Shown here: positions 1-64,000 of the stretch, piece after piece
Position numbering within the stretch: the first letter of the stretch is position 1
How the letters are laid out: each line of letters opens with the position of its first letter
NCBI GenBank assembly: GCA_030041375.1
Contig: JASHOA010000030.1
Coordinates: 1 to 64,000 of the forward strand
Source: Acetobacteraceae bacterium
GTDB taxonomy: Bacteria > Pseudomonadota > Alphaproteobacteria > Acetobacterales > Acetobacteraceae
Reading direction: 5' to 3'
Length of the DNA stretch: 64,000 bases
The notes under the pieces: model-generated
What the model was told of the DNA's origin: nothing
The model's database searches: none
The model's input: only the letters and a program-made list of their open reading frames with translations
Translations under genes and position numbers: made by a program

Positions 1-7
1 GGTACAG

Positions 8-51
8 ACCGGGTAGATTCCCGACATGTTAGACTGGGTTGATGGTCGACA
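8..51 (+). repeat. Left-end tandem 19-bp motifs of the IS
   Basis: Two direct copies of a 19-bp motif stand 25 bp apart: ACCGGGTAGATTCCCGACA at 8-26 and ACTGGGTTGATGGTCGACA at 33-51. They share the core AC-GGGT-GAT--CGACA. Repeated motifs near an IS end are candidate transposase binding sites. Confidence 0.75.
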
Positions 52-81
52 GGTCAAGTTGCATCGGAGGGAGGGCCGCCG

Positions 82-1326
82 ATGCCGTTTCTGGAGACCT
101 GCCGAATGGAAGAGCGTGTTCGAATGATGCTGGACTACGATACGGGGAACTGGAGCGTTTCGGAGTTGTGCCAGCGCTACCGGGTCTGTCGAGATACGTT
201 CTATGAGTGGCGCCAGCGCCGAGACGGCGGCGAGCCGGGTTGGTTCATGGATCGCTCGCATGCGGTCTGGCATTGCCCGCATCGGACGGGTTCGGAATTG
301 GCCGCCGCGGTGATATCGGCGCGCCGCCGCTTTCCGCATTTGGGGCCCCGCAAATTGCTTGTGGTGTTGCGTCGGCAAGCGCCCGAGAAGCCCTGGCCGG
401 CGCCGTCGACGATGGGCGATCTTCTGAAGAAGGCTGGGCTGGTTGAGCCGGTCAAGCGCCGGCGGCGAGCGATCGACCAGCGGCGGCCATTCGCGGCGGT
501 CACGGCGGCGAACGACGAGTGGAGCGCGGACTTCAAGGGTTGGTTTCGAACCCGGGACCAGCGCCGGGTTGATCCTCTGACGATCGCCGACAGCCACAGC
601 CGCTTCCTGATCGAGGTACGCGTTGCCCCACCGACGATCGCGGGCGTGCAGCCGGTCTTCGCCACCGCCTTTCGAGATTACGGCCTGCCGCTGGCGATCC
701 GCTGCGACAATGGTCCACCGTTCGGCTCGGCGGGCGCCGGAGGGCTCAGCCGGCTGTCTGCCTGGTGGCTCAAGCTGGGGATCGATCCGCACTTCATCCG
801 GCCGGCCTCGCCCCAGGAGAACGGCCGGCACGAGCGCATGCATCGTACGCTCAAGGCCCAGACGTCGCGCCCACCCGCCGCCAATCCGGCCGCGCAGCAA
901 CGCCGCTTCGATGCTTTTCGCCGGCATTACAACCAAGAGCGCCCCCACGAAGCCCTGAACCAGAGCACGCCGGCCGAGCACTACGCGGCCTCGTCCCGCT
1001 CCTTGCCGGACCGGATCGAAGACCCCTGGTATGACGCCGACCACCAGGTTCGACGCATCCGCACCTCCGGTGAAGTCATGTGGAAGGGCGAGCGCATCTT
1101 CATCAGTGAAGCCCTCGTCGGCGAGCTCGTCGGCATCGCCGAACTCGAAACCGGGGACCACGTCGTGCGCTTCTGCACACGCGACATCGGCATTCTCAAC
1201 CGCAAAAGCCGGTTCCGTCGGTTCGCTCCGCCTCGCGATACGCCGCCCGAGCCAACGGAACCGGCTCACCCAACCGATCTGTCGGGTATCATCCCGGTCC
1301 AAAATGTCGACCATCAACCCGGTTGA
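82..1326 (+). CDS. IS481-family transposase (DDE integrase core)
   Basis: This 414-residue transposase would cut and rejoin the ends of the flanking IS. Residues about 10-45 form a helix-turn-helix resembling those of IS481/IS3 transposases (SVSELCQRYRVCRDTFYEW). The rve-type catalytic core follows, with D150 in WSADFKG, D209 in RCDNGPPF and E251 in NGRHERMHRTLK, which match the family DDE triad. The D-to-E spacing is slightly long because of a short Gly/Ala-rich insert near residue 217. The C-terminal 80 residues resemble the beta domain that IS481 proteins carry after the core. Length is typical or slightly long for the family and no frameshift is needed. The ATG at 82 follows a GGAGGGAGGG-type purine tract. 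Confidence 0.9.
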   Translation: MPFLETCRMEERVRMMLDYDTGNWSVSELCQRYRVCRDTFYEWRQRRDGGEPGWFMDRSHAVWHCPHRTGSELAAAVISARRRFPHLGPRKLLVVLRRQAPEKPWPAPSTMGDLLKKAGLVEPVKRRRRAIDQRRPFAAVTAANDEWSADFKGWFRTRDQRRVDPLTIADSHSRFLIEVRVAPPTIAGVQPVFATAFRDYGLPLAIRCDNGPPFGSAGAGGLSRLSAWWLKLGIDPHFIRPASPQENGRHERMHRTLKAQTSRPPAANPAAQQRRFDAFRRHYNQERPHEALNQSTPAEHYAASSRSLPDRIEDPWYDADHQVRRIRTSGEVMWKGERIFISEALVGELVGIAELETGDHVVRFCTRDIGILNRKSRFRRFAPPRDTPPEPTEPAHPTDLSGIIPVQNVDHQPG

Positions 1327-1329
1327 ACA
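1280..1329 (-). repeat. Right-end tandem 19-bp motifs of the IS (inverted)
   Basis: Read on the minus strand, the right end carries the same motif twice with the same 25-bp period: ACCGGGTTGATGGTCGACA (1323-1305) and ACCGGGATGATACCCGACA (1298-1280). The outermost bases TGTTCA (1329-1324) give the TGT tip expected of IS481 elements. The transposase stop codon lies within the outer copy. Confidence 0.75.
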
Positions 1330-1391
1330 CTCCTCCACCCAAGAACTCCCGGTGTTATGTTGCCTCACCCGCCTCTCGCAGGAAGCCCGCC

Positions 1392-2387
1392 ATGCCACGC
1401 TGCATCACCGTCGCCGCCGCCCAGTTGGGCCCGATCCAGATGGCAGAGCCACGCTCCGTCGCCGTCGAGCGGATGCTCCGCCTCCTCGAACGCGCCCACC
1501 GCCACGGCGCCGAGCTTGTCGTCTTTCCCGAACTCGCCCTCACCACCTTCTTTCCCAGGCACTATTACGACTCGGTCGAAGAAGCCGACCAATGGTTCGA
1601 AGCCGCCATGCCCTCGAACGAGACCGAGCCGCTCTTTTCGGCAGCGCGCCACCTCGGCATCGGATTTCATCTCGGCTACGCCGAGCTCTCGCTCGAGGCG
1701 GATGAAACCGGAAAAATCCGCCGCCGGCGCTTCAATACCGCGATCCTGGTCGGCCCCGAAGGCGATCTTCTCCTCAAATACCGCAAGATCCATCTGCCGG
1801 GACACGCCGCCTTCGATCCTGCCCGCAAGGTGCAGCATCTCGAGAAGCGCTATTTCGAGGTCGGCAATCTCGGCTTCCCGGTGATCCGGGCGCCGATGGG
1901 CACGCTCCCAGGCATCAATATGGGGCTCATGATCTGCAACGATCGCCGCTGGCCGGAAGCCTGGCGCGTGCTCGGTCTGCAGAAGGTGGAACTGGTGCTG
2001 CTCGGCTACAACACGCCGAGCCTCAATCTGGAGGGACGCGGCTTCCAGCCACATCATCTCCGCGTCTTCCACTCCCACCTCTCGGTGCAGGCCGGCTGCT
2101 ACCAGAATTCCTGCTTCGCCGTGGCAACCGCCAAGGCCGGCACAGAGGACGGCGCCGAACTGTTCGGCCATTCGATCATCGTCAATCCGGAGGGCGAGAT
2201 CGTCGCCATGGCGACCAGCTGGGACGACGAGGTGATCGTCGCCGACTGCAACCTCGACATGTGCACCCTCGGCCGCACCACCGTGTTCGCCTTCGAGAAG
2301 CACCGCCGCCCCGAGCATTACACGCGGATCACCGGCCAGACCGGGGCTGTCGATCCGCCGGTTTTCGAGAGGAAAGCGGCGGAGTAG
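1392..2387 (+). CDS. N-carbamoyl-D-amino-acid hydrolase-like nitrilase-superfamily amidohydrolase
   Basis: This 331-residue carbon-nitrogen hydrolase probably removes the carbamoyl group from N-carbamoyl-amino acids, the last step of hydantoin breakdown, in the cytoplasm. The nitrilase Glu-Lys-Cys triad is present: E47 in VFPELALTTFFP, K132 in KYRKIHLPGH and C182 in MICNDRRWPEAW. The family-specific blocks HLEKRYFEVGNLGFP and GYNTPS closely resemble known D-carbamoylases and the length agrees. I chose ATG 1392, preceded by AGGAAG, because the open frame extending to 1323 runs into the IS end. The hydantoinase A/B-type genes at 19.7-23.5 kb are too far away to be one operon. A related beta-ureido acid or amide substrate is possible. 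Confidence 0.85.
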   Translation: MPRCITVAAAQLGPIQMAEPRSVAVERMLRLLERAHRHGAELVVFPELALTTFFPRHYYDSVEEADQWFEAAMPSNETEPLFSAARHLGIGFHLGYAELSLEADETGKIRRRRFNTAILVGPEGDLLLKYRKIHLPGHAAFDPARKVQHLEKRYFEVGNLGFPVIRAPMGTLPGINMGLMICNDRRWPEAWRVLGLQKVELVLLGYNTPSLNLEGRGFQPHHLRVFHSHLSVQAGCYQNSCFAVATAKAGTEDGAELFGHSIIVNPEGEIVAMATSWDDEVIVADCNLDMCTLGRTTVFAFEKHRRPEHYTRITGQTGAVDPPVFERKAAE

Positions 2388-2401
2388 CCGCCCTACCTAC
2401 C

Positions 2402-3127
2402 TCAGCGCGCGTCGCGGAACGTCACCACCAGCACGTCGCGGAAGGCCGGCCGTGCCGGATCTTCGGGCTCGACCGGCGTCACCCCGTGCATCACCCGATG
2501 ATCGTCCACCAGCGCCGCGGCCAACGGCTCGGCCAGGGTGAAGCTCCCCAGCGTGTGCCCCTCGAGATCGTGGATCGAGGTGACGCCGCTTCGGATATTC
2601 TCCCGCCGGATCAGCAGCACCAGCACGTAATCCACCCCGTCGCGGTGCATGCCCTCCGGTGTCGGCCGGCCCGCCACGCCCGGCCTCGCCTCGATGCGGA
2701 ACTGGTGCACCTCGATATGCCAGGCACGGCCGGGAGCAAGCCGGTCGAACAGGCTCCGGCAGGTGGCGAGAATCGCCCGCATGCTCGGCCCCGCGCCCAC
2801 CGCCTCCGCAATCGGGGCAAACCAGCGTTCGATCCCGCCGTTGAGCGCGTTGTAATCGCGACTCTGGTAATGCGGCTGGTGCGGCATGCGCACGATTGGT
2901 CCGTCTGCTTCCGCCGCAAAAACGCCGAACCGGCGCTTGCGGTATCTCCCGCCGTCCGCCATGTAGGTATCGAGCCCGAGATCATCCCAGCTCGCCGTAA
3001 ATTCCGCCAAGTCGGCAAGTGGCCCCGCCGCCTCGAAAAGAGACCGCATGCGCGCCGCCGCTACATGGGCAAAGCCGTCGCGGGCAAGGGTATGGAAAAG
3101 ATCGGCCTGCGGATCAGTGCGGGTCAT
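2402..3127 (-). CDS. 2-oxoglutarate/Fe(II) dioxygenase family protein
   Basis: This 241-residue protein resembles the 2OG-Fe dioxygenase group (PF10014-like) that includes bacterial free-amino-acid hydroxylases such as L-isoleucine dioxygenase. The metal-binding facial triad is visible as H and D in GMHRDGVDYV and a distal H in DDHRVMHGVTPV. An Arg for 2-oxoglutarate is likely in FRDVLVVTF. The substrate cannot be read from the sequence; a free amino acid is the family precedent. Its ATG overlaps the stop of the upstream channel gene by four bases (ATGA at 3124-3127), so it is probably translated by coupling from the channel mRNA. It converges with the amidohydrolase at 1392. Confidence 0.75.
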   Translation of the reverse strand: MTRTDPQADLFHTLARDGFAHVAAARMRSLFEAAGPLADLAEFTASWDDLGLDTYMADGGRYRKRRFGVFAAEADGPIVRMPHQPHYQSRDYNALNGGIERWFAPIAEAVGAGPSMRAILATCRSLFDRLAPGRAWHIEVHQFRIEARPGVAGRPTPEGMHRDGVDYVLVLLIRRENIRSGVTSIHDLEGHTLGSFTLAEPLAAALVDDHRVMHGVTPVEPEDPARPAFRDVLVVTFRDAR

Positions 3128-5583
3128 GGCACGGCTCTCCGGCGCGGAGCCTCGGCAAGGCTCTGCCCTTCATCGACACGATAAAACGGGCTCGGCTGGT
3201 CGAGAACCAGCTTTTGCGTCGGATAAGGCATCTCGATATCGAGTTCCTCGAACCGGCGCTTTACGCGCCGGTTGAATTCGCGCGAGACCGACCAGCGCTG
3301 CGACGGCCCGGTCCGGATCCGGCAGGCGATGATCACGGAGGAGGCGCCGAACTGATCGAGCCCCCACACTTCCAGCTCATCGCGCACCATCGGCGCCCAT
3401 TCCGGATCCTTGCGCATGTCGTGCGCAATCTCCTTCAGGACCGCGATGACGTGATCGACGTCCTCCTTGTACGCGACACCGATGTTGAACACCGCGTAAC
3501 CGAAGTCCCGCGTCATGTTGGTCACCGTCGTGACGGAGCTGAAGGGAATGAGATGCACCGAGCCATCGGAGGCCCGGAGGCGAATGGTGCGCACCGAGAG
3601 ATTCTCGACCACGCCCGAAAGCCCGCCGAGGCTCACCACGTCACCCACCTGCATGGCATTCTCGAACAGCAGGAACAGCCCATTGATGATGTCCTGCACC
3701 AGCTTTTGCGAGCCGAAGCCGATCGCAATGCCGATCACGCCGGCGCTGGCAAGCAAGGGGGCGATGTTGAGCCCGACCTCGCTCAGCACCATCAGCCCGA
3801 CCAGCACGCCGATCGCGATGATCAGGCTGGTCCGCAACATCGGCAGCAATGTCCTCAGTCGCGCCGAGCGCGCGGCCTGCCCGTCGCGCGAGAGCCGTGC
3901 AAGGTGCCGCTCGATCGCACCATTCGCCAGCTCCCAGGCCATGAGGGCCACCAGCACGGTGATCCCGATCACCACGATCGCCTCGATCACGCGCGATCCG
4001 AGCGAACCGGAAGCAAACCACGAGAAGGCATCGATGCCCCAAAGCTCGAGCACGACGACGAAGGCAACGATGCCGACGACGAATGAGATCAGGTTGCGCA
4101 GGCCACGCACATAGTGCCGCACGCGCCGCTCCAGCCCCGGCAGACGTTCCGCCAGATCCTCGCTGATCCTGATATGCCGCTCGATGGCACGCCAGACCGA
4201 ACGATTGCAGAGCCAGGCAAGCGCGATCACGACCGCCGTCACCACGCCGAAGCGGATCAAAAAGTGATATCGGTTCGGAACACCGATCGCCCAGACGAAC
4301 CAGAGCGCGATCAGGTAGAATATCGCCACCCAGTGCCAGAGCGCGGCAACAATGTTGCGCAGGCCGGCGATAGGCCCGCGCGCGCCTTCCGGCGCACGGA
4401 TCAGCGCCGCCAGGTTGCGGCGCTGCTGCAGCACCACCACGATCAGCATCAGGTGCACGATCAGCACCACCAGCTTGATCAGCGCGTGATGCAGGCTCTC
4501 GTAAAGACCGAACAGCAGCGCAACTTCGGCGGCGATGTAGCCGAACACGCTCACACCTACGATCCGCCGTGCCCAGAGCATGGTGTAGCGGGCCGCCTCA
4601 TCCGAGACCGGCAGAATCCTGAGCGGGCCGCACTCCGCACCCATCAGCATCCGCATCACCGAAAGCAGGATGCGCGCCACCACGTAGGCGTTGGCGACGG
4701 CAAGAATTCCCAGCCGCACGCTCAGGCCATCGCCCGCTCCCCCGGCCAAGAGGCCGTTGGCAACGGCCGCAAACATCAGGACCGGAACGAGATCGAGCAG
4801 CAGCCCGACCGCCGCAAACCCGGTGCGCAAAAGATGCGCCGCCGCCGCGTGGCCGAACCCGCCAGGCTCCGTCTCCCCTGCTTCCGCCCGCGCTTCACCC
4901 TCGTCCACCGGGTCGGCCAGCGGCGGCGCTTCGCCGCCCTGCCTCCGTTCAGCCCGCTGCGCGCGCGCAACAACGCCCGCCCGCGGCACCCTCATGCCCC
5001 GGATCACCAGCCATTCGGCAACCAACCCGGCGCCGATCACCAGGAGAAGCCGCCAGCCGACATTGAATAGCTGTGCCTGCAGATAGGGTGAGTTCCAGAG
5101 CGTGCTGATCCAGACCGAGAGCAGCGGCAGCGAAACGATCGCCCGCACATCCGCGACCAACCCTCCGCTTGTCGCCGTCAGCGCTTTCGACAGTGAGACC
5201 AGAAGGTCCGCGCCAAGGCTGTTCGGCTGCAACGGGATGGCGAGGCCGGCGCCGGCTGTCGTGGCAGGCGCTGCCTTCGCCCCCGGCGCAGGCGTCGTGC
5301 CGGCCGCCCCGGCCCCGGCAGCCGATGGCACCGGCGGCGCCGGCGCCGCCGCGGGTACCGCCGCCGCCGGCGATGCCTCCACGATCGCCCTGAGCGTGGC
5401 GATGAAGGCATCCCGGCTCTTCGGATTCTCGAGCACGGTCAGCGCCGCCGCCGCTTGCTCCCGGCTGATCGGGAGTTGCGGTCCCGGTGCCGCAGCGGCC
5501 AGTCCCACCAAAATGACAACCAGCAGCGGGGCGCGAATCCACGCCCGCCACGACGCCCTTCGAGCCGGGATCAACTCACGCAT
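3124..5583 (-). CDS. Large MscS-family mechanosensitive channel with extra transmembrane helices
   Basis: This roughly 819-residue inner-membrane protein likely opens a non-selective pore under membrane tension to release solutes after osmotic downshock. It has an N-terminal signal/anchor (APLLVVILVGLAAAAPG), an Ala/Pro-rich periplasmic linker and many hydrophobic helices. The conserved MscS pore/beta module lies near residues 590-800 (GIAIGFGSQKLVQDIINGLF, then ENAMQVGDVV). Length fits the large MscK/YbdG-like subgroups rather than the roughly 280-residue MscS. I start at ATG 5583, preceded by GGAGGGGA. The frame remains open to 5715, but those extra codons fall in a 107-bp repeat and should not be annotated as protein. 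It is coupled to the dioxygenase downstream. Confidence 0.85.
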   Translation of the reverse strand: MRELIPARRASWRAWIRAPLLVVILVGLAAAAPGPQLPISREQAAAALTVLENPKSRDAFIATLRAIVEASPAAAVPAAAPAPPVPSAAGAGAAGTTPAPGAKAAPATTAGAGLAIPLQPNSLGADLLVSLSKALTATSGGLVADVRAIVSLPLLSVWISTLWNSPYLQAQLFNVGWRLLLVIGAGLVAEWLVIRGMRVPRAGVVARAQRAERRQGGEAPPLADPVDEGEARAEAGETEPGGFGHAAAAHLLRTGFAAVGLLLDLVPVLMFAAVANGLLAGGAGDGLSVRLGILAVANAYVVARILLSVMRMLMGAECGPLRILPVSDEAARYTMLWARRIVGVSVFGYIAAEVALLFGLYESLHHALIKLVVLIVHLMLIVVVLQQRRNLAALIRAPEGARGPIAGLRNIVAALWHWVAIFYLIALWFVWAIGVPNRYHFLIRFGVVTAVVIALAWLCNRSVWRAIERHIRISEDLAERLPGLERRVRHYVRGLRNLISFVVGIVAFVVVLELWGIDAFSWFASGSLGSRVIEAIVVIGITVLVALMAWELANGAIERHLARLSRDGQAARSARLRTLLPMLRTSLIIAIGVLVGLMVLSEVGLNIAPLLASAGVIGIAIGFGSQKLVQDIINGLFLLFENAMQVGDVVSLGGLSGVVENLSVRTIRLRASDGSVHLIPFSSVTTVTNMTRDFGYAVFNIGVAYKEDVDHVIAVLKEIAHDMRKDPEWAPMVRDELEVWGLDQFGASSVIIACRIRTGPSQRWSVSREFNRRVKRRFEELDIEMPYPTQKLVLDQPSPFYRVDEGQSLAEAPRRRAVP

Positions 5584-5630
5584 TCCCCTCCAAAATACAC
5601 ATCCACGGCGGACCGGATCCGACCTATGTT

Positions 5631-5737
5631 CTAGCCCGCGATCGCCCGAGGCGGAATCGTCGGAGGGCGTGAATCGCGGGCTCGAATAAACCGCTCGACC
5701 CGTGTCGGGCTGCACGGTCAGCCCGACACGGGCCTAG
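5631..5737 (+). repeat. 107-bp CTAG-bounded palindromic repeat, copy 1 (family A)
   Basis: This is the first of four copies of a 107-bp element (others at 15501, 25314 and 34667). It has two stems: AGCCCGCGAT (5633-5642) pairs with ATCGCGGGCT (5673-5682), and CCCGTGTCGGGCTG (5699-5712) pairs perfectly with 5719-5732. It starts and ends with CTAG, and the terminal CTAG is shared with the family B repeat that follows. It lies between the channel gene start and the HIG1 gene. Confidence 0.9.
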
Positions 5738-5869
5738 TGTCCTGCCCCTGGTCTCTCGTTGCCCACGGCAGCGACTGCAACGGGATCAGCGGGCCACTGA
5801 AAACAAGGAGCGAATGTGCAGAACAAGGACGTGCATCATGGATCACAAGCGTTAGTGTCGGCACCCTAG
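5734..5869 (+). repeat. About 136-bp CTAG-bounded repeat, copy 1 (family B)
   Basis: This copy is similar to 52353-52487 through conserved blocks: CTAGTGTCCTGCCCC at the left, GGGATCAGC-GGCCACTGAAAA in the middle and AAGCGTT-G-GTCGGCAC at the right, ending CTAG. The ends are weakly inverted (TGTCCTGCC against TGTGCCGAC read inward in the other copy). It is joined head to tail with family A through a common CTAG, and it ends three bases before the apparent start of the next gene. Confidence 0.8.
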
Positions 5870-5871
5870 CC

Positions 5872-6063
5872 GTGCGGCTCATTCTCGTCATCCTCATCGG
5901 CCTCGCTCTCATTGCCACGCTCGGCGTTCTGTTCGCCGGGGTGATCACCCTCGCCCAACCGCAACACGATCCCAGGCGCTCCAATATGCTGATGCGCTGG
6001 CGTATCGTGCTGCAGGGCACGGCGCTCCTGCTGCTGGCCCTCCTGTTCCTGGTGACCCGTTAG
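5872..6063 (+). CDS. HIG1-domain (hypoxia-induced type) twin-transmembrane protein
   Basis: This 63-residue inner-membrane protein has two hydrophobic helices (about residues 2-27 and 43-61) around a polar loop. The loop reads DPRRSNMLMRWRIVLQG, a close fit to the HIG_1_N signature (SN-LMRWRV-LQG). In mitochondria, members are linked to cytochrome oxidase supercomplexes; the bacterial role is not established. GTG 5872 is the first start outside the repeat. No Shine-Dalgarno sequence is visible because the bases upstream are the end of the family B repeat. The start is therefore uncertain, and the insertion may have displaced the native leader. The frame is open back to 5737 through the repeat. 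Confidence 0.65.
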   Translation: MRLILVILIGLALIATLGVLFAGVITLAQPQHDPRRSNMLMRWRIVLQGTALLLLALLFLVTR

Positions 6064-6111
6064 CTCCCGCGCACTCTTGTCCCCAACCAATGCGGCCGGA
6101 ACGCGGCACGA

Positions 6112-7617
6112 TCAGGACAGGTAGCGCCGCGTCAGGTGCGCCTCGAAGGCAGCGGGATCGAGCGGCCGCCCCGTCACTTCCCGCAGCAGTCCGTTGTAAT
6201 CGAAGAGACTTCCCTTGGCGTGGACATGCCTGGCGAGCCAGCCCGTGAGCGGAGAGAGATCCCCTTCTCCGAGCGCCGTCTCCAGGCCCGGCAAGGCCGC
6301 GCGCGCCGTCTCCATGAACTGCGCCGCCGCCATCGCGCCCAGGCTGTAGCTCGGGAAGTAGCCGAAGCTGCCGTCGTACCAGTGGATGTCCTGCAGGCAC
6401 CCCAGGCCGTCATCGGGCGGAACGATCCCCAGCAGGGCCTCGATTCCGGCATTCCAGGCCGCCGGTAAATCGGCAGGCTCGAGATCGCCCTCGATCAACG
6501 CCCGCTCGAGTCGGAACCGCAGGATCACGTGCGCCGGATAAGTCAGTTCATCGGCGTCCACGCGGATGAAGCCCCTTTCGACGCGCCGGCATAGACGGCC
6601 GAGGTTGTCCGCGCCAAAGGCGGGATCGGGGGCGAAAACGCGGGAAAGCTCGCCGCCGAGCCAGCCCAGAAAAGCATCGGTCCGGCACGCCTGCATCTCG
6701 ACGATGAGAGACTGGCTCTCGTGCGCCGCCATCCCCGCCGCGGCTCCCACCGGCTGGCGGGCCCAGGCCGCCGGCAGGCCTCGCTCATAGAGCGCGTGTC
6801 CCGTCTCGTGCAGCACCGCAAAGACCGCCCGCAGGGCATCCCTCTCGTCGTAGCGGGTGGTGATGCGGATGTCGGTCGGGTTGCCGCCGCAGAAGGGATG
6901 GGTCGAGCGGTCGAGCCTGGCATGGGCGAACGAAAGCCCGGCCTGCTCGACAAGCCGACGGCAGAATGCCTCCTGCGCCGCCACCGGAAACGAGCCGGCA
7001 GGGCTGCGCGGCCTGGCAGGAAGCGCCGCCCGCGCCTCCGCCTCGGGCAGGGCGCGGGCAAGAAAGCGCTCATAGCGGGCGAAGACGGGTTCGACATCGG
7101 CCGCCTTGATGCCCGGCTGGAAGCCGTCCATCAGCGCATCGTAGGGGCTGAGCCCCAGCGCCGCCCCGAGCGCCCGCGCCTGCTCGCGCGCGAGGCGAAC
7201 CACCTCGGTGAAAGACGGCAGGAGGGCCGCATAGTCCGCTCGTTCCCGCGCCTCCCGCCAGATTTTCTCGCAGGCCGAGTCCGCCCGCGCCACGGCCTCG
7301 ACGAGCGCCCCCGGAACCGCCCGAGCGCGCCGCGCCGCGTGCCGCATGAGCCGGAGATTGGCTGCTCGCCAGGGATTGACATCAGGTCGATCGGCATCAG
7401 GCCTCGCCGCCTCGGCCTCCGCCAGCTCCGCGCCAAGCTCGGGCGCCGTCAGGATTTCATGTGCCAGCCCGGCCAGCACGGCGAGTTGATCCCCGCGCGC
7501 CGGTCCGCCGCCGGGCGGCATCATTGCCGCCGCGTCCCACCAGAGCAGCCCCTCCGCCTCCCCAAGCACGGCAAGGCGGTGAAACCGTGCGGCCAGCCGG
7601 TCATAGGCCTCGCTCAT
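6112..7617 (-). CDS. M32-family carboxypeptidase (carboxypeptidase Taq type)
   Basis: This 501-residue cytoplasmic zinc metallopeptidase removes C-terminal residues from peptides. The zinc motif HETGH is at 270-274, preceded by the family block STHPFCGGNPTDIRITTRY. Downstream are RVDADELTYPAHVILRF, with the third-ligand Glu region, and DIHWYDGSFGYFPSYSLG, both typical of M32 enzymes. Length matches the family. I start at ATG 7617 (MSEAYDRL); the frame extends upstream to 7686 but would overlap the SURF1 gene. It sits 10 bp behind SURF1 on the same strand, so the two are probably cotranscribed although functionally unrelated. Confidence 0.93.
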   Translation of the reverse strand: MSEAYDRLAARFHRLAVLGEAEGLLWWDAAAMMPPGGGPARGDQLAVLAGLAHEILTAPELGAELAEAEAARPDADRPDVNPWRAANLRLMRHAARRARAVPGALVEAVARADSACEKIWREARERADYAALLPSFTEVVRLAREQARALGAALGLSPYDALMDGFQPGIKAADVEPVFARYERFLARALPEAEARAALPARPRSPAGSFPVAAQEAFCRRLVEQAGLSFAHARLDRSTHPFCGGNPTDIRITTRYDERDALRAVFAVLHETGHALYERGLPAAWARQPVGAAAGMAAHESQSLIVEMQACRTDAFLGWLGGELSRVFAPDPAFGADNLGRLCRRVERGFIRVDADELTYPAHVILRFRLERALIEGDLEPADLPAAWNAGIEALLGIVPPDDGLGCLQDIHWYDGSFGYFPSYSLGAMAAAQFMETARAALPGLETALGEGDLSPLTGWLARHVHAKGSLFDYNGLLREVTGRPLDPAAFEAHLTRRYLS

Positions 7618-7627
7618 GGCCGGCCGC

Positions 7628-8374
7628 TCAGGCGCGAAGCCGCTGGCGGGACCAGATGCCGAACTCCAGTACCACCACGCCGGCAAGACCGAACCAGGTC
7701 AGCGCATATTGCAGATGGTTGTTTGGCGGGTGCGGCAGGTGCTCGGCCGGCATCGGATAGACCCCGGATTGCCGCTCACCAAGCGCAATCAGCGTGAAGG
7801 GAGCAACGTCGGAAAGCCCGAGCGCAGCACCGATCCGCGCCGGATCGAGCGTGTAGAAGCGCCGCCCGGCCGGGTCGTCGGGAGCCGAGAAGAAGCCCGG
7901 ATGAACAGCCGGTGCGATGAATCCGTTGATGACCGTGGGGCCCGTGGGAAGCCCGGCCGGACGTTCGTCCGCCAGCGGCACCCAGCCGAGATCGACCAGG
8001 ATCGGCCGCTCCCCCGCCCGTTCGAGCGGCACGACAAGCTGTCCACCCTGCACAGGTCCGGCCCTCGTATCCTCCACCTCGTCCCCGTAGATCGCCGCCA
8101 GGTCGAGACGGAGCCGCCCCTCCACGGCCACCTTGCTGAAGGGTCCCGCGTGCCCGGAAAGCGGAACGCCGGGGCGCGCCTCCGCGGCCGCTATCTCGGC
8201 CAGGATGCCGAGCTTCCACTTCAGCCGATGGAGCTGCCAGACCCCGAGCCCGACCAGCCCCGCCACCAGCAATCCGGCCAGCAACCCGGGCAGCAGCAAC
8301 GCCCGCCAGCGTCCGCCCGCCCTGCCATCACCCGCGGCCATCGTTGAACCGCCCGCCAAAGCACGGCTTGTCAT
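7628..8374 (-). CDS. SURF1-family cytochrome c oxidase assembly protein
   Basis: This 248-residue membrane protein assists haem insertion into the aa3-type cytochrome c oxidase. One hydrophobic helix near residues 27-46 precedes GVWQLHRLKWK, the SURF1 opening motif. A second helix near the C-terminus contains PNNHLQYALTWFGLA, the classical closing motif. The periplasmic domain between them includes FYTLDPARI. ATG 8374 has GGAG upstream. It follows the CoxIII gene by 36 bp in the same direction, a common alphaproteobacterial arrangement. The rest of the oxidase genes (subunits I and II, CtaB, CtaG) are not in this window. Confidence 0.92.
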   Translation of the reverse strand: MTSRALAGGSTMAAGDGRAGGRWRALLLPGLLAGLLVAGLVGLGVWQLHRLKWKLGILAEIAAAEARPGVPLSGHAGPFSKVAVEGRLRLDLAAIYGDEVEDTRAGPVQGGQLVVPLERAGERPILVDLGWVPLADERPAGLPTGPTVINGFIAPAVHPGFFSAPDDPAGRRFYTLDPARIGAALGLSDVAPFTLIALGERQSGVYPMPAEHLPHPPNNHLQYALTWFGLAGVVVLEFGIWSRQRLRA

Positions 8375-8410
8375 CGGCTCCGGCGCCGGCCGCCGCGTCC
8401 CCGCCCGCCC

Positions 8411-9259
8411 TCAGCCGACCGTGACGGCGCTGGCACCCCAGAGATAGACGCAGGTGAACAGGAACAGCCACACCACGTCCACAAAATGCCAGTACCAGGC
8501 CGCCGCCTCGAACCCGAAGTGACGCTCCGGGCTGAACTGCCCCGCCCGGGCCCGAAAGAAGCAGACCGCCAGGAAGCAGGTGCCGACGATGACGTGGAAA
8601 CCGTGGAACCCGGTAGCGAGGAAGAACACCGAGGGATAAATCCCGCCATGAAACGGGAACGGCGAGTGCGTGTACTCGTAGAGCTGGCCGAGCGTGAAGC
8701 AGATGCCGAGGAAAACCGTCAGGCCCAGCCCCGATACCAGCCCCTTCTGATCCTTCTCGAGCAGGCAATGGTGCGCCCATGTCACCGTGGTGCCCGACAG
8801 CAGCAGGATCATCGTCAGCAGGAACGGCACGCTGAAGGGATCGTCGGTATGAATGCCAACCGGCGGCCATTGCGCGATCGTGGCGAACGAGACGTGCTCG
8901 GGAAACAGGGCGAAATTGAAGAAGGCCCAGAAGAATGCGACGAAAAACATCACCTCGCTGGTGATGAAGAACAGCATCCCGTAGCGCAGGCCGAGTCGCA
9001 CGATCGGCGTGTGCATGGCGGGCACGCGGCTCTCGCGTAACACGTCGCGCCACCACATCAGCATCACGAACAGCACGCCGAGCACGCCGATGATGAGCAG
9101 CGTGTAATTGTCGAAGTTGCCGACCATGATGATGCCGACCAGGGTCAGCGCCCCGAACAGTGCGCCGACGATCGGCCAGGGGCTCGGGTCCACCAGGTGG
9201 TACGGCTGCTTCAGCCCCGAGCTCGTATAGAGTGGGCCCTCGTGCGTCTCGCTGCTCAT
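8411..9259 (-). CDS. ctaE: Cytochrome c oxidase subunit III
   Basis: This 282-residue polytopic inner-membrane subunit of aa3-type cytochrome oxidase has seven hydrophobic segments. Signature stretches are SPWPIVGALFGALTLVG at the start, then MWWRDVLRES, LRYGMLFFITSEVMFFVAFF with the conserved Glu, and a C-terminal ATGFHGFHVIVGT and AAWYWHFVDVVWLFLF. These are diagnostic of CoxIII. The length is normal. The downstream SURF1 gene supports an oxidase assembly context, but the catalytic subunits must lie elsewhere in the genome. Confidence 0.96.
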   Translation of the reverse strand: MSSETHEGPLYTSSGLKQPYHLVDPSPWPIVGALFGALTLVGIIMVGNFDNYTLLIIGVLGVLFVMLMWWRDVLRESRVPAMHTPIVRLGLRYGMLFFITSEVMFFVAFFWAFFNFALFPEHVSFATIAQWPPVGIHTDDPFSVPFLLTMILLLSGTTVTWAHHCLLEKDQKGLVSGLGLTVFLGICFTLGQLYEYTHSPFPFHGGIYPSVFFLATGFHGFHVIVGTCFLAVCFFRARAGQFSPERHFGFEAAAWYWHFVDVVWLFLFTCVYLWGASAVTVG

Positions 9260-9366
9260 GCGTGTTCCGTTCGCTCTCCGCCCCGCATCTCGCCGCGCGG
9301 CCGCGGCATCATCGCCAAAACGCCACGCGGTTCAAGAGCCGGAGGCGGAAGGCACGGCACCGCCGC

Positions 9367-10200
9367 TCAGCAATGGCTCGGCAGGATGCTGAGATGGACC
9401 ATCCGTCCCCGCATCGAGAAGTTGGTGAAATCCATCACCAGGTCGTCCGCCACCCCGTTCAGGAAATAGCGCATGCCGATCTGGAAGTCCGGCAGCATGG
9501 CCGACAGCTCATGACCGAAGAAGGCAACCCGCACATACGTGCTCGGCATTTCCGCCAGTGCCGGGAAACGGGCCTCGGTGCCCTGCGCCCGGGGCGGGTC
9601 CCAACCCTCGATCGCAACCGAACTCCACGAGGCACCGGTCGTATCCGTCCCGTCGAACAGCGGCGTTGCCATGAACTTTCTGCCGGCACGAGCGGCCAGG
9701 ATGATCGCCTCGGTCTGCGCCATCGGAAACAGCGTCCCCGCCGGCAGGGCGATCTTGCTGTGGGTGGGTTCGCTGTAGACCACCTCGCCGGGCCCTCCCG
9801 TCCTCTCCAGGCGCGCCTCGCCGGCGAGCCGGTCGGTCACATCGCCGTTCGTCATGTCCAGGGTGTGGAACCGGAATACCAGGCCGTTCTTCGCTTCCCA
9901 GGTTGCGTAATCGGACAGCGTGTGGGTCAGAGCACCCTCCGCACTGACGAGCGTCATCTCGAGCCGCTGGCGGACCGCCCATCCGTCGCAGGCATCCAGC
10001 ACCTCGAAGCCCATCCGGCCGCTGCCGGCAACAACGCTGGTATCGCGTGGAGTCGCGAGCGTGAGCGTATAGAGGGCCCGCTGGCCGACGAAGGGCAGCG
10101 TCGAACCCGCTTCCGGCGCGGCCGGCGCTGCGCGGGCAGCCGAACCCGAAGCCAGGCCCAGAACGAGAAGAATCAGGATCAGATTCGGCAACTGGCGCAT
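9367..10200 (-). CDS. EipB-like (DUF1849) periplasmic cell-envelope integrity protein
   Basis: This 277-residue exported protein has a signal peptide (NLILILLVLGLASGSAARA) and a beta-rich body. EipB of Brucella is a periplasmic beta-spiral protein that supports envelope integrity and has a conserved disulfide joining an early Cys to the extreme C-terminus. Here C71 (LDACDGW) and the last residue C277 (LPSHC) fit that pattern exactly. Other family stretches include YATWEAKNGLVFRF and LFDGTDTTG. The start ATG 10200 lies 50 bp after the aspS stop, so it is probably cotranscribed with aspS. A much longer open frame upstream is an antisense-type shadow within aspS and is not coding. Confidence 0.8.
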   Translation of the reverse strand: MRQLPNLILILLVLGLASGSAARAAPAAPEAGSTLPFVGQRALYTLTLATPRDTSVVAGSGRMGFEVLDACDGWAVRQRLEMTLVSAEGALTHTLSDYATWEAKNGLVFRFHTLDMTNGDVTDRLAGEARLERTGGPGEVVYSEPTHSKIALPAGTLFPMAQTEAIILAARAGRKFMATPLFDGTDTTGASWSSVAIEGWDPPRAQGTEARFPALAEMPSTYVRVAFFGHELSAMLPDFQIGMRYFLNGVADDLVMDFTNFSMRGRMVHLSILPSHC

Positions 10201-10250
10201 AAAGCCTCGCTCGTGCGTTGAAACAGGATAGTGAGGATCGGCGGCTCCTG

Positions 10251-12038
10251 TCAGCCCGTCTTCCGCTGTGCCGGCAGGGCGAGACGGATCGACAGCTCCC
10301 TGAGCCGCTCCGGCGCAACCTCGGCCGGCGCCCCCATCATCAGGTCCTGGCCCTGCTGGTTGAGCGGGAACAGGATCACCTCCCTGATGTTCGGCTCCTC
10401 GGCCAGCAGCATGACGATCCGGTCGATCCCGGGCGCCGAGCCGCCGTGTGGCGGCGCGCCGTAGCGGAAGGCATTCAGCATGCCCCCGAAGCGCCGCTCC
10501 ACCTCGGCCGCCGGGTAGCCGGCAATGGCGAACGCGCGCAGCATGATGTCCGGCCGGTGGTTGCGGATCGCTCCCGAGGACAGCTCCACTCCGTTGCAGA
10601 CGATATCGTACTGATAGGCCTTGATCGTCAGCGGATCCTGCGTCTCGAGCGCTTCGAGCCCTCCTTGCGGCATGCTGAACGGATTGTGGCTGAAGTCGAT
10701 CTCTCCGGTCTCCTCGTTCCGCTCGTACATCGGAAAATCGGTGATCCAGCAGAAGCGGAACGCATCGCGCTCGCAAAGCCCGAGCTCCTCGCCGAGCTTC
10801 GTTCTCACGGAACCGGCGAATTTCTCGACTTCTCCCTTCTTTCCGGCAGCCAGGAAAACCGCATCTCCGGTCGCCAGCCCGAGCGAGGTGCGAATCGCCT
10901 CCGCCCGCTCCGCCTCCAGGTTGCGCGCGATCGGTCCCTTCGCCCCCTCGACGCCGAAGATGATGTAGCCAAGCCCGCTCGCACCTTCCGCCCGCGCCCA
11001 TTCGTTCAGCTTGTCGAAGAAGCTCCGCGGCTGCCCTCCCGCTCCGGGAGCCGGGATGGCCCTGACCACCCCACCCTCGGCAGCGATGCGGGCGAAGAGT
11101 GCAAACCCCGAGCCCGCGAATTCTGCCGTCACGTCGCGGATACGGAGCGGATTGCGCAGATCCGGCTTGTCCGTGCCGTATTCGGCCAGCGCACGCTCGT
11201 AGGGGATGCGCGGAAAGGGCGGGTTCGTGACCGCCCGCCCGCCCGCGAACTCGGAAAAAACTCCAGCCATCACCGGCTCGATGGCGGCAAACACATCCTC
11301 CTGGGTCACGAAGCTCATTTCGAAGTCGAGTTGGTAGAACTCGCCGGGGCTGCGGTCCGCGCGCGACGCTTCGTCGCGGAAGCACGGCGCGATCTGGAAG
11401 TAGCGCTCGAACCCGGCCACCATGATGAGCTGCTTGAACTGCTGCGGCGCCTGTGGCAGCGCATAGAATTGACCCGGGTGCAACCGCGCGGGAACGAGGA
11501 AGTCGCGCGCGCCCTCGGGCGAGGAGGCAGTCAGGATCGGGGTCGCGAACTCGACGAATCCCGCCTCCGCCATGCGCCGCCGGATCGAGGCGATCACCGC
11601 CGTGCGCAGCATGATGTTGCGATGCATCTTCTCCCGGCGAAGATCGAGGAAGCGGTATTTGAGCCGCAAATCTTCCGGGAACTCCGCCTCGCCCGCCACC
11701 TGGATCGGCAGCATCTCCGCTGCCGACTGCACGAGAAGCGCCGTCACCCGAAGCTCGATCTCGCCCGTCGGCAGCTTCGGATTGGCGGTCCCCGGTGCGC
11801 GCGCCACCACCGTCCCGGTCAGCGTGACGACACTTTCGACGCGCAGCCGCTCCGCTTCCACGAAAACCGCGTTCTCGCGGTCGAATACGCACTGGGTCAG
11901 TCCGAAATGGTCCCTGAGGTCGATGAAGAGCAGCCCGCCATGATCGCGCTTGGCATGCACCCAGCCGGAAAGGCGGGCCGCGACCCCGATATCGGCGGCA
12001 CGAAGCGCGCCGCAATTATGCGTGCGATAAGGATGCAT
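10251..12038 (-). CDS. aspS: Aspartate--tRNA(Asp/Asn) ligase
   Basis: This 595-residue class II aminoacyl-tRNA synthetase charges tRNA(Asp) with aspartate. An OB-fold anticodon-binding domain comes first ([20 protein letters not shown]). Motif 2 is in [20 protein letters not shown] and motif 3 in [13 protein letters not shown], with the bacterial GAD insertion between them. H33 in RDHGG matches the non-discriminating AspRS group, where discriminating E. coli AspRS has Leu. The enzyme therefore probably also makes Asp-tRNA(Asn), to be corrected by GatCAB, which is not in the window. It is divergent from rnd, sharing a 105-bp promoter region. Confidence 0.96.
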
Positions 12039-12143
12039 CGGTGGCTTCCGCTGCCGGCAAGGCCGGCAGAAGCGCCGCCGGCTTGCCGCCTGTCAAGCCG
12101 CCGCCGGCTTCCCCCTCCGCGAGGGCCCGTGTAGAAGCCCGGG

Positions 12144-13364
12144 ATGCATCGTCCCGCGGACCGCCTCCCGGCCACGCCGGCGCCATCGCAAACCCCACCC
12201 TCATCGATCCCTCTCCTCAACACCACCGCGGAGCTCGCCACTTTCTGCGAGCGCCTCGCCTCCGAACAATTCATTGCCGTGGATACCGAGTTCATGCGCG
12301 AGCGCACCTACTGGCCGCGCCTCTGCGTGGTCCAGCTCGCAGGCGTGAACGAGGCTGCGGTGATCGATGCCATCGCCCAGGGTATCGACCTTTCTCCTCT
12401 CGGCCACCTGCTCGCCGACCGGGCGGTCACCAAGGTCTTCCACGCCGCCCGCCAGGACGTGGAGATTTTCCTCCTCCTGTTCGGCGCGGTGCCCACCCCG
12501 CTGTTCGATACCCAGGTCGCGGCCATGGTCGCCGGATACGGCGATCAGGTCGGTTACGACCAGCTCGTCGCCTCCCTCACCGGCGCCAATATCGATAAGG
12601 CCCACCGCTTCAGCGACTGGTCGGCCCGACCGCTCTCACCGGCCCAGATCGCCTATGCGGCTTCCGACGTGACGCACCTTTGCACCGTCTATCAGAAACT
12701 CCGCGCCCGGCTCGAGCGCGAGGGCCGGCTCGCCTGGGTCGCCGAGGAAATGGCCGTGCTCGCCGACCCCGCGACCTACCGCAACGATCCGGAAACGGCG
12801 TGGGAACGCCTCAGGCCCCGCACCGCCAACCGCCGCATGCTCGGCGCCCTGCGCGCCATCGCCGCCTGGCGGGAGCGCGAGGCACAGCGAATCGACATCC
12901 CGCGCCAGCGTCTCCTGAAGGATGAAACGCTGCTCGAGATTGCGGCGACCGCGCCCGCCACCGCCGCGGCCCTGGCGCGCGCCCGTGGCCTCCCCCGCGG
13001 CTTCGCCGAGGGCAAGTCCGGCACCGGCCTGCTCGCCGCGATCGCCGCCGCGCGCGAGCTGCCCGACTCCGCGCTGCCGCTGCCTCCCTCCGCAGGCAAG
13101 TCCGGCCGTCCCGCCCCGGGGCTGGTGGCTCTCCTCAAGGTGCTGCTCGCGGCGCGGTGCGAGGCCCATCACGTCGCACCTCGGCTGATCGCCTCCGCCG
13201 ATGAGATCGACCGTCTCGCCGCCGAAGAGACGCCTGACATCCCCGCCCTCCATGGCTGGCGGCGCGAGGTGTTCGGCGCCGACGCTCTGGCTCTCAAGGC
13301 CGGCCGGATCGCGCTGGCCATCGAGCGAGGCCGCATCAAGCTCCTGCCGATGCCTCCGCCGTAA
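12144..13364 (+). CDS. rnd: Ribonuclease D
   Basis: This 406-residue 3'-5' exoribonuclease trims tRNA precursors and other small RNAs. The DEDD exonuclease domain begins with IAVDTEFMRERTYWP (D47 and E49). It continues with KVFHAARQDVEIF, carrying the second Asp region, and YAASDVTHLCTVY, the Exo III motif. The C-terminal half contains a helical HRDC-type nucleic-acid-binding region around RLLKDETLLEIA. Length is slightly above E. coli RNase D. The start at 12144 is the first ATG of the frame; no strong ribosome site is visible, so a later start near residue 25 is possible. It is divergently transcribed from aspS. Confidence 0.92.
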   Translation: MHRPADRLPATPAPSQTPPSSIPLLNTTAELATFCERLASEQFIAVDTEFMRERTYWPRLCVVQLAGVNEAAVIDAIAQGIDLSPLGHLLADRAVTKVFHAARQDVEIFLLLFGAVPTPLFDTQVAAMVAGYGDQVGYDQLVASLTGANIDKAHRFSDWSARPLSPAQIAYAASDVTHLCTVYQKLRARLEREGRLAWVAEEMAVLADPATYRNDPETAWERLRPRTANRRMLGALRAIAAWREREAQRIDIPRQRLLKDETLLEIAATAPATAAALARARGLPRGFAEGKSGTGLLAAIAAARELPDSALPLPPSAGKSGRPAPGLVALLKVLLAARCEAHHVAPRLIASADEIDRLAAEETPDIPALHGWRREVFGADALALKAGRIALAIERGRIKLLPMPPP

Positions 13365-13382
13365 CCCTCGCCGGCTCCCCGA

Positions 13383-14264
13383 TCACCGGCTCCAGTCCAC
13401 CCTGGCGCCGATCGCCGCCAACCCCTGCGCCGCCGCATCTTCGTCTCCCAGCCTGACCCTCCCGCCCATTCCTTCGATCGCCCGCGCGTATTGTTCGGTC
13501 AGGCGAGGTTCGCCAAGCAAATGCACCACGGCCGGCTCCGGAAGTTCGGCGCGCACCTCGTGGCCGATCAGGAGGCCCGACAGATAAGAGGCAGCGGCGG
13601 CCTCATCGAGCCGCCCGGCCAGGCCGAGCGTCCGTACTCCGAAGAGATGATGCAGCCAGCCACCAGGATCGCCGGCGCGGGCAAACCCGAGATCGAACGC
13701 CGCCCAATCGGTCGGCCCCTGCCGCATCATCCGCCCGAGGATGCTGTGCTCCCTGAGCACGCCGAACACTTCCCCGCTCATGTGCGTGGCAAAGCCCATC
13801 ATACGGCCGTCCCGGCAGGTCACCCACTTGCTGTGCGTCCCCGGCAGGCAGACGAGCCCGCCTCCCCCAAAATGGGGCGCAAGCCCTACGATCTTGGTCT
13901 CCTCCCCGCGCATGACGTCCGGCACACCCTCTTGATCCTGCGCCGAGACCCCCGCCACCAGCCTCACGCGCGCACCCTCGAACGGCACCGCCACGATCGC
14001 GCCTGCCAACTCGGCGATACCGGCCGGACAGGGCACGTAGGCGGCCTCCTGCCAGCCCTGCCGGCTGCCGATCATGCCGCAAAGCAGCACGCGGTCCTCG
14101 CCGCCATCCAGCCAATCGCCGATCTCACCCCTCAGCGTCTCGGCAAATTGTCTCCCGGCAACCTGCAGGATGCCCCTCGGCGCGGCGCGTCGCTCGAGGA
14201 TCGCGCCGTCAGGCGCCAGCCGGTATGCGCGGAAATTGCTCGTGCCCCAATCGACGCCGATCAT
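13383..14264 (-). CDS. dgoK: 2-dehydro-3-deoxygalactonokinase-like sugar-acid kinase
   Basis: This 293-residue protein likely phosphorylates 2-keto-3-deoxygalactonate with ATP in the De Ley-Doudoroff route for galactose or galactonate. Family features are the N-terminal phosphate loop IGVDWGTSNFRAY, LLCGMIGSRQGW, LPGTHSKWV and GFATHMSGEVF. The partners dgoA (aldolase) and dgoD (dehydratase) are not adjacent, so the pathway is incomplete here. The gene converges with rnd, 18 bp between stops. Confidence 0.85.
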   Translation of the reverse strand: MIGVDWGTSNFRAYRLAPDGAILERRAAPRGILQVAGRQFAETLRGEIGDWLDGGEDRVLLCGMIGSRQGWQEAAYVPCPAGIAELAGAIVAVPFEGARVRLVAGVSAQDQEGVPDVMRGEETKIVGLAPHFGGGGLVCLPGTHSKWVTCRDGRMMGFATHMSGEVFGVLREHSILGRMMRQGPTDWAAFDLGFARAGDPGGWLHHLFGVRTLGLAGRLDEAAAASYLSGLLIGHEVRAELPEPAVVHLLGEPRLTEQYARAIEGMGGRVRLGDEDAAAQGLAAIGARVDWSR

Positions 14265-14569
14265 CGCCCTTGCCCGAAGCCGCTACCCCGCCGCTTTATT
14301 CACGCTTCCCCGCATTGGCGATATCCCAGTAAGCCGATCCCGTTCCGCCTGCCTCAGCTCGGCCCGATATCGACCATTCATCGTCGCTCCCACGCATGGC
14401 GGGCACGATAGATCAATCACCGCTCCGGGCCGGGTCATGCCCGTCGGGACTCCGTTTCACAGAGAGGCAGGGGCCGGGCGGACAACCCCTTGAAAGCTCC
14501 CCTCCAGCGGGTTCATTCGGGCCCGCTGGCGCTGACGACCCCGATTTGTGCAGCCGCCGGGACCCGCCC
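14265..14569. other. Intergenic stretch with no recognised feature
   Basis: This is about 305 bp between two minus-strand genes. I see no convincing small gene, RNA, terminator or repeat family member in it. It may carry the promoter of the downstream-reading kinase gene, whose start is at the left edge. Confidence 0.5.
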
Positions 14570-15379
14570 TCAACGTGAGTAGGTGCCGGTGACGCTGCCG
14601 CTCCCGCCGTTGAACCCGCTCCAGTTCGACGAATAATCGTAGATGCCGTTGCCGGCATTGTTGACCGTCGTCGTGTAGCTCGCTGTCTGGCCGTCCCTGA
14701 GTGTTGTCGAGCCGGTGCGCGTCAGGTCGTGATTCGCCGGATTGAACGTCTGGTCCACCGTCTGCGTATAGGCTTTTCCGTTCGGCCCCACGTCCGTATA
14801 GCTGTAAGCGTAATTCCCGCGGCCGGAACGGCTGAAATCGGTCGTGCTCGTCGTCGTCTTGCCGTTGAATCCGGTCGCGGTCATCGTCCGCGTGTAGCTG
14901 CCGTTGGCCGGGTTGAAGGTCCGGCTCACGTCGGTCGTCGCGGTGCGTCCGCCAGGCCCGGTCACGCTCCGGTCATAAGTGTAGTCTCCGTAGCCCGTCC
15001 GGCTGAACGTGCGATCATAGCCCACGCCTTGCCCGCCCGGCAGCCTCGTGGTGCGGCTGAAAGAGAAATTCTGCCCGTGCGGATAGGGATTCCGCACTCC
15101 GAAGCCGTTGCCCGAAGGCGCGCGGGGGAATGGTGAGGCGGCGCCCCTCCACGCGTTCGCCGGGCGTGACCCGCTGCCCTGCCAGCCGCCAGGCGTTGCG
15201 TGCCACCCACCGCCCTGCCCGCCTCCGCCCTGCCCATGCCAGCCGCCCGTCCAGCCGCCACCCGCCGGGGCGCGCACCGGGCCGGCAGCCAGCCCCGCCG
15301 GGGAAGCGGCCAAGGTGGCCGCACTGAGAAACGCGCCCATCAGGGCCATGCGACGCAACACGGAAGCACGCCTTGCCAT
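14570..15379 (-). CDS. Secreted Gly/Ser/Thr-rich repeat protein of unknown function
   Basis: This 269-residue protein has a signal peptide (LMGAFLSAATLAASPAGLAA) and a Gly/Trp-rich segment (residues about 38-75). The C-terminal half contains degenerate repeats of roughly 45 residues. Each unit has a G-GDY-Y or G-GNYAY start, a GPGG/GPNG turn and a TFNPAN block (about residues 155 and 212). The composition (Thr, Gly, Tyr, Asn) and spacing suggest an extracellular beta-structured or surface-associated protein. I do not recognise the family. ATG 15379 has GGAG seven bases upstream. The gene stands alone between the kinase gene and a family A repeat. Confidence 0.75.
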   Translation of the reverse strand: MARRASVLRRMALMGAFLSAATLAASPAGLAAGPVRAPAGGGWTGGWHGQGGGGQGGGWHATPGGWQGSGSRPANAWRGAASPFPRAPSGNGFGVRNPYPHGQNFSFSRTTRLPGGQGVGYDRTFSRTGYGDYTYDRSVTGPGGRTATTDVSRTFNPANGSYTRTMTATGFNGKTTTSTTDFSRSGRGNYAYSYTDVGPNGKAYTQTVDQTFNPANHDLTRTGSTTLRDGQTASYTTTVNNAGNGIYDYSSNWSGFNGGSGSVTGTYSR

Positions 15380-15500
15380 CGGCTAACTCCAAATAAACGC
15401 AACGGGACCGTTTTATAGTCCCGGTGCCACGGCATTCCATAAAAATGTCGTAACGTCGTGTAACCCCGCCTCGCCACTTCCCCGCTTCAGGTGTCACACG

Positions 15501-15607
15501 CTAGCCCGCGATCGCCCGAGGCGGAATCGTCGGAGGGCGTGAATCGCGGGCTCGAATAAAGCGCGAGACCCGTGTCGGGCTGCACAGTCAGCCCGACACG
15601 GGTCTAG
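15501..15607 (+). repeat. 107-bp CTAG-bounded palindromic repeat, copy 2 (family A)
   Basis: This copy is nearly identical to copy 1 and exactly the same length, running from CTAG (15501-15504) to CTAG (15604-15607). Both stems are intact. Differences from copy 1 fall mainly in the linker (AAAGCGCGAGACCC) and in the loop of the second stem (CACAGT). It lies between the 5' side of the secreted-protein gene and the 3' end of an EamA transporter gene. Confidence 0.9.
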
Positions 15608-15673
15608 ATCGACCGGGTGGCAGCGCGCTCCCTTGCACGCTGCTTTCGCTTCCTGCAGGCCCGGAAACTCCCA

Positions 15674-16513
15674 TCAGAGACGAATCATCACCATGCCGAT
15701 CACGATCGCACTGGCCGCCATCCAGCGCAGCGGCCGCACGTGTTCCTTGAGCGCAAAGCTCGCAATGCCTGCCGAGATCAGAACGCTCGTCTCCCGGAGC
15801 GCCGCCACCTCCGGAATCGGCGCCTTGGTCATCGCCCAGATCACGATCCAGTAAGCGCCGAGCGAAAGCGCCCCGCCGAGCAGGGCCGGCGCGAAATGCA
15901 CACGGGCCGATTCTACCAGCAGCCGGCCGCGGATACTGAACACCACCAGCGGCAGCGGCACCGCATCCAGCACGAACAACAGCGCGGCATACGCGCCCGG
16001 GTTGCCGGAAACCCGCCCGCCCATGCCATCGACAATCGTGTAGCCGGCGATAATGCCCGCCGTCAGCAAGGCAAACCCGATCGCCCCGCCGCCCGCGCCG
16101 ATCACCCGGCCGCGTCGGGCCGGGATCAGCAGCACGCCGCCCGCCAGCAGCACGACCCCGGCCAGTGCGTGGGCCGGGATCCGTTCTCCAAGCACAATGA
16201 GCGCGACCAGCGTCGTGATCAGCGGCGCCCCGCCCCGCGCCACCGGATAGACCTCGCTCATCTCACCCCGGCGATAGGCTTCCGCGAGCGCCAGGTAGTA
16301 GCCGAGATGCACCACGATCGAGGCTGCGACATAGGGCAACGCAGCCGGCCGCGGCATGCCGAACGCCGCCAGCAGTGGCAGCCCAATCAGCCCGCTGGCC
16401 AGGGTGAGCAACGTCATCGCAATCAGCGGCTCGGCTCGCGCCTTGACGAGCGCATTCCAGCTCGCATGCATGATGGCCGCGGCCAGCACCAGGCTGAACA
16501 CCAACGTCGTCAT
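15674..16513 (-). CDS. EamA-family (DMT) transporter
   Basis: This 279-residue inner-membrane protein has ten hydrophobic helices in two five-helix EamA repeats, the drug/metabolite transporter fold. The first repeat opens with AAAIMHASWNALVKARAEP and closes around GVVLLAGGVLLIP. The second opens with FALLTAGIIAGYTIVDG and ends WMAASAIVIGMVMIRL. The transported compound cannot be inferred. ATG 16513 is chosen because AAGGAG stands eight bases upstream; upstream codons of the open frame overlap the promoter of the divergent aminotransferase gene. Confidence 0.85.
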   Translation of the reverse strand: MTTLVFSLVLAAAIMHASWNALVKARAEPLIAMTLLTLASGLIGLPLLAAFGMPRPAALPYVAASIVVHLGYYLALAEAYRRGEMSEVYPVARGGAPLITTLVALIVLGERIPAHALAGVVLLAGGVLLIPARRGRVIGAGGGAIGFALLTAGIIAGYTIVDGMGGRVSGNPGAYAALLFVLDAVPLPLVVFSIRGRLLVESARVHFAPALLGGALSLGAYWIVIWAMTKAPIPEVAALRETSVLISAGIASFALKEHVRPLRWMAASAIVIGMVMIRL

Positions 16514-16716
16514 GCCGCTCCTTCCCGCCCGGAAAAGAGAGAGTGGCATTGCAACCTGACTGTCACAATCGCCCGCAGAACCCAGCCGGTCCCGCCCCGT
16601 CGAAAGCGGCGCTGCTCTTCCCGGAGGGCCGGTTCGCGGCCCCGACCTTGCCGAACCTCCCAACCGGTGCTCTATCCCGTCGCGAAACGGGCGCGCCGGG
16701 ACAGGAGAGAAAGCCC

Positions 16717-18018
16717 ATGAACGGACGGACGCGGAGCGAGCGCGAACGGATGCTGGTTGAACTGGCACGCCGGGTGCTGCCCGCCGCTAGCTTCGGAAAC
16801 ACGGGGCTCGAAGTGGTGATCGCCGAGGGAAAAGGCGGCCGCGTCCGCGATGTGAGCGGCAACGAATACGTGGACTTTCTGCTCGGCTCGGGGCCGATGT
16901 TCCTCGGCCACGCCCACCCCGAAGTGCTCGCCGCCGTCGAGGCACAGTTGCTGCGCGGCACCACCTTCTTCGCCAACAGCGAGCCCGGCATCCGCCTTGC
17001 CGCGGCCATCGTCGATGCGCTGCCCTGTGCCGAGCAGGTGCGCTTCGTCTCCAGCGGAACCGAGGCCGACGCCTACGCCATGCGTCTCGCCCGCGCCTTC
17101 CGCCGGCGCGACAAGATCCTCAAGTTCGAGGGTGGCTATCACGGCATGAGCGACTATTCGCTGATGAGTCTCGCCCCGAAACGACCCGGCAATTTCCCGC
17201 GCCCGGTGCCCGATTCGGCCGGCATCCCCGCCAGCGTCAGCGAAGAGGTCCTGATCGCACCCTTCAATGATGCCGCGCTCGCCGCCAGCCTGATCCACGA
17301 GCACCGCGACGAACTCGCCGGCGTGATCGTCGAGCCGCTGCAGCGCCTCCTGCCGCCGAAGCCCGGTTTCCTCGAAGCGCTGCGCAAGGTGACGGCCGAG
17401 CACGAGATCCCGCTGATCTTCGACGAAGTGGTGACCGGCTTCCGTCTCGCCTATGGCGGGGCGCAGGAATATTACGGTGTCGTTCCGGATATCTGCACGC
17501 TTGGCAAGATCGTGGGCGGCGGCTTCCCCCTCGCCGCGATCGCCGGCCGGGCAGACATCATGGCCCATTTCGACCGCGCCCTGGTCGGCGATGAGCGCTA
17601 CCTCATCCAGATCGGCACCCTCTCCGGCAATCCGGTGGCCGCCGCAGCCGGCCTTGCCTCGCTCGAAATCCTGAGGCGCCCAGGCACTTACGAGAGCGTG
17701 TTCGCCGCCGGGCGTGAACTGATGGAGAACCTTTCGCGGAGCGTGCGCGAGGCCGGGCTCCCCGCTCGGGTGGTCGGCGTCCCTCCCCTCTTCGATCTCG
17801 CCTTCCGCTCGGGCGAAGTCTCGGACTACCGCGGCTGGCTCGCCCAGGACACCGAGATGCAGAAGCGCTTCAACCGCCGCCTGCTCGAAGAGGGCGTGTT
17901 GAAGGGCGAAAGCAAGTTCTATGTCTCGCTCGCCCATGACGCGGCAGACCTCCGCCACACCATCGAGGCCTTCCCGCGAGCGGTCGAAGCGGCCCTGGAG
18001 GCCTCGGTCCCGGCCTGA
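16717..18018 (+). CDS. Class III PLP aminotransferase, glutamate-1-semialdehyde aminomutase-like
   Basis: This 433-residue PLP enzyme is related to HemL and to omega-aminotransferases. Recognisable features are the cofactor segments RFVSSGTEADAYAMRLAR and KFEGGYHGMSDY, LIFDEVVTGFRLAYGG with the PLP-interacting Asp, and Schiff-base K264 in TLGKIVGGGFPLAA. Some blocks differ from housekeeping HemL and the neighbours are unrelated to tetrapyrrole synthesis. A catabolic aminotransferase or aminomutase is therefore more likely than haem synthesis. Start ATG 16717 follows AGGAGAGAA. The following glycosyltransferase starts almost immediately, suggesting cotranscription. Confidence 0.85.
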   Translation: MNGRTRSERERMLVELARRVLPAASFGNTGLEVVIAEGKGGRVRDVSGNEYVDFLLGSGPMFLGHAHPEVLAAVEAQLLRGTTFFANSEPGIRLAAAIVDALPCAEQVRFVSSGTEADAYAMRLARAFRRRDKILKFEGGYHGMSDYSLMSLAPKRPGNFPRPVPDSAGIPASVSEEVLIAPFNDAALAASLIHEHRDELAGVIVEPLQRLLPPKPGFLEALRKVTAEHEIPLIFDEVVTGFRLAYGGAQEYYGVVPDICTLGKIVGGGFPLAAIAGRADIMAHFDRALVGDERYLIQIGTLSGNPVAAAAGLASLEILRRPGTYESVFAAGRELMENLSRSVREAGLPARVVGVPPLFDLAFRSGEVSDYRGWLAQDTEMQKRFNRRLLEEGVLKGESKFYVSLAHDAADLRHTIEAFPRAVEAALEASVPA

Positions 18019-18022
18019 GACG

Positions 18023-18883
18023 GTGCGCCGCCAGGCACCGCCGCGACGCCTGCGCTCCTTCCCCCCGGTTCGGAACGGGGCGGCGGAGCCGCTCGTGAGC
18101 TGCATCATGCCGACCTACGGCCGGCCCCAGTTCGCGCTCCAGGCCGTCCAGTATTTCCTCCGCCAGGACTATCCCAATCGCGAGCTTCTCGTCCTCGACG
18201 ACAGCGCCGACGATCTCTCCCCGATATTTCCTCGTGACTCCCGGATCCGCCATCTCCGCCTGCCGCGCCTTTCCATCGGCGCCAAGCGCAATCTCGGCTG
18301 CCGTCTCGCCGCCGGCGAGATCATCGCCCAGTGGGACGATGACGATTGGTACGGCCCCGGCCGCCTCTCCGCCCAGGTCCGCCCGCTGCTCGAAGGTCGC
18401 GCCGAGATCACCGGTCTCAAGGGCACCCTGATATTCGACCTTGCCGGCTGGCAGGCCTGGGCCTGCACACCTCGCCTGCACCGGATGATGTACCGCCACG
18501 ACGTGCATGGCGGCACGCTGGTCTTCTTCCGCTGGTGCTGGGAGCAGCTCGCCTGCTACCCCAATCGCTCGCTGGCCGAAGATGCGCGCTTCCTCACCCG
18601 CCTCGTCCGCGCCGGCGCCAGGCTCGAGCGCATCGAGGACGAGGGCCTCTTCATCTATATCCGCCACCGCAGCAACACCTGGTCCTTCCGCTGCGGCCGC
18701 TTCATCGATCCGGGCGGCTGGCGGAGCGTCGCAATCCTGCCTCTGCCCGCCGAAGACCGCCGCTTCTACCTCACCCGCGCCGCCGCCTCGGCCGCAGCCC
18801 GTTCCGAGCCGCTCCGGCTCACACCGGCCTTCCTGCGCCAGACCGTCATCCGGATGATGGCCGCCGAGCCCGACCGCAGCTGA
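18023..18883 (+). CDS. Family 2 glycosyltransferase
   Basis: This GT-A fold protein of about 286 residues has the N-terminal strand LVSCIMPTYGRP, the GAKRNLGCRLAAGEI segment and an acidic metal/nucleotide-sugar motif QWDDDDWYGPGRL in place of the usual DxD. It lacks membrane helices, so it probably acts in the cytoplasm or at the membrane face. Acceptor and sugar are unknown. The start is uncertain: GTG 18023 lies just after the aminotransferase stop, while GTG 18095 has the better ribosome site (GGCGGAG) and begins directly at the first strand. Confidence 0.75.
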   Translation: MRRQAPPRRLRSFPPVRNGAAEPLVSCIMPTYGRPQFALQAVQYFLRQDYPNRELLVLDDSADDLSPIFPRDSRIRHLRLPRLSIGAKRNLGCRLAAGEIIAQWDDDDWYGPGRLSAQVRPLLEGRAEITGLKGTLIFDLAGWQAWACTPRLHRMMYRHDVHGGTLVFFRWCWEQLACYPNRSLAEDARFLTRLVRAGARLERIEDEGLFIYIRHRSNTWSFRCGRFIDPGGWRSVAILPLPAEDRRFYLTRAAASAAARSEPLRLTPAFLRQTVIRMMAAEPDRS

Positions 18884-18996
18884 ACTTTTGCCCTCAGCGT
18901 CGGCGCGCGGCGCAATCGGGCCTTCGTCGCGAAACGAATCCGGCTAAATTGGCACCAACAACGAACGCCGCCACCGGCGCGAGGGAGGACACGCGA

Positions 18997-19557
18997 ATGA
19001 ACGCACGATCGAAATGCGCAACCATGACGGCCTTGACCGGCGCCGTTGCAATCCTGCTTGGCGTCTGCATCCGCCCGGCCCTGGCCGAAAGCCCCGAGGT
19101 GGCCCGCGGCCGATATCTCGTCACCGTAATCGGTTGCAGCGACTGCCATACCCCAGGCGGGCTTCTCGGCCGGCCCGACATGACGCGGTTCCTGGGCGGC
19201 TCTGACGTCGGCTTTGCGATTCCGGGGCTCGGTATTTTCGTCGCCCCCAATCTCACACCCGATCCCGCAACCGGGCTCGGAAAATGGACCGAAAAAGAGA
19301 TCGTGACCGCGCTGACCACGGGCGTCAGGCCCGGCGGGCGGATCCTGGCCCCGATCATGCCTTGGAGTTCTTTCGCCCACCTCACACCCGGGGACGCCAT
19401 GGCGATCGCCGCCTACCTCAAGAGCCTGCCGCCGGTCGTGCATCAGGTTCCCGGGCCGTTCGGGCCGAAACAGGTGGCAACCGTTCCGGTGGAAGCGGTC
19501 ATCCCCGGCACCCTCTACGCGACCCTGCCCCCACCCCCCGCATCCGCCTCCCAGTAA
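18997..19557 (+). CDS. Periplasmic monohaem c-type cytochrome
   Basis: This 186-residue exported cytochrome c has a signal peptide (TGAVAILLGVCIRPALA). One haem-binding CSDCH is at 47-51 and a probable axial Met is in PIMPWSSFAHL. The segments RGRYLVTVIGCSDCHTPGG and YLKSLPPVVH are typical of small cytochromes paired with periplasmic dehydrogenases. It would shuttle electrons to the respiratory chain. No dehydrogenase is adjacent, although a PQQ enzyme lies at 32 kb. The start is set by GAGGGAGGA upstream of ATG 18997; a longer open frame upstream is a shadow of the glycosyltransferase. Confidence 0.88.
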   Translation: MNARSKCATMTALTGAVAILLGVCIRPALAESPEVARGRYLVTVIGCSDCHTPGGLLGRPDMTRFLGGSDVGFAIPGLGIFVAPNLTPDPATGLGKWTEKEIVTALTTGVRPGGRILAPIMPWSSFAHLTPGDAMAIAAYLKSLPPVVHQVPGPFGPKQVATVPVEAVIPGTLYATLPPPPASASQ

Positions 19558-19661
19558 CCGCCTCACCGTTACCGTCCGGCGCCCGCCGGCGCGCACGTCC
19601 GCCGGCCTTGCCAGCCTCCGATGCCGCGGCTTCACTCACGCGCCAGGCAACGGATGCACGC

Positions 19662-21746
19662 ATGACTAGGGCTCGCCTCGCCGTCGATATCGGCGGCACC
19701 TTTACCGATCTCGCCCTCGAACATCAGGGACGTCGCACCACTCTCAAGGTCCTGACGACACCGGCCGCTCCCGAGCAAGGCGTGCTCACCGCCGTCAGCG
19801 CCATTCTCTCCGAGGCGTCTCTCCCAGCCTCCGCCATCGGGCTCGTGATCCATGGCACCACGCTTGCCACCAATGCGATCATCGAGCGCAAAGGTGCGCG
19901 CACCGCGCTTCTGACCACCGCTGGCTTCCGCGACGTCCTCGCGATGCGCAATGAAAGCCGTTACGATCAGTACGATCTCAATCTCGTCCTGCCCGAGCCG
20001 CTGGTGCCGCGCCACCTCCGGCTCGCCATCCCCGAGCGGATCGACAATACCGGCGCCGTGCTGGCCCCGCTCGATGAAGCCGCCGTGCATGCCCTTCTGC
20101 CCGCCCTCGCGCGCGAGCAGGTGGAAAGTCTCGCCATCGGCTTCCTGCACTCCTTCCTCAACCCCGCGCATGAGGCGCGCGTGCGCGACATCATCGCCGC
20201 TGAGCGCCCCGACCTCCCGATCTCGCTCTCCTCCGAGGTCTCGCCCGAAATGCGGGAGTGGGAGCGGTTCTCGACCACCGTCGCCAACGCCTACGTGCAG
20301 CCTTTGATGGCGCGCTACCTCCGCCGCCTCGAATCCGAACTTCGCGCACTCGGCCTCACGGCGCCGCTCTTCCTGATGCTCTCCGGCGGCGGCCTCACCA
20401 CCATCGACACCGCCTGCCGCTTCCCGATCCGCCTCGTCGAGTCCGGACCCGCCGGCGGCGCCATCTTTGCCGCCCACATCGCGCGCGCCTCCGCACTTCC
20501 GCGCGTGCTCTCCTTCGACATGGGCGGCACGACTGCAAAAATCTGCCTGATCGACGATTTCCAGCCCCAGACCGCCAAAAGCTTCGAGGTGGCGCGCGTC
20601 GGCCGTTTCCGCAAAGGCTCCGGCATGCCGCTCTCCATTCCGGTCATCGAAATGGTCGAAATCGGCGCCGGCGGCGGCAGCCTCGCGCGCGTCGATGCCA
20701 TGGGCCGCATCGCCGTCGGGCCGGAAAGCGCCGGCGCCGATCCCGGCCCGGCCTGCTACGCCCGTGGCGGCCTCGCCCCGGCCGTTACCGATGCGAATCT
20801 TCTCCTCGGCCGCTACGACCCGGCCCACTTCGCCGCCGGCAAGCTGCCGCTCGATCGCCCCGCCGCCGTTGCCGCGCTCGAGCGCGCAATCGCCCGCCCC
20901 CTCGGACTCTCACCCGAAATGGCCGCGCTCGGCATCGTCGAAATGGTGGACGAGACGATGGCGAATGCCGCCCGCGTACACGCCGCCGAATCCGGCAAGA
21001 CCTACACCGGCCGTACCCTGATCGCCTTCGGCGGCGGCGGCCCGGTGCATGCCTGCCGGCTCGCCGAGAAGCTCGGCATCCGTCGCGTGCTGGTGCCAAG
21101 CGGCGCCGGCGTCGGCAGCGCGATCGGATTCCTCGAAGCGCCGGTCGCCTACGAACTCGTCCAGAGCCTCTATCAGCGCATCGGCGCCTTCGATGTCGCC
21201 GCCGTCAGTGACCTGCTCGGCGCCATGGCGGCCGAGGCCCGCTCGCTCGTCGCCGCCGCCAGCCCCGCCACGCCCACCGTCGAAAACCGGATCGCCTTTA
21301 TGCGCTATGTCGGGCAAGGCCACGAAATCCGCGTGCCGCTGCCCGCCCGCCGCCTCGATGAGAACGACATCGGCACCATCCGGGCCGCCTACGAAGCCGC
21401 TTATACCCGCTTCTACGATCGCCCCGTGCCCGGCTCCGACATCGAGGTGCTGAGCTTCTCCGTGCTGGTCGCGACCGTTCCCCGATCCGGGGCGGTATCG
21501 GAACAATGTCCCACCGCTGCGGTCGAATCCCAGCCCGGAGGCGCACGCACCCAGCGCGTGCGCGACAGTGCCACCGGCGAAGTGGCCGACTGGGCCGTTT
21601 TCTTTCGCACCACACTCCTTCCCGGCCGGCGCATCACCGGCCCGGCCATCATCGCCGAAGACGAGACCTCGACCCTCGTCTCCTCCGGCTGGAGTGCCGT
21701 GCTCGACAAGTCCGGCTATCTTCTGCTCGACAAGGACGGCTTCTGA
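19662..21746 (+). CDS. Hydantoinase/oxoprolinase A-subunit family protein (HyuA-like)
   Basis: This 694-residue ATP-dependent subunit belongs to the N-methylhydantoinase / 5-oxoprolinase / acetone carboxylase group. It has an ASKHA-like N-terminus (LAVDIGGTFTDLALEHQG), HGTTLATNAIIERKGA, LSFDMGGTTAKICLID and GAGGGSLARVD, all hallmarks of the A subunit. It acts as a heteromer with the B subunit encoded next, hydrolysing ATP to open a cyclic amide or activate a carbonyl. The exact substrate cannot be decided. The stop codon overlaps the next start (TGATG), so the two are coupled. ATG 19662 has no strong ribosome site. Confidence 0.88.
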   Translation: MTRARLAVDIGGTFTDLALEHQGRRTTLKVLTTPAAPEQGVLTAVSAILSEASLPASAIGLVIHGTTLATNAIIERKGARTALLTTAGFRDVLAMRNESRYDQYDLNLVLPEPLVPRHLRLAIPERIDNTGAVLAPLDEAAVHALLPALAREQVESLAIGFLHSFLNPAHEARVRDIIAAERPDLPISLSSEVSPEMREWERFSTTVANAYVQPLMARYLRRLESELRALGLTAPLFLMLSGGGLTTIDTACRFPIRLVESGPAGGAIFAAHIARASALPRVLSFDMGGTTAKICLIDDFQPQTAKSFEVARVGRFRKGSGMPLSIPVIEMVEIGAGGGSLARVDAMGRIAVGPESAGADPGPACYARGGLAPAVTDANLLLGRYDPAHFAAGKLPLDRPAAVAALERAIARPLGLSPEMAALGIVEMVDETMANAARVHAAESGKTYTGRTLIAFGGGGPVHACRLAEKLGIRRVLVPSGAGVGSAIGFLEAPVAYELVQSLYQRIGAFDVAAVSDLLGAMAAEARSLVAAASPATPTVENRIAFMRYVGQGHEIRVPLPARRLDENDIGTIRAAYEAAYTRFYDRPVPGSDIEVLSFSVLVATVPRSGAVSEQCPTAAVESQPGGARTQRVRDSATGEVADWAVFFRTTLLPGRRITGPAIIAEDETSTLVSSGWSAVLDKSGYLLLDKDGF

Positions 21747-23479
21747 TGTCGCAACAATCGGCCGAACTCGCCGGGATCCACCGCCAGGTGATGTGGAATC
21801 GCCTTATCGCCGTCGTCGAGGAGCAGGCGCAGACGATGATCCGCACCGCCTTCTCCACCACCGTGCGCGAGGCAGGCGACCTCTCGGCCGGGATCTTCGA
21901 TCTCGAAGGGCGGATGATGGCCCAGGCCGTCACCGGCACGCCCGGCCACGTCAACTCGATGATGGAGAGTGTCGGCCATTTCCTCCGGAAATATCCAGCC
22001 GCCACGATGCAGAAGGGCGATCATTTCATCACCAACGATCCCTGGCTCGGCACCGGCCACCTGCATGATCTCACCGTCGTGACGCCGGCCTTTCATCGCG
22101 AACGGATGGTCGGGCTGTTCGCCAACACCGCCCACGTGATCGATGTCGGTGGGCTCGGCATGGGTCCCGAAGGCCGCTCCGTCTTCGAAGAAGGTCTCTA
22201 TATTCCCATCATCCGCTGCTTCGCCCAGGGCCGCCCGAACGAGACCTTCTTCGACTTCATTCGCGCCGGCACCAGGCTTCCGGTCGAACTCGAGGGCGAC
22301 ATCTATTCCCTCTGCGCCTGCAACGATGCCGGCATCCGCCGCCTGGTCGAGATGATGGACGAATTCCATCTCGACGATCTGGCCCCGCTCGCCCGCTTCA
22401 TTTTCGAGAACTCGCTCCGCGCCACCCGCTCCGAGATCGCACGCCTGCCTCCCGGCCGCTTTGCCGCGGAGATCCGCTCCGACGGCTATGACGAGGAGAT
22501 CACCCTCAGAGCGGCGATGACGATCGGCGACGATGAGATCACCGTCGATTATGACGGCACATCGCCCTGCTCGATCCGCGGCATCAACGTGCCCGCAGCC
22601 TATACGCGCGCCTACTCCTGCTTCGGCATCAAGGTCGTGGTCGCTCCGGAGATCCCCAACAACTGGGCAAGCCTCGCCCCGTTCCGCATCAAAATTCCCG
22701 AAAACTGCATCCTCGATGCCAGGCACCCCGCACCGGTTTCCGTGCGCCATGTCATCGGGCATCTCCTGCCGGATCTCATGATGGGCTGCCTCTACCAGGC
22801 GGTTCCCGACCGCGTGACGGCCGAAGGCGCCTCTTGCCTCTGGAATCCGCCGCTGCGCGGTGGTTCCTCGGTCTCCGGTCCGCCGCGCGGCAATCGCCTG
22901 GCACTGCCGGATTTCGAAATCATCACCTTCAATTCGGGCGGCACCGGCGCCCGCCCCGGCCGCGACGGGCTCGACGCAACCGCCTTTCCCTCCGGCGTCC
23001 GCACCATGCCCGTCGAAGCAACCGAGAATGTCGCCCCGATCGTGTTCTGGCAGAAGGAACTCAGGCCCGACTCTGCCGGCGCCGGCCTGACCCGCGGCGG
23101 ATGCGGCCAGATCATGGAGATCGGTGCCAAGGGCGATCTCGAATTTGCCTGCAACGCCATCTTCGATCGCGTCCAGAACCCGCCAAAAGGCCGCGCCGGC
23201 GGCAAGCCAGGCGCCGCCGGCCGCGTGGCGCTGAAGTCGGGCCAGGTCCTGCGCACCAAGGGCTTCCAGATCATTCCCGACGGCGATCGTCTGATCCTCG
23301 AGCTGCCGGGCGGCGGCGGCATGGGCGATCCTGCTGCGCGCGACCCCGCCGCCGTCGCCCGCGACGTGCGCGACGGCCTCGTCTCACGCGAAGCCGCCCG
23401 TGATCTCTACAAAGTCGTGCTCAGCCCGGACGGAGCACCGGATCGGGAGGCCACCGCCGCACTCCGCGCCCGCAAGTGA
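21746..23479 (+). CDS. Hydantoinase/oxoprolinase B-subunit family protein (HyuB-like)
   Basis: This 577-residue partner of the preceding A subunit shows AVVEEQAQTMIRTAFSTTVRE, ITNDPWLGTGHLHDLTVV, a Gly-rich GTGARPGRDGLDATAF and the closing ELPGGGGMGDPAARDP, all standard HyuB blocks. Together the pair is probably an ATP-dependent cyclic-amide hydrolase, for example N-methylhydantoinase, or a related carboxylase missing its small subunit. No third (gamma) subunit is seen, which argues against acetone carboxylase. It begins by overlap with the A gene and converges on the phosphoesterase gene 22 bp downstream. Confidence 0.88.
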   Translation: MSQQSAELAGIHRQVMWNRLIAVVEEQAQTMIRTAFSTTVREAGDLSAGIFDLEGRMMAQAVTGTPGHVNSMMESVGHFLRKYPAATMQKGDHFITNDPWLGTGHLHDLTVVTPAFHRERMVGLFANTAHVIDVGGLGMGPEGRSVFEEGLYIPIIRCFAQGRPNETFFDFIRAGTRLPVELEGDIYSLCACNDAGIRRLVEMMDEFHLDDLAPLARFIFENSLRATRSEIARLPPGRFAAEIRSDGYDEEITLRAAMTIGDDEITVDYDGTSPCSIRGINVPAAYTRAYSCFGIKVVVAPEIPNNWASLAPFRIKIPENCILDARHPAPVSVRHVIGHLLPDLMMGCLYQAVPDRVTAEGASCLWNPPLRGGSSVSGPPRGNRLALPDFEIITFNSGGTGARPGRDGLDATAFPSGVRTMPVEATENVAPIVFWQKELRPDSAGAGLTRGGCGQIMEIGAKGDLEFACNAIFDRVQNPPKGRAGGKPGAAGRVALKSGQVLRTKGFQIIPDGDRLILELPGGGGMGDPAARDPAAVARDVRDGLVSREAARDLYKVVLSPDGAPDREATAALRARK

Positions 23480-23501
23480 TGCCGGGCGCGGAGGCCGCCG
23501 T

Positions 23502-25193
23502 TTACTGCCCGGAGGATGCCTCGCCCGTCACCGGATCGAGCATGACCGCCGGCGTCTTCCCCCCGCTCGACGTGAAGTCGAACATGTCCATGATCGATCC
23601 TGCCGTGGCGTCGAACGAGCCCTCGCCCAATCGCTTGCCGTCAAGCCAGTTGTCCTCGATGAAGCGCACCACCGAAGCCTGGTCGATCTCGGAGTGACTC
23701 ACGTAGTTGGGCTTGGCCCAGGGCGAGATCACCAGGAACGGAAGCCTCGGCCCAAGCCCGCAGCGCCCGTTCACCGGCTGCCCGCTGATGCCCGGTAGCG
23801 GCGTGCCGAAGCCGCACTTGCCAGGTCCATCGAGCTGGTCCGCCACCTTGTCGTAGGAAGGATTGGTCGGCGCGGTGAAGCCATGGTCGTACCAGCCATC
23901 CGAATCATCGTACGTGATGATGATGGCGGTATCCTTCCAGCCCGGCTGCTGCATGATGAAGTTGACGAGGTTCACGATCCCTCTCTGTTCATCGAGTGGG
24001 TCGGAGTAGCCGGGATGCGCATCCTGATAGCCAGGCAGCTTGATGAACGACACGGCAGGAAAATTGCCCGCCTTCACCGCATCGTAAAAATCGTTGAGCC
24101 CGTATTCGTGATTCGCCGGATCGCGCGTCCCGTCAGGCGCGAAGCTGTACCCGACATCCGCCGGCGAACGGGGCCTCGCATGCGTCGGGTTGGCGGTCGA
24201 AGCATAATACTGGAACCAGTTGTGATGCGGAATATAGTCCTTGATCGCCTTCTTCACCACCGTGGAATAGGTCGAGCGGTCGCATCCGGTGGTGCCGTTG
24301 GCGTTCTTCGTCTCGAGGTTGAAGCCACCCATGAAGCCGCCCCAGGTGATGTCTGCTTCATTCAGGAGATCGCCGATATTGTCGCCACCCATCATCACCA
24401 GGTTCGCTCGCGTGGAGCAGGGATCGTGACCGGGATCGAGATCCCCGAGCATCGTCAGTCCGCCGATCCCGTTTTCCGTGTAGGCAACGCCCGCCTTCGC
24501 CTTCTCGGTCTTGGTCTTGCCGACGAACCGCTGGCCGTTGGTCTGGCCGGACACCACTTCCAGCGCGCCCGGTGTCGACGGGCCGTAGGTATTCCCGTGC
24601 GCATTGTCGCTCATCGCGAAATGCTGTGCGTAATTCCAGAGCGCGGTCACCGTGTTGCCGTCGTAATAACCCATCACCAGGCCTGTCGTGCCAAGCACGC
24701 CCTTGCCGCCCGGATCGCCGTGCCCGGTATATTTCGGAAAGAGATCGGCCTTGCCATGGTCATAGGCAAGCTGCTCGGGCGTGTAGGAGTGGTCCTGGTC
24801 GGCGGTTGCCGCCTCGCTGCGATCCAGCCGGAACGGATTGGCCGCACCTGCGCCGTTCGCCGGATTGGTGAAATTCGGATTGTTGGTCATCAGGTGCGCA
24901 GTCACGAGGTTGCTGACCCACGGCGTGTCGGGCGCCGCCGTGAAGGCCGGCTCGCCCGGCGGATTGGTGGCCGTCGGATAGGTCGCAAAATAATGGTCGA
25001 ACGAGACGTTCTCATTGTAGATCACCACCAGGTGCTTGATCGGCGTCGCCGTCGTCACGGCCGCACCCGGCCCGATGCTGGCCGGCGCCGCCGCCCCGCC
25101 CGCCGGCTGCGCGGGAAGCGGTCCCGCATAGCCGATCAGGCCCGCAATCATCGCACTGGCCGCTCCGAGACAGAGCATTCTCTTGCGTGTCAT
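23502..25193 (-). CDS. Secreted phospholipase C / acid phosphatase-type phosphoesterase
   Basis: This 563-residue exported phosphoesterase of the alkaline-phosphatase-like clan (PF04185) has a signal peptide (LGAASAMIAGLIGYAGPLPA). The metal site VVIYNENVSFDHYFATYP resembles the N-E-x-SFD motif of bacterial phospholipases C and AcpA-type acid phosphatases. Later metal-ligand regions are SDNAHGNTYGPSTPG, ITYDDSDGWYDH and PFLVISPWAKPNYVSH. It would release phosphate from lipids or phosphomonoesters outside the cytoplasmic membrane. ATG 25193 is preceded by GGAGAG. Phosphate-starvation control is plausible, but no Pho box was identified. Confidence 0.87.
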   Translation of the reverse strand: MTRKRMLCLGAASAMIAGLIGYAGPLPAQPAGGAAAPASIGPGAAVTTATPIKHLVVIYNENVSFDHYFATYPTATNPPGEPAFTAAPDTPWVSNLVTAHLMTNNPNFTNPANGAGAANPFRLDRSEAATADQDHSYTPEQLAYDHGKADLFPKYTGHGDPGGKGVLGTTGLVMGYYDGNTVTALWNYAQHFAMSDNAHGNTYGPSTPGALEVVSGQTNGQRFVGKTKTEKAKAGVAYTENGIGGLTMLGDLDPGHDPCSTRANLVMMGGDNIGDLLNEADITWGGFMGGFNLETKNANGTTGCDRSTYSTVVKKAIKDYIPHHNWFQYYASTANPTHARPRSPADVGYSFAPDGTRDPANHEYGLNDFYDAVKAGNFPAVSFIKLPGYQDAHPGYSDPLDEQRGIVNLVNFIMQQPGWKDTAIIITYDDSDGWYDHGFTAPTNPSYDKVADQLDGPGKCGFGTPLPGISGQPVNGRCGLGPRLPFLVISPWAKPNYVSHSEIDQASVVRFIEDNWLDGKRLGEGSFDATAGSIMDMFDFTSSGGKTPAVMLDPVTGEASSGQ

Positions 25194-25313
25194 AGGCTTT
25201 CTCTCCTCTCAACGGGCAGCACGACAGGTTGCCGCTTCCAACTCGGCCTGGCCGGTCGGCCGGCGAGCCATGCTGGATCGCGTCGGATTCCGCGTAAACC
25301 GCCCTGGTCCGCT

Positions 25314-25420
25314 CCAGCCCGCGACCGCCCGAGGCGGACCCGTCGGAGGGCGTGAATCGCGGGCTCAGACAATGTCCTCGACCCTTGTCGGACGGCCCGG
25401 TCAGACCGACAAGGGTCCAG
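25314..25420 (+). repeat. 107-bp palindromic repeat, diverged copy 3 (family A)
   Basis: This copy has the same length as the others but is diverged, bounded by CCAG rather than CTAG at both ends. The second stem reads CCCTTGTCGG pairing with CCGACAAGGG, where copies 1 and 2 have CCCGTGTCGG with CCGACACGGG: a compensatory G-C to T-A change. It lies between the divergent starts of the phosphoesterase and P1 peptidase genes. Confidence 0.85.
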
Positions 25421-25511
25421 GCGTGAATGTTCAAGGAATTTCCTTCTGTTCGGAGCGGGCACCTGATGCACCGCAACACCACCATTCACCGTCCATCGGA
25501 GGATCGCTGCC

Positions 25512-26585
25512 ATGGCGCATGCGCGATTGCGTGATCTCGGCCTTTCCACGGGTTCTCTTCCCACCGGGCAGTGGAACGCCATCACCGATGTCGCCGGCGT
25601 TGCCGTCGGCTACGCAACCATCGCGACCGACGAACCCCTCTCTCTGCGCACCGGCATCACGGCGATCTGGCCGCGCGGACCCGCAATCTGGACCGACGCG
25701 GTATTCGCCGGATTCCATTCCTTCAACGGCAACGGCGAGATGACCGGCCTCCCATGGATCGAGGAGCAGGGGCTGATCGGCGCTCCCGTCGCGATCACCA
25801 ATACCTTCTCGGTCGGGATCGTGCGCGATGCCATCGCCGCCCTCGCCGTCCGCGCCGGTGCACCGCAGCGCTTCCATCTGCCGGTCGTCGCGGAAACCTA
25901 TGACGGCTGGCTGAGCGAAAGCGAAACCTTCCCGATCACCACCGCCCACGCATTCGCCGCGCTGGACGAAGCGCGTTCGGGTCCGCTCGCCGAGGGCAAT
26001 GTCGGTGGCGGCACCGGCATGATCTGCCATCAGTTCAAGGGCGGCACCGGTACCGCTTCCCGCCTCGTCGAAGACAAAGGCGAAAGCTTCGTCGTCGGCG
26101 CCCTCGTGCAGGCCAACTACGGGGCGCGGGAGATGCTGCGCGTGGACGGCGTTCCTGTCGGGCGGGAGATCGGCCCGGATCTCGTTCCGCTTCCTCGGCC
26201 CCAAAGCGATGCCGGCTCCATCATCGTCGTGCTGGCAACCGATGCACCGCTGTTGCCGATCCAGTGCAAGAGGCTCGCGCGCCGCGCCACGACCGGCCTT
26301 GCCTGGGCCGGCGGTCTCGGCGCCAACGGCAGCGGCGACATCTTCCTTGCCTTCTCGACCGCCAACCACATCCGCATCGGCGAACCCGCAACCGAGGTCG
26401 GGATGCTGGCTCCCGAGCGGATGACAAATCTCTTTCAGGCCGCGGCCGAGGCAACCGAGGAGGCGATCCTGAATGCCCTCACCGCCGCCGAGACGATGAC
26501 CGGCCGCCAAGGTCGCACCGTGTACGCCCTGCCGCACGACCGCCTCATTGAAGTCATGCGCCGCTTCCGCCCACCGCTCGGGTGA
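25512..26585 (+). CDS. P1-family (DmpA-type) self-processing aminopeptidase
   Basis: This 357-residue Ntn-like hydrolase resembles L-aminopeptidase D-Ala-esterase/amidase (DmpA) and BapA beta-peptidases. Family features are NAITDVAGVAVGY, GEMTGLPWIEEQG, ITNTFSVGIVRDA and GGGTGM. The presumed autocleavage site is GSIIVVLATDAPL, which would expose S236 as the N-terminal nucleophile of the small subunit. Substrates could be short peptides, beta-peptides or D-amino-acid amides. ATG 25512 follows CGGAGGATCG. It stands between a family A repeat and a converging aldehyde dehydrogenase gene (4-bp gap). Confidence 0.9.
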   Translation: MAHARLRDLGLSTGSLPTGQWNAITDVAGVAVGYATIATDEPLSLRTGITAIWPRGPAIWTDAVFAGFHSFNGNGEMTGLPWIEEQGLIGAPVAITNTFSVGIVRDAIAALAVRAGAPQRFHLPVVAETYDGWLSESETFPITTAHAFAALDEARSGPLAEGNVGGGTGMICHQFKGGTGTASRLVEDKGESFVVGALVQANYGAREMLRVDGVPVGREIGPDLVPLPRPQSDAGSIIVVLATDAPLLPIQCKRLARRATTGLAWAGGLGANGSGDIFLAFSTANHIRIGEPATEVGMLAPERMTNLFQAAAEATEEAILNALTAAETMTGRQGRTVYALPHDRLIEVMRRFRPPLG

Positions 26586-26589
26586 GCCG

Positions 26590-28068
26590 TCAGCCGCGAT
26601 GCAGTGAGATCATCTTGAGTTCGGTCATCGCCTCCAGCGTCAGCTTGCCGCCGAGCCGGCCGACGCCGCTCCGTGTGCCGCTTCCGCCGCCAAACGGCAG
26701 GTGCAGCTCCCAGTAGGTGCTGGGGCCGTTGATGTTGACGATGCCGGCGGGAATCGCCTCCGCGACGCGCAAGGCCCGGTTGGTGTCCCGGGAGAACACG
26801 CCCACGCTGAGCCCGTACTCACTGTCGAGCGCCAGATCCAGCGCCTCGGCGTCGTTGCGGAACGAAAGCACGGGAACCACCGGGCCGAACGTCTCCTCCC
26901 GATTGATCTTCATCTCGCGCGTGACGCCGCTCAGCACCGTCGGCTCGAAATAGAGGTCGCTGCCGAGATCCGGCCGTTTCCTGCCGCCGACATGCAGCCT
27001 CGCGCCGCGCGCCACCGCATCCTCGACATGCTCGGCGATCTTCGCCGCCACTTTCGGGTTGTTGAGCGGCCCCATCGTGGTGCCCTGGTGCAGCGGGTCG
27101 CCGAGAACGACGGCGCGGGCATGTTCGACCACCTTGTCGACAAAGGGTTCGGCAACGCGCTGGTGCACCAGCACGCGGCCGGTCGCGGCGCAGACCTGGC
27201 CCGCATTGAAGAACGCTCCGCGCGCTGCCGCTGCGGCCGTACGGCTGATGTCGGCATCGTCATAGACGATCACCCGGCCGTTGCCGCCGAGTTCCAGCAG
27301 CATCGGCTTGCCGGCGCCACGCTCGGCGATGCGCCGGCCGGTCGCGGCGCTGCCGGTGAAGCCGATGCCGTGCGTGTCCGGATGCAAGACGATCTCGTCG
27401 CCGACTGTCGCACCCTCGCCGATCACGAGGTTCAGCACGCCTGCCGGCAGGCCGGCCGCCTCGATCGTCTGCATGAGCGAAACGGCAACGACGGAGGTCG
27501 TCGGCGCCGGCACCCAGACGATGGCGTTGCTGGTCGCAAGCCCGGGCGCGAGATACTCGACCGGAATGTTGACCGGAAAATTCCACGGCGTGATCATGGC
27601 ATAGACGCCGCGTGGCTGCCGGATCGTCATCACGAACTTGCCGGCGTCCTCGGTCGGGATCGTCTCCCCGCGCATCTGCCGCACCAGTTCGGCGGCAAGA
27701 CGGAAGCCGTCTGCCGCCTTCGCCACCTCGCCGGTCGCTTCCGCGAGCGGCTTGCCCTGCTCATCGCTCAGCGTGCGGGCGATCCTGGCGCGGCGCTCGT
27801 CGATCGCAGACGCGATCGCAACGCACATCGCGGCGCGCTCCCAGACCGGCCTCGCCGCCCAGCCCGCCGCCGCGGCCTTCGCGGCGGCGACTGCGCGCCC
27901 GGCGGTCTCGCGGCTGCTCTTCGGCAACAGGCCCAGCGTCTCGCGGCTGCTCTTCGGCAACAGGCCCAGCGTCTCGCGGGTCGCCGGGTTCCGTGCCGGC
28001 ATCGTCTCCGGCTCACGCTCCCAGGCGCCACCGATGCAGTTCGCGTAGGTGGGGGGCTCTATCGACAT
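26590..28068 (-). CDS. Aldehyde dehydrogenase with an 11-residue internal duplication
   Basis: This 492-residue NAD(P)-dependent aldehyde dehydrogenase resembles the benzaldehyde/vanillin dehydrogenase side of the family. Cofactor and active-site elements are YAMITPWNFPVNI, GFTGSAATGRRIAERG, LLELGGNG with the general-base Glu, and catalytic C293 in FFNAGQVCAATGR. Residues 31-41 and 42-52 are an exact tandem duplication of RETLGLLPKSS in the N-terminal surface region. The frame is intact, so it is probably still functional. ATG 28068 has GGGAG eight bases upstream. It is divergent from the second aldehyde dehydrogenase, sharing a 187-bp promoter region. Confidence 0.9.
   Translation of the reverse strand: MSIEPPTYANCIGGAWEREPETMPARNPATRETLGLLPKSSRETLGLLPKSSRETAGRAVAAAKAAAAGWAARPVWERAAMCVAIASAIDERRARIARTLSDEQGKPLAEATGEVAKAADGFRLAAELVRQMRGETIPTEDAGKFVMTIRQPRGVYAMITPWNFPVNIPVEYLAPGLATSNAIVWVPAPTTSVVAVSLMQTIEAAGLPAGVLNLVIGEGATVGDEIVLHPDTHGIGFTGSAATGRRIAERGAGKPMLLELGGNGRVIVYDDADISRTAAAAARGAFFNAGQVCAATGRVLVHQRVAEPFVDKVVEHARAVVLGDPLHQGTTMGPLNNPKVAAKIAEHVEDAVARGARLHVGGRKRPDLGSDLYFEPTVLSGVTREMKINREETFGPVVPVLSFRNDAEALDLALDSEYGLSVGVFSRDTNRALRVAEAIPAGIVNINGPSTYWELHLPFGGGSGTRSGVGRLGGKLTLEAMTELKMISLHRG
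27911..27976 (-). repeat. Perfect 33-bp tandem duplication inside an aldehyde dehydrogenase gene
   Basis: Two identical 33-bp units (27911-27943 and 27944-27976) encode a duplicated 11-residue segment. The exact identity and in-frame length point to a recent slippage or recombination event. Confidence 0.95.
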
Positions 28069-28255
28069 CGTTATCTCCCTTCGATCGGATGCGAGATCGC
28101 GGCGACGGCGCCCGGCCCGGCCCCTCGCTGTTCCCCATCCGGCACGGCGAGCCTCAGCGATCGCGCACCGCCTGCCAGGCGCGCCTGCCGCCCGGCTGGA
28201 CTTGGGCGGCTTCCGGCGTTATATCCTACCGGCTATAACGAGGAGCGGGAAAGCC

Positions 28256-29752
28256 ATGGATGTATCCGCATCCGAAGGGCGGCTGAGCAGCGGCGCGAAG
28301 GCGTTCATCGCCCGCCGCCACAAGTTGCTGATCGACGGACACTGGGTCGATGCCAGGTCCGGCAGGACCTTCGCGGTATTCGATCCGTCGAACGGCCAGC
28401 AGATTGCTGAGGTCGCGGAAGGCGGCGCTGAAGACGTGAATCGTGCCGTCGGGGCCGCTCGCCGCGCATTCGAGGGCGGCCCCTGGGCCAAGATGAAGCC
28501 CGTCGAGCGCGGCAAGATGGTATGGAGACTCGGCGATATTCTGGAGGCGCATGCCGACGAACTCGCCGAACTGGAATCGCTCGACAACGGCAAGCCGGTT
28601 CGCGACGCACGCACTGTCGATCTGCCGTTCGGCTGCGAACTGCTGCGCTACATGGGCGGCTGGTCCACCAAGATCTGCGGCCAGCAGATCCCGATCTCCG
28701 CCCCCGGCGAGTGGCACGCCTATTCGATCCGCGAACCGGTCGGCGTCGTCGGCCAGATCATTCCGTGGAATTTCCCGCTGCTGATGGCAGTGTGGAAGAT
28801 CGCACCGGCGCTGGCCGCGGGCTGCACGATCGTGCTGAAACCGGCGGAACAGACGCCGCTCACCGCGATCCGGCTCGGCGAGCTGATCGTCGAAGCGGGC
28901 TTCCCGCCCGGCGTCGTCAACATCATCACCGGTGACGGCACGGCGGGCGCGGCGCTGGCGGCGCATCCGGACGTGGACAAGGTCGCGTTCACCGGCTCGA
29001 CGGAAGTGGGCAAGCTGATCGTGCAGGCAGCCGCCGGCAACCTGAAGAAGGTGTCGCTCGAGCTGGGCGGCAAATCGCCGGCGATCGTGTTCCCGGATGC
29101 CGACCTGAGCGTCGCGATCCCGGGCACGGCGTCCGGCATCTTCTTCAATATGGGCCAGTGCTGCACCGCGGGTTCCCGCCTGTTCGTCCACGAGCGCGTG
29201 TTCGACAAGGTGATGACGGGCCTTGCCGGCGAGGCGGCCAGGCTCAAGATCGGCCCGGGCCTCGACCCGGAGACGCGGATCGGGCCGCTGGTGTCGGACG
29301 AGCAACTCCGGCGCGTAACCGGCTATCTCGAATCCGGCCGCCAGCAGGGCGCCGAGGTGGTGACCGGCGGCAAGCGCCACGGCAACAGCGGCTATTTCGT
29401 CGAGCCGACGATCATCACCAGGACGACGCCGGAGATGAAAATCGTGCGCGAGGAGATCTTCGGGCCGGTCGTCTGTGCGATCCGCTACAACGACAACGAT
29501 CTCGACCGTATCGCCAGGGAAGGCAACAACACCGAGTATGGTCTCGCGGCCTCGATCTGGACCCGCGATCTCGGCATCGCCCACAAGCTGGCGCGCAAGC
29601 TGAAGGCGGGCTCGGTCTGGATCAATGTCCACAACTTCAACGACGTCGCGCTGCCGTTCGGCGGCTACAAGCAGTCCGGCTGGGGGCGCGAGATGGGCTA
29701 TGAGGCGATCGAGCTCTACACCGAAACCAAGGCGGTAGCGGCCCTCCTCTGA
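28256..29752 (+). CDS. Aldehyde dehydrogenase (class 1/2, phenylacetaldehyde-type)
   Basis: This 498-residue NAD-dependent aldehyde dehydrogenase shows VVGQIIPWNFPLLMAVWKIA, AFTGSTEVGKLI, SLELGGKSPAIVF with the general base, and catalytic C303 in NMGQCCTAGSR. These fit the ALDH1/2-like group that oxidises aliphatic or aryl-acetaldehydes. Length is normal and there are no defects. ATG 28256 is preceded by CGAGGAGCGGGAAA. Its stop overlaps the start of the DUF2325 gene (TGATG), an unusual partner. It could oxidise the aldehyde produced by the PQQ dehydrogenase encoded 2 kb downstream, but that link is inference. Confidence 0.92.
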   Translation: MDVSASEGRLSSGAKAFIARRHKLLIDGHWVDARSGRTFAVFDPSNGQQIAEVAEGGAEDVNRAVGAARRAFEGGPWAKMKPVERGKMVWRLGDILEAHADELAELESLDNGKPVRDARTVDLPFGCELLRYMGGWSTKICGQQIPISAPGEWHAYSIREPVGVVGQIIPWNFPLLMAVWKIAPALAAGCTIVLKPAEQTPLTAIRLGELIVEAGFPPGVVNIITGDGTAGAALAAHPDVDKVAFTGSTEVGKLIVQAAAGNLKKVSLELGGKSPAIVFPDADLSVAIPGTASGIFFNMGQCCTAGSRLFVHERVFDKVMTGLAGEAARLKIGPGLDPETRIGPLVSDEQLRRVTGYLESGRQQGAEVVTGGKRHGNSGYFVEPTIITRTTPEMKIVREEIFGPVVCAIRYNDNDLDRIAREGNNTEYGLAASIWTRDLGIAHKLARKLKAGSVWINVHNFNDVALPFGGYKQSGWGREMGYEAIELYTETKAVAALL

Positions 29753-31002
29753 TGCTCGACGGCCAGCCCTTCCACCTCTCCAAAGCGGCCGGGCTGGCCG
29801 CCCTTGACGGGCGCGTCATGCCGAACTCGGGAAGCGCTGCCCAACCCGCGTCGCGTCAGCGGCTGAAGCTGTGGCAGCTCCCCGATACCATGCACTGCTC
29901 TGTCATCGGTACCTGCATGACGACGGGCGAGCTGCGACAGGCCATGGCGCGCGTGCTGCAAGCCGATGTGTCGCACATCAGCGATCACGACCTGCATGCC
30001 AGAGCCGTCGGGTTGTGCGGTGCGCAGACGGCTGCCAGCAAGGTGCTCAGCAAGGCGCTGGATCAGCGGCACCAAGCGGCAATCCGGCAGTTCTCACGGC
30101 TCGAGACCGAACTCGCCGTAATGGAGAAATGGAACGAAGCGCGACGGGCCGGCGATATTCCCGGCGCATATTGGGCTGTCCTGACTCATCCGCATGTCGG
30201 GTTCGAGGGCTCGCGGCAGGCGTTCGGCGATGTTCACATGCTCTCGCACCTGGTCGGCGCAGCGAATCGCGCGGACATCCGCCGCCTGACGGCGTTGGAG
30301 GAGGAGAACGCCGCCCTCCGCTCGAAAGTCGAACGCCAGCAGGCGCGCTTGCAGGAATTGGTGATTTCACGAGATGCCATGATCAGGCACCTTACCGAAC
30401 TCGCGGCCAGTCAGGTAAAGGCTGCTGCCGCGTCGGACGAGGGCGAAACGCTTTCCGCGCTTCGCCACCTGGTATCTGGTTTGCACGAGCGCCTGTCACA
30501 GGAACTCGGCCGGCACCGGCACCTGGAACGACGTGCGGCCGATGCCGCAGAGGCGAGCCGGCGGTGGGAACAGAGGGCCAGGAACGCCGAGGCACGCTGC
30601 GCGGCGCTGGATCGCGAGATTGCATTGCTGGAGCATCAGGAGAAGACACACGATCCGGCGATCACGGCACCGGATCTTCCGGCGGAACGCATCCTTTACG
30701 TCGGCGGCAGGCCAGGCTGCATCGAGCAGATACGAGAGTTGATGGTGGCCGCCGGAGGGGAATTGTTGCGCCATGACGGCGGGCTGCATGATCAGCCTTC
30801 CCTGTTGCCTGGATTGATCAGCCAGGCTGATCGTGTCGCGTTTCCGGTGGATTGTGTGAGCCACGATGCTGCGCTCACGGTCAAGCGTGTCTGCCGGCAA
30901 TTAGGCAAGGTGTGGTTGCCGCTGCGCTCCTCGGGCCTCGCTTCCTTCCTGACGGCAATGGCCGAGCCGGCCGGTGCTCAACGTTCATGCCTGGAACAAT
31001 GA
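29752..31002 (+). CDS. DUF2325-domain coiled-coil protein of unknown function
   Basis: This protein of up to 416 residues contains an N-terminal domain with the block LWQLPDTMHCSVIGTCMTTG, including Cys/His residues that might bind a metal. A long predicted coiled coil occupies residues about 195-315 (EEENAALRSKVERQQARLQEL and similar). The C-terminal Rossmann-like DUF2325 segment starts at ILYVGGRPGCIEQIRELM, with HDGG and QADRVAFPVDCVSHDA. Family members have no established function. Translation may start at 29752, overlapping the aldehyde dehydrogenase stop, or at ATG 29818 closer to the first conserved block. The coupling suggests shared expression. Confidence 0.75.
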   Translation: MLDGQPFHLSKAAGLAALDGRVMPNSGSAAQPASRQRLKLWQLPDTMHCSVIGTCMTTGELRQAMARVLQADVSHISDHDLHARAVGLCGAQTAASKVLSKALDQRHQAAIRQFSRLETELAVMEKWNEARRAGDIPGAYWAVLTHPHVGFEGSRQAFGDVHMLSHLVGAANRADIRRLTALEEENAALRSKVERQQARLQELVISRDAMIRHLTELAASQVKAAAASDEGETLSALRHLVSGLHERLSQELGRHRHLERRAADAAEASRRWEQRARNAEARCAALDREIALLEHQEKTHDPAITAPDLPAERILYVGGRPGCIEQIRELMVAAGGELLRHDGGLHDQPSLLPGLISQADRVAFPVDCVSHDAALTVKRVCRQLGKVWLPLRSSGLASFLTAMAEPAGAQRSCLEQ

Positions 31003-31007
31003 ACGAC

Positions 31008-31025
31008 TGACCGACCAGTCGGTCA
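31008..31025. promoter_or_regulatory. Perfect dyad resembling a TetR-family operator
   Basis: TGACCGACCAGTCGGTCA consists of two 8-bp half sites (TGACCGAC) with a 2-bp spacer, close to operators bound by many TetR/AcrR-type repressors. It lies just after the DUF2325 gene and about 390 bp upstream of the cytochrome/PQQ dehydrogenase pair, the only downstream genes on that strand. The adjacent regulator gene is absent from the window. Confidence 0.5.
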
Positions 31026-31061
31026 TTGATAGGATTCTCTCCACCATGGCAACCGATGGTC

Positions 31062-31122
31062 GAAGAGCAGTGTGCCGGCCGCTACGGCGCATCAACCGCT
31101 ACCAGGCGTCGGAGCCTGAACA
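31062..31122 (+). repeat. Degenerate 3' fragment of family B repeat
   Basis: By eye, about 44 of 61 positions match the right half of the copy at 52353-52487. The best block is GTGTGCCG-CCGCTA--G-GCATC, continuing to GCG--GGAG. The left half and the terminal CTAG are missing, so this looks like an old, decayed copy. Confidence 0.5.
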
Positions 31123-31416
31123 TGACTGATCAGCCAGTTATATAGGCCACAGATGGTGCTTTGAAGAAGGAGCGAACGAGCGCCGGGTTGCCCCGGATAG
31201 CGAGCAGGTCCGCCTCGATGCGGTCTTGCCGCGCCGCTCCCGAGGCGAGTGGGCGCTTGGCCGTCCAGGGCAATCGCATTTCAAAGTTGAGCCAGGACTG
31301 CGGAGGCAGCCGTCGTGCCTCGTCGTGCAACTCTCTGCCCGTTGCTGCAACTTTTTTTTCCTGACGGTGCCCTTAGCGTGTCACCGGTAACAAGCTCCGG
31401 ATTCGGGGAGGGCTGG

Positions 31417-32010
31417 ATGGGGCCACGCCACTGTGCAGCCGTCGGCGCCCTGCTGGCGATTGTTGCCGGTGGCGCGCTTCTCGCCTGGTCCGCGCGCGCG
31501 CAACAGAACGCGGCGCCCCAGGGCGCAAGCGCCATGTTCGCCCGCATCGCGACCGTGCTGCGCAGTCCGCGCTGCCTGAACTGCCACACGGTCACGGACT
31601 TCCCGCGCCAGGGCGATGATCGCCACGCCCACCTCTTTTTTGTCACCCGCGGACCCGATGACAGGGGCTTGCCGTGGGCTCGATGCACCTCCTGCCACGG
31701 GGAGGCCAACAACAATGCGACCGGCATTCCCGGCCGGCCGGATTGGCATATGGCGCCGCTCAGCATGGGCTGGGAGGGTCTGTCAGACACTGGGCTTTGC
31801 CATCGCCTCCTCAATCCGGCAGACAACGGACACCGCACGCCGGAGCAGATCTACGAGCATATTGCCTTCGACCGGCAGTTCATCGCCTGGGCATGGTCGC
31901 CCGGCCGGAACATCCAGGGTGTCCAGCGCACGGTGCCACCGATTCCGCGCCACGCGTTCAGTCTCCTGGTCAAGGAATGGGTCGCCGCCGGGGCCCCTTG
32001 TCCGCAATAG
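31417..32010 (+). CDS. Periplasmic c-type cytochrome-like protein with two CxxCH motifs
   Basis: This 197-residue exported protein has a hydrophobic signal segment (AAVGALLAIVAGGALLAW) ending near ARAQQ. Two haem-attachment motifs are CLNCH at 53-57 and CTSCH at 90-94, each followed by family-typical residues (PRCLNCHTVTDFPRQGD, CHGEANN). It is 27 bp upstream of the PQQ dehydrogenase gene and probably takes electrons from it or from its cytochrome domain. Start ATG 31417 follows GGGGAGGGC. I do not recognise a closely characterised homologue. Confidence 0.8.
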   Translation: MGPRHCAAVGALLAIVAGGALLAWSARAQQNAAPQGASAMFARIATVLRSPRCLNCHTVTDFPRQGDDRHAHLFFVTRGPDDRGLPWARCTSCHGEANNNATGIPGRPDWHMAPLSMGWEGLSDTGLCHRLLNPADNGHRTPEQIYEHIAFDRQFIAWAWSPGRNIQGVQRTVPPIPRHAFSLLVKEWVAAGAPCPQ

Positions 32011-32037
32011 CCGCGTCACGCAACCGAGGAGGAAACC

Positions 32038-33918
32038 ATGGCTTCGCGCGTCAGCCGCTCTCTTCCTGCGTTGCTTCTGGCGGTCGCCTCGCTCGCCTGT
32101 CCGATTGCCGCGAGTGCCCAGGAACCCGGCGATTGGTTTACGATGAACAAGGACTATTCTGCCCAGCGCTATGTGAATCTGGACCAGATCACGCCGGCGA
32201 ACGTCGGTTCCATGAAGGAGGAGTGTGAAATCCGGCTCGACGAGCCGGGTACCGCCGTCTTCACCAGCGGCCTCCTGATGGTCGGGCGCACGCTCTACGT
32301 CAACACGTTCCGCGCCGTCTACGCCATCGATGCCACTGCCTGCGCGCTTCGCTGGCGCTACGTGACATCCTTCAACAGCGCGCCGAACCACCCCAGCAAC
32401 CGCGGCTCCGGTTACTGGGACGGGAAGATTTATTTCGGGGCAGCGAACGGCGATTTGATCGCGCTTGACGCAGCCACCGGCAAGCCCGTCTGGGACGTGC
32501 CGAACGCCATCGGCGAGGGCGAATCCTTCATTTCTGCTCCCATCATCTGGGACGGCAAGGTGTTCATCGGGATCGGCGTCAGCGATCGGGGAATCCGCGG
32601 TCGGTTCATGGCTTTCGACGCGAACGCCGGCAAGGAATTGTGGCGGTGGTACAGCATTCCACTCGGCAACGAGCCCGGTGCGGATACCTGGAGGAGCGCA
32701 TCCACGATACCGCCCGCGGGCGGCGGATTCTGGGCCAGTTCCTCGCTCGACCCGACGACCGGCGAGGTGTTCGCTCCGGTTGCCAATCCATACCCCGATT
32801 ACCTGCCCGGGCGGCGCCTGGGCGCCAACCTCTACACGAATTCTGTCGTTTCTCTGAACGTCAGCGACGGCAGGATGGACTGGTACTATCAGGCGGTGCC
32901 GAACGACCAGCATGACTGGGACCTCGGCACGACGCCGACCCTGTACACGGCGAGCGACGGCAGCAGAATGGTCGCCATCGCCGGAAAGGACGGTCTTGTC
33001 TACGGCATCGACCGCACGACCCACGATCTCATCTTCGCAACTCCCGGAACGACCCGGCAGAATGACGGGCCTTACGATGAGAAAAAGCCCGCCCTGGTCT
33101 GCCCCGGCACGCTCGGCGGCGCGGAGTGGAACGGCGCTGCCTACGACCCCGGGACCGGCATGATCTACACCGGAATGGTCGATTGGTGCTGGTACTTTGC
33201 TAAACAAGGGGACGAGGGTGCGGCCGTCTGGAATTTCAGCGCGCCGCCGCGCGGCCAGATCACCGCGATCAACGGCGCCAACGGCGATATCGAGTGGCAG
33301 TATCGCGCCGAAGCCCCGGTCATCGCCGGGCTGGTGCCGACCAGGAGCGGCCTTCTCTTTGGCGGTGATGTGCGTGGCAACCTGCTCGCCTTCGATGCCA
33401 GAACAGGCGCGGTGCTCGACCGCATCGATACCGGCGGTGCACTCAACAACGGGCTGATCAGCTACGCGGTGGACGGCACCCAGTATGTCGCCGCCGCGGT
33501 CGGCGGCGTGGCGCTGAACACCGACGGTGTGGCCGGCGCTCTCCGCGTCAGTATCTTCGGCCTGCACGGCAGCGCCATGCCGAGGATCGTGCGGACCGCG
33601 CCGTTGCCGCTGCTCGGGCGCACGCCGGCGGAGAAAGCCGCCTTTGTGTACGGCTTCGTGTGCGCGGACTGCCACGGAGAGGACGCCCGGGGCCGCGTAT
33701 ACCCGAGCCTCGAGCGCCAGACGCAGCTCGCCGGCAACCCCGCGGCGCTGAAGGCGTTTCTCGCCTATGTACCGCCGCCGATGCCGCGCCTCTATCCGGG
33801 CCTCCTGAATGACAAGGACGTCGACCTGATCGCCAGGTACTTGAAGGTCGTACTGAAGCCGTCCCCGGCGACGCCAGCGGCGCCGGCCACCGGGTCGTCC
33901 GGCGCACCTGGTCCATAA
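32038..33918 (+). CDS. PQQ-dependent quinohaemoprotein dehydrogenase
   Basis: This 626-residue periplasmic enzyme has a signal peptide (LPALLLAVASLACPIAASA), an eight-bladed PQQ propeller and a C-terminal cytochrome c domain. The propeller shows repeated W-motifs such as GDLIALDAATGKPVWDV and GNLLAFDARTG. The active-site block is PNDQHDWDLGTTPTL, with the catalytic Asp region. CADCH is at 542-546 and a likely Met ligand in PPPMPRLYPG. It would oxidise an alcohol or sugar and pass electrons to the preceding cytochrome. The adjacent Cys pair that many PQQ alcohol dehydrogenases keep near the cofactor is absent (PNHPSNRG at that place). ATG 32038 follows GAGGAGG. Confidence 0.88.
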   Translation: MASRVSRSLPALLLAVASLACPIAASAQEPGDWFTMNKDYSAQRYVNLDQITPANVGSMKEECEIRLDEPGTAVFTSGLLMVGRTLYVNTFRAVYAIDATACALRWRYVTSFNSAPNHPSNRGSGYWDGKIYFGAANGDLIALDAATGKPVWDVPNAIGEGESFISAPIIWDGKVFIGIGVSDRGIRGRFMAFDANAGKELWRWYSIPLGNEPGADTWRSASTIPPAGGGFWASSSLDPTTGEVFAPVANPYPDYLPGRRLGANLYTNSVVSLNVSDGRMDWYYQAVPNDQHDWDLGTTPTLYTASDGSRMVAIAGKDGLVYGIDRTTHDLIFATPGTTRQNDGPYDEKKPALVCPGTLGGAEWNGAAYDPGTGMIYTGMVDWCWYFAKQGDEGAAVWNFSAPPRGQITAINGANGDIEWQYRAEAPVIAGLVPTRSGLLFGGDVRGNLLAFDARTGAVLDRIDTGGALNNGLISYAVDGTQYVAAAVGGVALNTDGVAGALRVSIFGLHGSAMPRIVRTAPLPLLGRTPAEKAAFVYGFVCADCHGEDARGRVYPSLERQTQLAGNPAALKAFLAYVPPPMPRLYPGLLNDKDVDLIARYLKVVLKPSPATPAAPATGSSGAPGP

Positions 33919-33922
33919 ACCT

Positions 33923-33996
33923 GGGAAGCATCGGAAAGCGTGGGGCCACTCTGGCGGTCGCCTGTCCCTGCCACCCCACACTTTCCGATGCTTCCC
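33923..33996. terminator. Long hairpin after the PQQ dehydrogenase gene
   Basis: A 23-bp stem pairs 33923-33945 with 33974-33996 (one mismatch), with a 28-nt loop, starting five bases after the PQQ dehydrogenase stop. It lacks a clear T tract, so it may be an mRNA-stabilising hairpin, a non-canonical terminator or a small inverted repeat element rather than a standard Rho-independent terminator. Confidence 0.5.
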
Positions 33997-34394
33997 TTGG
34001 TGACTTGCGTGGGCAAAAGGTCTGCGTAACCGCGTCGATCAGCAGATATCGCGGGCGGCCCGAATTGATCCTGCGCCAGCCGAGGCCGTTGAAACACCAG
34101 GATTGATCCGCAGGAAGTAGCTCAGGCCCATCGTTGCTGACGCTGTTGACGCGGCTGCCGATTGACCATGTCTGCAGCACGCCATTGGCAGCGCGACGCA
34201 TCAACGCGGCCGGATCGCTTACGGCCTTGCCGAGCGGGGTCAGGCCGCACCCGGAGGCCCGCGAGCGTCGAGCGAGAGTACGGGTGCCGCGGTGGAGCGC
34301 GCGGCTCATCTTCTTGTGAAGAATCTGAAGCGCTCCGAACAGGACTCTGATTGCTGCCCTGTGCTATGCGGCAATTCTTGGAGGCAATCGGAAG
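33997..34394. other. Intergenic region with no confident gene
   Basis: This is roughly 400 bp. A minus-strand open frame (product with stretches like WCFNGLGWRRI and RPRYLLIDAVTQTF) ends antisense within the PQQ gene. It may be the remnant of a gene, but no family was recognised and no start with a good ribosome site stands out. Confidence 0.4.
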
Positions 34395-34649
34395 ATGCAG
34401 CATGCTACAGGAGCATGGACTGCAGACGCGGCAATCTTCTTTTCCTGCCTTGTGTCCAGCGATCACTGGCGCGTAGCGCGGACCTTGCTGCGCTGCTTCG
34501 GTGTTTTCGCCGCGGACGTTGCCCGGCGCCAGCAGATGAAGCTGTTGAGCGAGCGTGACTTTCCTTCGGCGGCGACATGGGGCGCGGTCTTCTATGCTGT
34601 CCTCGAGCTGGACCGGGAAGCGCCTGTACCGCGGAAGGAGATCAACTGA
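34395..34649 (+). CDS. Small hypothetical protein
   Basis: This 84-residue open frame starts at ATG 34395 and ends 17 bp before the fourth family A repeat. The product is mixed helical (FFSCLVSSDHWRVARTLLRC, FPSAATWGAVFYAVLELDRE) with no signal peptide or known domain. Hydrophobic and charged residues are distributed like a real globular protein. There is no clear ribosome site or operon context, so coding status is uncertain. Confidence 0.35.
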   Translation: MQHATGAWTADAAIFFSCLVSSDHWRVARTLLRCFGVFAADVARRQQMKLLSERDFPSAATWGAVFYAVLELDREAPVPRKEIN

Positions 34650-34666
34650 GGCGGTTTTCGGCTCTG

Positions 34667-34773
34667 CTGGCCCACGATCGCCCGAGGCGGAATCGTCGGA
34701 GGGCGTGAATCGTGGGCTCGAATAAACCGCGAGACCCGTGTCGGGCTGCACAGTCAGTCCGACACGAGTCTAG
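34667..34773 (+). repeat. 107-bp palindromic repeat, copy 4 (family A)
   Basis: This is another exact 107-bp copy, bounded by CTGG at the left and CTAG at the right. The first stem reads GCCCACGAT pairing with ATCGTGGGC, where copies 1 and 2 have GCCCGCGAT with ATCGCGGGC: a compensatory G-C to A-T change. The second stem has one G-T and one C-A substitution, so it is partly weakened. Confidence 0.88.
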
Positions 34774-35262
34774 CATCGAAATTCCCGACGCGACCGAACA
34801 GGGATTTTTTTCAGCCTATCAGGGAGCAAAATTCGCCACCAGGGAATTGAATCGGAACAGCAGGGAATGTCGCCATTTGATTTGCCTTGTGGTCAGCCAA
34901 TCGGGTGTCGCCAAGGGAACTCGCCGCCGAGGGTCATGCCGCCGAGCGCCGTCACCGTACGTTTTGGTGTTGGAGTGGGTATGACGGTGGTCGCCTGTGA
35001 CGGGCTCACGGCCTCGACCTCCCGAAGCATTTCGACGCCGTGATACGCCCGCGCTATGCGAATCGATTTGGTCGCCATCAAGAACATCAACGTGAACTGT
35101 GGCCGCCCTGACGGGATGTAAACCCACCGCCCCACCCGTTCCTTGACCAGCAGTGCGATGCACCGATCAGCAGAGCCCGGTGTGATTTGCCGTACCGGCC
35201 CGTTCGGCCGAACTTGCCCCGACCCGCCGGCCTCGAGCGTTTCGCGCCCCCGCAAGCCGAGG
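34774..35262. other. Intergenic region, possible gene remnants
   Basis: This is about 490 bp between a repeat and the ATP-grasp gene. A minus-strand frame with plausible protein-like content (RWVYIPSGRPQFTLMFLMAT) could start at GTG 35135 and end at 34893. It has no recognised homologue or ribosome site. I treat it as unresolved. Confidence 0.35.
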
Positions 35263-36210
35263 TCAGTCGGCCGCGATTGCCGCCTGCTTCGCCTGCAGCA
35301 GCCGGGTGAGGTGGCGCGCGATCGCACCCATCCCCGAAACGCCGGCGCGCCGCTCCGCCTCGGCGTTGTAGTTGGTGTTGGTATTGACATCATAAACGAA
35401 GGGCGCACCCGTCTCGTCGACGACGAACTCGACCGCGCCGATGCCGATGTCGTTCGCGGCCAGGAATCGCTCGAGGCGCGGGACAAGCGGCGAGCGAAAG
35501 TCCTCTAAAACCCGGAATTTCTCGCCTGCCACGCGATCCCCGGAGAGGGCGCTTTCGCCGGCCCGGCATTGATCGGACGGGCACAGCTCAAAGCCCTCGG
35601 AGGTGTCCACGCGGACCGCGTAGAGAAACCGGCCGCCGACGAACTCGGTGCGGGTGATGCAATGGTCCGGCGCGCGCACGTAGCGCTGCACCAGCCAGAT
35701 GCCGTCGCGCGGCGGTGGGCCTTCCAGGGTTGCGAGCGCCTCGCCGAACGCGGCCTCGTCAGGCACCAGCCGCACGCCGAGACCCTTGCCGGCGCGATTG
35801 TGCTTGAGGATCAGCGGATAGCCGACGCGGCGCGCCGCCTCGCGCATGTGCTCCCGCCCGATCACCGCGACGGTGGCCGGGGTGGGAATTCCGTGCGCCG
35901 CCAGCGCCTCGTACTGGGCGACCTTGCTGACTTCGAGTTGCAGGGCCCGGCGACCGTTCACGATGGTGCGGCCGTGTCGTTCCAGCCACTCGAGCACCGC
36001 GGCGGCGTATTCGGGTGCGTATTCATGGCCGCGGGTGTGCGAGGACGCGCTCATCCGGTTGTAGAAGACCCCTTCCGGCGGAGCCTCGCCCAGGTCGAGC
36101 ACACCGTGGTCGACAAACCATTCCTCGAACGGCGTAGCCAATGCCGTGAACTCACGCCGCAACGGCACCATCCAGTCGTTGTTCTCGTGAATCACGAAGA
36201 CCTTGCGCAT
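35263..36210 (-). CDS. ATP-grasp family ligase (RimK-like)
   Basis: This 315-residue ATP-grasp enzyme should join a carboxylate to an amine or thiol using ATP. The lid region carries YPLILKHNRAGKGLGVRLV (Gly-rich ATP loop) and IWLVQRYVRAPDHCITRTEF. The metal/ATP motif GAVEFVVDETGAPFVYDVNTNTNYN supplies the acidic and Asn ligands. The N-terminus starts MRKVFVIHENNDWMVPL. It resembles RimK-like and sugar-acid or peptide ligases, but the partner molecule is not identifiable. It stands alone on the minus strand in a sparse accessory-looking region. The start ATG 36210 has only a weak ribosome site. Confidence 0.82.
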   Translation of the reverse strand: MRKVFVIHENNDWMVPLRREFTALATPFEEWFVDHGVLDLGEAPPEGVFYNRMSASSHTRGHEYAPEYAAAVLEWLERHGRTIVNGRRALQLEVSKVAQYEALAAHGIPTPATVAVIGREHMREAARRVGYPLILKHNRAGKGLGVRLVPDEAAFGEALATLEGPPPRDGIWLVQRYVRAPDHCITRTEFVGGRFLYAVRVDTSEGFELCPSDQCRAGESALSGDRVAGEKFRVLEDFRSPLVPRLERFLAANDIGIGAVEFVVDETGAPFVYDVNTNTNYNAEAERRAGVSGMGAIARHLTRLLQAKQAAIAAD

Positions 36211-36717
36211 GGCCCGCTTCCGCTTTCTGCTCGACTGAGGGGATCGGATAAAATTTTTCTTCCATTGGCAACAGCAGTTTGCCAAATAGATTATTTTACT
36301 CCTTGTCCGTCGGATGGTGGCATCTTCCTCTCTCTGTGTGCGCGCCGGAGCACGCCCTTCCTCCCCGCTCCAATCACCGGCTCCGAGCGTCCGCACCGGC
36401 GCGGCCCCGGACCCGGCTTCCCGCGCGCGGCCGTTGTCCGGCCGCTATCCGATGCCGGAGCAATGGTCCGCCCGCCCATCGGCCGCGTTGGTGTACCGGC
36501 TGGCGTTCATCGGCGTCTCGGATCGCAACCATCGGAGCCATGCACAATCATTGCAACTGACCGGTCCTCGCGTCGCATCGACAATCGACGACACACGCGC
36601 CGGGCGTGGGAAAAGCGGAAGGCATCGACCCGGGCAATGCAGCACAAGATCGAAATGGGCTGCAATGACCCCGACTTGCACTGCCATTTTCAGAAAGTTA
36701 CGACATGACTGGCGAGC
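36211..36717. other. Promoter/intergenic region upstream of the ATP-grasp gene
   Basis: This is about 500 bp without a gene. The first 90 bases are AT-rich, unlike the flanks, and contain the dyad at 36265-36285, consistent with a promoter and operator for the ATP-grasp gene. The remainder holds only short random-looking frames. Confidence 0.45.
36265..36285. promoter_or_regulatory. Dyad in the AT-rich leader of the ATP-grasp gene
   Basis: TTGGCAA (36265-36271) and TTGCCAA (36279-36285) form a 7-bp inverted repeat with a 7-bp spacer, about 55 bp upstream of the ATP-grasp start and beside AT-rich promoter-like sequence. The regulator is unknown. Confidence 0.35.
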
Positions 36718-36921
36718 ATGAGGAACCGGGTTGGAAGAAGAGGAAGGGCAGTGCCGGAATTCCCGACGACGCAGGATTTGGTTTGGGCTGCGCGACAGCG
36801 ATTACCTCGCGAAGTATGGGAGTTTGTCACCTTTGGAAGCGAGACGGAGACGACACTGCGTCGCAACCGCCAGGCGTCTCCGGCACAGCTTGCCGCTGCC
36901 GTCCATTCCCGCCACCATTAA
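36718..36921 (+). pseudogene. N-terminal fragment of an FMN-dependent alpha-hydroxy-acid dehydrogenase
   Basis: This short frame encodes about 55 residues that fit the start of the lactate/mandelate dehydrogenase and glycolate oxidase family: TTQDLVWAARQRLPREVWEFV followed by GSETETTLRRNRQA. In intact proteins the last motif is followed by the substrate-barrel entry and about 300 further residues. Here similarity stops at once and the frame ends at 36921. It is therefore a truncated remnant, probably left by a deletion or rearrangement. No FMN-binding or catalytic His region exists nearby. Confidence 0.65.
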
Positions 36922-36947
36922 ATCTTCGCGAAGTGAGGAAGTCACGA

Positions 36948-37178
36948 ATGAACGAACATGGTTCCCGATATGTCATATCCGGGACAGCGATTAGTTGGTC
37001 GTTGGCTTGCGCAGGTGCAACCGTGTGCAAGCGCAAAAAGCTGGTAAAACGCGCCACGCGCGAGACCTTTCAGCGGATGTTGCGCAATCGGGTGCCAGAA
37101 CCGTATGTGATCAACCACATTGAAACCACCCGCCACACTGCGCGTGACGCGTGGGCGGATCGCATCGACGATGAGTAA
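36948..37178 (+). CDS. Small hypothetical protein
   Basis: This 76-residue frame at ATG 36948 is preceded by a good ribosome site (GTGAGGAAG). The product has a small hydrophobic stretch (ISGTAISWSLACAGATVC) followed by a basic, helical tail (KRKKLVKRATRETFQRMLRN). No family was recognised. It lies between a pseudogene fragment and the methyltransferase gene, 88 bp upstream of the latter, and might be cotranscribed with it. The hydrophobic segment could anchor it in the membrane. Confidence 0.45.
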   Translation: MNEHGSRYVISGTAISWSLACAGATVCKRKKLVKRATRETFQRMLRNRVPEPYVINHIETTRHTARDAWADRIDDE

Positions 37179-37266
37179 TAACGGCTCGACGTGAGACGAG
37201 CCGGATGCCACGCGGGCCGAAGTTCTCCCATGGCTCTGGTCCGCACAGATGGGAGATCCCCGATTC

Positions 37267-38142
37267 ATGCAAGATATCTCCGCCGATCCGATATGCCGTG
37301 AGTTCACTCCTTGGCACGGACATGCCCCAGCGTACTTTGATGTGAACTTCCTCGGCCAATTGACGGATGTCTCATTCAATGCCGGATGGGCCGATGCGGA
37401 ACGCGTCCGGGAGCGCGATGCGTGGCCACCGTACCCGCAAATTAACGAAGAGATCTTTGAGTGGCGGCACATGCTTTCGGCCATACTCGAAGCCCACGAT
37501 ACGTTCACGATGATCGAAGCGGGCTGCGGCTATGGACGTTGGCTCGTGTCCGCGGCGTGCGCGATCCGACGACGGCGACCGGAATTGGTTTTTTCCTGCA
37601 TGGGGATCGAAGCAGAGCCGATGCATTTCCATTGGCTACACAAGCATTTTTTGGACAATAACGTTGACCCAAACCAGCATCATCTTGTTTTTGGCGCAGT
37701 CGAGGACCTCGATGGCGAGGCGACGTTCGTCACCGGCCACGCAGATGAGTGGTATGGTCAATATGTGGTCAACCCCGACGGCTCAGGTCGTATTGATACG
37801 CATGAAAACGCCAGCCTCCGCAAAGTTCCCGCCTATTCCCTCGATACGTTGCTTGAACGCTTTGAATTCGTCGATTACATTGACTTCGACATCCAGATGT
37901 CGGAGGCGCGCGCTATTCCCTCCGGCATCGCCACCATGACGAAAAAAGTCCGCCGGGCTTTTATCGAAACTCACGGCCACCAGATCCATGGCATCGTCGA
38001 GGATAGCTTCCGTTCGCGGGGCTGGCGTATGGTGGCTTGTCATGGCTTCGGTTGCCCTAACTTCGAATGCGAAGAGGAAACCGAGTATGGCCTGATTAAA
38101 TTCTATGGTGGCCTTCAGTGCTGGGTTAATCCGGCCCTGTGA
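37267..38142 (+). CDS. FkbM-like SAM-dependent methyltransferase
   Basis: This 291-residue protein carries a SAM-binding motif I (FTMIEAGCGYGRWLVSAA) followed by an acidic post-I strand (CMGIEAEPMHFHW). It also has FVDYIDFDIQMSEARAIPSG, similar to the signature region of FkbM-family O-methyltransferases. Such enzymes methylate hydroxyls of polyketides, glycans or lipids; the substrate here is unknown. Base composition is visibly less GC-rich than the flanking core genes, which suggests recent acquisition. ATG 37267 has GGGAG 12 bases upstream; an alternative ATG 37249 lacks one. Confidence 0.7.
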   Translation: MQDISADPICREFTPWHGHAPAYFDVNFLGQLTDVSFNAGWADAERVRERDAWPPYPQINEEIFEWRHMLSAILEAHDTFTMIEAGCGYGRWLVSAACAIRRRRPELVFSCMGIEAEPMHFHWLHKHFLDNNVDPNQHHLVFGAVEDLDGEATFVTGHADEWYGQYVVNPDGSGRIDTHENASLRKVPAYSLDTLLERFEFVDYIDFDIQMSEARAIPSGIATMTKKVRRAFIETHGHQIHGIVEDSFRSRGWRMVACHGFGCPNFECEEETEYGLIKFYGGLQCWVNPAL

Positions 38143-39534
38143 TGGCACACCCTCAGCTGACTGGCAGCGAACGATGCGCGCAACCAGCGTGCCAATACGC
38201 CGGATGCGTAGCACGTGCGCACGCTGCACGATTCTTTCCGGAACACCTAGTGAGTTCGGATCTCAGACACAGGCTAATTGACGCATTTCACCACCTCGAC
38301 AACATTCATCGTCACCAAGCCGCTACGACGAACTGTCCGCGAGTCCATCGTGAGCGGTTTGGTGACCGGCCGTCGATCAAAAGCAGCATCCATTGAACTT
38401 GTGACTAGTCCGTATGATTTCGCACGGTTCGTGGCAGATTAACCGCACCAGAATGAGAATTTCCGTCCGGTTGATATCGGGTGCTCGGGTGGAAATGATA
38501 ACGCGCCGCGTACGCCTCACCGGTCGATTACAAACAGCGGTATCAACGGCCAGCCTTCGATCCCAGCCCACCGCAGCGGGCCGCCGTGCTCGTGCCCGTC
38601 AAGAACGCTTCGTGCCGCCTCCGTCGGTCGTGTGCAGCGATCCTCGACAGACGCTGCCGCACGGCAGCCGCATCAGCGTGCGGGCCTGGACGAAAGAATG
38701 GCTCCGCTGGGGGCCGAACCAAAGAATGCCTCTGGCTGTGGCGAGGGCGAGAATGAAGTTGCACCAGTCCGCCCGCGCCCAAATACTCAACCATCCACGA
38801 AAGCGGGGCAGGTCCAGCCAGCCATTCGAGTGCCTGTCGTGCCGATTGGTTTCGACAGGAAAGCGCGTGCGACAGCTCGACGACAATCCACGGATTATGA
38901 CGAGGCGGTTTGACTGATTCATACGGTGCCGATGTTATCGGCGCCAACCGCTTCAAAACGCATGCGCTAGGTTCGGATTAGTCCAGACTTGGACACCATC
39001 GCCAAATTCGATGCGCTTCGCCTCACCAGATCCCACTTTAACAATACGCGCGGCTTGCGGGTGCACATCATAGGCACAGCGCCATTGCAATTCGACAAAA
39101 AGCGCACGCAACCGCTCCTCGACCTCCGACAAGAATTATCGGTTCATTTGCCTGCGGCACGTCCTGCGCAAGGCCACCGAATTGCTGGCGTCGTGATGGT
39201 GATTGTCTGAACTGGCTCAGCAAGCGCCCAAGCATGTTTCTCGTTGCCTCCGCGAGAAGAGTAGACGCTTACATAACCTTTGACGCAAGCACCAGGATGG
39301 GCTTGCCCCGGCTGCGCGCGATTAATCCCAGGCTCAGCCCAGACGGGGTGAGGCCGCAGCGTGGGCGTGTTGGGCCTCCAGCAGCTGCGGTGTTGCTTTC
39401 TGACCGGGATAATTAACAGCCCCCTCGGCACCGGACGCGACGCCTGGAAAGGCCGGGAGCGGGCGCACGATTCGGGGACTAATTAGGCGACAGATGGGAT
39501 AGTGGCCTGGAGACCCGCAGAAGACCGTCAGTCA
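38143..39534. other. 1.4-kb region without a confident gene
   Basis: This stretch between the methyltransferase gene and tRNA-Ser contains only short, overlapping frames on both strands. A quasi-palindrome near 38443-38485 (AACCG...CGGTT with internal symmetry) might be an end of a decayed mobile element. A plus-strand frame ending at 38917 and a minus-strand frame at 38599-38922 are both plausible but unrecognised. I read the region as degenerate accessory DNA, possibly bounded by the tRNA gene. Confidence 0.4.
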
Positions 39535-39624
<90 letters not shown>

Positions 39625-39688
39625 GGTGGCCGCCTTGCGGGCTCGCGTTATAGGATCCGCAATCGCAAGCGGCAACCAGTCCCCCCGC

Positions 39689-40570
39689 TCAACCGAAAAA
39701 CCGAAGCAACCATCCTGCCACTGCCTCCGGATCTTCCTCCGCCAGATAATGCGTCGTATCGACGGACCCGCCGGCCAACGGACCGCTTGCGTAGCTTCCC
39801 CAGAGCGCCAGCGGATCATCGAATCGCCCGATTTTCCCCTTCTCGCCCCAGATCACGAGCAGCGGGCACGCAATCTTCAGGCCCGCTGCCTGGCTCGCCC
39901 GGTCGTGCTCGAGATCGATGCCGGCTGCCGCGCGGTAATCCTCGCACATGCCCCGGATCATCTCCGGATTGCGCGCCGCCGCGAGATAATCGGCCAGGGC
40001 CTCGGGGGCGAACACCTCGTCGGGAGGCTTGCCACGCGCGGTGTGCGCGCGGAACCAGATTTCCGGCGCGGCATTGATCACCATCTCGGGGATCGGATGG
40101 GGCTGGGCGAACCAGAACCAATGATAATAGGCGAGCGCGCGTCCGGCATCGACGCGCGCGAAGTTCTCGATCGTCGGCACGATGTCGAGCACCGCGAGTT
40201 TCTCCACGCACCCCGGATGATCGAGCGCCAGCCGATGCCCCACGCGTGCCCCGCGGTCGTGCCCGGCCACCAGGAATCGCCGGTGTCCGAAATGCCGCAT
40301 CACCGCTACCGCATCGCAGGCCATCGCCCGTTTCGCATAGGGCGCGTGGTCTGCTGTCGCGGCCGGCTTGAACGAGCCGCCATAACCGCGAAGGTCCGGG
40401 CAGATCACCTCGAAGCGCCCTGCCAGAAGCGGCGCCACCCGATGCCAGGCTGCATGCGATTGTGGATTGCCATGCAACAGCAACAGCGGCGCACCCTTCC
40501 CGCCATGTCTGAGCCGGATTCGCCCCTCCGCCGTCTCGATCTCCGTCAGCGTGAATCCCTCGAAGAACAT
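39689..40570 (-). CDS. Fluoroacetate/haloacetate dehalogenase-like alpha/beta hydrolase
   Basis: This 293-residue alpha/beta hydrolase contains the residues that define fluoroacetate dehalogenase. Nucleophile D105 and carboxylate-binding R106 and R109 are in AGHDRGARVGH, acid D129 in AVLDIVP, and base H274 in DTTHYLAEE. The halide-pocket trio is also conserved: H150 and W151 in YYHWFWFAQPHP, and Y212 in CEDYRAA. It should hydrolyse haloacetates to glycolate in the cytoplasm; close relatives may act as epoxide hydrolases. ATG 40570 is preferred over GTG 40585 because GGGAGAG stands upstream. It is adjacent to tRNA-Ser and divergent from prpD. Confidence 0.85.
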   Translation of the reverse strand: MFFEGFTLTEIETAEGRIRLRHGGKGAPLLLLHGNPQSHAAWHRVAPLLAGRFEVICPDLRGYGGSFKPAATADHAPYAKRAMACDAVAVMRHFGHRRFLVAGHDRGARVGHRLALDHPGCVEKLAVLDIVPTIENFARVDAGRALAYYHWFWFAQPHPIPEMVINAAPEIWFRAHTARGKPPDEVFAPEALADYLAAARNPEMIRGMCEDYRAAAGIDLEHDRASQAAGLKIACPLLVIWGEKGKIGRFDDPLALWGSYASGPLAGGSVDTTHYLAEEDPEAVAGWLLRFFG

Positions 40571-40885
40571 CGAACACTCTCCCACCGTACAATGCCCGGC
40601 TCACTCGCACATGCATATAGATAAAGTACGCAGCAGGCCCCTCTGCTTGTCTCTCCTCCCTGAGGCCGCGATGAAGCGGCAGCGACCGCCTCCGGCATGA
40701 TCGCGGCAGGCGTCGAGAATGTGCCGATCGTCACTTCCCCGGGTGGAGCAGACATCAACACATCTGCAACGATTGCCGGGTGCTTGCCGATCGCGTGGCC
40801 TCATCTTACGAAGGCCGGCGTTCATCTCTATTCCGCCCGGCGCCACGCTCGGTCCATCTCCGCCGGAGTCTGAGGAGAAAACAGT
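40571..40885. other. Intergenic region between the dehalogenase and prpD genes
   Basis: This is about 315 bp shared by two divergent genes. A plus-strand stretch starting near 40698 could encode a protein-like run (AAGVENVPIVTSPGGADI), but it has no recognised family and ends within the region, so it may be a remnant. Promoters for both genes should be here. I see no clear operator. Confidence 0.4.
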
Positions 40886-42385
40886 ATGATCCTGCATGAG
40901 GTGAGGGTGCATCCTTCCAAGGAGGGCCTGCCGCGCGAGCAGCAGCTCGCCTGGAAGATCGCCTCCGTCGCCGCCGACCGCGTCGCACTCGAGCCCGCCG
41001 TCGAAGAGATGATCATCAACCGGATCATCGACAACGCCGCAGTGGCTGTCGCGGCCATCAACCGCCACCCGCCCACGGCCGCCCGCGCAATGGCGCTCGG
41101 CCATCCGCGCCGTCGCAGCGCTTGCCTTCTCGGCCTGCCCGCCGGACGCACGGTCAGCCCGGAATGGGCAGCCTGGGCGAACGGTGTCGCCGTGCGCGAA
41201 CTCGACATGCACGACACCTTCCTCGCCGCCGACTATTCCCATCCCGGCGACAACATCCCGCCGATACTCGCCCTCGCCCAGGCCGCCGGGCGCTCCGGGC
41301 GCGATCTCCTCCGCGCCGTCGCCACCGGCTACGAAATCCAGATCGACCTCGTGCGCGCGATCTCGCTCCACAAGCACAGAATCGACCACATCGCCCATCT
41401 CTGCCCGGCCCAGGCCGCCGGCCTCGGCACGCTGCTCCGCCTGCCTCCCGCCACCATCTACCAGGCCGTGCAGCAGGCGCTGCACGTAAGCTGCACCACC
41501 CGCCAGTCACGCAAGGGCGAGATCAGCTCGTGGAAGGCTTTCGCCCCGGCCCATGCCGGCAAGCTCGCCATCGAAGCGATCGACCGCGCGATGCGCGGCG
41601 AAGGCAGCCCAAGTCCGATCTACGAAGGCGAGGACTCGGTCATCGCCTGGCTGCTCGACGGGCCCGAGGCGCGCTATCAGGTGCCGCTGCCCGCACCAGG
41701 CGAACCCAAGCGCGCCATCCTGGACAGCTTTACCAAGGAGCACAGCGCCGAATACCAGGCGCAAGCGCTGATCGACCTCGCCTTCCGCATGCGCCAACGC
41801 ATCCCCGACCTCGGCGAGATCGAGCGCATCCTCATCCACACCAGCCATCACACCCACAGCGTCATCGGAACCGGCGCCGGCGATCCAGAAAAGATGGATC
41901 CCAAGGCAAGCCGCGAGACACTCGACCATTCCATCATGTACATCTTCGCCGTCGCCCTCGAGGACGGCACCTGGCACCATGTCCGAAGCTACGCGCCGCG
42001 CCGCGCCGCCCGGCCCTCTACGGTCACCCTCTGGCACAAGATCGAGACCCGCGAGGCTCCGGAATGGACTGCCCGCTATCACGCCGCCGATCCGAAGGAG
42101 AAGGCGTTCGGCGGCCGCGTGGAGATTTTCCTCCGTGACGGGCGCGTCATCGAGGACGAGCTTGCCGTCGCCAACGCCAATCCGCTCGGCGCCCACCCGT
42201 TCGCCCGCCCCGACTATATCCGCAAGTTTCGCGAGCTGACCGACAAGTTGCTGGCGCCCGCCGAAGCAGAGCGCTTCCTTGCTACGGTGCAGGAGCTGCC
42301 GCGCATCGAGGCAGGCAGGCTCGCGCGCTTGAACCTCGCACTGCCGAGAGGAACGCTTGCAGAAGGACGGCCCGGAATTTTCTGA
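40886..42385 (+). CDS. prpD: 2-methylcitrate dehydratase (MmgE/PrpD family)
   Basis: This 499-residue MmgE/PrpD-family protein catalyses dehydration of 2-methylcitrate to 2-methyl-cis-aconitate in propionate breakdown. Family hallmarks are [51 protein letters not shown] and the tail block [16 protein letters not shown]. Length fits PrpD rather than shorter MmgE-like members. ATG 40886 follows GAGGAGAAA. prpC follows 32 bp later in the same direction. No prpB methylisocitrate lyase or prpR/prpF is nearby. Confidence 0.93.
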
Positions 42386-42417
42386 GTGCCGCACTATCCT
42401 GGAATGGAGAAGGATCG

Positions 42418-43545
42418 ATGAGCGAACCCGAGGTGCATAAGGGCCTGGTCGGCGTCTATGCCGACACCACCGCAATCTCCAAGGTGATGCCGGAGTCGAA
42501 CAGCCTCACCTACCGCGGCTATCCGGTGCAGGAGCTTGCCGAGCACTGCCGCTTCGAAGAGGTCGTCTACCTGCTCTGGAACGGCGAGCTGCCGAACCGC
42601 CGCGAGCTTGCCGCCTTCGAAAAGGCCGAGCGCGCCGAACGGCGTATCACCCCCAGGCTCCGCGATCTCATCGCGTCCTTTCCCCGCCGCGGCCATCCGA
42701 TGGACGCAATCCGCACCGCCGTCTCCTTCATGGCGCTCGAGGATCCGGAGACCGCCGACAATTCCAAGGCGGCCACCCGGCGCAAGGCGCTGCGCTTGCT
42801 GGCCAGGATTCCAACCGCGATCGCCGCGCGTCATCGCCTGGGCCACGGCCTCCGCCTGCCCGCGCCGAGATCGGATCTCAGCTTCGCCGCCAACTTCTTT
42901 CATCTCTGCTTCGGCCGCGTTCCCGAGCCAGAGGTCGTCAAGGCGTTCGACGTTTCGCTCATCCTCTATGCCGAGCACACCTTCAACGCCTCCACCTTCG
43001 CCGCCCGCACCGTCGCCTCCACCGAGGCCGACATCCACGCCGCGGTCACCGCGGCGATTGCCGCCCTCAAGGGCCCGCTGCACGGCGGAGCGAACGAGGC
43101 GGTGATGCACATGCTGAAGGAGATCGGCCAGCCGGAACGAGCACATGGCTGGATCGAAGACCGCCTCGACCATCGCGCGCTGGTGATGGGATTCGGCCAT
43201 CGCGTCTACAAGAGCGGCGATTCCCGAGTGCCCACGATGACCCGCCATGCCGAGCGCATGGCCAGCGTCGTCGGCGATACGCGGTGGATGGAGATCAGCC
43301 GCATCCTCGCCGCCGAGATGCTGGCACGGAAGAACATCCACCCGAACCTCGATTTTCCCACCGGGCCGGCCTACTACCTCATGGGATTCGAAATCCCGAT
43401 GTTTACGCCGATCTTCGTGGCCTCCCGCCTCTCCGGTTGGGCCGCGCACATCCTCGAACAGGCAGAGGACAACCGGCTGATCCGCCCGCTCTCGGTCTAT
43501 TCGGGTGTTGCCGAACGCTCCATGCGGCCGATCGGCGAGCGCTGA
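42418..43545 (+). CDS. prpC: 2-methylcitrate synthase / citrate synthase
   Basis: This 375-residue citrate-synthase-fold enzyme condenses propionyl-CoA with oxaloacetate. The catalytic residues correspond to H222 (GPLHGGANEAV), H261 (GFGHRVYKSGDSR) and D312 (HPNLDFPTGPAYY). The short length and the LLWNGELPN motif match the PrpC/CitZ-type small subunit enzymes. With prpD upstream, 2-methylcitrate is the likely main product, though many relatives also make citrate. ATG 42418 is preceded by GGAGAAGG. Confidence 0.94.
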   Translation: MSEPEVHKGLVGVYADTTAISKVMPESNSLTYRGYPVQELAEHCRFEEVVYLLWNGELPNRRELAAFEKAERAERRITPRLRDLIASFPRRGHPMDAIRTAVSFMALEDPETADNSKAATRRKALRLLARIPTAIAARHRLGHGLRLPAPRSDLSFAANFFHLCFGRVPEPEVVKAFDVSLILYAEHTFNASTFAARTVASTEADIHAAVTAAIAALKGPLHGGANEAVMHMLKEIGQPERAHGWIEDRLDHRALVMGFGHRVYKSGDSRVPTMTRHAERMASVVGDTRWMEISRILAAEMLARKNIHPNLDFPTGPAYYLMGFEIPMFTPIFVASRLSGWAAHILEQAEDNRLIRPLSVYSGVAERSMRPIGER

Positions 43546-43982
43546 CACATCTCGTTTTGCTCCGGTGCCGCCACGCCGAAAAAGAAAATGATCGGATCCT
43601 TACGGGCAACGGTTGTTTTTGTTTGACATGCGATGGCGAGAAGGGGAATAGCGGAGTTGCTGTGCCCGCGCCCGAGTCGCACATGTGCGATCAACATTTC
43701 GCGGATGCATGCAACGAGGAAGGACGGTCCATGGACCGCAGGCTCGTTCGGACGATACGGCGCCACCGGCGTCGCGATTTCCGAACCTCTTCAGGACCAC
43801 GATCGGCGAGCACGCCATTCGGCAGCGGAACCCGTGTGGTTTCGCGCTTTCGCCGCTGGCCCGGGCCTCGTCCTCATCGGACCGCCGGACTGACGGCCGG
43901 GCTTCGCGACACTGTCGCCGAGCTCGGCAACGACCGGGCATCCGGTCCTCGTCCACCCCACGGCACAAAGGAGTTCCACCAC
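43546..43982. other. Intergenic region upstream of the histone-like gene
   Basis: This is about 437 bp. It contains an AT-rich stretch with a TTGACA box at 43623-43628 after TTGTTTTTG, a possible -35 for the downstream basic protein gene, but no good -10 was found. Short frames in the region have no recognisable content. Confidence 0.35.
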
Positions 43983-44345
43983 GTGAGTAACGAAGAAACC
44001 GGCACCGAGCCATCGCGCGCCCAGCCGATGGCGATACGCGCCAGCACGCGCAAGGCAGCCGCGAAGAAGAAGACCACAAGGCGCAAGACCGGCGTCCGCA
44101 AGACCGGCGTGCGCAAGACCGCGGCCAAGAAAACCACCCGGCGCAAGACGGCTACGCGCAAGACCGGTGCCCGCAAGACCGGAACGCGCAAGACGGCCGC
44201 ACGGAAGAAGGCGCCGCGGCGGAAGGCAGCCGCCAGGAAAGCAGCCAGAAAGACCCGCAAGACGGGCGTGCGGCGGGCGCGCAAGGCCGCGCCTCCGGCT
44301 CCCGAAAGCGAACCGATGCCTCCGTCCTCGGAAGGAATGGACTGA
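43983..44345 (+). CDS. Histone H1-like Lys/Arg/Ala-rich nucleoid protein
   Basis: This 120-residue, highly basic protein is built of short degenerate repeats of the type R-K-T-G/A-x (RKTGVRKTGVRKTAAKKTTR and similar) between residues about 25 and 95. It has an acidic, Pro-rich C-terminus (PAPESEPMPPSSEG). The composition is like bacterial histone H1 homologues and the C-terminal tails of basic nucleoid proteins that bind DNA or RNA non-specifically. GTG 43983 is supported by AAAGGAG about nine bases upstream; an internal ATG at 44028 is less likely. A strong terminator follows directly. Confidence 0.8.
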   Translation: MSNEETGTEPSRAQPMAIRASTRKAAAKKKTTRRKTGVRKTGVRKTAAKKTTRRKTATRKTGARKTGTRKTAARKKAPRRKAAARKAARKTRKTGVRRARKAAPPAPESEPMPPSSEGMD

Positions 44346-44388
44346 CAACTATTTCCCGATTCCGACGCGAGACATCGTCTCGCGCGGC

Positions 44389-44418
44389 AAGGGCGGCCCC
44401 GTGCCGCCCTTCTTTTTT
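44389..44418 (+). terminator. Rho-independent terminator of the histone-like gene
   Basis: AAGGGCGGC (44389-44397) pairs perfectly with GCCGCCCTT (44403-44411) around a five-base loop, followed by a run of six T. It lies 43 bp after the histone-like stop and just before the 3' end of the converging kinase gene. Confidence 0.9.
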
Positions 44419-44424
44419 GCGCGC

Positions 44425-45720
44425 TTACTGAACAGTCCGCCCGCCAGCGCCGGGCAGCTTCGCCAGAGCCCTCTTGAAGAAATCCCGGCCTCCGAAATTG
44501 CCCGACTTGAGCGCTAACAACAACGGCACCGCGCCGCCCTCCGCATAGGTCCACGGCACGCCTGGAGCGATTTCGGTCCCGATCCGAAGTCGCCGCACGC
44601 CCAGCCGCGCCACCACTGCGCCCGCGGTCTCCCCGCCCGCCACCACGAGCCGCGTCATCCCCCGCCGCACCAGCCCTTCCGCAATCATGGCCAGAGCCTG
44701 CTCTATCAACAGGCCCGCCTCGGCCCGTCCGAGCGCGTTCTGAATGGCGGCCACGCGCGCCGGCGGCGCCGACGCCGCGATCAGCAGCGGTTCATCGCGG
44801 GGCCACTCCGCAGCCCACAGAAGCGCCTGCTCCGCCAGAGTAGCCGCATCCGGTCCAGAAAGCGGATCCATCACGTAGGTGGGAAGCGCCGCCGCCGCGA
44901 TCTGCTCCAGCGTGGCCGGCGAGCACGAACCGGCAATGATCGCTGCCGGCCCGGCCGGCATTGGCAACTCTGCCGGACTTCCCGCCTCCGTCAGCAGGCC
45001 GGCCCGGCGAAAATTCTCCGCTACCCCCTGGGCTACGCCCGATCCGCCGGTGATCAGCGCATGTGCCGCCGCAGCCGTGCCAATGGCCAGAAGATCCGCG
45101 TCACTAACCGCATCGACGATCGCATAGCGCCGCCCGGAGTCCGCCAGCGCCTGCATGGCAGCCTCGATCGCCGCCGCCCCCTTCGCCACGGTGCCGTAGG
45201 CTACAAGACCGACCCCGCCCCTGGTCTGGCGGCCAAGAACCCGCACCAGATTGGCATCGCGCATCGGCGTCAGCGGATGGTTCTCCATGCCGCTCTCGTT
45301 CAGCAGCGCCGATCCCACGAACAGGTGCCCCTGATAGACAGTCCGCCCGTTGGCCGGGAAGGCAGGGCAGGCCAGTGCGAAACGGCTCCCAAGCGCTTCC
45401 AGCAGCGCATCCGCCACCGGGCCGATATTGCCCGCATCCGTGCTGTCGAACGTCGAGCAGTATTTGAAGAAGAACTGCCGGCATCCCACCCTTCTCAGCC
45501 ACGCCAACGCGGCGAGGCTTTCCCTTGAAGCCTCTGTCGCCGGCGCAGTGCGCGACTTGAGCGAGACCACCACGGCATCGAGATCCCCGGCCGTCTCGCC
45601 CTCCCGCGGCACGCCGATCATCTGCGCCGTCCGCATTCCTCCATTCACCAGCATCAGTCCGAGATCCGTCGCCCCGGTGAAGTCATCGGCAATCGCTCCC
45701 AGCAACGGCACGGCCCTCAT
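44425..45720 (-). CDS. otnK: Four-carbon acid-sugar kinase (3-oxo-tetronate kinase-like)
   Basis: This 431-residue kinase of the former DUF1537 family phosphorylates 3-oxo-tetronates or other acid sugars. Features are LGAIADDFTGATDLGLMLVNGG at the N-terminus, QFFFKYCSTFDSTDAGNIG, CPAFPANGRTVYQGHLFVG and, in the C-terminal ATP-binding half, LVVAGGETAGAVV and PLLLALKSGNFGG. All are characteristic. The usual OtnK partners (OtnC aldolase, OtnI isomerase, dehydrogenase) are not adjacent, so this copy may serve a pathway encoded elsewhere. Confidence 0.9.
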   Translation of the reverse strand: MRAVPLLGAIADDFTGATDLGLMLVNGGMRTAQMIGVPREGETAGDLDAVVVSLKSRTAPATEASRESLAALAWLRRVGCRQFFFKYCSTFDSTDAGNIGPVADALLEALGSRFALACPAFPANGRTVYQGHLFVGSALLNESGMENHPLTPMRDANLVRVLGRQTRGGVGLVAYGTVAKGAAAIEAAMQALADSGRRYAIVDAVSDADLLAIGTAAAAHALITGGSGVAQGVAENFRRAGLLTEAGSPAELPMPAGPAAIIAGSCSPATLEQIAAAALPTYVMDPLSGPDAATLAEQALLWAAEWPRDEPLLIAASAPPARVAAIQNALGRAEAGLLIEQALAMIAEGLVRRGMTRLVVAGGETAGAVVARLGVRRLRIGTEIAPGVPWTYAEGGAVPLLLALKSGNFGGRDFFKRALAKLPGAGGRTVQ

Positions 45721-45756
45721 CCTTTTCCTTGTTGCGCTCCCCGCTCGATGCGCGAT

Positions 45757-46770
45757 TCAAGAGAGCGCCGCAAGCAGCCGCTCGCGCACGTCCTTCTCCG
45801 TCGGCAGCAGCTTGCCGGCCTGCCACGCGGCCTCCGCCATCGAGGCCCGCAGGTCCCGATCGAAGATCAGCCTTCTCAGCGCTTTGGCCAGTTGCACATG
45901 ATCATCGGGCGGAGCGATCGCGCCCGCCGCGGCCGGGATCGCCGGTGCACTCTTCGCATCGCCGGCAATCGCCACCGGCAGGCCGCGCTTCATCGCTGCG
46001 GCCGTTGCCATCCCGTAACCCAGGCTCACCGCGGCGGTGGCAAAGAGATCGCTCCGCAGCCACAGCGCCTTTTCGTCGGCATCATCGGCACGGAATGCAG
46101 AGGAGACGCGCGTCGCTAGGCCGAATCGTGCGGCGAGGGCAGCAAGCGTCGCCGCCTTGCAAGGATCCTCTGCCGTCGGGCCGGCGATGCAAAGCCGCCA
46201 CTCGAGATCGAGAAGACCCGCCAGTGCTCTGAACAGCACAGCATGCGCATGCTCCGTGACCCCCGTATCGGGTGCCAGGATCACCGTCTCCCCGCCTCCC
46301 GCCCCGTGTGCGCGGGCCAGTTCCGGTGTCGGCGGCTCGACCACTGTGATCCGCTCCCGCGGCACCGCCGCACCCACCGCGATCGCATCGGCCGCCGCCT
46401 CGCTGCTGGCCAGGATCAGGGGTGCCAACGCCAGCGCCTCTTTCTCGCTCGCTGCCGGCACTGCCCACGCAGCATCGGTGCACCCGGGAGCCGAGGCAGG
46501 CGGCTCATGGATCAGGATGGCCGCGCGCCGCTCGGCAAAAACGGTGGCCATCGGAGCGAAGGCAGAGAGCACCGTACCCGCAATCAAGGGGCGCGCATCC
46601 GCCTCGAGCGCCTCCCATTCTGCCCGCGCCGGTCCGCGCACATCTCCATCCGCAACCGGCGCGCCGCCGGCGATCGGCACCACCGCCGCCCCGAGCGTCG
46701 CCGCGAGCCGCCTGGCATAAAGATCCGCCCGGCAGGGGCGCTCGCCGGCCACGAACAGCACGAATGACAT
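45757..46770 (-). CDS. Glycosyltransferase (GT4-like, probable)
   Basis: This 337-residue protein of GT-B appearance has an N-terminal Rossmann-like half and a C-terminal half with LEWRLCIAGPTAEDP, FRADDADEKALWLRSDLFATAA and GMATAAAMKRGLPVAIAGDA. The order resembles family 4 glycosyltransferases, but the usual E-x7-E motif is poorly conserved. Activity and substrate are therefore uncertain. It is very rich in Ala. The start ATG 46770 lies 18 bp from the malate synthase stop, so the two may be cotranscribed. Confidence 0.65.
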   Translation of the reverse strand: MSFVLFVAGERPCRADLYARRLAATLGAAVVPIAGGAPVADGDVRGPARAEWEALEADARPLIAGTVLSAFAPMATVFAERRAAILIHEPPASAPGCTDAAWAVPAASEKEALALAPLILASSEAAADAIAVGAAVPRERITVVEPPTPELARAHGAGGGETVILAPDTGVTEHAHAVLFRALAGLLDLEWRLCIAGPTAEDPCKAATLAALAARFGLATRVSSAFRADDADEKALWLRSDLFATAAVSLGYGMATAAAMKRGLPVAIAGDAKSAPAIPAAAGAIAPPDDHVQLAKALRRLIFDRDLRASMAEAAWQAGKLLPTEKDVRERLLAALS

Positions 46771-46788
46771 AGGACTTCGCGCCGCCGC

Positions 46789-48966
46789 TCAGGTTTCCGT
46801 CTCCGCCGCGCCCGCCTTCACCTCTCTGCGATACGCATGCAGGATCGACTCGGTATAGCCGTTCGGCTGTTCGCGCCCCTTCAGTACCAGTGCGCAGGCG
46901 GCGCAGAAGGCTGGCCCGTCGAAATCCGGCGCCATCGGACGGTAGAGCGGATCCGCCGCGTTCTGCCGGTCCACCACGCTCGCCATTCGCCGCAGCGTCT
47001 CCATCACCTGTTCGCGTGAGACGACCCCCTGATGCAGCCAGTTGGCGATGTGCTGGCTCGAGATGCGGAGCGTCGCCCGGTCCTCCATGAGCCCGACATC
47101 ATGAATGTCCGGCACCTTCGAGCAGCCGATCCCCTGGTCGATCCACCGGACCACGTAGCCCAGAATGCCTTGTGCGTTGTTGTCCAGCTCTTCCTGGATC
47201 TCCTCCGCCGAGAAGTTGGTTCCCGTTGCCGTCGGGATGCTCAGAATCTGGGCGAGCGTGGCGCGGCGCCTGCCCATCAGCTCCGCCTGGCGCGCCGGCA
47301 CATCCACCTCGTGGTAATGCAGCGCATGCAGCGTCGCCGCCGTCGGCGAAGGCACCCAGGCCGTGCTGGCGCCCGCCTTCGGATGCGCAATCTTCTGCTC
47401 CAGCATGGCCTTCATCCGGTCGGGCATCGCCCACATGCCCTTGCCGATCTCCGCCTTTCCCGCCAGGCCTGAGGCCAGTCCGATATCGACGTTCCAGTCC
47501 TCGTAGGCGAGCATCCACGGCGCCGTCTTCATGGCGTTCTTGCGCATCATCGGCCCGGCTTCCATCGAGGTATGGATTTCGTCGCCGGTGCGGTCCAGGA
47601 ACCCGGTGTTGATGAACACCACCCGCTCCTTCGCCGCCTGGATGCATCCCTTGAGATTGACCGTCGTGCGCCGCTCCTCGTCCATGATCCCGAGTTTCAC
47701 GGTATTGCGCGGCAACAGCAGCATCTCCTCGACCCGTCCGAACAGCGCATTGCAGAACGCCACCTCCTCAGGGCCGTGCATCTTCGGCTTGACGATGTAG
47801 ATCGATCCGCTCCGGCTGTTGCGGAACGCGGCGTGGCCGTTGCGGTCATGCATGCCGATCAGCACGCTGACCGCGGCATCCAGGATCCCCTCCGGCGTCT
47901 CACCCGCCGGGCCGAGCACCGCATCGGTCATCATGTGGTGGCCGACATTGCGCACCAGGAGCAGGCTTCTTCCGGGCAAGCTGAACTCTTGCCCGTCCGG
48001 CGTGGTGTAGCTGCGGTCCCGGGCCAGCCTTCGCGCAACCGCCTTGCCGTTCTTTTCGAAGCGCGCCGAGAGGCTGCCCTGCATCAGCCCGAGCCAGTTG
48101 CGATAGGCCAGCACCTTGTCCTCGGCATCCACCGCGGCGATCGAGTCCTCGAGATCGATGATCGTCGTCAGCGCCGCCTCGATCAGGATGTCGGCAATCC
48201 CGGCGCGATCGGTCCGCCCGATCAGGTGAGATGGATCGAGCCGAAGCTCGATATGCAGCCGATGATGGCGAAGCAGCACCGCCTCCGGCTTGGCCGGATC
48301 GCCGCGAAAGCCCACGAACTGCTCAGGCGCTGCGAGGCCCACCGTCCTGCCGTCTTCCCGCAGGACACCAAGCCCTCCTCCCTCGACGCGATAAGCGATC
48401 GCATCGTTGTGGCTGCCGAAGGCAAGCCGGGCATAGCAATCCAGCAGCTCTCGCCCGCGCGCGATGACGCGCGCCCCACGCACCGGGTTATAGGTGTCCC
48501 CTCGCGCAGCGCCTCCCTCCTCGCCGATCGCGTCGGTGCCGTAGAGGGCGTCATAGAGGCTGCCCCAACGCGCATTGGCGGCATTCAGCGTATAGCGCGC
48601 ATTCATCACCGGCACGACGAGCTGCGGCCCGGCCATCTCGGCAATCTCGGGATCGACGCCGCTCGTCTCGATCGAAAAATCCTCGGGCTCAGGCTGGAGA
48701 TAGCCGATCTCGTCGAGGAAGCGCTGATACTCTGCCGCATCGAACGGGCCGCCGCGCGTCGCGCGGTGCCAGCCGTCCAGGCGCGTCTGCAGCATGGCCC
48801 GCTTCTCGATCAGGGCCCGGTTCTCCGGGCCGAACTCGCCAAGCAGCCGCGCAAATCCGTTCCAGAACGCCTCCGCGTCGAGGCCGGTCTCAGGCAGCGC
48901 CTCGTCGTTCACGAACTCGTAGAGCACCCGCGCAATCCTCAATCCGCTGGCGTTGATCCGTTGCAT
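46789..48966 (-). CDS. glcB: Malate synthase G
   Basis: This 725-residue enzyme condenses glyoxylate with acetyl-CoA to malate, allowing growth on C2 compounds or glycolate. Length fits isoform G. Conserved blocks are [53 protein letters not shown], the [17 protein letters not shown] segment, [20 protein letters not shown] and [20 protein letters not shown] 48966 follows GGGAGAAGGGG. No glycolate oxidase or isocitrate lyase gene is present nearby. Confidence 0.97.
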
Positions 48967-49166
48967 CCCCTTCTCCCTCGATCGCCCGCAAGCTGCCGCA
49001 CCTGGGCCGCCCGACGCAGGTCTAACGTCGGGCACTCACCATGACGAGGGGCAACCGATGGTCAAGACCACCGGAGATACCTATTGTGGAAATCCGGGCC
49101 GCCGGTTCGCGATTGCCCCAAGGGAAAGACCCGTTGTCTTCGAATCTCGCCAGGGAGGCGCTTGCT

Positions 49167-50414
49167 ATGCTGACTCGCAGGGCTGCCGCCCGGTGCTTCG
49201 CCACCGGCGCGGTTTCCGCCACCATCATGGGCGCGGGCTTCGGCTCCGCGCGCGCCGCGGACAAAGAGATCAAGATCGGCATCACGCTCCCGCTCACCGG
49301 CACCCAGGCGCAGGGCGCCAGTCTCATCCGCGGCGGTGCGCTGCTCGCGATTGAGGCGGCCAACGCGGCCGGTACCCTCAAGGGCTTCCGGCTGGTCCCG
49401 GTGGTTCTCAACAACGCGACCTCGACAGCGGGCCAGTACGATCCCGCCCAGGCGGCGACGAACGCGCGCAAACTCATCGCCGACCCGGAGGTGCTGGCGA
49501 TGATCGGACCCATGGACAGCGGTTCCGGCAAGGCAATGGCGCCGATCCTGAGCGAGGCCGGGCTCGCCACGATCACCCCTTCTTCCACCAACCCGGATCT
49601 CACCAATCCGAAATTCGCCGCCGAATTCGATCCCTCCGGCAAGCCGATCTATTTCCGCACCGTCACCACCGATTCCTATCAGGGTCCGGCAATGACCAAC
49701 TACTATTCGGACACCCTCGGCGTGAAATCGGTCTACCTGCTCGACGACGCCAGCGCTTACGGCGTCGGCATCGTCGATACCTTCCAGGGCCGGGCCAGGC
49801 AAAAGGCCATGCCCATCCTCGGCCGCGACCGACTCGACCCCATGCAGGCCGACTACCGGGTGACGCTGAACAAGATCAAGGCGCTGAACCCGGACGGCCT
49901 CTATTACGGCGGCGACATGGGCGCCGGCGCCAAACTCATCAAGCAGGCCTATGAAATCCTGCCCGCGAAGATGCCGAAGGGCGGTGGTGACGGGTTATTG
50001 CAGCCGGAAATGTTCACCGCCGTCGGCTTCCCGGCCTGCGCCGGCTGGTACTGCACCACCGCCACGCCGCACTTGACCCAGAATCCCAAGGTGCAGCCGT
50101 TCGTCGAGCGCTTCAACGCCACGTTTCACACCCTGCCCGATGATTACTCGGTCACCTCCTACGACTGCGCCCTGATCATCATCGGCGCCATCAAGGAGCT
50201 CCTGGACCAGGGCAAGCCCCTCACCCGCGCGAGCCTGCGCGACGCAATCCAGGACTCGGCCACCGACACGCTGCAGGGGCGGGTGCAATTCGATCGCTAC
50301 GGAGACCTCAAGAGCCACGTCGTCAGCATCTACCAGGTCGTCAAGAACACCCGCTATCCGCTCAACGACATCATCCACCAGTTCAAGTACATCGGAGTCG
50401 CCCCGACAAGCTGA
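49167..50414 (+). CDS. Periplasmic amino-acid/amide-type ABC transporter binding protein
   Basis: This 415-residue solute-binding protein of the leucine/amide type (Peripla_BP_6) has a Tat-like or Sec signal (TRRAAARCFATGAVSATIMG), then EIKIGITLPLTGTQAQGASL, MIGPMDSGSGKAMAPILSEAG and YLLDDASAYGVGIVDTF. It captures a branched amino acid, amide, urea or similar ligand for an ABC importer. Its permease and ATPase genes are not adjacent, so it is an orphan here. ATG 49167 is preceded by AGGGAGG. It is divergent from malate synthase. Confidence 0.88.
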   Translation: MLTRRAAARCFATGAVSATIMGAGFGSARAADKEIKIGITLPLTGTQAQGASLIRGGALLAIEAANAAGTLKGFRLVPVVLNNATSTAGQYDPAQAATNARKLIADPEVLAMIGPMDSGSGKAMAPILSEAGLATITPSSTNPDLTNPKFAAEFDPSGKPIYFRTVTTDSYQGPAMTNYYSDTLGVKSVYLLDDASAYGVGIVDTFQGRARQKAMPILGRDRLDPMQADYRVTLNKIKALNPDGLYYGGDMGAGAKLIKQAYEILPAKMPKGGGDGLLQPEMFTAVGFPACAGWYCTTATPHLTQNPKVQPFVERFNATFHTLPDDYSVTSYDCALIIIGAIKELLDQGKPLTRASLRDAIQDSATDTLQGRVQFDRYGDLKSHVVSIYQVVKNTRYPLNDIIHQFKYIGVAPTS

Positions 50415-50435
50415 ACCACCGCCGCCTGCCGGTCC

Positions 50436-51659
50436 TCAGCTCCCCGCCGCCAGCCCGAAAGCGCTCTCTCTGTCCGCCATGTAGTCGCGGCTGATCGGCA
50501 CCGAGTCGACCCGCCGGGCAAGCTGGAGCTGGAAGACCATCAGATCGTCAAAGCGGAAGCCCATCTCGCTGCCGGCCAGATAGAACTCCCACATCCGGCA
50601 GAATCGTTCGTCATAAATGTCGCGCAGCAGTCCCTTTTTGTCGAGAAAACGCTCGCGCCAGCTGCGCAGCGTTTCCGCATAATGCAGGCGCAGGATCTCG
50701 ATGTCCGTCACCCAGAGCCCCGCCTGTTCGACCGCCGGCAGGACTTCCGAGAGTGCCGGGATATAGCCGCCGGGGAAGATGTATTTGCGGGTCCAGCTAT
50801 TCGTGAGCCCCGGCCCGCTCATCCGCCCGATCGCATGAATGAGGGCCACTCCGTCCGGCTCGAGCAACCGCGCCACGGTGCGAAAGAAGGTCCGATAATA
50901 AGGAGTGCCGACATGCTCGAACATGCCGACGGAGACGACCCGGTCATAGCGGCCGGTGACCTCGCGATAATCGGCAAGCGAGAACGTAACCCGCTCGGCA
51001 AGACCGAGCGCGGCGGCCCGGGCATTCGCTCGCGCGTGCTGCTCGCTCGAAAGCGTGATACCGTGCACAGTTACATCTTCAAGGCGGGCCAGCGTCAGCG
51101 CCAACCCGCCCCAGCCGCTGCCGATGTCGAGGATTTTCTGGCCCGGCGCCAGCAGAAGCTTCGCTGCGATGTGCCGCTGCTTGGCCGCCTGGGCGGCATC
51201 CAGGCTCATCTCGGGCGCGGCGAAATAGGCGCAGGAATAGTTGAGGTCCGAGTCGAGGAAGAGACGGAACAGCGTTTCCGAAAGATCGTAATGGTGGGCA
51301 ACGTTCCGTCGTGCCCGCCCGAGCGGGTTGTGTTGCTGGAATTGCCGCGCGACGGCGCGCCAGGCACGCGCCAGGGACCGCCGCCCGGCCGGGCGGCGAT
51401 GGCCGAGATTCCGGCCGCAGAGCGCAAAGAGTTCGGCAAGCGTCCCCTTCTCGAGCGTGAGCGTGCCGTCCATGTAGGCTTCGCCGAACGAGAGCCCGGG
51501 ATTGAGCGCAACCTTGAACAGGCTCGCGCGGCTCGTGAACCGGATCACGATCTCCGGCAAGCCCGGCCCAGGCGTGCCGAACGAGAGCGTCCTTCCGCCG
51601 GCGGTGTGAACCCTAAGGCTGCCTTCGCGAATGAAGCCCGCGAGCATGCGCTCCAGCAT
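50436..51659 (-). CDS. cfa: Cyclopropane-fatty-acyl-phospholipid synthase family methyltransferase
   Basis: This 407-residue SAM-dependent enzyme adds a methylene bridge to unsaturated acyl chains of membrane phospholipids. An N-terminal lipid-binding domain (VALNPGLSFGEAYMDGTLTLEKG) is followed by VAHHYDLSETLFRLFLDSDLNYSCAYF. The SAM site is ILDIGSGWGGLALTLA, with VSVGMFEHVGTPYY and YIFPGGYIPALSEV after it, all typical of Cfa. ATG 51659 has GGAGAGAG upstream; the open frame before it overlaps the divergent CMD gene. Confidence 0.92.
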   Translation of the reverse strand: MLERMLAGFIREGSLRVHTAGGRTLSFGTPGPGLPEIVIRFTSRASLFKVALNPGLSFGEAYMDGTLTLEKGTLAELFALCGRNLGHRRPAGRRSLARAWRAVARQFQQHNPLGRARRNVAHHYDLSETLFRLFLDSDLNYSCAYFAAPEMSLDAAQAAKQRHIAAKLLLAPGQKILDIGSGWGGLALTLARLEDVTVHGITLSSEQHARANARAAALGLAERVTFSLADYREVTGRYDRVVSVGMFEHVGTPYYRTFFRTVARLLEPDGVALIHAIGRMSGPGLTNSWTRKYIFPGGYIPALSEVLPAVEQAGLWVTDIEILRLHYAETLRSWRERFLDKKGLLRDIYDERFCRMWEFYLAGSEMGFRFDDLMVFQLQLARRVDSVPISRDYMADRESAFGLAAGS

Positions 51660-51752
51660 CGCAGTCTCTCTCCCCGGCCCGCGCTTGCCAACCAGGCCAT
51701 GATACCGTCCTCTCCGCTGCCGGAATAGAGAGAGCACAAGGAGAGAAAGCCG

Positions 51753-52304
51753 ATGAGCCGCTTGCCGACGATCGCGCCGGAGGCACTCGATCCCGCTCAG
51801 CGCCGCGTTTACGATACGGTGCTGAGCGGCCCGCGCAAGAGCGTGCCGGCACCGGTCAGGATCTGGCTCAGGAGCCCCGGCCTCGCCGATCCGGCGCAGC
51901 GCCTCGGCGCTTTCCTCCGCTTCGAATCCGAGCTGCCGGCGAAGCTTCGCGAACTCGCCATCCTGCTGACCGCGCGCGCCACCACCGCACAGTATGAATG
52001 GTCCATGCATCGCCCGCTCGCCGAGAAAGCCGGGCTCGCACCCGCCATCATCGAAGCGATTGCCGCCCGCACGCCGCCTCGCTTCGAAGACGCCGACGAA
52101 GCCCTGACCTACGAACTCGCGACGGCTCTCACCCGTACTTTCACTCTCGACGAGACACTCTACGCACGCGGGCTCACGCGATTCGGCGAACGCGGCCTCG
52201 TCGAGTTCGTGGTCCTGGTCGGCTACTACACGATGGTCGCAATGACTCTGAATGCATTCCAGGCAGACTTGCCGGAAGGAACCAGGCCGCCGCTTTCTCC
52301 ATGA
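51753..52304 (+). CDS. Carboxymuconolactone decarboxylase family protein
   Basis: This 183-residue all-helical protein shows CMD-fold stretches (LRELAILLTARATTAQYEWSMH, GLVEFVVLVGYYTMVAMTLNAF). It lacks the CxxC redox motif of AhpD-like peroxidase partners, so it is closer to decarboxylase-like or uncharacterised members. The substrate is unknown. AAGGAG lies ahead of ATG 51753. A family B repeat begins 49 bp after its stop. Confidence 0.83.
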   Translation: MSRLPTIAPEALDPAQRRVYDTVLSGPRKSVPAPVRIWLRSPGLADPAQRLGAFLRFESELPAKLRELAILLTARATTAQYEWSMHRPLAEKAGLAPAIIEAIAARTPPRFEDADEALTYELATALTRTFTLDETLYARGLTRFGERGLVEFVVLVGYYTMVAMTLNAFQADLPEGTRPPLSP

Positions 52305-52352
52305 GCCGGGCCCGCTATCAAGGAGCGCTCCCCCGGCGATCGCTCCGCGATC

Positions 52353-52487
52353 CTAGTGTCCTGCCCCCGACGTTTGCTGCCGCCGGCAGCAAACGAAAGG
52401 GGATCAGCAGGCCACTGAAAATAAAGAGTGGTGTGCCGACCGCTATCGTGCATCCTACGTTATCAAGCGTTGGAGTCGGCACACTAG
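52353..52487 (+). repeat. About 135-bp CTAG-bounded repeat, copy 2 (family B)
   Basis: This full copy resembles 5734-5869, running from CTAG to CTAG. An internal hairpin pairs CGTTTGCTGCC with GGCAGCAAACG around a three-base loop (the equivalent place in copy 1 has a different sequence, CGTTGC with GCAACG). The right part contains GTGTGCCGAC and, near the end, GTCGGCACAC as a long-range inverted pair. Its final CTAG supplies the stop codon of the adjoining EamA gene. Confidence 0.82.
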
Positions 52488-53374
52488 CCGCCATCCGCTC
52501 CAGGCGCCTCCGCCCGGTGCAGGGCGACCCCGGCGATCACCAGCAGGATGCCGAACACCTCGAAGCGGCTCGGGATCTGCCGCAGCACCAGGACGCCGAT
52601 CACCGTCGCACAGGCCGGCAACAGGGAAAGCAGCAGCGCAAAGCTCGCTCGCGGCAGGCGGCGCATCGCAAGCTGGTCGCAGACATAGGGAATGACCGAG
52701 GAGGATATGCCGACACCCACCGCCGCCCCGAGCAGTGCGAGATTGGAAAATGCCGGCAGCGCCCCGCCGAAACCGAACGGCATCTGAGCGATTGTCGCGA
52801 CCAGCATCGAGCATGCGAGAGCGTCGATGCCGCTCACTCCCGCGCCGCCCCCAGAAATGCGATGGCCGAGCAGGATGTAGGCGACGAATAGCGCACAGTT
52901 GGCGAACGCGAAGAGATATCCGAGCGGCTCGCCTTCCAGCCGGACCTCGGTCAGAAGCCCCACTCCTCCGACAGCCAGCAGCAAGGCTCCGAGGTTGCGC
53001 CTCGTTCGCATGCCGGCGGCCGCAACCGCGATCGGGCCCAGGAACTCGATCGCGCCGACCGTCGCCAGCGGCAGCCGGGCGATCGCCTCGTAGAAGACCG
53101 TGTTCATGGCCGCGAGCACGATCCCGAGCGCTACGATGATGCGCCTTCCTCGGCCAGGCAGAACGGCGAAGCCGCGCCAGGGCCGCCGCCAGAACGCGAA
53201 AATGCAGCCGGCCGTGGCAATCCTGAGCCAGGCAACGGCCGCCGGCGAGAGGCTTGCGAACAGCAGCACGGCAAAGCTCGGGCCGAGATAGTGAAACAGC
53301 GCGCTGACCAGGAACCAGGCCTGCGGCGGCAGGCGGTCGGTGAGCGGCACGGCAGCGCGGGTGGCGATGGACAT
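52484..53374 (-). CDS. EamA-family transporter (RhtA-like amino-acid exporter)
   Basis: This 296-residue inner-membrane protein has ten helices in two EamA repeats. Stretches such as AAVAWLRIATAGCIFAFWRRPW, NTVFYEAIARLPLATVGAIEFLGPI and SSSVIPYVCDQLAMRRLPRASFALL are close to the RhtA threonine/homoserine exporter group. It is divergently paired with an Lrp/AsnC regulator, a common exporter arrangement. The stop TAG lies in the terminal CTAG of the family B repeat, so the native C-terminus may have been altered. ATG 53374 is chosen by homology; upstream codons overlap the regulator. Confidence 0.85.
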   Translation of the reverse strand: MSIATRAAVPLTDRLPPQAWFLVSALFHYLGPSFAVLLFASLSPAAVAWLRIATAGCIFAFWRRPWRGFAVLPGRGRRIIVALGIVLAAMNTVFYEAIARLPLATVGAIEFLGPIAVAAAGMRTRRNLGALLLAVGGVGLLTEVRLEGEPLGYLFAFANCALFVAYILLGHRISGGGAGVSGIDALACSMLVATIAQMPFGFGGALPAFSNLALLGAAVGVGISSSVIPYVCDQLAMRRLPRASFALLLSLLPACATVIGVLVLRQIPSRFEVFGILLVIAGVALHRAEAPGADGG

Positions 53375-53471
53375 GCCGTAAGAATGGCAGCCGTCCGGCC
53401 ACGCCTGAATGCAGAAGCGAAACCGCAGTGCTATATCCACGCGGGATATGAAGCTCGCGGAGCGGAATTTC

Positions 53472-53978
53472 ATGCAGAGTTCAAGGAGTCTGGGTGACCC
53501 CCGCAACGTCGCGCTGCTTCGGCTCCTGCGCGAGGACCCGCGCATGCCCGTCTCCGAGCTGGCGCGCCGCGTCGGCCTTTCCGCGCCGGCCGCCAGGGAG
53601 CGCATCCTCAGGCTCGAGGAGGCGGGCGTCATCGCCGGCTACCGCCTCGACCTCGATCCTGCCGCCCTCGGCTATCCCGTCCTGGCCTTCGTCCGGGTCC
53701 GTCCGGCGCCGGGTCAGCTTGCCAAGGTCGCGGAACTCGCGCGCTCCCTGCCCGAGATCGTGGAATGCCACCGCGTCACCGGCGAGGACTGCTTCGTGCT
53801 CAAGGTGCACTTACCCGGGCTCGATCGCCTCGATCAGGTGCTCGACCGGTTTCTCGCCTGCGGCCAGACCACGACCAGCATCGTGCAAAGCACGCCGGTT
53901 CCCCCGCGCGGCCTGCCACTCCCGGGAGAGGCTCGGTCGCCGGCACCGGCGCCGGGGCCGATCGCGGTTCCGCCTTGA
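53472..53978 (+). CDS. Lrp/AsnC family transcriptional regulator
   Basis: This 168-residue regulator has an N-terminal winged helix-turn-helix (NVALLRLLREDPRMPVSELARRVGLSAPAARERI) and a RAM ligand-binding domain (VLAFVRVRPAPGQLAKVAEL, CHRVTGEDCFVLKVHL). The C-terminal extension is Pro-rich. It probably senses an amino acid and controls the divergent EamA exporter as well as itself. Start choice is uncertain: ATG 53472 has GGAGCGGAA upstream, while in-frame ATGs at 53448 and 53409 give longer forms. Confidence 0.88.
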   Translation: MQSSRSLGDPRNVALLRLLREDPRMPVSELARRVGLSAPAARERILRLEEAGVIAGYRLDLDPAALGYPVLAFVRVRPAPGQLAKVAELARSLPEIVECHRVTGEDCFVLKVHLPGLDRLDQVLDRFLACGQTTTSIVQSTPVPPRGLPLPGEARSPAPAPGPIAVPP

Positions 53979-54024
53979 CAGGGCAGAGAGGCCGTTCTCT
54001 CTAGCCCGCGGCAGCCCTCCGAAG

Positions 54025-54101
54025 AGGGGTGTAGCTCAATTGGCTAGAGCGCCGGTCTCCAAAACCGGAGGTTGGGGGTTCGAGACCCTCCACCCCTGCC
54101 A
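54025..54101 (+). tRNA. tRNA-Trp(CCA)
   Basis: This 77-nt tRNA has acceptor AGGGGTG paired with CACCCCT and an encoded CCA. The D-loop region is AGCTCAATTGGCTAGAGC, the anticodon CCA lies at 54059-54061, and the T-loop is GTTCGAGACC. It sits directly upstream of secE-nusG, as in many alphaproteobacteria, and may be cotranscribed with them. Confidence 0.97.
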
Positions 54102-54170
54102 GTGACGGGCGGGCCGAGGTTTGCGCCCGCCGCAGCGGACCGCGGGCGATCAGGGACGAGGAGAGCAAGG

Positions 54171-54365
54171 GTGGCAGTGGATCCTGCCCGGTTCATCCGG
54201 GAGGTGCGGAGCGAGATCGCGAAGGTCACATGGCCCTCGCGCAAGGAAACGGCCGTGTCGACGGCGCTCGTCATGGCCTTGGCTGCGGCCATCGCCGTCT
54301 TCTTCCTGATCATCGACGAAATCGTCGGCTACGGGATACACGCCCTGTTCGGATTGGGAATCTAG
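54171..54365 (+). CDS. secE: Preprotein translocase subunit SecE
   Basis: This 64-residue single-helix subunit of the SecYEG channel has the conserved amphipathic segment FIREVRSEIAKVTWPSRKE and one transmembrane helix (ALVMALAAAIAVFFLIIDEIV). The GTG start at 54171 is supported by GAGGAGAG seven bases upstream and gives the normal short alphaproteobacterial length. It is followed by nusG in the classical order. Confidence 0.95.
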   Translation: MAVDPARFIREVRSEIAKVTWPSRKETAVSTALVMALAAAIAVFFLIIDEIVGYGIHALFGLGI

Positions 54366-54422
54366 CCGACGCCCCGGCTCGTCGGTGCCCTCGGGGCAAA
54401 CAGGCTTCAAGGAACAAAGTGT

Positions 54423-54953
54423 ATGGCCAAGCGTTGGTACGTGGTTCACGTCTATTCCGGGTTCGAGAGGAAGATCGCGCAGGCGATCAAGGAGCAGGCG
54501 GCACAGAAAGGGCTCGGCGAGCAGTTCGAGGAGGTGCTCGTCCCTTCCGAGGAGGTGGTCGAGATGCGCCGTGGTCAGAAGGTCAATGCGGCGCGCAAAT
54601 TCTTCCCGGGCTACGTTCTCGTGAAGATGGACCTCACCGACGAGGCCTGGCACCTGGTCAAGAATACGCCCAAGGTCACGGGGTTTCTCGGCAGCCGCAA
54701 CAAGCCGAGCCCGATCACCGATGCCGAGGCCGAGCGTATCCTCAAGCAGGCCCGGGAAGGCGTCGAGCGGCCACGCCCTGCCGTGCTGTTCGAAGTGGGC
54801 GAACAGGTCAGGGTGGCCGACGGACCTTTCACCAGCTTCAACGGCACCGTCGAAGACGTGGACGAGGAGAAGGGCCGGCTCAAGGTCAGCGTTTCGATTT
54901 TCGGCCGCGCCACACCCGTCGAACTCGAATACGGCCAGGTCGAGAAACTTTAG
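54423..54953 (+). CDS. nusG: Transcription termination/antitermination factor NusG
   Basis: This 176-residue transcription factor binds RNA polymerase and couples it to Rho or the ribosome. The NGN domain ([40 protein letters not shown]) is followed by a KOW domain ([19 protein letters not shown]). Length is standard. It is normally followed by rplK, but here the next gene is a converging reductase, so the ribosomal-protein operon has been separated. Confidence 0.97.
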
Positions 54954-54972
54954 ATCCTGTCGCCGCCCCCGT

Positions 54973-56505
54973 TCACGGCATCGCCGCCAGCGCCTCCTCG
55001 AAGGCCAGTTCTTCAGCCAGGCTCTCGCCATCGCGAAAGATGGTCGCGACCGCACGCTTCTGCCCCTTGCTGAAGTAGCTCACGCGGCAATCCCGCTCAT
55101 GCGGGTCGCCCTCAAGCTCTGCCCGGTCCCACTGCGCGGCATGGCCGACATAGGAGAGCGAGACGTCGTACTGCTGGGTCCAGAAGAACGGAACGATATC
55201 GCACCGCTCACCGCTTCCCAGGATGTTGCGCGCCGCGATCCTGCCCTGCCGCTCGGCGACCACCCAGTGCTCGATCCTGATCCGCTCGCCGGAGAGCTTG
55301 TCCGGCCAGCAGGCGATGTCGCCGGCAGCGAAAATGCCCGGCGCGCTCGTTTGCAGAAAGGCATCGACAAGAACGCCGTTGCCCATGGCAAGCCCGGCCT
55401 CGGCGGCGAGCGCCGTCTCCGGCGCCACTCCGACACCGAGCAGCACCAGATCCGCCGGCACCCGCTCTCCGCCCGTCAACGTCACCGCCTCCGGCCTGAT
55501 CGACGCCACCCCGCTCCCGAGATGGAACGCGACCCCGTGTTCTTCGTGCAATGCACGCAGGAATGCCCCGAGATCCGCGCCCAGCACGCGCTCCATCGGC
55601 ACCGCCTCCGGCGCCACCACGCTCGCCGCGACACCGCGCGTGCTCAAGGCAGCGGCGGCCTCGAGGCCGATGAAGCTCGCTCCGACGATCAAGGCACGCC
55701 GCCCCTCGCCCGCCCGCGCGATGATCTCCCGGCAATCGGCAACCGAGCGCAGCGTCCGCACGTGCGGCAAGTCCGCCCCCGGAACGTTGATCCGCCGCGC
55801 CGCCGCACCCGTCGCCAGCAGGATCGCATCGAAGCCAAGCCGCCTTCCATCGGCAATCCTGAGTTCGCGCGCACGCGCATCGAGCCCGACGACCCGCTTG
55901 CCCAGCTCGACCGTAATGTTGCGCTCGCGGTAGAAATCTTCCGGCCGCAGGAATACCCACTCCTCGGGCGCACTGCCGGCAAGATAATCCTTGGAGAGAT
56001 TGGGCCGGTCGCAAGGGAGGTCACCGGCCGCGCTGAACATCGTGATCTCGCCGCCGTAACCCTCCGCACGCAACGTCTCGGCCGCTTCATTGCCGGCCGC
56101 TCCGCCACCCACGATCGCGATCCTCCTGAGCGTCGGAGTCTGGCGCGGCCTCGGCTCCGCACGCGCCAGCTTCTCGCGCACGAACACGCGCCCCTCTTGT
56201 CGCTCGACCCGGTAGCACGGAATGGGATCGAGCGCCGGCGCACGCAACGGATTGCCGGTGCGAAGGCTGAAACAGGCGTGGTGCCACGGGCAGCGGATCG
56301 TTTCGCCGACCATCAGACCTTCCGCGAGCGGCCCATGATAATGCGTGCAAGTGGCGCCGACCGCGAACACCTCCTCGCCGCGCCGTGCCAGCAGCACCGC
56401 TTCGCCGGCGACCTCGCCCGCCAGCAACCCTCCATCCTTGAGATCGTCCAGCTTCACTCCGTCTGCGAAATCCGGGTCGTGATCTCTGGACGTTGCTTCG
56501 GCCAT
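54973..56505 (-). CDS. Rieske-domain FAD/NAD oxidoreductase (AIFM3-like ferredoxin reductase family)
   Basis: This 510-residue fusion carries an N-terminal Rieske [2Fe-2S] domain with C53 and H55 (ATCTHYHGPL) and C72 and H75 (RCPWHHACF). An FAD/NAD(P) pyridine-nucleotide-disulfide-type reductase follows (IAIVGGGAAGNEAAETL, ILLATGAAARR, PADLVLLGVGV, GIFAAGDIACWP). The same order occurs in AIFM3-like proteins and in rubredoxin or ferredoxin reductases attached to oxygenases. No oxygenase partner is nearby. ATG 56505 is preceded by GGAGGAGAG. The reductase start is divergent from the MaoC gene. Confidence 0.9.
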   Translation of the reverse strand: MAEATSRDHDPDFADGVKLDDLKDGGLLAGEVAGEAVLLARRGEEVFAVGATCTHYHGPLAEGLMVGETIRCPWHHACFSLRTGNPLRAPALDPIPCYRVERQEGRVFVREKLARAEPRPRQTPTLRRIAIVGGGAAGNEAAETLRAEGYGGEITMFSAAGDLPCDRPNLSKDYLAGSAPEEWVFLRPEDFYRERNITVELGKRVVGLDARARELRIADGRRLGFDAILLATGAAARRINVPGADLPHVRTLRSVADCREIIARAGEGRRALIVGASFIGLEAAAALSTRGVAASVVAPEAVPMERVLGADLGAFLRALHEEHGVAFHLGSGVASIRPEAVTLTGGERVPADLVLLGVGVAPETALAAEAGLAMGNGVLVDAFLQTSAPGIFAAGDIACWPDKLSGERIRIEHWVVAERQGRIAARNILGSGERCDIVPFFWTQQYDVSLSYVGHAAQWDRAELEGDPHERDCRVSYFSKGQKRAVATIFRDGESLAEELAFEEALAAMP

Positions 56506-56653
56506 GGCGCTCTCCTCCGGCAAACCCGTTCCGGCGCATCAGCATAGCGCCCGCTCCCCCGGCCCGGCCAGCCGCGGGCCGCTCGCCGAAAGAGTGCTGG
56601 CAGAAAGCGCCCTCGAAACCTATCCTCGCTTGGCCGCAGAATCAGGCGTGGCG

Positions 56654-57130
56654 ATGGCCGGACTTTTCTTCGAGGACCTGCCGGAGGGCCGCGTGATCGA
56701 TGCGGAATGGACCCGCACCGTCACCGAGGCGGACAATGTCTTCTTCTGTTCGCTGACGATGAACGTGCAGAAGCTGCATCTCGACGCCGAGTTCGCCGGC
56801 AAGACCGAGTTCGGCCGCCCCCTCGTCAATTCCCTCTTCACGCTCGGCCTGATGATCGGCATGAGCGTGCACAACACGACCGACGGCACGACGCTCGCCA
56901 ATCTCGGCATGACGGACGTACGCTTTCCCGCCCCTGTCTTCGCCGGTGACACGTTGCGCGTGCAAACCACCGTCGTCGCCGCGCGCTTGAGCCGCTCGCG
57001 TCCCGATGCCGGCATCGTCACCTTCCGCCATGAGGCGTTCAACCAGGCCGGAATCTGCGTCGCCCACTGCGAACGCGCCGCCCTGATGCGACGGCGCGAA
57101 ACCTCGCCACAGCAGCCACGATGCGCCTGA
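56654..57130 (+). CDS. MaoC-family dehydratase
   Basis: This 158-residue hot-dog-fold hydratase opens with GLFFEDLPEGRVIDAEWTRTV, then TEADNVFFCSLTMNVQKLHLD, with the catalytic Asp/His type residues, and EFGRPLVNSLFTLGLMIGMS. This pattern is typical of MaoC enoyl-CoA hydratases that act on mesaconyl- or methylmalyl-type CoA esters. It overlaps the CitE-like gene by 10 bp, and MaoC-CitE pairs often handle the same branched CoA compound. ATG 56654 is chosen by homology because the upstream frame has no conserved content. Confidence 0.85.
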   Translation: MAGLFFEDLPEGRVIDAEWTRTVTEADNVFFCSLTMNVQKLHLDAEFAGKTEFGRPLVNSLFTLGLMIGMSVHNTTDGTTLANLGMTDVRFPAPVFAGDTLRVQTTVVAARLSRSRPDAGIVTFRHEAFNQAGICVAHCERAALMRRRETSPQQPRCA

Positions 57131-57981
57131 GAAGCCCGCTCTTCGCACCCGGCGATTCGGAGCACAAGATCGCCAAGGCGCTCGCCTCCGAGGCGGATGC
57201 CGTCATCCTCGATCTCGAGGATGCCGTCGCTCCCGCCGCCAAGGAAACCGCGCGCAATCTCGTCGCGTCCCTGCTCCCCTCGCTCGCCCGGCCGGGCGTC
57301 ATCGTGCGCGTCAATCCGGAAGCCACACCCTGGCATCTCCCCGATCTCGCCGCCGTGGTTCCTCGGCGCCCCGCCGCGATCCTCCTTCCCAAGTGCGACG
57401 CTCCGGAAACCCTGCTCTGCCTCAATCAGCGGCTCGAGGCGCTGGAGGCTGCCGCCGGTCTCGAGCCGCGCGCGATCGGCGTACTCGCGCTGGCGACGGA
57501 AACGGCCGCCGCCGTGCAGGCACTCTCGCGTTACGGGCCAGGACTGCCGCGACTGATCGCGCTCTCGTTCGGTGCCGAAGATCTCGCCTCCGATCTCGGC
57601 ATTCGCCCGCGCCTTCCCGGCGGCGCTTACGCCGCCCCCGTCGCCGCCGCCCGCGCGCTCACCCTGATCGCCGCCGCCGCCGCCGGTGTGCCCGCCATCG
57701 ACACGCCCTTCCCCGACCCGCGCGATCCGGCAGGCTTCGCTGCGGAAGCCGCAGCAGCCGCCGCCGATGGCTTCAGCGGCAAATATCTCATCCACCCGAA
57801 CCAGGTTCTTCCTGCGCACACTGCCTTCACCCCCTCGCCCGAGCGGATCCGCTGGGCGGAAGCCGTGGCCGATCTCTTTGCCGCCCATCCGGGCGCCGGC
57901 GTGCTGGCCATGGACGGGGCAATGATCGATCGCCCGCACCACAGGCTCGCGCTCCGCATCCTCGCCGCGGCCGGCCGCTGA
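57121..57981 (+). CDS. HpcH/HpaI aldolase (CitE-like CoA-ester lyase)
   Basis: This 286-residue TIM-barrel lyase related to CitE and malyl/methylmalyl-CoA lyases contains RSPLFAPGDSEHKIAKALAS, AVILDLEDAVAP with the Mg-binding Glu/Asp, RVNPEATPW, LSFGAEDLASDLGI and GKYLIHPNQVLPAH. With the MaoC dehydratase it overlaps, it may cleave or form a 3-hydroxy-dicarboxyl-CoA such as citramalyl- or beta-methylmalyl-CoA. This is an inference from context. Stand-alone CitE of this type does not need citrate lyase partners, none of which are present. Confidence 0.88.
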   Translation: MRLRSPLFAPGDSEHKIAKALASEADAVILDLEDAVAPAAKETARNLVASLLPSLARPGVIVRVNPEATPWHLPDLAAVVPRRPAAILLPKCDAPETLLCLNQRLEALEAAAGLEPRAIGVLALATETAAAVQALSRYGPGLPRLIALSFGAEDLASDLGIRPRLPGGAYAAPVAAARALTLIAAAAAGVPAIDTPFPDPRDPAGFAAEAAAAAADGFSGKYLIHPNQVLPAHTAFTPSPERIRWAEAVADLFAAHPGAGVLAMDGAMIDRPHHRLALRILAAAGR

Positions 57982-58011
57982 ACCTCCTTCTGTTCCCCGC
58001 TGCGGCGATGA

Positions 58012-58028
58012 TGTAAAAAGCGTTTACA
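58012..58028. promoter_or_regulatory. Dyad at the start codon of the TetR gene (probable autoregulatory operator)
   Basis: TGTAAAaagcgTTTACA has perfect 6-bp half sites and overlaps the first base of the TetR start codon. A related longer dyad lies at 58713-58735 in front of the next gene. Position and symmetry fit a TetR-type operator used for self-repression. Confidence 0.5.
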
Positions 58029-58681
58029 TGACCTTCCGTTCGCATCGGCCCGGCGACCGCGACGCCTATCACCACGGCAATCTGCGCGAGGCGCTGGTTG
58101 AGACCGTGCTCGAACTCATCGGCAAGCACGGGCCGATGGGCTTCAGCTATGCCGATGTCGCCCGCGCCGCCGGCGTCAGCCCGGCTGCTCCCTACCGTCA
58201 TTTCCGGGATCGCGGAGCCCTGATGGCCGAGGTCGCGCGCCGCGGCTTCGAGCGTTTCGCTTCCGACCTTGAGGCGGCCTGGAATCAGGGCCGTCCCGAT
58301 CCGGCTGCCGCTTTGGACGCGTGCGGCCGCGCCTATCTCGCCTTCGCCCGCCGCGAGCCTGCCTTTTTCGCCGCCATGTTCGATTCCGGTCCGGCTCCTG
58401 AGGACGATCCCGCCTTCTCGGCGGCGGCGGATCGCGCCTTCTCCGTGCTGCGCCGGGCCGCAGAGGCCGTCGCGGCTACCTTTCCCGCTTCCAATCGGCC
58501 GCCCGCCCTGATGGTGGCACTCCATTCCTGGGCCGTGGTGCACGGCATCGCCTCGCTCTTTGTCGGCTCCGGCGGCCCTCTCCGGCCCCTCCCGATGACG
58601 CCGGAGGAACTCCTCGAAGCGCACAGCCTGATTTATCTCCAGGGCCTCGCCGCCCCGCCCGGCCGGGTCGGCGCCCCCTGA
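58028..58681 (+). CDS. TetR/AcrR family transcriptional regulator
   Basis: This 217-residue repressor-type regulator has the N-terminal helix-turn-helix GFSYADVARAAGVSPAAPYRHFRDR and a helical ligand-binding C-terminus (FARREPAFFAAMFDSG, ALHSWAVVHGIASLFVG) like the TetR_C_33 group. The ligand is unknown. Two palindromes with similar half sites stand at its own start and at the promoter of the following DUF2852 gene, 78 bp downstream of its stop, so it may regulate both. The previous MaoC-CitE pair could be another target but shows no such dyad. Confidence 0.9.
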   Translation: MTFRSHRPGDRDAYHHGNLREALVETVLELIGKHGPMGFSYADVARAAGVSPAAPYRHFRDRGALMAEVARRGFERFASDLEAAWNQGRPDPAAALDACGRAYLAFARREPAFFAAMFDSGPAPEDDPAFSAAADRAFSVLRRAAEAVAATFPASNRPPALMVALHSWAVVHGIASLFVGSGGPLRPLPMTPEELLEAHSLIYLQGLAAPPGRVGAP

Positions 58682-58712
58682 CAGGACTCGAAAAAGAGGC
58701 TTGCGTCCCTAT

Positions 58713-58735
58713 TGTGAATGTGCTTAACATTCACA
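58713..58735. promoter_or_regulatory. Nine-base-pair dyad in the promoter of the DUF2852 gene
   Basis: TGTGAATGT and ACATTCACA form a perfect 9-bp inverted repeat with a 5-bp spacer, 25 bp upstream of the DUF2852 start. Its half site begins TGTRAA like the dyad at the TetR start, suggesting a common regulator. Confidence 0.55.
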
Positions 58736-58759
58736 TCATCGCATCCCAAGAGGTGTCCG

Positions 58760-59173
58760 ATGTTCCTCCTCGACAAGATCGACGCGATCGGCCGGCCGGC
58801 CTGGATCGCCTTGACTATCCTCGGATTCTGGCTTGCCTGGCCGCTCGGTTTGGCGGCGCTCGTGTTCGCCGGCGCCAGCGGGCGCTTCCGCGGCATGTGG
58901 TGCAGCGCGCCGGGCCGCTGGTACAACCCCGGCAATCCACAGCTATCCCGTCACGGCTGCGGCTGGGGCCGTCGCATGCGTCAGCCCGAAAGCGGCAACT
59001 CCGCCTTCGACGAATACCGCTCCGAAACCCTCCGCCGCCTCGAAGAGGAGCAGCGGGAGTTCGTCGAGTACCTGGAACGCCTGCGCCGTGCCAAGGACCG
59101 TGCCGAGTTCGACCAGTTCATGGCCGAGCGCCGCAACCGCCCCGAACCCCCGCCCGCTCCCGAACCAGCCTGA
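58760..59173 (+). CDS. DUF2852 family small membrane protein
   Basis: This 137-residue protein has an N-terminal transmembrane segment (PAWIALTILGFWLAWPLGLAALVFAG), a Trp/Cys-rich middle and a charged helical tail. The tail contains FDEYRSETLRRLEEEQREF and AKDRAEFDQFMAERRN, the hallmark of DUF2852, a family common in alphaproteobacteria with no known function. ATG 58760 has AGAGGTG upstream. The 9-bp dyad in its promoter suggests regulation, possibly by the TetR protein encoded before it. Confidence 0.85.
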   Translation: MFLLDKIDAIGRPAWIALTILGFWLAWPLGLAALVFAGASGRFRGMWCSAPGRWYNPGNPQLSRHGCGWGRRMRQPESGNSAFDEYRSETLRRLEEEQREFVEYLERLRRAKDRAEFDQFMAERRNRPEPPPAPEPA

Positions 59174-59175
59174 CC

Positions 59176-59280
59176 CCTCTCCCCCTGGGCCGGGACCCCG
59201 GCAAAGTCCTCGGACTTTGCTGGGGACCCGGAGAGGGGCCTCTTTCTTCCCCCCTCTCCCTTTGGGAGAGGGGTTGGGGG
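59176..59280. repeat. REP-like palindromic cluster
   Basis: Two hairpins lie close together: GCAAAGTCC pairing with GGACTTTGC (59201-59220), nested in GC-rich complementary flanks, and CCCCTCTCCC pairing with GGGAGAGGGG (59251-59273). The trailing GGTTGGGGGTGAGGG is typical of widespread bacterial intergenic palindromes. It could stabilise or terminate the upstream mRNA. No T tract is present. Confidence 0.6.
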
Positions 59281-59352
59281 TGAGGGTCCTTCCGCTCCGC
59301 CTGCAAAACGGATCCGCCGCCGTCCGATTGATCCCCAAGGCGCCGCAGGCGC

Positions 59353-60774
59353 ATGATAAACGCACTTCGTCATGCTCCCGCGAAACCCATGGCCCGCGCG
59401 CACTCCCTCGAAGGCCTGATGGCCTGGAGCCGTCGCGCCGAATGGCGCGAGCGCTTCCACCAGACGCTCGATCGCCACATCGGCTTCGCTTGCGAAAAAT
59501 TCGCCGTCGCACCGGACGATCTTCTCGAGCTTCTCGGCCCGATGGGCGGCACCATCTTCGGCTGCGCCTTCGAGGATTTTCTCACCCTGGAAGAAGAAGG
59601 CAGGAACGTCGTCGACGATTACCTGAAGCGCCGCGGCTGGAAGGAGGCTCCGTCCAATCGCGCCTACATCGAGGGCCTGCGCCATTCGGTGATGAGTCTC
59701 TACGAGGCGAGCGACATCGTTCCCGGCGTTTCCGTCATGGTGCGCGATCTCGTCCGCAGCGGCGATCCGGTGCGCGTCAGCGAAAAGACCGCAACGCGCT
59801 CGCTCCGCCAATGGGACCGTATCGCCGTGCGCCTGATCGTAACCGGTGCCGAGACCGTCTTCAGCGGCGGATTGCTCCCCTTCGATACCGAGCCCGCCGC
59901 CAAGGTCCTCGCCTCCCTCAGGCGCGTGGCGCGCCGGGCCCGTTCGGAAGCGCGCCGGATGCTGCGCGAAAGAGGCGGCGCCGTCGACGAGCCCATCCTC
60001 CGCGACGAGACGAGCGAGAGCGCCCTGCTTCGCCAATCCGCTTTCGTGATCACCAATGTCTGGCTCGATTCCACGCTTCAGCGGATTCTTTCTCCTCGCC
60101 TCCCAGAGCTCACCAACAGCGAGGGCGATCCGCTCCTCTTTCTCACCGCGTACTATCCCTTGAATCCCAGCACCACCCCGGCCCAGCTGCGCGAGCGCCT
60201 CGCATCCCTCCCGGCACTCCGGCCCGAGGGCGAGAATTTCTGGAACTGGCTGGCCGAATCGAACGCCCGCCCGCCCCGACCTCGCACCAGCACGAGCTTC
60301 GTCTCCACGATGGAAGACGGCTCTCTCGTCCTCGGAACGATCGAGCTCGCGGGGAAAAAACTCACGCTCGGTGTGAATTCCGATCGTCGCCTCGAGCGCG
60401 CCCGGGCGCTGATCGAGCCGGTGCTCGCCGGCCTCGTCGGCGAACCCAAAATCCTGACCGAGACGCCCTCCCGGCTCATGGCTTCCGAGCGCAAGCCGCC
60501 ACCCGAGCCCACGCTTCCGCCGGACGAAGAACGGCGGATTCTCCACGCCACCCTCGAGCGCCACTACCGGGAGACGCTCGATTCCCCCATCCCTGCCCTC
60601 GGCAATCGCTCCCCCCGTGACGCCGCGCGCACTCCGAAAGGTCGCGCCAAGGTCGCCGACTGGCTCAAGATGCTCGAAAACCATACCGCGCACCAGGACC
60701 CTGAGAGCCCGATGGGAAGCTACGACCTCTCCTGGATGTGGGAAGAACTCGGCCTCTCCGACCTGCGGCGGTAG
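59353..60774 (+). CDS. Conserved hypothetical protein
   Basis: This 473-residue soluble protein has no signal peptide or membrane helix. It shows a helical N-terminal half (MAWSRRAEWRERFHQTLDRHI, FLTLEEEGRNVVDDYLKRRGW), a beta-rich middle (MEDGSLVLGTIELAGKKLTLG) and a C-terminal stretch IPALGNRSPRDAARTPKGRA followed by an acidic tail. I have the impression that the last motif recurs in uncharacterised bacterial proteins, some with SEC-C motifs, but I cannot assign a function. An alternative start is ATG 59389. It is preceded by the REP-like cluster and followed by the toxin-antitoxin remnants. Confidence 0.75.
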   Translation: MINALRHAPAKPMARAHSLEGLMAWSRRAEWRERFHQTLDRHIGFACEKFAVAPDDLLELLGPMGGTIFGCAFEDFLTLEEEGRNVVDDYLKRRGWKEAPSNRAYIEGLRHSVMSLYEASDIVPGVSVMVRDLVRSGDPVRVSEKTATRSLRQWDRIAVRLIVTGAETVFSGGLLPFDTEPAAKVLASLRRVARRARSEARRMLRERGGAVDEPILRDETSESALLRQSAFVITNVWLDSTLQRILSPRLPELTNSEGDPLLFLTAYYPLNPSTTPAQLRERLASLPALRPEGENFWNWLAESNARPPRPRTSTSFVSTMEDGSLVLGTIELAGKKLTLGVNSDRRLERARALIEPVLAGLVGEPKILTETPSRLMASERKPPPEPTLPPDEERRILHATLERHYRETLDSPIPALGNRSPRDAARTPKGRAKVADWLKMLENHTAHQDPESPMGSYDLSWMWEELGLSDLRR

Positions 60775-60779
60775 GCTGG

Positions 60780-60803
60780 CCGAGAGGCCGGCGAGCCTCT
60801 CGG
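60780..60803. promoter_or_regulatory. Dyad at the front of the broken antitoxin gene
   Basis: CCGAGAGGC and GCCTCTCGG form a perfect 9-bp inverted repeat around six bases. It lies six bases after the preceding stop and overlaps the N-terminal codons of the antitoxin remnant. It may be a toxin-antitoxin autoregulatory operator or the terminator stem of the upstream gene. Confidence 0.4.
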
Positions 60804-61023
60804 TTCGCAACCTCGACGATGACCTGATGTCCGGCTCAAGCGCCGCGCCACCCGCCACGGCCGATCGGCGGAGGCAGAGCATCGCGAGATCCTGCGCCAG
60901 GCGCTTGCCGGCGAAGGCGAGCCCTCATTCGACCGGCTGGCGGCCGAGCTTCGCGCGCTCACTGCCGGCCGGAAGGCAACCCCCTCGGAGGTGCTGCTTC
61001 GCGAAGGCCGGGACGAACGTTGA
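60791..61023 (+). pseudogene. FitA/VapB-type antitoxin broken by frameshift and start-codon loss
   Basis: The codons from 60791 read ASLSVRNLDDDLM, the standard ribbon-helix-helix start of FitA-like antitoxins, but no ATG/GTG precedes them (CCG stands where the start is expected). After 60829 the frame must shift by one missing base to continue RLKRRATRHGRSAEAEHREI and on to the stop at 61021-61023. With the base restored, the protein would be a normal antitoxin of about 77 residues that binds the VapC PIN toxin encoded next. As it stands it should not be made. Confidence 0.75.
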
Positions 61024-61469
61024 GCGGATTCGTCATTGACGCGAGCATTGCCGTCAAATGGGTCATCGAGGAGCCGGGAACCGAGCTTGCCCTCGCACTC
61101 CGCCACCGCCCGCTCATCGCACCCGAACTTCTCGCTGCCGAGTGTGCAACCATCCTCTGGAAGAAAGCGCACCGCGGCGAGATCGACCCGAGCGAGGCTG
61201 AACTGGCCGCGCGGCTGCTCAGCCGCGCCGATGTCGAGTCACGCCCGATGCGTCCGCTCATCGCCGCCGCGACAGCCCTGGCGATCGCGCTCGGCCATCC
61301 CGCCTGCGATTGCGCCTATCTCGCTTTGGTCGCAGCAGCAGAGCTGCCGTTTGTCGCAACCGACACCCGACTCCTCAACCGCATCGCACGGGACGATGCC
61401 CGTCGCTTCACTGGACGAGTACTCGGCCTGCCCGACACCGCAGCGTCTGTCGCCCGCGAGGCCGAATAG
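61020..61469 (+). CDS. VapC-type PIN-domain ribonuclease toxin
   Basis: This 149-residue PIN toxin has an intact acidic quartet: D7 (FVIDASIAVKW), E41 (LLAAECATILW), D97 (PACDCAYLALV) and D115 (VATDTRLL). Relatives cleave tRNA or rRNA when freed from their antitoxin. The frame starts at TTG 61020 inside the antitoxin stop (TTGA). The neighbouring decayed copy has GTG at the equivalent place, so the start may have weakened. Since the upstream antitoxin is broken, expression is probably low or a rescuing antitoxin exists elsewhere. Confidence 0.82.
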   Translation: MSGFVIDASIAVKWVIEEPGTELALALRHRPLIAPELLAAECATILWKKAHRGEIDPSEAELAARLLSRADVESRPMRPLIAAATALAIALGHPACDCAYLALVAAAELPFVATDTRLLNRIARDDARRFTGRVLGLPDTAASVAREAE

Positions 61470-61983
61470 CCCGATCAGCTATGACTCCGAGCGGATGCCG
61501 CAGCGCCCCCGGCCCGCATCGCGAAATCCTCCGCCAGACTCTTGCCATCGAGAGCAAGCCCTCCTTTAAGCAGCTTCCCTCCGCGGTTCTTCGGCTCACC
61601 GCCGGTCGCAAGACGACCCCCTCCGGGCAGCCGCTTCGCGATGGCCGCGGCGAGAGGTGAGCGGCTTCATCATCGACAACAGCATCGCTGTCAAATGAGT
61701 AATCGGCGAGCCTGACACCGGTTTTGGCCCTGACGCTTCGTCGCCGCCCGCTCATCGCACCCGAGCTCCCGGCCGCCGAATGTACCAACATTCTGTAGAA
61801 GAAGGCGCGACGCGGAAAGCTGACGGCGCCCACTCCGATCGATACTCCCGCCGGCCTCACGCACTCCGCCACCACGGCATACCGCTGTATTGCGATTACC
61901 TATTCAGTTGTGCCAACCTATCCGCCGCGCAGCTGCACGACGCCGCGCGCGTCAATTGTCACCCCACCAGCGGTAGCAGAAAA
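61470..61983. other. Gap between VapC and the reverse transcriptase gene
   Basis: This is about 514 bp. The first 350 bases are filled by the decayed second VapBC copy. The remaining 130 bases (61851-61983) are less GC-rich and have no clear gene; the promoter and any structured RNA for the reverse transcriptase operon would have to lie here. No obvious hairpin RNA was identified by eye. Confidence 0.45.
61510..61850 (+). pseudogene. Decayed tandem copy of the VapBC module
   Basis: This is a second, more degraded copy of the module just upstream. From about 61520 the translation HREILRQTLAIESKPSF and LTAGRKTTPS parallels the antitoxin. GTG 61657 starts a toxin frame SGFIIDNSIAVK that stops at TGA 61696, where the first copy has TGG. 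Later bases still match (CGCCCGCTCATCGCACCCGAGCT), with a further TAG where the intact gene has TGG. It marks a tandem duplication that is now non-functional and is followed by the reverse transcriptase gene. Confidence 0.75.
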
Positions 61984-63606
61984 ATGCAAGAATATTTCGA
62001 GCGCGCGATCGACAATGTCGTGCGACATGGGGATACAGATGTGTTCCCGTTCCCTATCGAGAACCAGATCTTTTTCGACTGCAAGCCCAGCCTAGTAGAC
62101 CTCCTGCGCGACCTACACGGCAACTTTGACACATGGTTCGCAAAGCACCCCCCGGTCCATGAAGGCGCGCTAACCCCGGTGAGCTACACCGGCTTTCGGT
62201 GGGCTACCCAGCTAGATCCCCTTTGGAATCTGTACTTCCTCGCTCTAGTCCTCTCCATCGCCGACGCAATCGAGTTCCAGCGAATCCCAGCTAAGGACCA
62301 GTATGTCTTTTCCTACCGGTACCGATGGAACCAAGAGGCCTGCGGGATCTTTGACACAGAGTACAACTGGCGCTCGTTTATGGAGCAGTCACTGCGCAAG
62401 GCCGAGCACCACGCGTTCGTGGTGGTCTCAGACATCTCCGAATTCTACCCTCGTATCGGGCACCATCGGCTCGAAAACGCTCTGGCACACCTTGGCCTTA
62501 AGTCTGACATACCAACACGAATCAAAAGAATTTTATCCCAGTTTTCGGGAGCGAACTCCTTTGGTCTACCCATCGGAGGCGCCGCAGCGCGGATACTATC
62601 CGAACTGGTACTGAATCAAATCGATCAACTGCTAAAACTTGACGGAACATCCTTCTGCCGATTTTCTGACGACTTTCACCTCTTCGCCAACTCCCTGGAG
62701 GACGCCTACGCCAAATTGATATCACTTTCCGACAAACTCCAGCGAACGCAAGGGCTCCAGCTCCAAAAGGCCAAGACCCGCGTGATGTCATCCTCCGAGT
62801 TCATAGCTACCAGTCCGGTTCGGCTCGACGACCACGACGCACCGCCCGCGGAAGGAAGCGAAGCAGAGCTACAGGAGCACGCTCGCGGTCTGCTTCGCTT
62901 CTCGCTCCGTTTCGACCCCTATTCTCCGACCGCGGATGAGGACTACGAGAAGCTTAAGGCAGAACTTCAGAAGTTCGATGTAATGACACTGCTACAATCA
63001 GAGCTGTCCAAGAGCCGGATCCATGTCGCCCTTGCAAGGAAAGTCGTCGCCGCCCTGCGATACCTGGATCCGCCACAGCGAGACCAAGCTATAATATCCG
63101 TACTAAAGAACGCTGACCTTCTCTATCCTATCTTCGCAACCGTCCTGACCGCAGCCAAGCATCTGTACCCTGATATTTCTGCGGGTGCCCGCGTCGAACT
63201 CATCGACCGAACGCTGTCACTGCTGCGATCAGAGTCCCACGTCCTTCGCGTCGAACTCAATCTTGCCTACGCGGTACGCTTACTGGCCTGCCACAACTCT
63301 CCGACCGTTCAGGAAACGTTCGTGGCGCTTTACAACAACCCGAACCGCTCAGCATTGGTGCGACGCGACATCATCCTGGCCATGGCGCGTTGGGATGTCT
63401 GGCATTGGCTTTCTGAGCGCCGAAGTACCTTTCGTTCGATGAGCCAAGCCGAACGCCGCGCATTTATCATCGCCTCCTATACCCTCAAGGATGAGGGAAA
63501 GCACTGGAGGCAGCACGTGGCGCCTGAGCTCAGTCCCTTCGAGAAGCTCGTTCGAGACTGGGCCGCCTCGAAAACTGTGGCGCCCGGTTGGGCGATCCCC
63601 CTATGA
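61984..63606 (+). CDS. Reverse transcriptase, probable phage-defence type
   Basis: This 540-residue RNA-directed DNA polymerase keeps the core motifs: the first catalytic Asp D150 in VVVSDISEFYPRIG, GLPIGGAAARILSEL (motif B), the second catalytic pair D229-D230 in FCRFSDDFHLFA (FSDD instead of YADD) and LQLQKAKT (motif D). The N-terminus MQEYFERAIDNVVRHGD is followed by FPFPIENQIFFD. A helical C-terminal region of about 270 residues has no recognised domain. There is no group II intron maturase or integrase domain, which favours an abortive-infection/DRT-like RT. ATG 61984 is preferred over 61780, which lies in the VapC remnant. It overlaps the next gene (ATGA). Confidence 0.8.
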   Translation: MQEYFERAIDNVVRHGDTDVFPFPIENQIFFDCKPSLVDLLRDLHGNFDTWFAKHPPVHEGALTPVSYTGFRWATQLDPLWNLYFLALVLSIADAIEFQRIPAKDQYVFSYRYRWNQEACGIFDTEYNWRSFMEQSLRKAEHHAFVVVSDISEFYPRIGHHRLENALAHLGLKSDIPTRIKRILSQFSGANSFGLPIGGAAARILSELVLNQIDQLLKLDGTSFCRFSDDFHLFANSLEDAYAKLISLSDKLQRTQGLQLQKAKTRVMSSSEFIATSPVRLDDHDAPPAEGSEAELQEHARGLLRFSLRFDPYSPTADEDYEKLKAELQKFDVMTLLQSELSKSRIHVALARKVVAALRYLDPPQRDQAIISVLKNADLLYPIFATVLTAAKHLYPDISAGARVELIDRTLSLLRSESHVLRVELNLAYAVRLLACHNSPTVQETFVALYNNPNRSALVRRDIILAMARWDVWHWLSERRSTFRSMSQAERRAFIIASYTLKDEGKHWRQHVAPELSPFEKLVRDWAASKTVAPGWAIPL

Positions 63607-64000
63607 TCACAGAGCTAACCTTCGCACGTGACTTCTCCTCTTTCTGGAGGGTCGCGACACCGACACTCGACGGATTCATTCACCAGGTAAACAGCGGCCT
63701 ATACGACCGCGACGCAGCGCCCATGAAGGCACCGACAGGCTCGAACCGGCGGGCATTTGTCAACGAGGTCGCATTCGAACTGTACTGCCGCGTGGCTCTC
63801 CTGCCGAAAGCCCCCTCGCACGGGAACGACTTACGAAACTTCCTCGACGCCTCAGTCGCCGCGGTGAGGAAAGCTACAAATTCGCCCCTTCCCGACAGCG
63901 ACTACCACAACGCGCTCCGGGCGGACGAACAGGCAGACGTACTTGAGCAGGTCCGCCGCTTGAGAGCCCGCCTTACACCCGCCTCAGCGCCTCAGCCGCC
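63603..64000 (+). CDS. Unknown partner gene of the reverse transcriptase (truncated by window end)
   Basis: The open frame starts at ATG 63603, overlapping the reverse transcriptase stop by four bases (ATGA), and runs beyond the window; about 133 residues are visible. The start is MITELTFARDFSSFWRVATP, then a helical region (RRAFVNEVAFELYCRVALLP) and a charged segment (ADEQADVLEQVRRLRARL). I recognise no family. Tight overlap implies translational coupling and a common function with the reverse transcriptase. Base composition is lower in GC than the core genes, as for the reverse transcriptase. Confidence 0.7.
   Translation, partial: MITELTFARDFSSFWRVATPTLDGFIHQVNSGLYDRDAAPMKAPTGSNRRAFVNEVAFELYCRVALLPKAPSHGNDLRNFLDASVAAVRKATNSPLPDSDYHNALRADEQADVLEQVRRLRARLTPASAPQP

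Follow-up and report, generated by a model that had tools for sequence, protein, structure and literature searches.

The two-gene operon at the right-hand end of the window, by which we mean the whole analyzed stretch of 64,000 nucleotides (positions 1-64000 of a 123,812-base contig from a draft genome of 4.5 Mb in 95 contigs), is almost certainly an antiviral operon of class DRT8, which we take to be the same as UG7. The reverse transcriptase (RT) gene (61984-63606, plus strand) lies in a frame that is open over 61780-63606, and its 540 aa are counted from the ATG at 61984. Against the PADLOC profile Drt8 (PDLC03783) the protein scores 542 bits (E 4.1e-163) over residues 2-530, a match far beyond chance, while the next-best PADLOC profile, RT_UG21, reaches 127 bits. 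The RT stop codon TGA (63604-63606) overlaps the ATG of the partner gene (63603-63605) in an ATGA (63603-63606), so that the overlap with a second gene leaving the window was correctly read in the first-pass annotation. The window holds the 5' part of this gene (63603-64000, plus strand). Extension along the contig recovered it whole (63603-64322, 239 aa), and the protein matches the PADLOC profile RTasPDDEXK (PDLC03797) over its full length (1-239; 208 bits, E 2.9e-62); the window-internal part alone scores 64 bits. No Pfam model was above cut-off for the partner, and no NCBIfam model for its window-internal part. The first-pass annotation had placed the partner in no known family and had supposed that the two-gene combination might be undescribed. 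Neither idea survives, since the partner belongs to the catalogued RTasPDDEXK family, the RT is a catalogued Drt8, and DRT8 is characterized by a PD-(D/E)XK domain in the accessible text of PMC12596737 (2025); the pair thus falls in a DRT class whose description already includes this partner. Family-level phage protection by DRT8 is entered in Table 1 of PMC13213688, in the part of that source available. The other elements of the earlier reading (a UG/Abi-type defense RT, a conserved pair, and an accessory site) are retained below.

The catalytic aspartates D150, D229, and D230 had been reported as intact, and they are invariant in 39/39 aligned RTs (alignment A2, the window RT plus 38 of 78 relatives). 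RVT_1 (49.1 bits against a cut-off of 29.6) is the only Pfam family on the RT at E <= 1, which agrees with the earlier statement that maturase and integrase domains are missing. The FSDD variant is likewise present. Among the 88 loci with a readable motif, the residue before DD is V in 68, A in 18, and S in 2, the last being the window RT and its nearest relative (L017); FSDD was therefore rejected as a functional novelty and is treated as a real but minor variant. Two other RT classes were also rejected: a retron RT (37.8 bits with the St85 model against a cut-off of 235, and 22 with Retron_TIR against 600) and a group II intron RT/maturase (55.1 bits against a cut-off of 300, with RVT_1 as the sole Pfam domain). 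As a separate observation, the same genome carries another RT on contig C33 (L001 1324-2385), in which the RVT_1 match begins at profile position 65; the frame that follows it is transposase-like by eye.

The predicted model of the RT (pLDDT 90.1) consists of fingers and palm at about residues 1-275 and an all-helical C-terminus at about 292-540. Compared with solved structures, the model matches over the whole length DRT6 (Z 21.6, rmsd 4.4, 464 aligned residues), DRT4 (Z 19.5, rmsd 4.7, 448 aligned), AbiA (Z 18.0, rmsd 5.0, 400 aligned), AbiK (Z 17.2, rmsd 4.2, 464 aligned), and AbiP2 (Z 17.1, rmsd 5.2, 422 aligned). Group II intron RTs are matched over the residues of the RT domain (Z 21.4, rmsd 2.6, 254 aligned), and the matches to DRT9 (Z 17.8, rmsd 3.1, 249 aligned) and DRT2 (Z 15.8, rmsd 3.0, 249 aligned) hardly go beyond it. 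Since group II intron RTs reach a similar Z, the likeness to DRT6, DRT4, and AbiK rests on the aligned length and not on Z. It has been reported, in the accessible portion of a 2026 preprint (PMC13174585), that the helical-repeat RTs studied so far carry out synthesis without a nucleic-acid template and that some are protein-primed. By its architecture, the window RT may make DNA in the same untemplated way.

For the partner, 63 of the 65 nucleases found were aligned (alignment A4; L012 and L059 left out), and G141, D151, E160, K162, Q175, Y179, and N198 are invariant in 63/63. The D-E-x-K and Q-x3-Y patterns are thus fully kept, and D...E-x-K...Q-x3-Y is what we take to be the pattern of RecB/Cas4-type nucleases. 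No cysteine is conserved family-wide, so the Fe-S cluster of AddB, Cas4, and Dna2 is not apparent. The fold was assessed on an AlphaFold model (pLDDT 91.8) of the nuclease from the relative L017, which is 46% identical to the window nuclease. The model matches AdnA (Z 9.8, rmsd 4.0, 170 aligned residues), AddAB (Z 9.6, rmsd 3.6, 154 aligned), MGME1 (Z 9.4, rmsd 4.2, 157 aligned), ACE1 (Z 9.1, rmsd 3.6, 166 aligned), RecB (Z 8.6, rmsd 3.8, 171 aligned), and Dna2 (Z 8.0, rmsd 4.4, 188 aligned), values that exceed only modestly the 7-8 to be expected for models without a match. The top 14 structure matches are all AdnAB, AddAB, MGME1, ACE1, or RecBCD and agree with the motif; Foldseek gave a single match at E <= 0.001, ACE1, and the nuclease profile found nothing among solved structures at E <= 1. 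Z-scores of 9-10 show the predicted fold, not the substrate. RecB/MGME1-type nucleases act on single-stranded DNA and overhang ends, and the resemblance to them would suit a role in processing, in which the nuclease shortens the RT product or releases it from a priming protein and a defined DNA species then acts on the phage. Protein priming, reported for DRT3b and AbiK in the sources as far as accessible, and three tyrosines of the RT (111, 155, and 313) that are invariant in 39/39 RTs point the same way. None of these tyrosines can be named as a primer, however, and they may be structural, and we consider processing unlikely to be the main role of the nuclease.

The operon sits in a variable slot. 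To its left is a VapC-like PIN-domain gene (61020-61469, plus strand; PF01850, 31.7 bits against a cut-off of 23.6) in a flank common to the congener locus L110, and between this intact copy and the RT there is a degraded second vapBC copy (61516-61815, plus strand) with in-frame stops, which is 73% identical to window positions 60879-61177 over 300 columns. Contig positions 61501-64501 (61501-64000 in the window) are replaced in L110 by a 2.07-kb segment; by blastn the joins fall at contig 61500 and 64502 (L003 1500 and 4502), and L110 has 1.5 kb of the left flank and 1.06 kb of the right flank in common with the contig. Within the slot only the degraded vapC copy has a match in L110, and this match is paralogous, to the vapC of L110 itself. 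In its place L110 holds an OLD/GajA-like AAA gene (L110 3473-5314, minus strand) with AAA_21 and AAA_15 above cut-offs and an OLD-like TOPRIM below (21.0 against 23.2 bits). The best PADLOC matches of this gene are GajA (74.8 bits) and HEC-01A (69.7 bits), with OLD, PtuA, and AbiLi among 138 families, a match that is broad and not specific. In three other congeners the right flank alone was matched in the stretches fetched, and a search of four further genomes from the genus, two of which are less than 90% complete, found no Drt8. The GC content is 55.9% in the RT, 60.3% in the nuclease, and 67% in the flanks; the low GC of the operon is in line with a recent arrival and, together with the AAA gene in the slot of the congener, supports the accessory site proposed at first pass. 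The same low GC and the adjoining degraded vapBC copy, signs of a turbulent site, might be taken to mean that the two genes are an inactive remnant in decay. Each frame has its full length, though, both active sites are intact, and the profiles are matched nearly end to end, which makes a relic most improbable.

A conserved RNA beside the RT was sought in several ways. Rfam returned no match at E values up to 0.5. The 500-nt flanks of the operon had no blastn similarity to those of other loci (E 1e-3, plus strand; the "upstream" stretch of L022 in this comparison is RT code owing to a frame break), while flanks are shared by other close locus pairs, such as L018 and L049 with 71% over 97 nt upstream. 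The alignable part of the vapC copy ends only 168 nt before the RT ATG, and this stretch folds no better than shuffles (z -0.02). An upstream ncRNA is not seen by the Rfam, flank, and folding checks; a fast-evolving RNA may be present. The promoter and terminator scan returned two promoter-like signals (0.8 expected) and one terminator-like signal (3.0 expected), too little to base a reading on.

Linkage of the two genes was examined in 90 loci, made up of the window, nine earlier loci, and the best 80 of 93 loci that a profile search retrieved from species genomes; a scan of genome contigs with the single RT sequence had returned nothing. The closest relative among these best 80 of 93 has 62% RT identity. 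With the set so composed, the nuclease is found on the same strand in 65/90 loci. RT and nuclease frames can overlap by 4 bases in 32 of the 65 and by 11 bases in 20, nuclease starts being picked nearest to the RT stop, which favors short overlaps. The nuclease is the only frequent neighbor (64/65 loci), the next families occurring in 3. An 81-row tree was made by a quick method with a midpoint root and has long branches among its 20 nuclease-less RTs; nine of the 90 loci were left out as cut by a contig end or broken (L049, L059, L070, L071, L073, L079, L083, L090, and L092). A single change of the nuclease label suffices on this tree: 61 RTs with and 20 without it stand on opposite sides (SH-aLRT 100). 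The RT frame of L022, which is among the 61, is broken, so 60 unbroken RTs were counted. The nuclease is present beside 60/60 unbroken RTs on the window's side, the window included, against 0/20 on the other side (L009, L011, L013-L016, L076, L081, L082, L084-L089, L091, and L093-L096), and the two-gene operon is conserved as the first-pass annotation expected.

Nuclease-less loci amount to 25/90, the 20 in the tree and five outside it. In L070, L073, and L083 a contig end cuts the locus, the partner position is beyond view, and the RT is nearest to the nuclease side; L090 is also cut and is nearest to the nuclease-less side; in L092 the RT is cut after about 245 residues, is without nuclease, and is nearest to the nuclease side. 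L116, also nuclease-less, has an RT protein 100% identical to that of L091 and was not counted again. All 10 RTs scanned with the Drt8 profile, four from one side and six from the other (L009, L011, and L013-L016, all strong matches), score 407-542 bits, so the profile alone does not separate the two RT kinds. Among the 23 nuclease-less loci clustered by neighbor (including L090 and also L083 and L092, which are nearer to the nuclease side), no family recurs in three or more. Because 20 far-side RTs are without the nuclease and have no recurrent replacement neighbor, this RT kind can apparently do without it. Decay was also compared. The nuclease frame is kept beside a broken or interrupted RT in five loci (L022, L049, L059, L071, where about 2.5 kb interrupts the RT, and L079), and the reverse, an intact RT with a lost nuclease, occurs in 0/60. 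This 5-versus-0 pattern leans weakly toward restraint of the RT by the nuclease, as gene length alone would give about (540/779)^5 = 0.16, sequencing errors may account for some of the breaks, and the L049 nuclease is shortened, without its first residues.

At the level of the phylum, Drt8 is found in 4/398 genomes at E 1e-40 and RTasPDDEXK in 1/398 at E 1e-10, namely the genome of the window; the other three Drt8 loci (L014-L016) are all without nuclease, and no nuclease without RT was found among the 398 genomes at E 1e-10. On plasmids, nine records have an RT match, and the pair is present in three of the six loci fetched (L008, L010, and L012). A single-sequence search of plasmids with the nuclease gave one weak match, which adjoins an RT; as L010 and L012 escaped it, the search is insensitive. 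On two plasmids a second gene annotated as reverse-transcriptase-like adjoins the Drt8-type gene (L009 7818-9662; L010 8449-12141, minus strand). Viral contigs in IMG/VR, kept outside the 90-locus set, carry the pair on three of the four contigs with an RT (L117, L118, and L119). L117 and L118 score alike, and the nearest types are L037 and L061; the fourth contig, L120, has an RT without nuclease whose nearest relative is a nuclease-less RT. Phage records gave no RT match at E 1e-10.

The best explanation that we can offer for the pair, held tentatively and at somewhat less than an even chance, is that untemplated DNA synthesis by the RT is restrained by the RecB-like nuclease of the same operon. 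The RT, which shares with DRT6, DRT4, and AbiK a helical C-terminal domain right behind the palm, would make DNA continuously and without a dedicated non-coding RNA, and the co-translated nuclease would degrade or cap the product in healthy cells. If a phage put RecB-type nucleases out of action, drew them away, or protected DNA ends, the RT DNA would accumulate and become toxic, and the infection would be halted in the manner of abortive infection. Restraint is favored because both genes match the Drt8 and RTasPDDEXK profiles, their linkage is fixed, and both active sites are invariant; because the RT matches DRT6, DRT4, and AbiK as a whole, the partner has a RecB-like predicted fold, and no flanking RNA is seen; and because far-side RTs matching the same Drt8 profile have neither the nuclease nor a frequent replacement. 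The gene order speaks against it, as antidotes are often encoded by the first gene of an operon and the nuclease is second here. Precedents also favor restraint. In the accessible parts of the reports, DRT3 is lethal without RecBCD, which restrains its DNA, and is triggered by the phage inhibitor Gam; DRT9 is lethal without ExoI, which restrains it; and phage ORF55 protects the single-stranded DNA of DRT4 against exonuclease (PMC13213688). The rule that these partly available reports share is that DNA made by an RT does harm once it escapes nucleases.

The nuclease could instead be the effector, RT DNA or a change in the RT on phage sensing activating the degradation of phage or host DNA. Nucleases act as effectors in several retrons, and the invariant D-E-x-K, the fixed operon linkage, a predicted RecB-like fold suited to DNA ends, and the OLD/GajA-like gene in the same slot of L110 all speak for such a role. 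A review table (PMC10952713, 2023), in the part available, gives Cap17 (SLOG/PNP), a PNP effector, for DRT8, so that effector modules do occur in the class; this entry counts against restraint, as does the consideration that far-side RTs could use an unlinked effector. Against an effector role, 20 RTs across the tree have no nuclease and no frequent replacement neighbor, and in the text accessible it is the DNA made by the RT that is said to act in DRT3, DRT4, and DRT9. We rank restraint first, the effector role, which is plausible but somewhat less probable, second, and processing well behind both. Restraint might take the more specific form of a make-and-destroy sensor, in which an untemplated polymerase is locked to its own RecB-type nuclease and Gam-like inhibitors or end-shielding proteins act as triggers by blocking the nuclease; we regard this as a speculative and rather unlikely extension. 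If it is true, the nuclease would be a portable, built-in version of the restraint that the host is reported to exert on DRT3 and DRT9.

The mechanism of DRT8 is given as unresolved in Table 1 of PMC13213688 and in PMC13314766, in a literature that was reached mostly as open-access text. The system is already catalogued; the window operon adds a member to it and is a good test case for mechanism. What the survey adds is the linkage of 60/60 against 0/20 across the RT tree (in a set including the best 80 of 93 scanned loci), a predicted RecB/MGME1-type fold for the nuclease, and an RT match over the whole lengths of DRT6, DRT4, and AbiK. From the description "RT plus PD-(D/E)XK" there thus follow two competing predictions, restraint and effector, which one catalytic mutant could tell apart.

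Among known systems the closest is DRT8 itself, with the same Drt8-profile RT and RTasPDDEXK partner and a PD-(D/E)XK domain in print (accessible text of PMC12596737); the window pair differs only by its diverged sequence and by Ser in place of Ala or Val before DD, a residue it has in common with L017. With DRT6, DRT4 (UG15), AbiK, AbiP2, and AbiA the RT shares a helical C-terminal domain and a whole-length predicted-fold match. It is nevertheless far below the curated cut-offs of the Drt4 and Drt5 profiles (60.2 against 450 bits and 54.7 against 550 bits), and DRT4 is listed as a single-gene system in the available part of PMC13213688, whereas the window RT has a fixed nuclease partner. The nuclease resembles the RecB/AddAB/AdnA/MGME1/Cas4-type enzymes in its predicted fold and its invariant D...ExK and QxxxY, and differs from them as a stand-alone protein of 239 aa without a helicase or visible Fe-S cysteines. 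The likeness to DRT3 with host RecBCD and to DRT9 with host ExoI, as these are described in the sources at hand, is that of a DNA-making RT and a nuclease that possibly limits its product; no ncRNA is seen at the window operon, and the nuclease, a host gene for DRT3 and DRT9, is here encoded by the operon.
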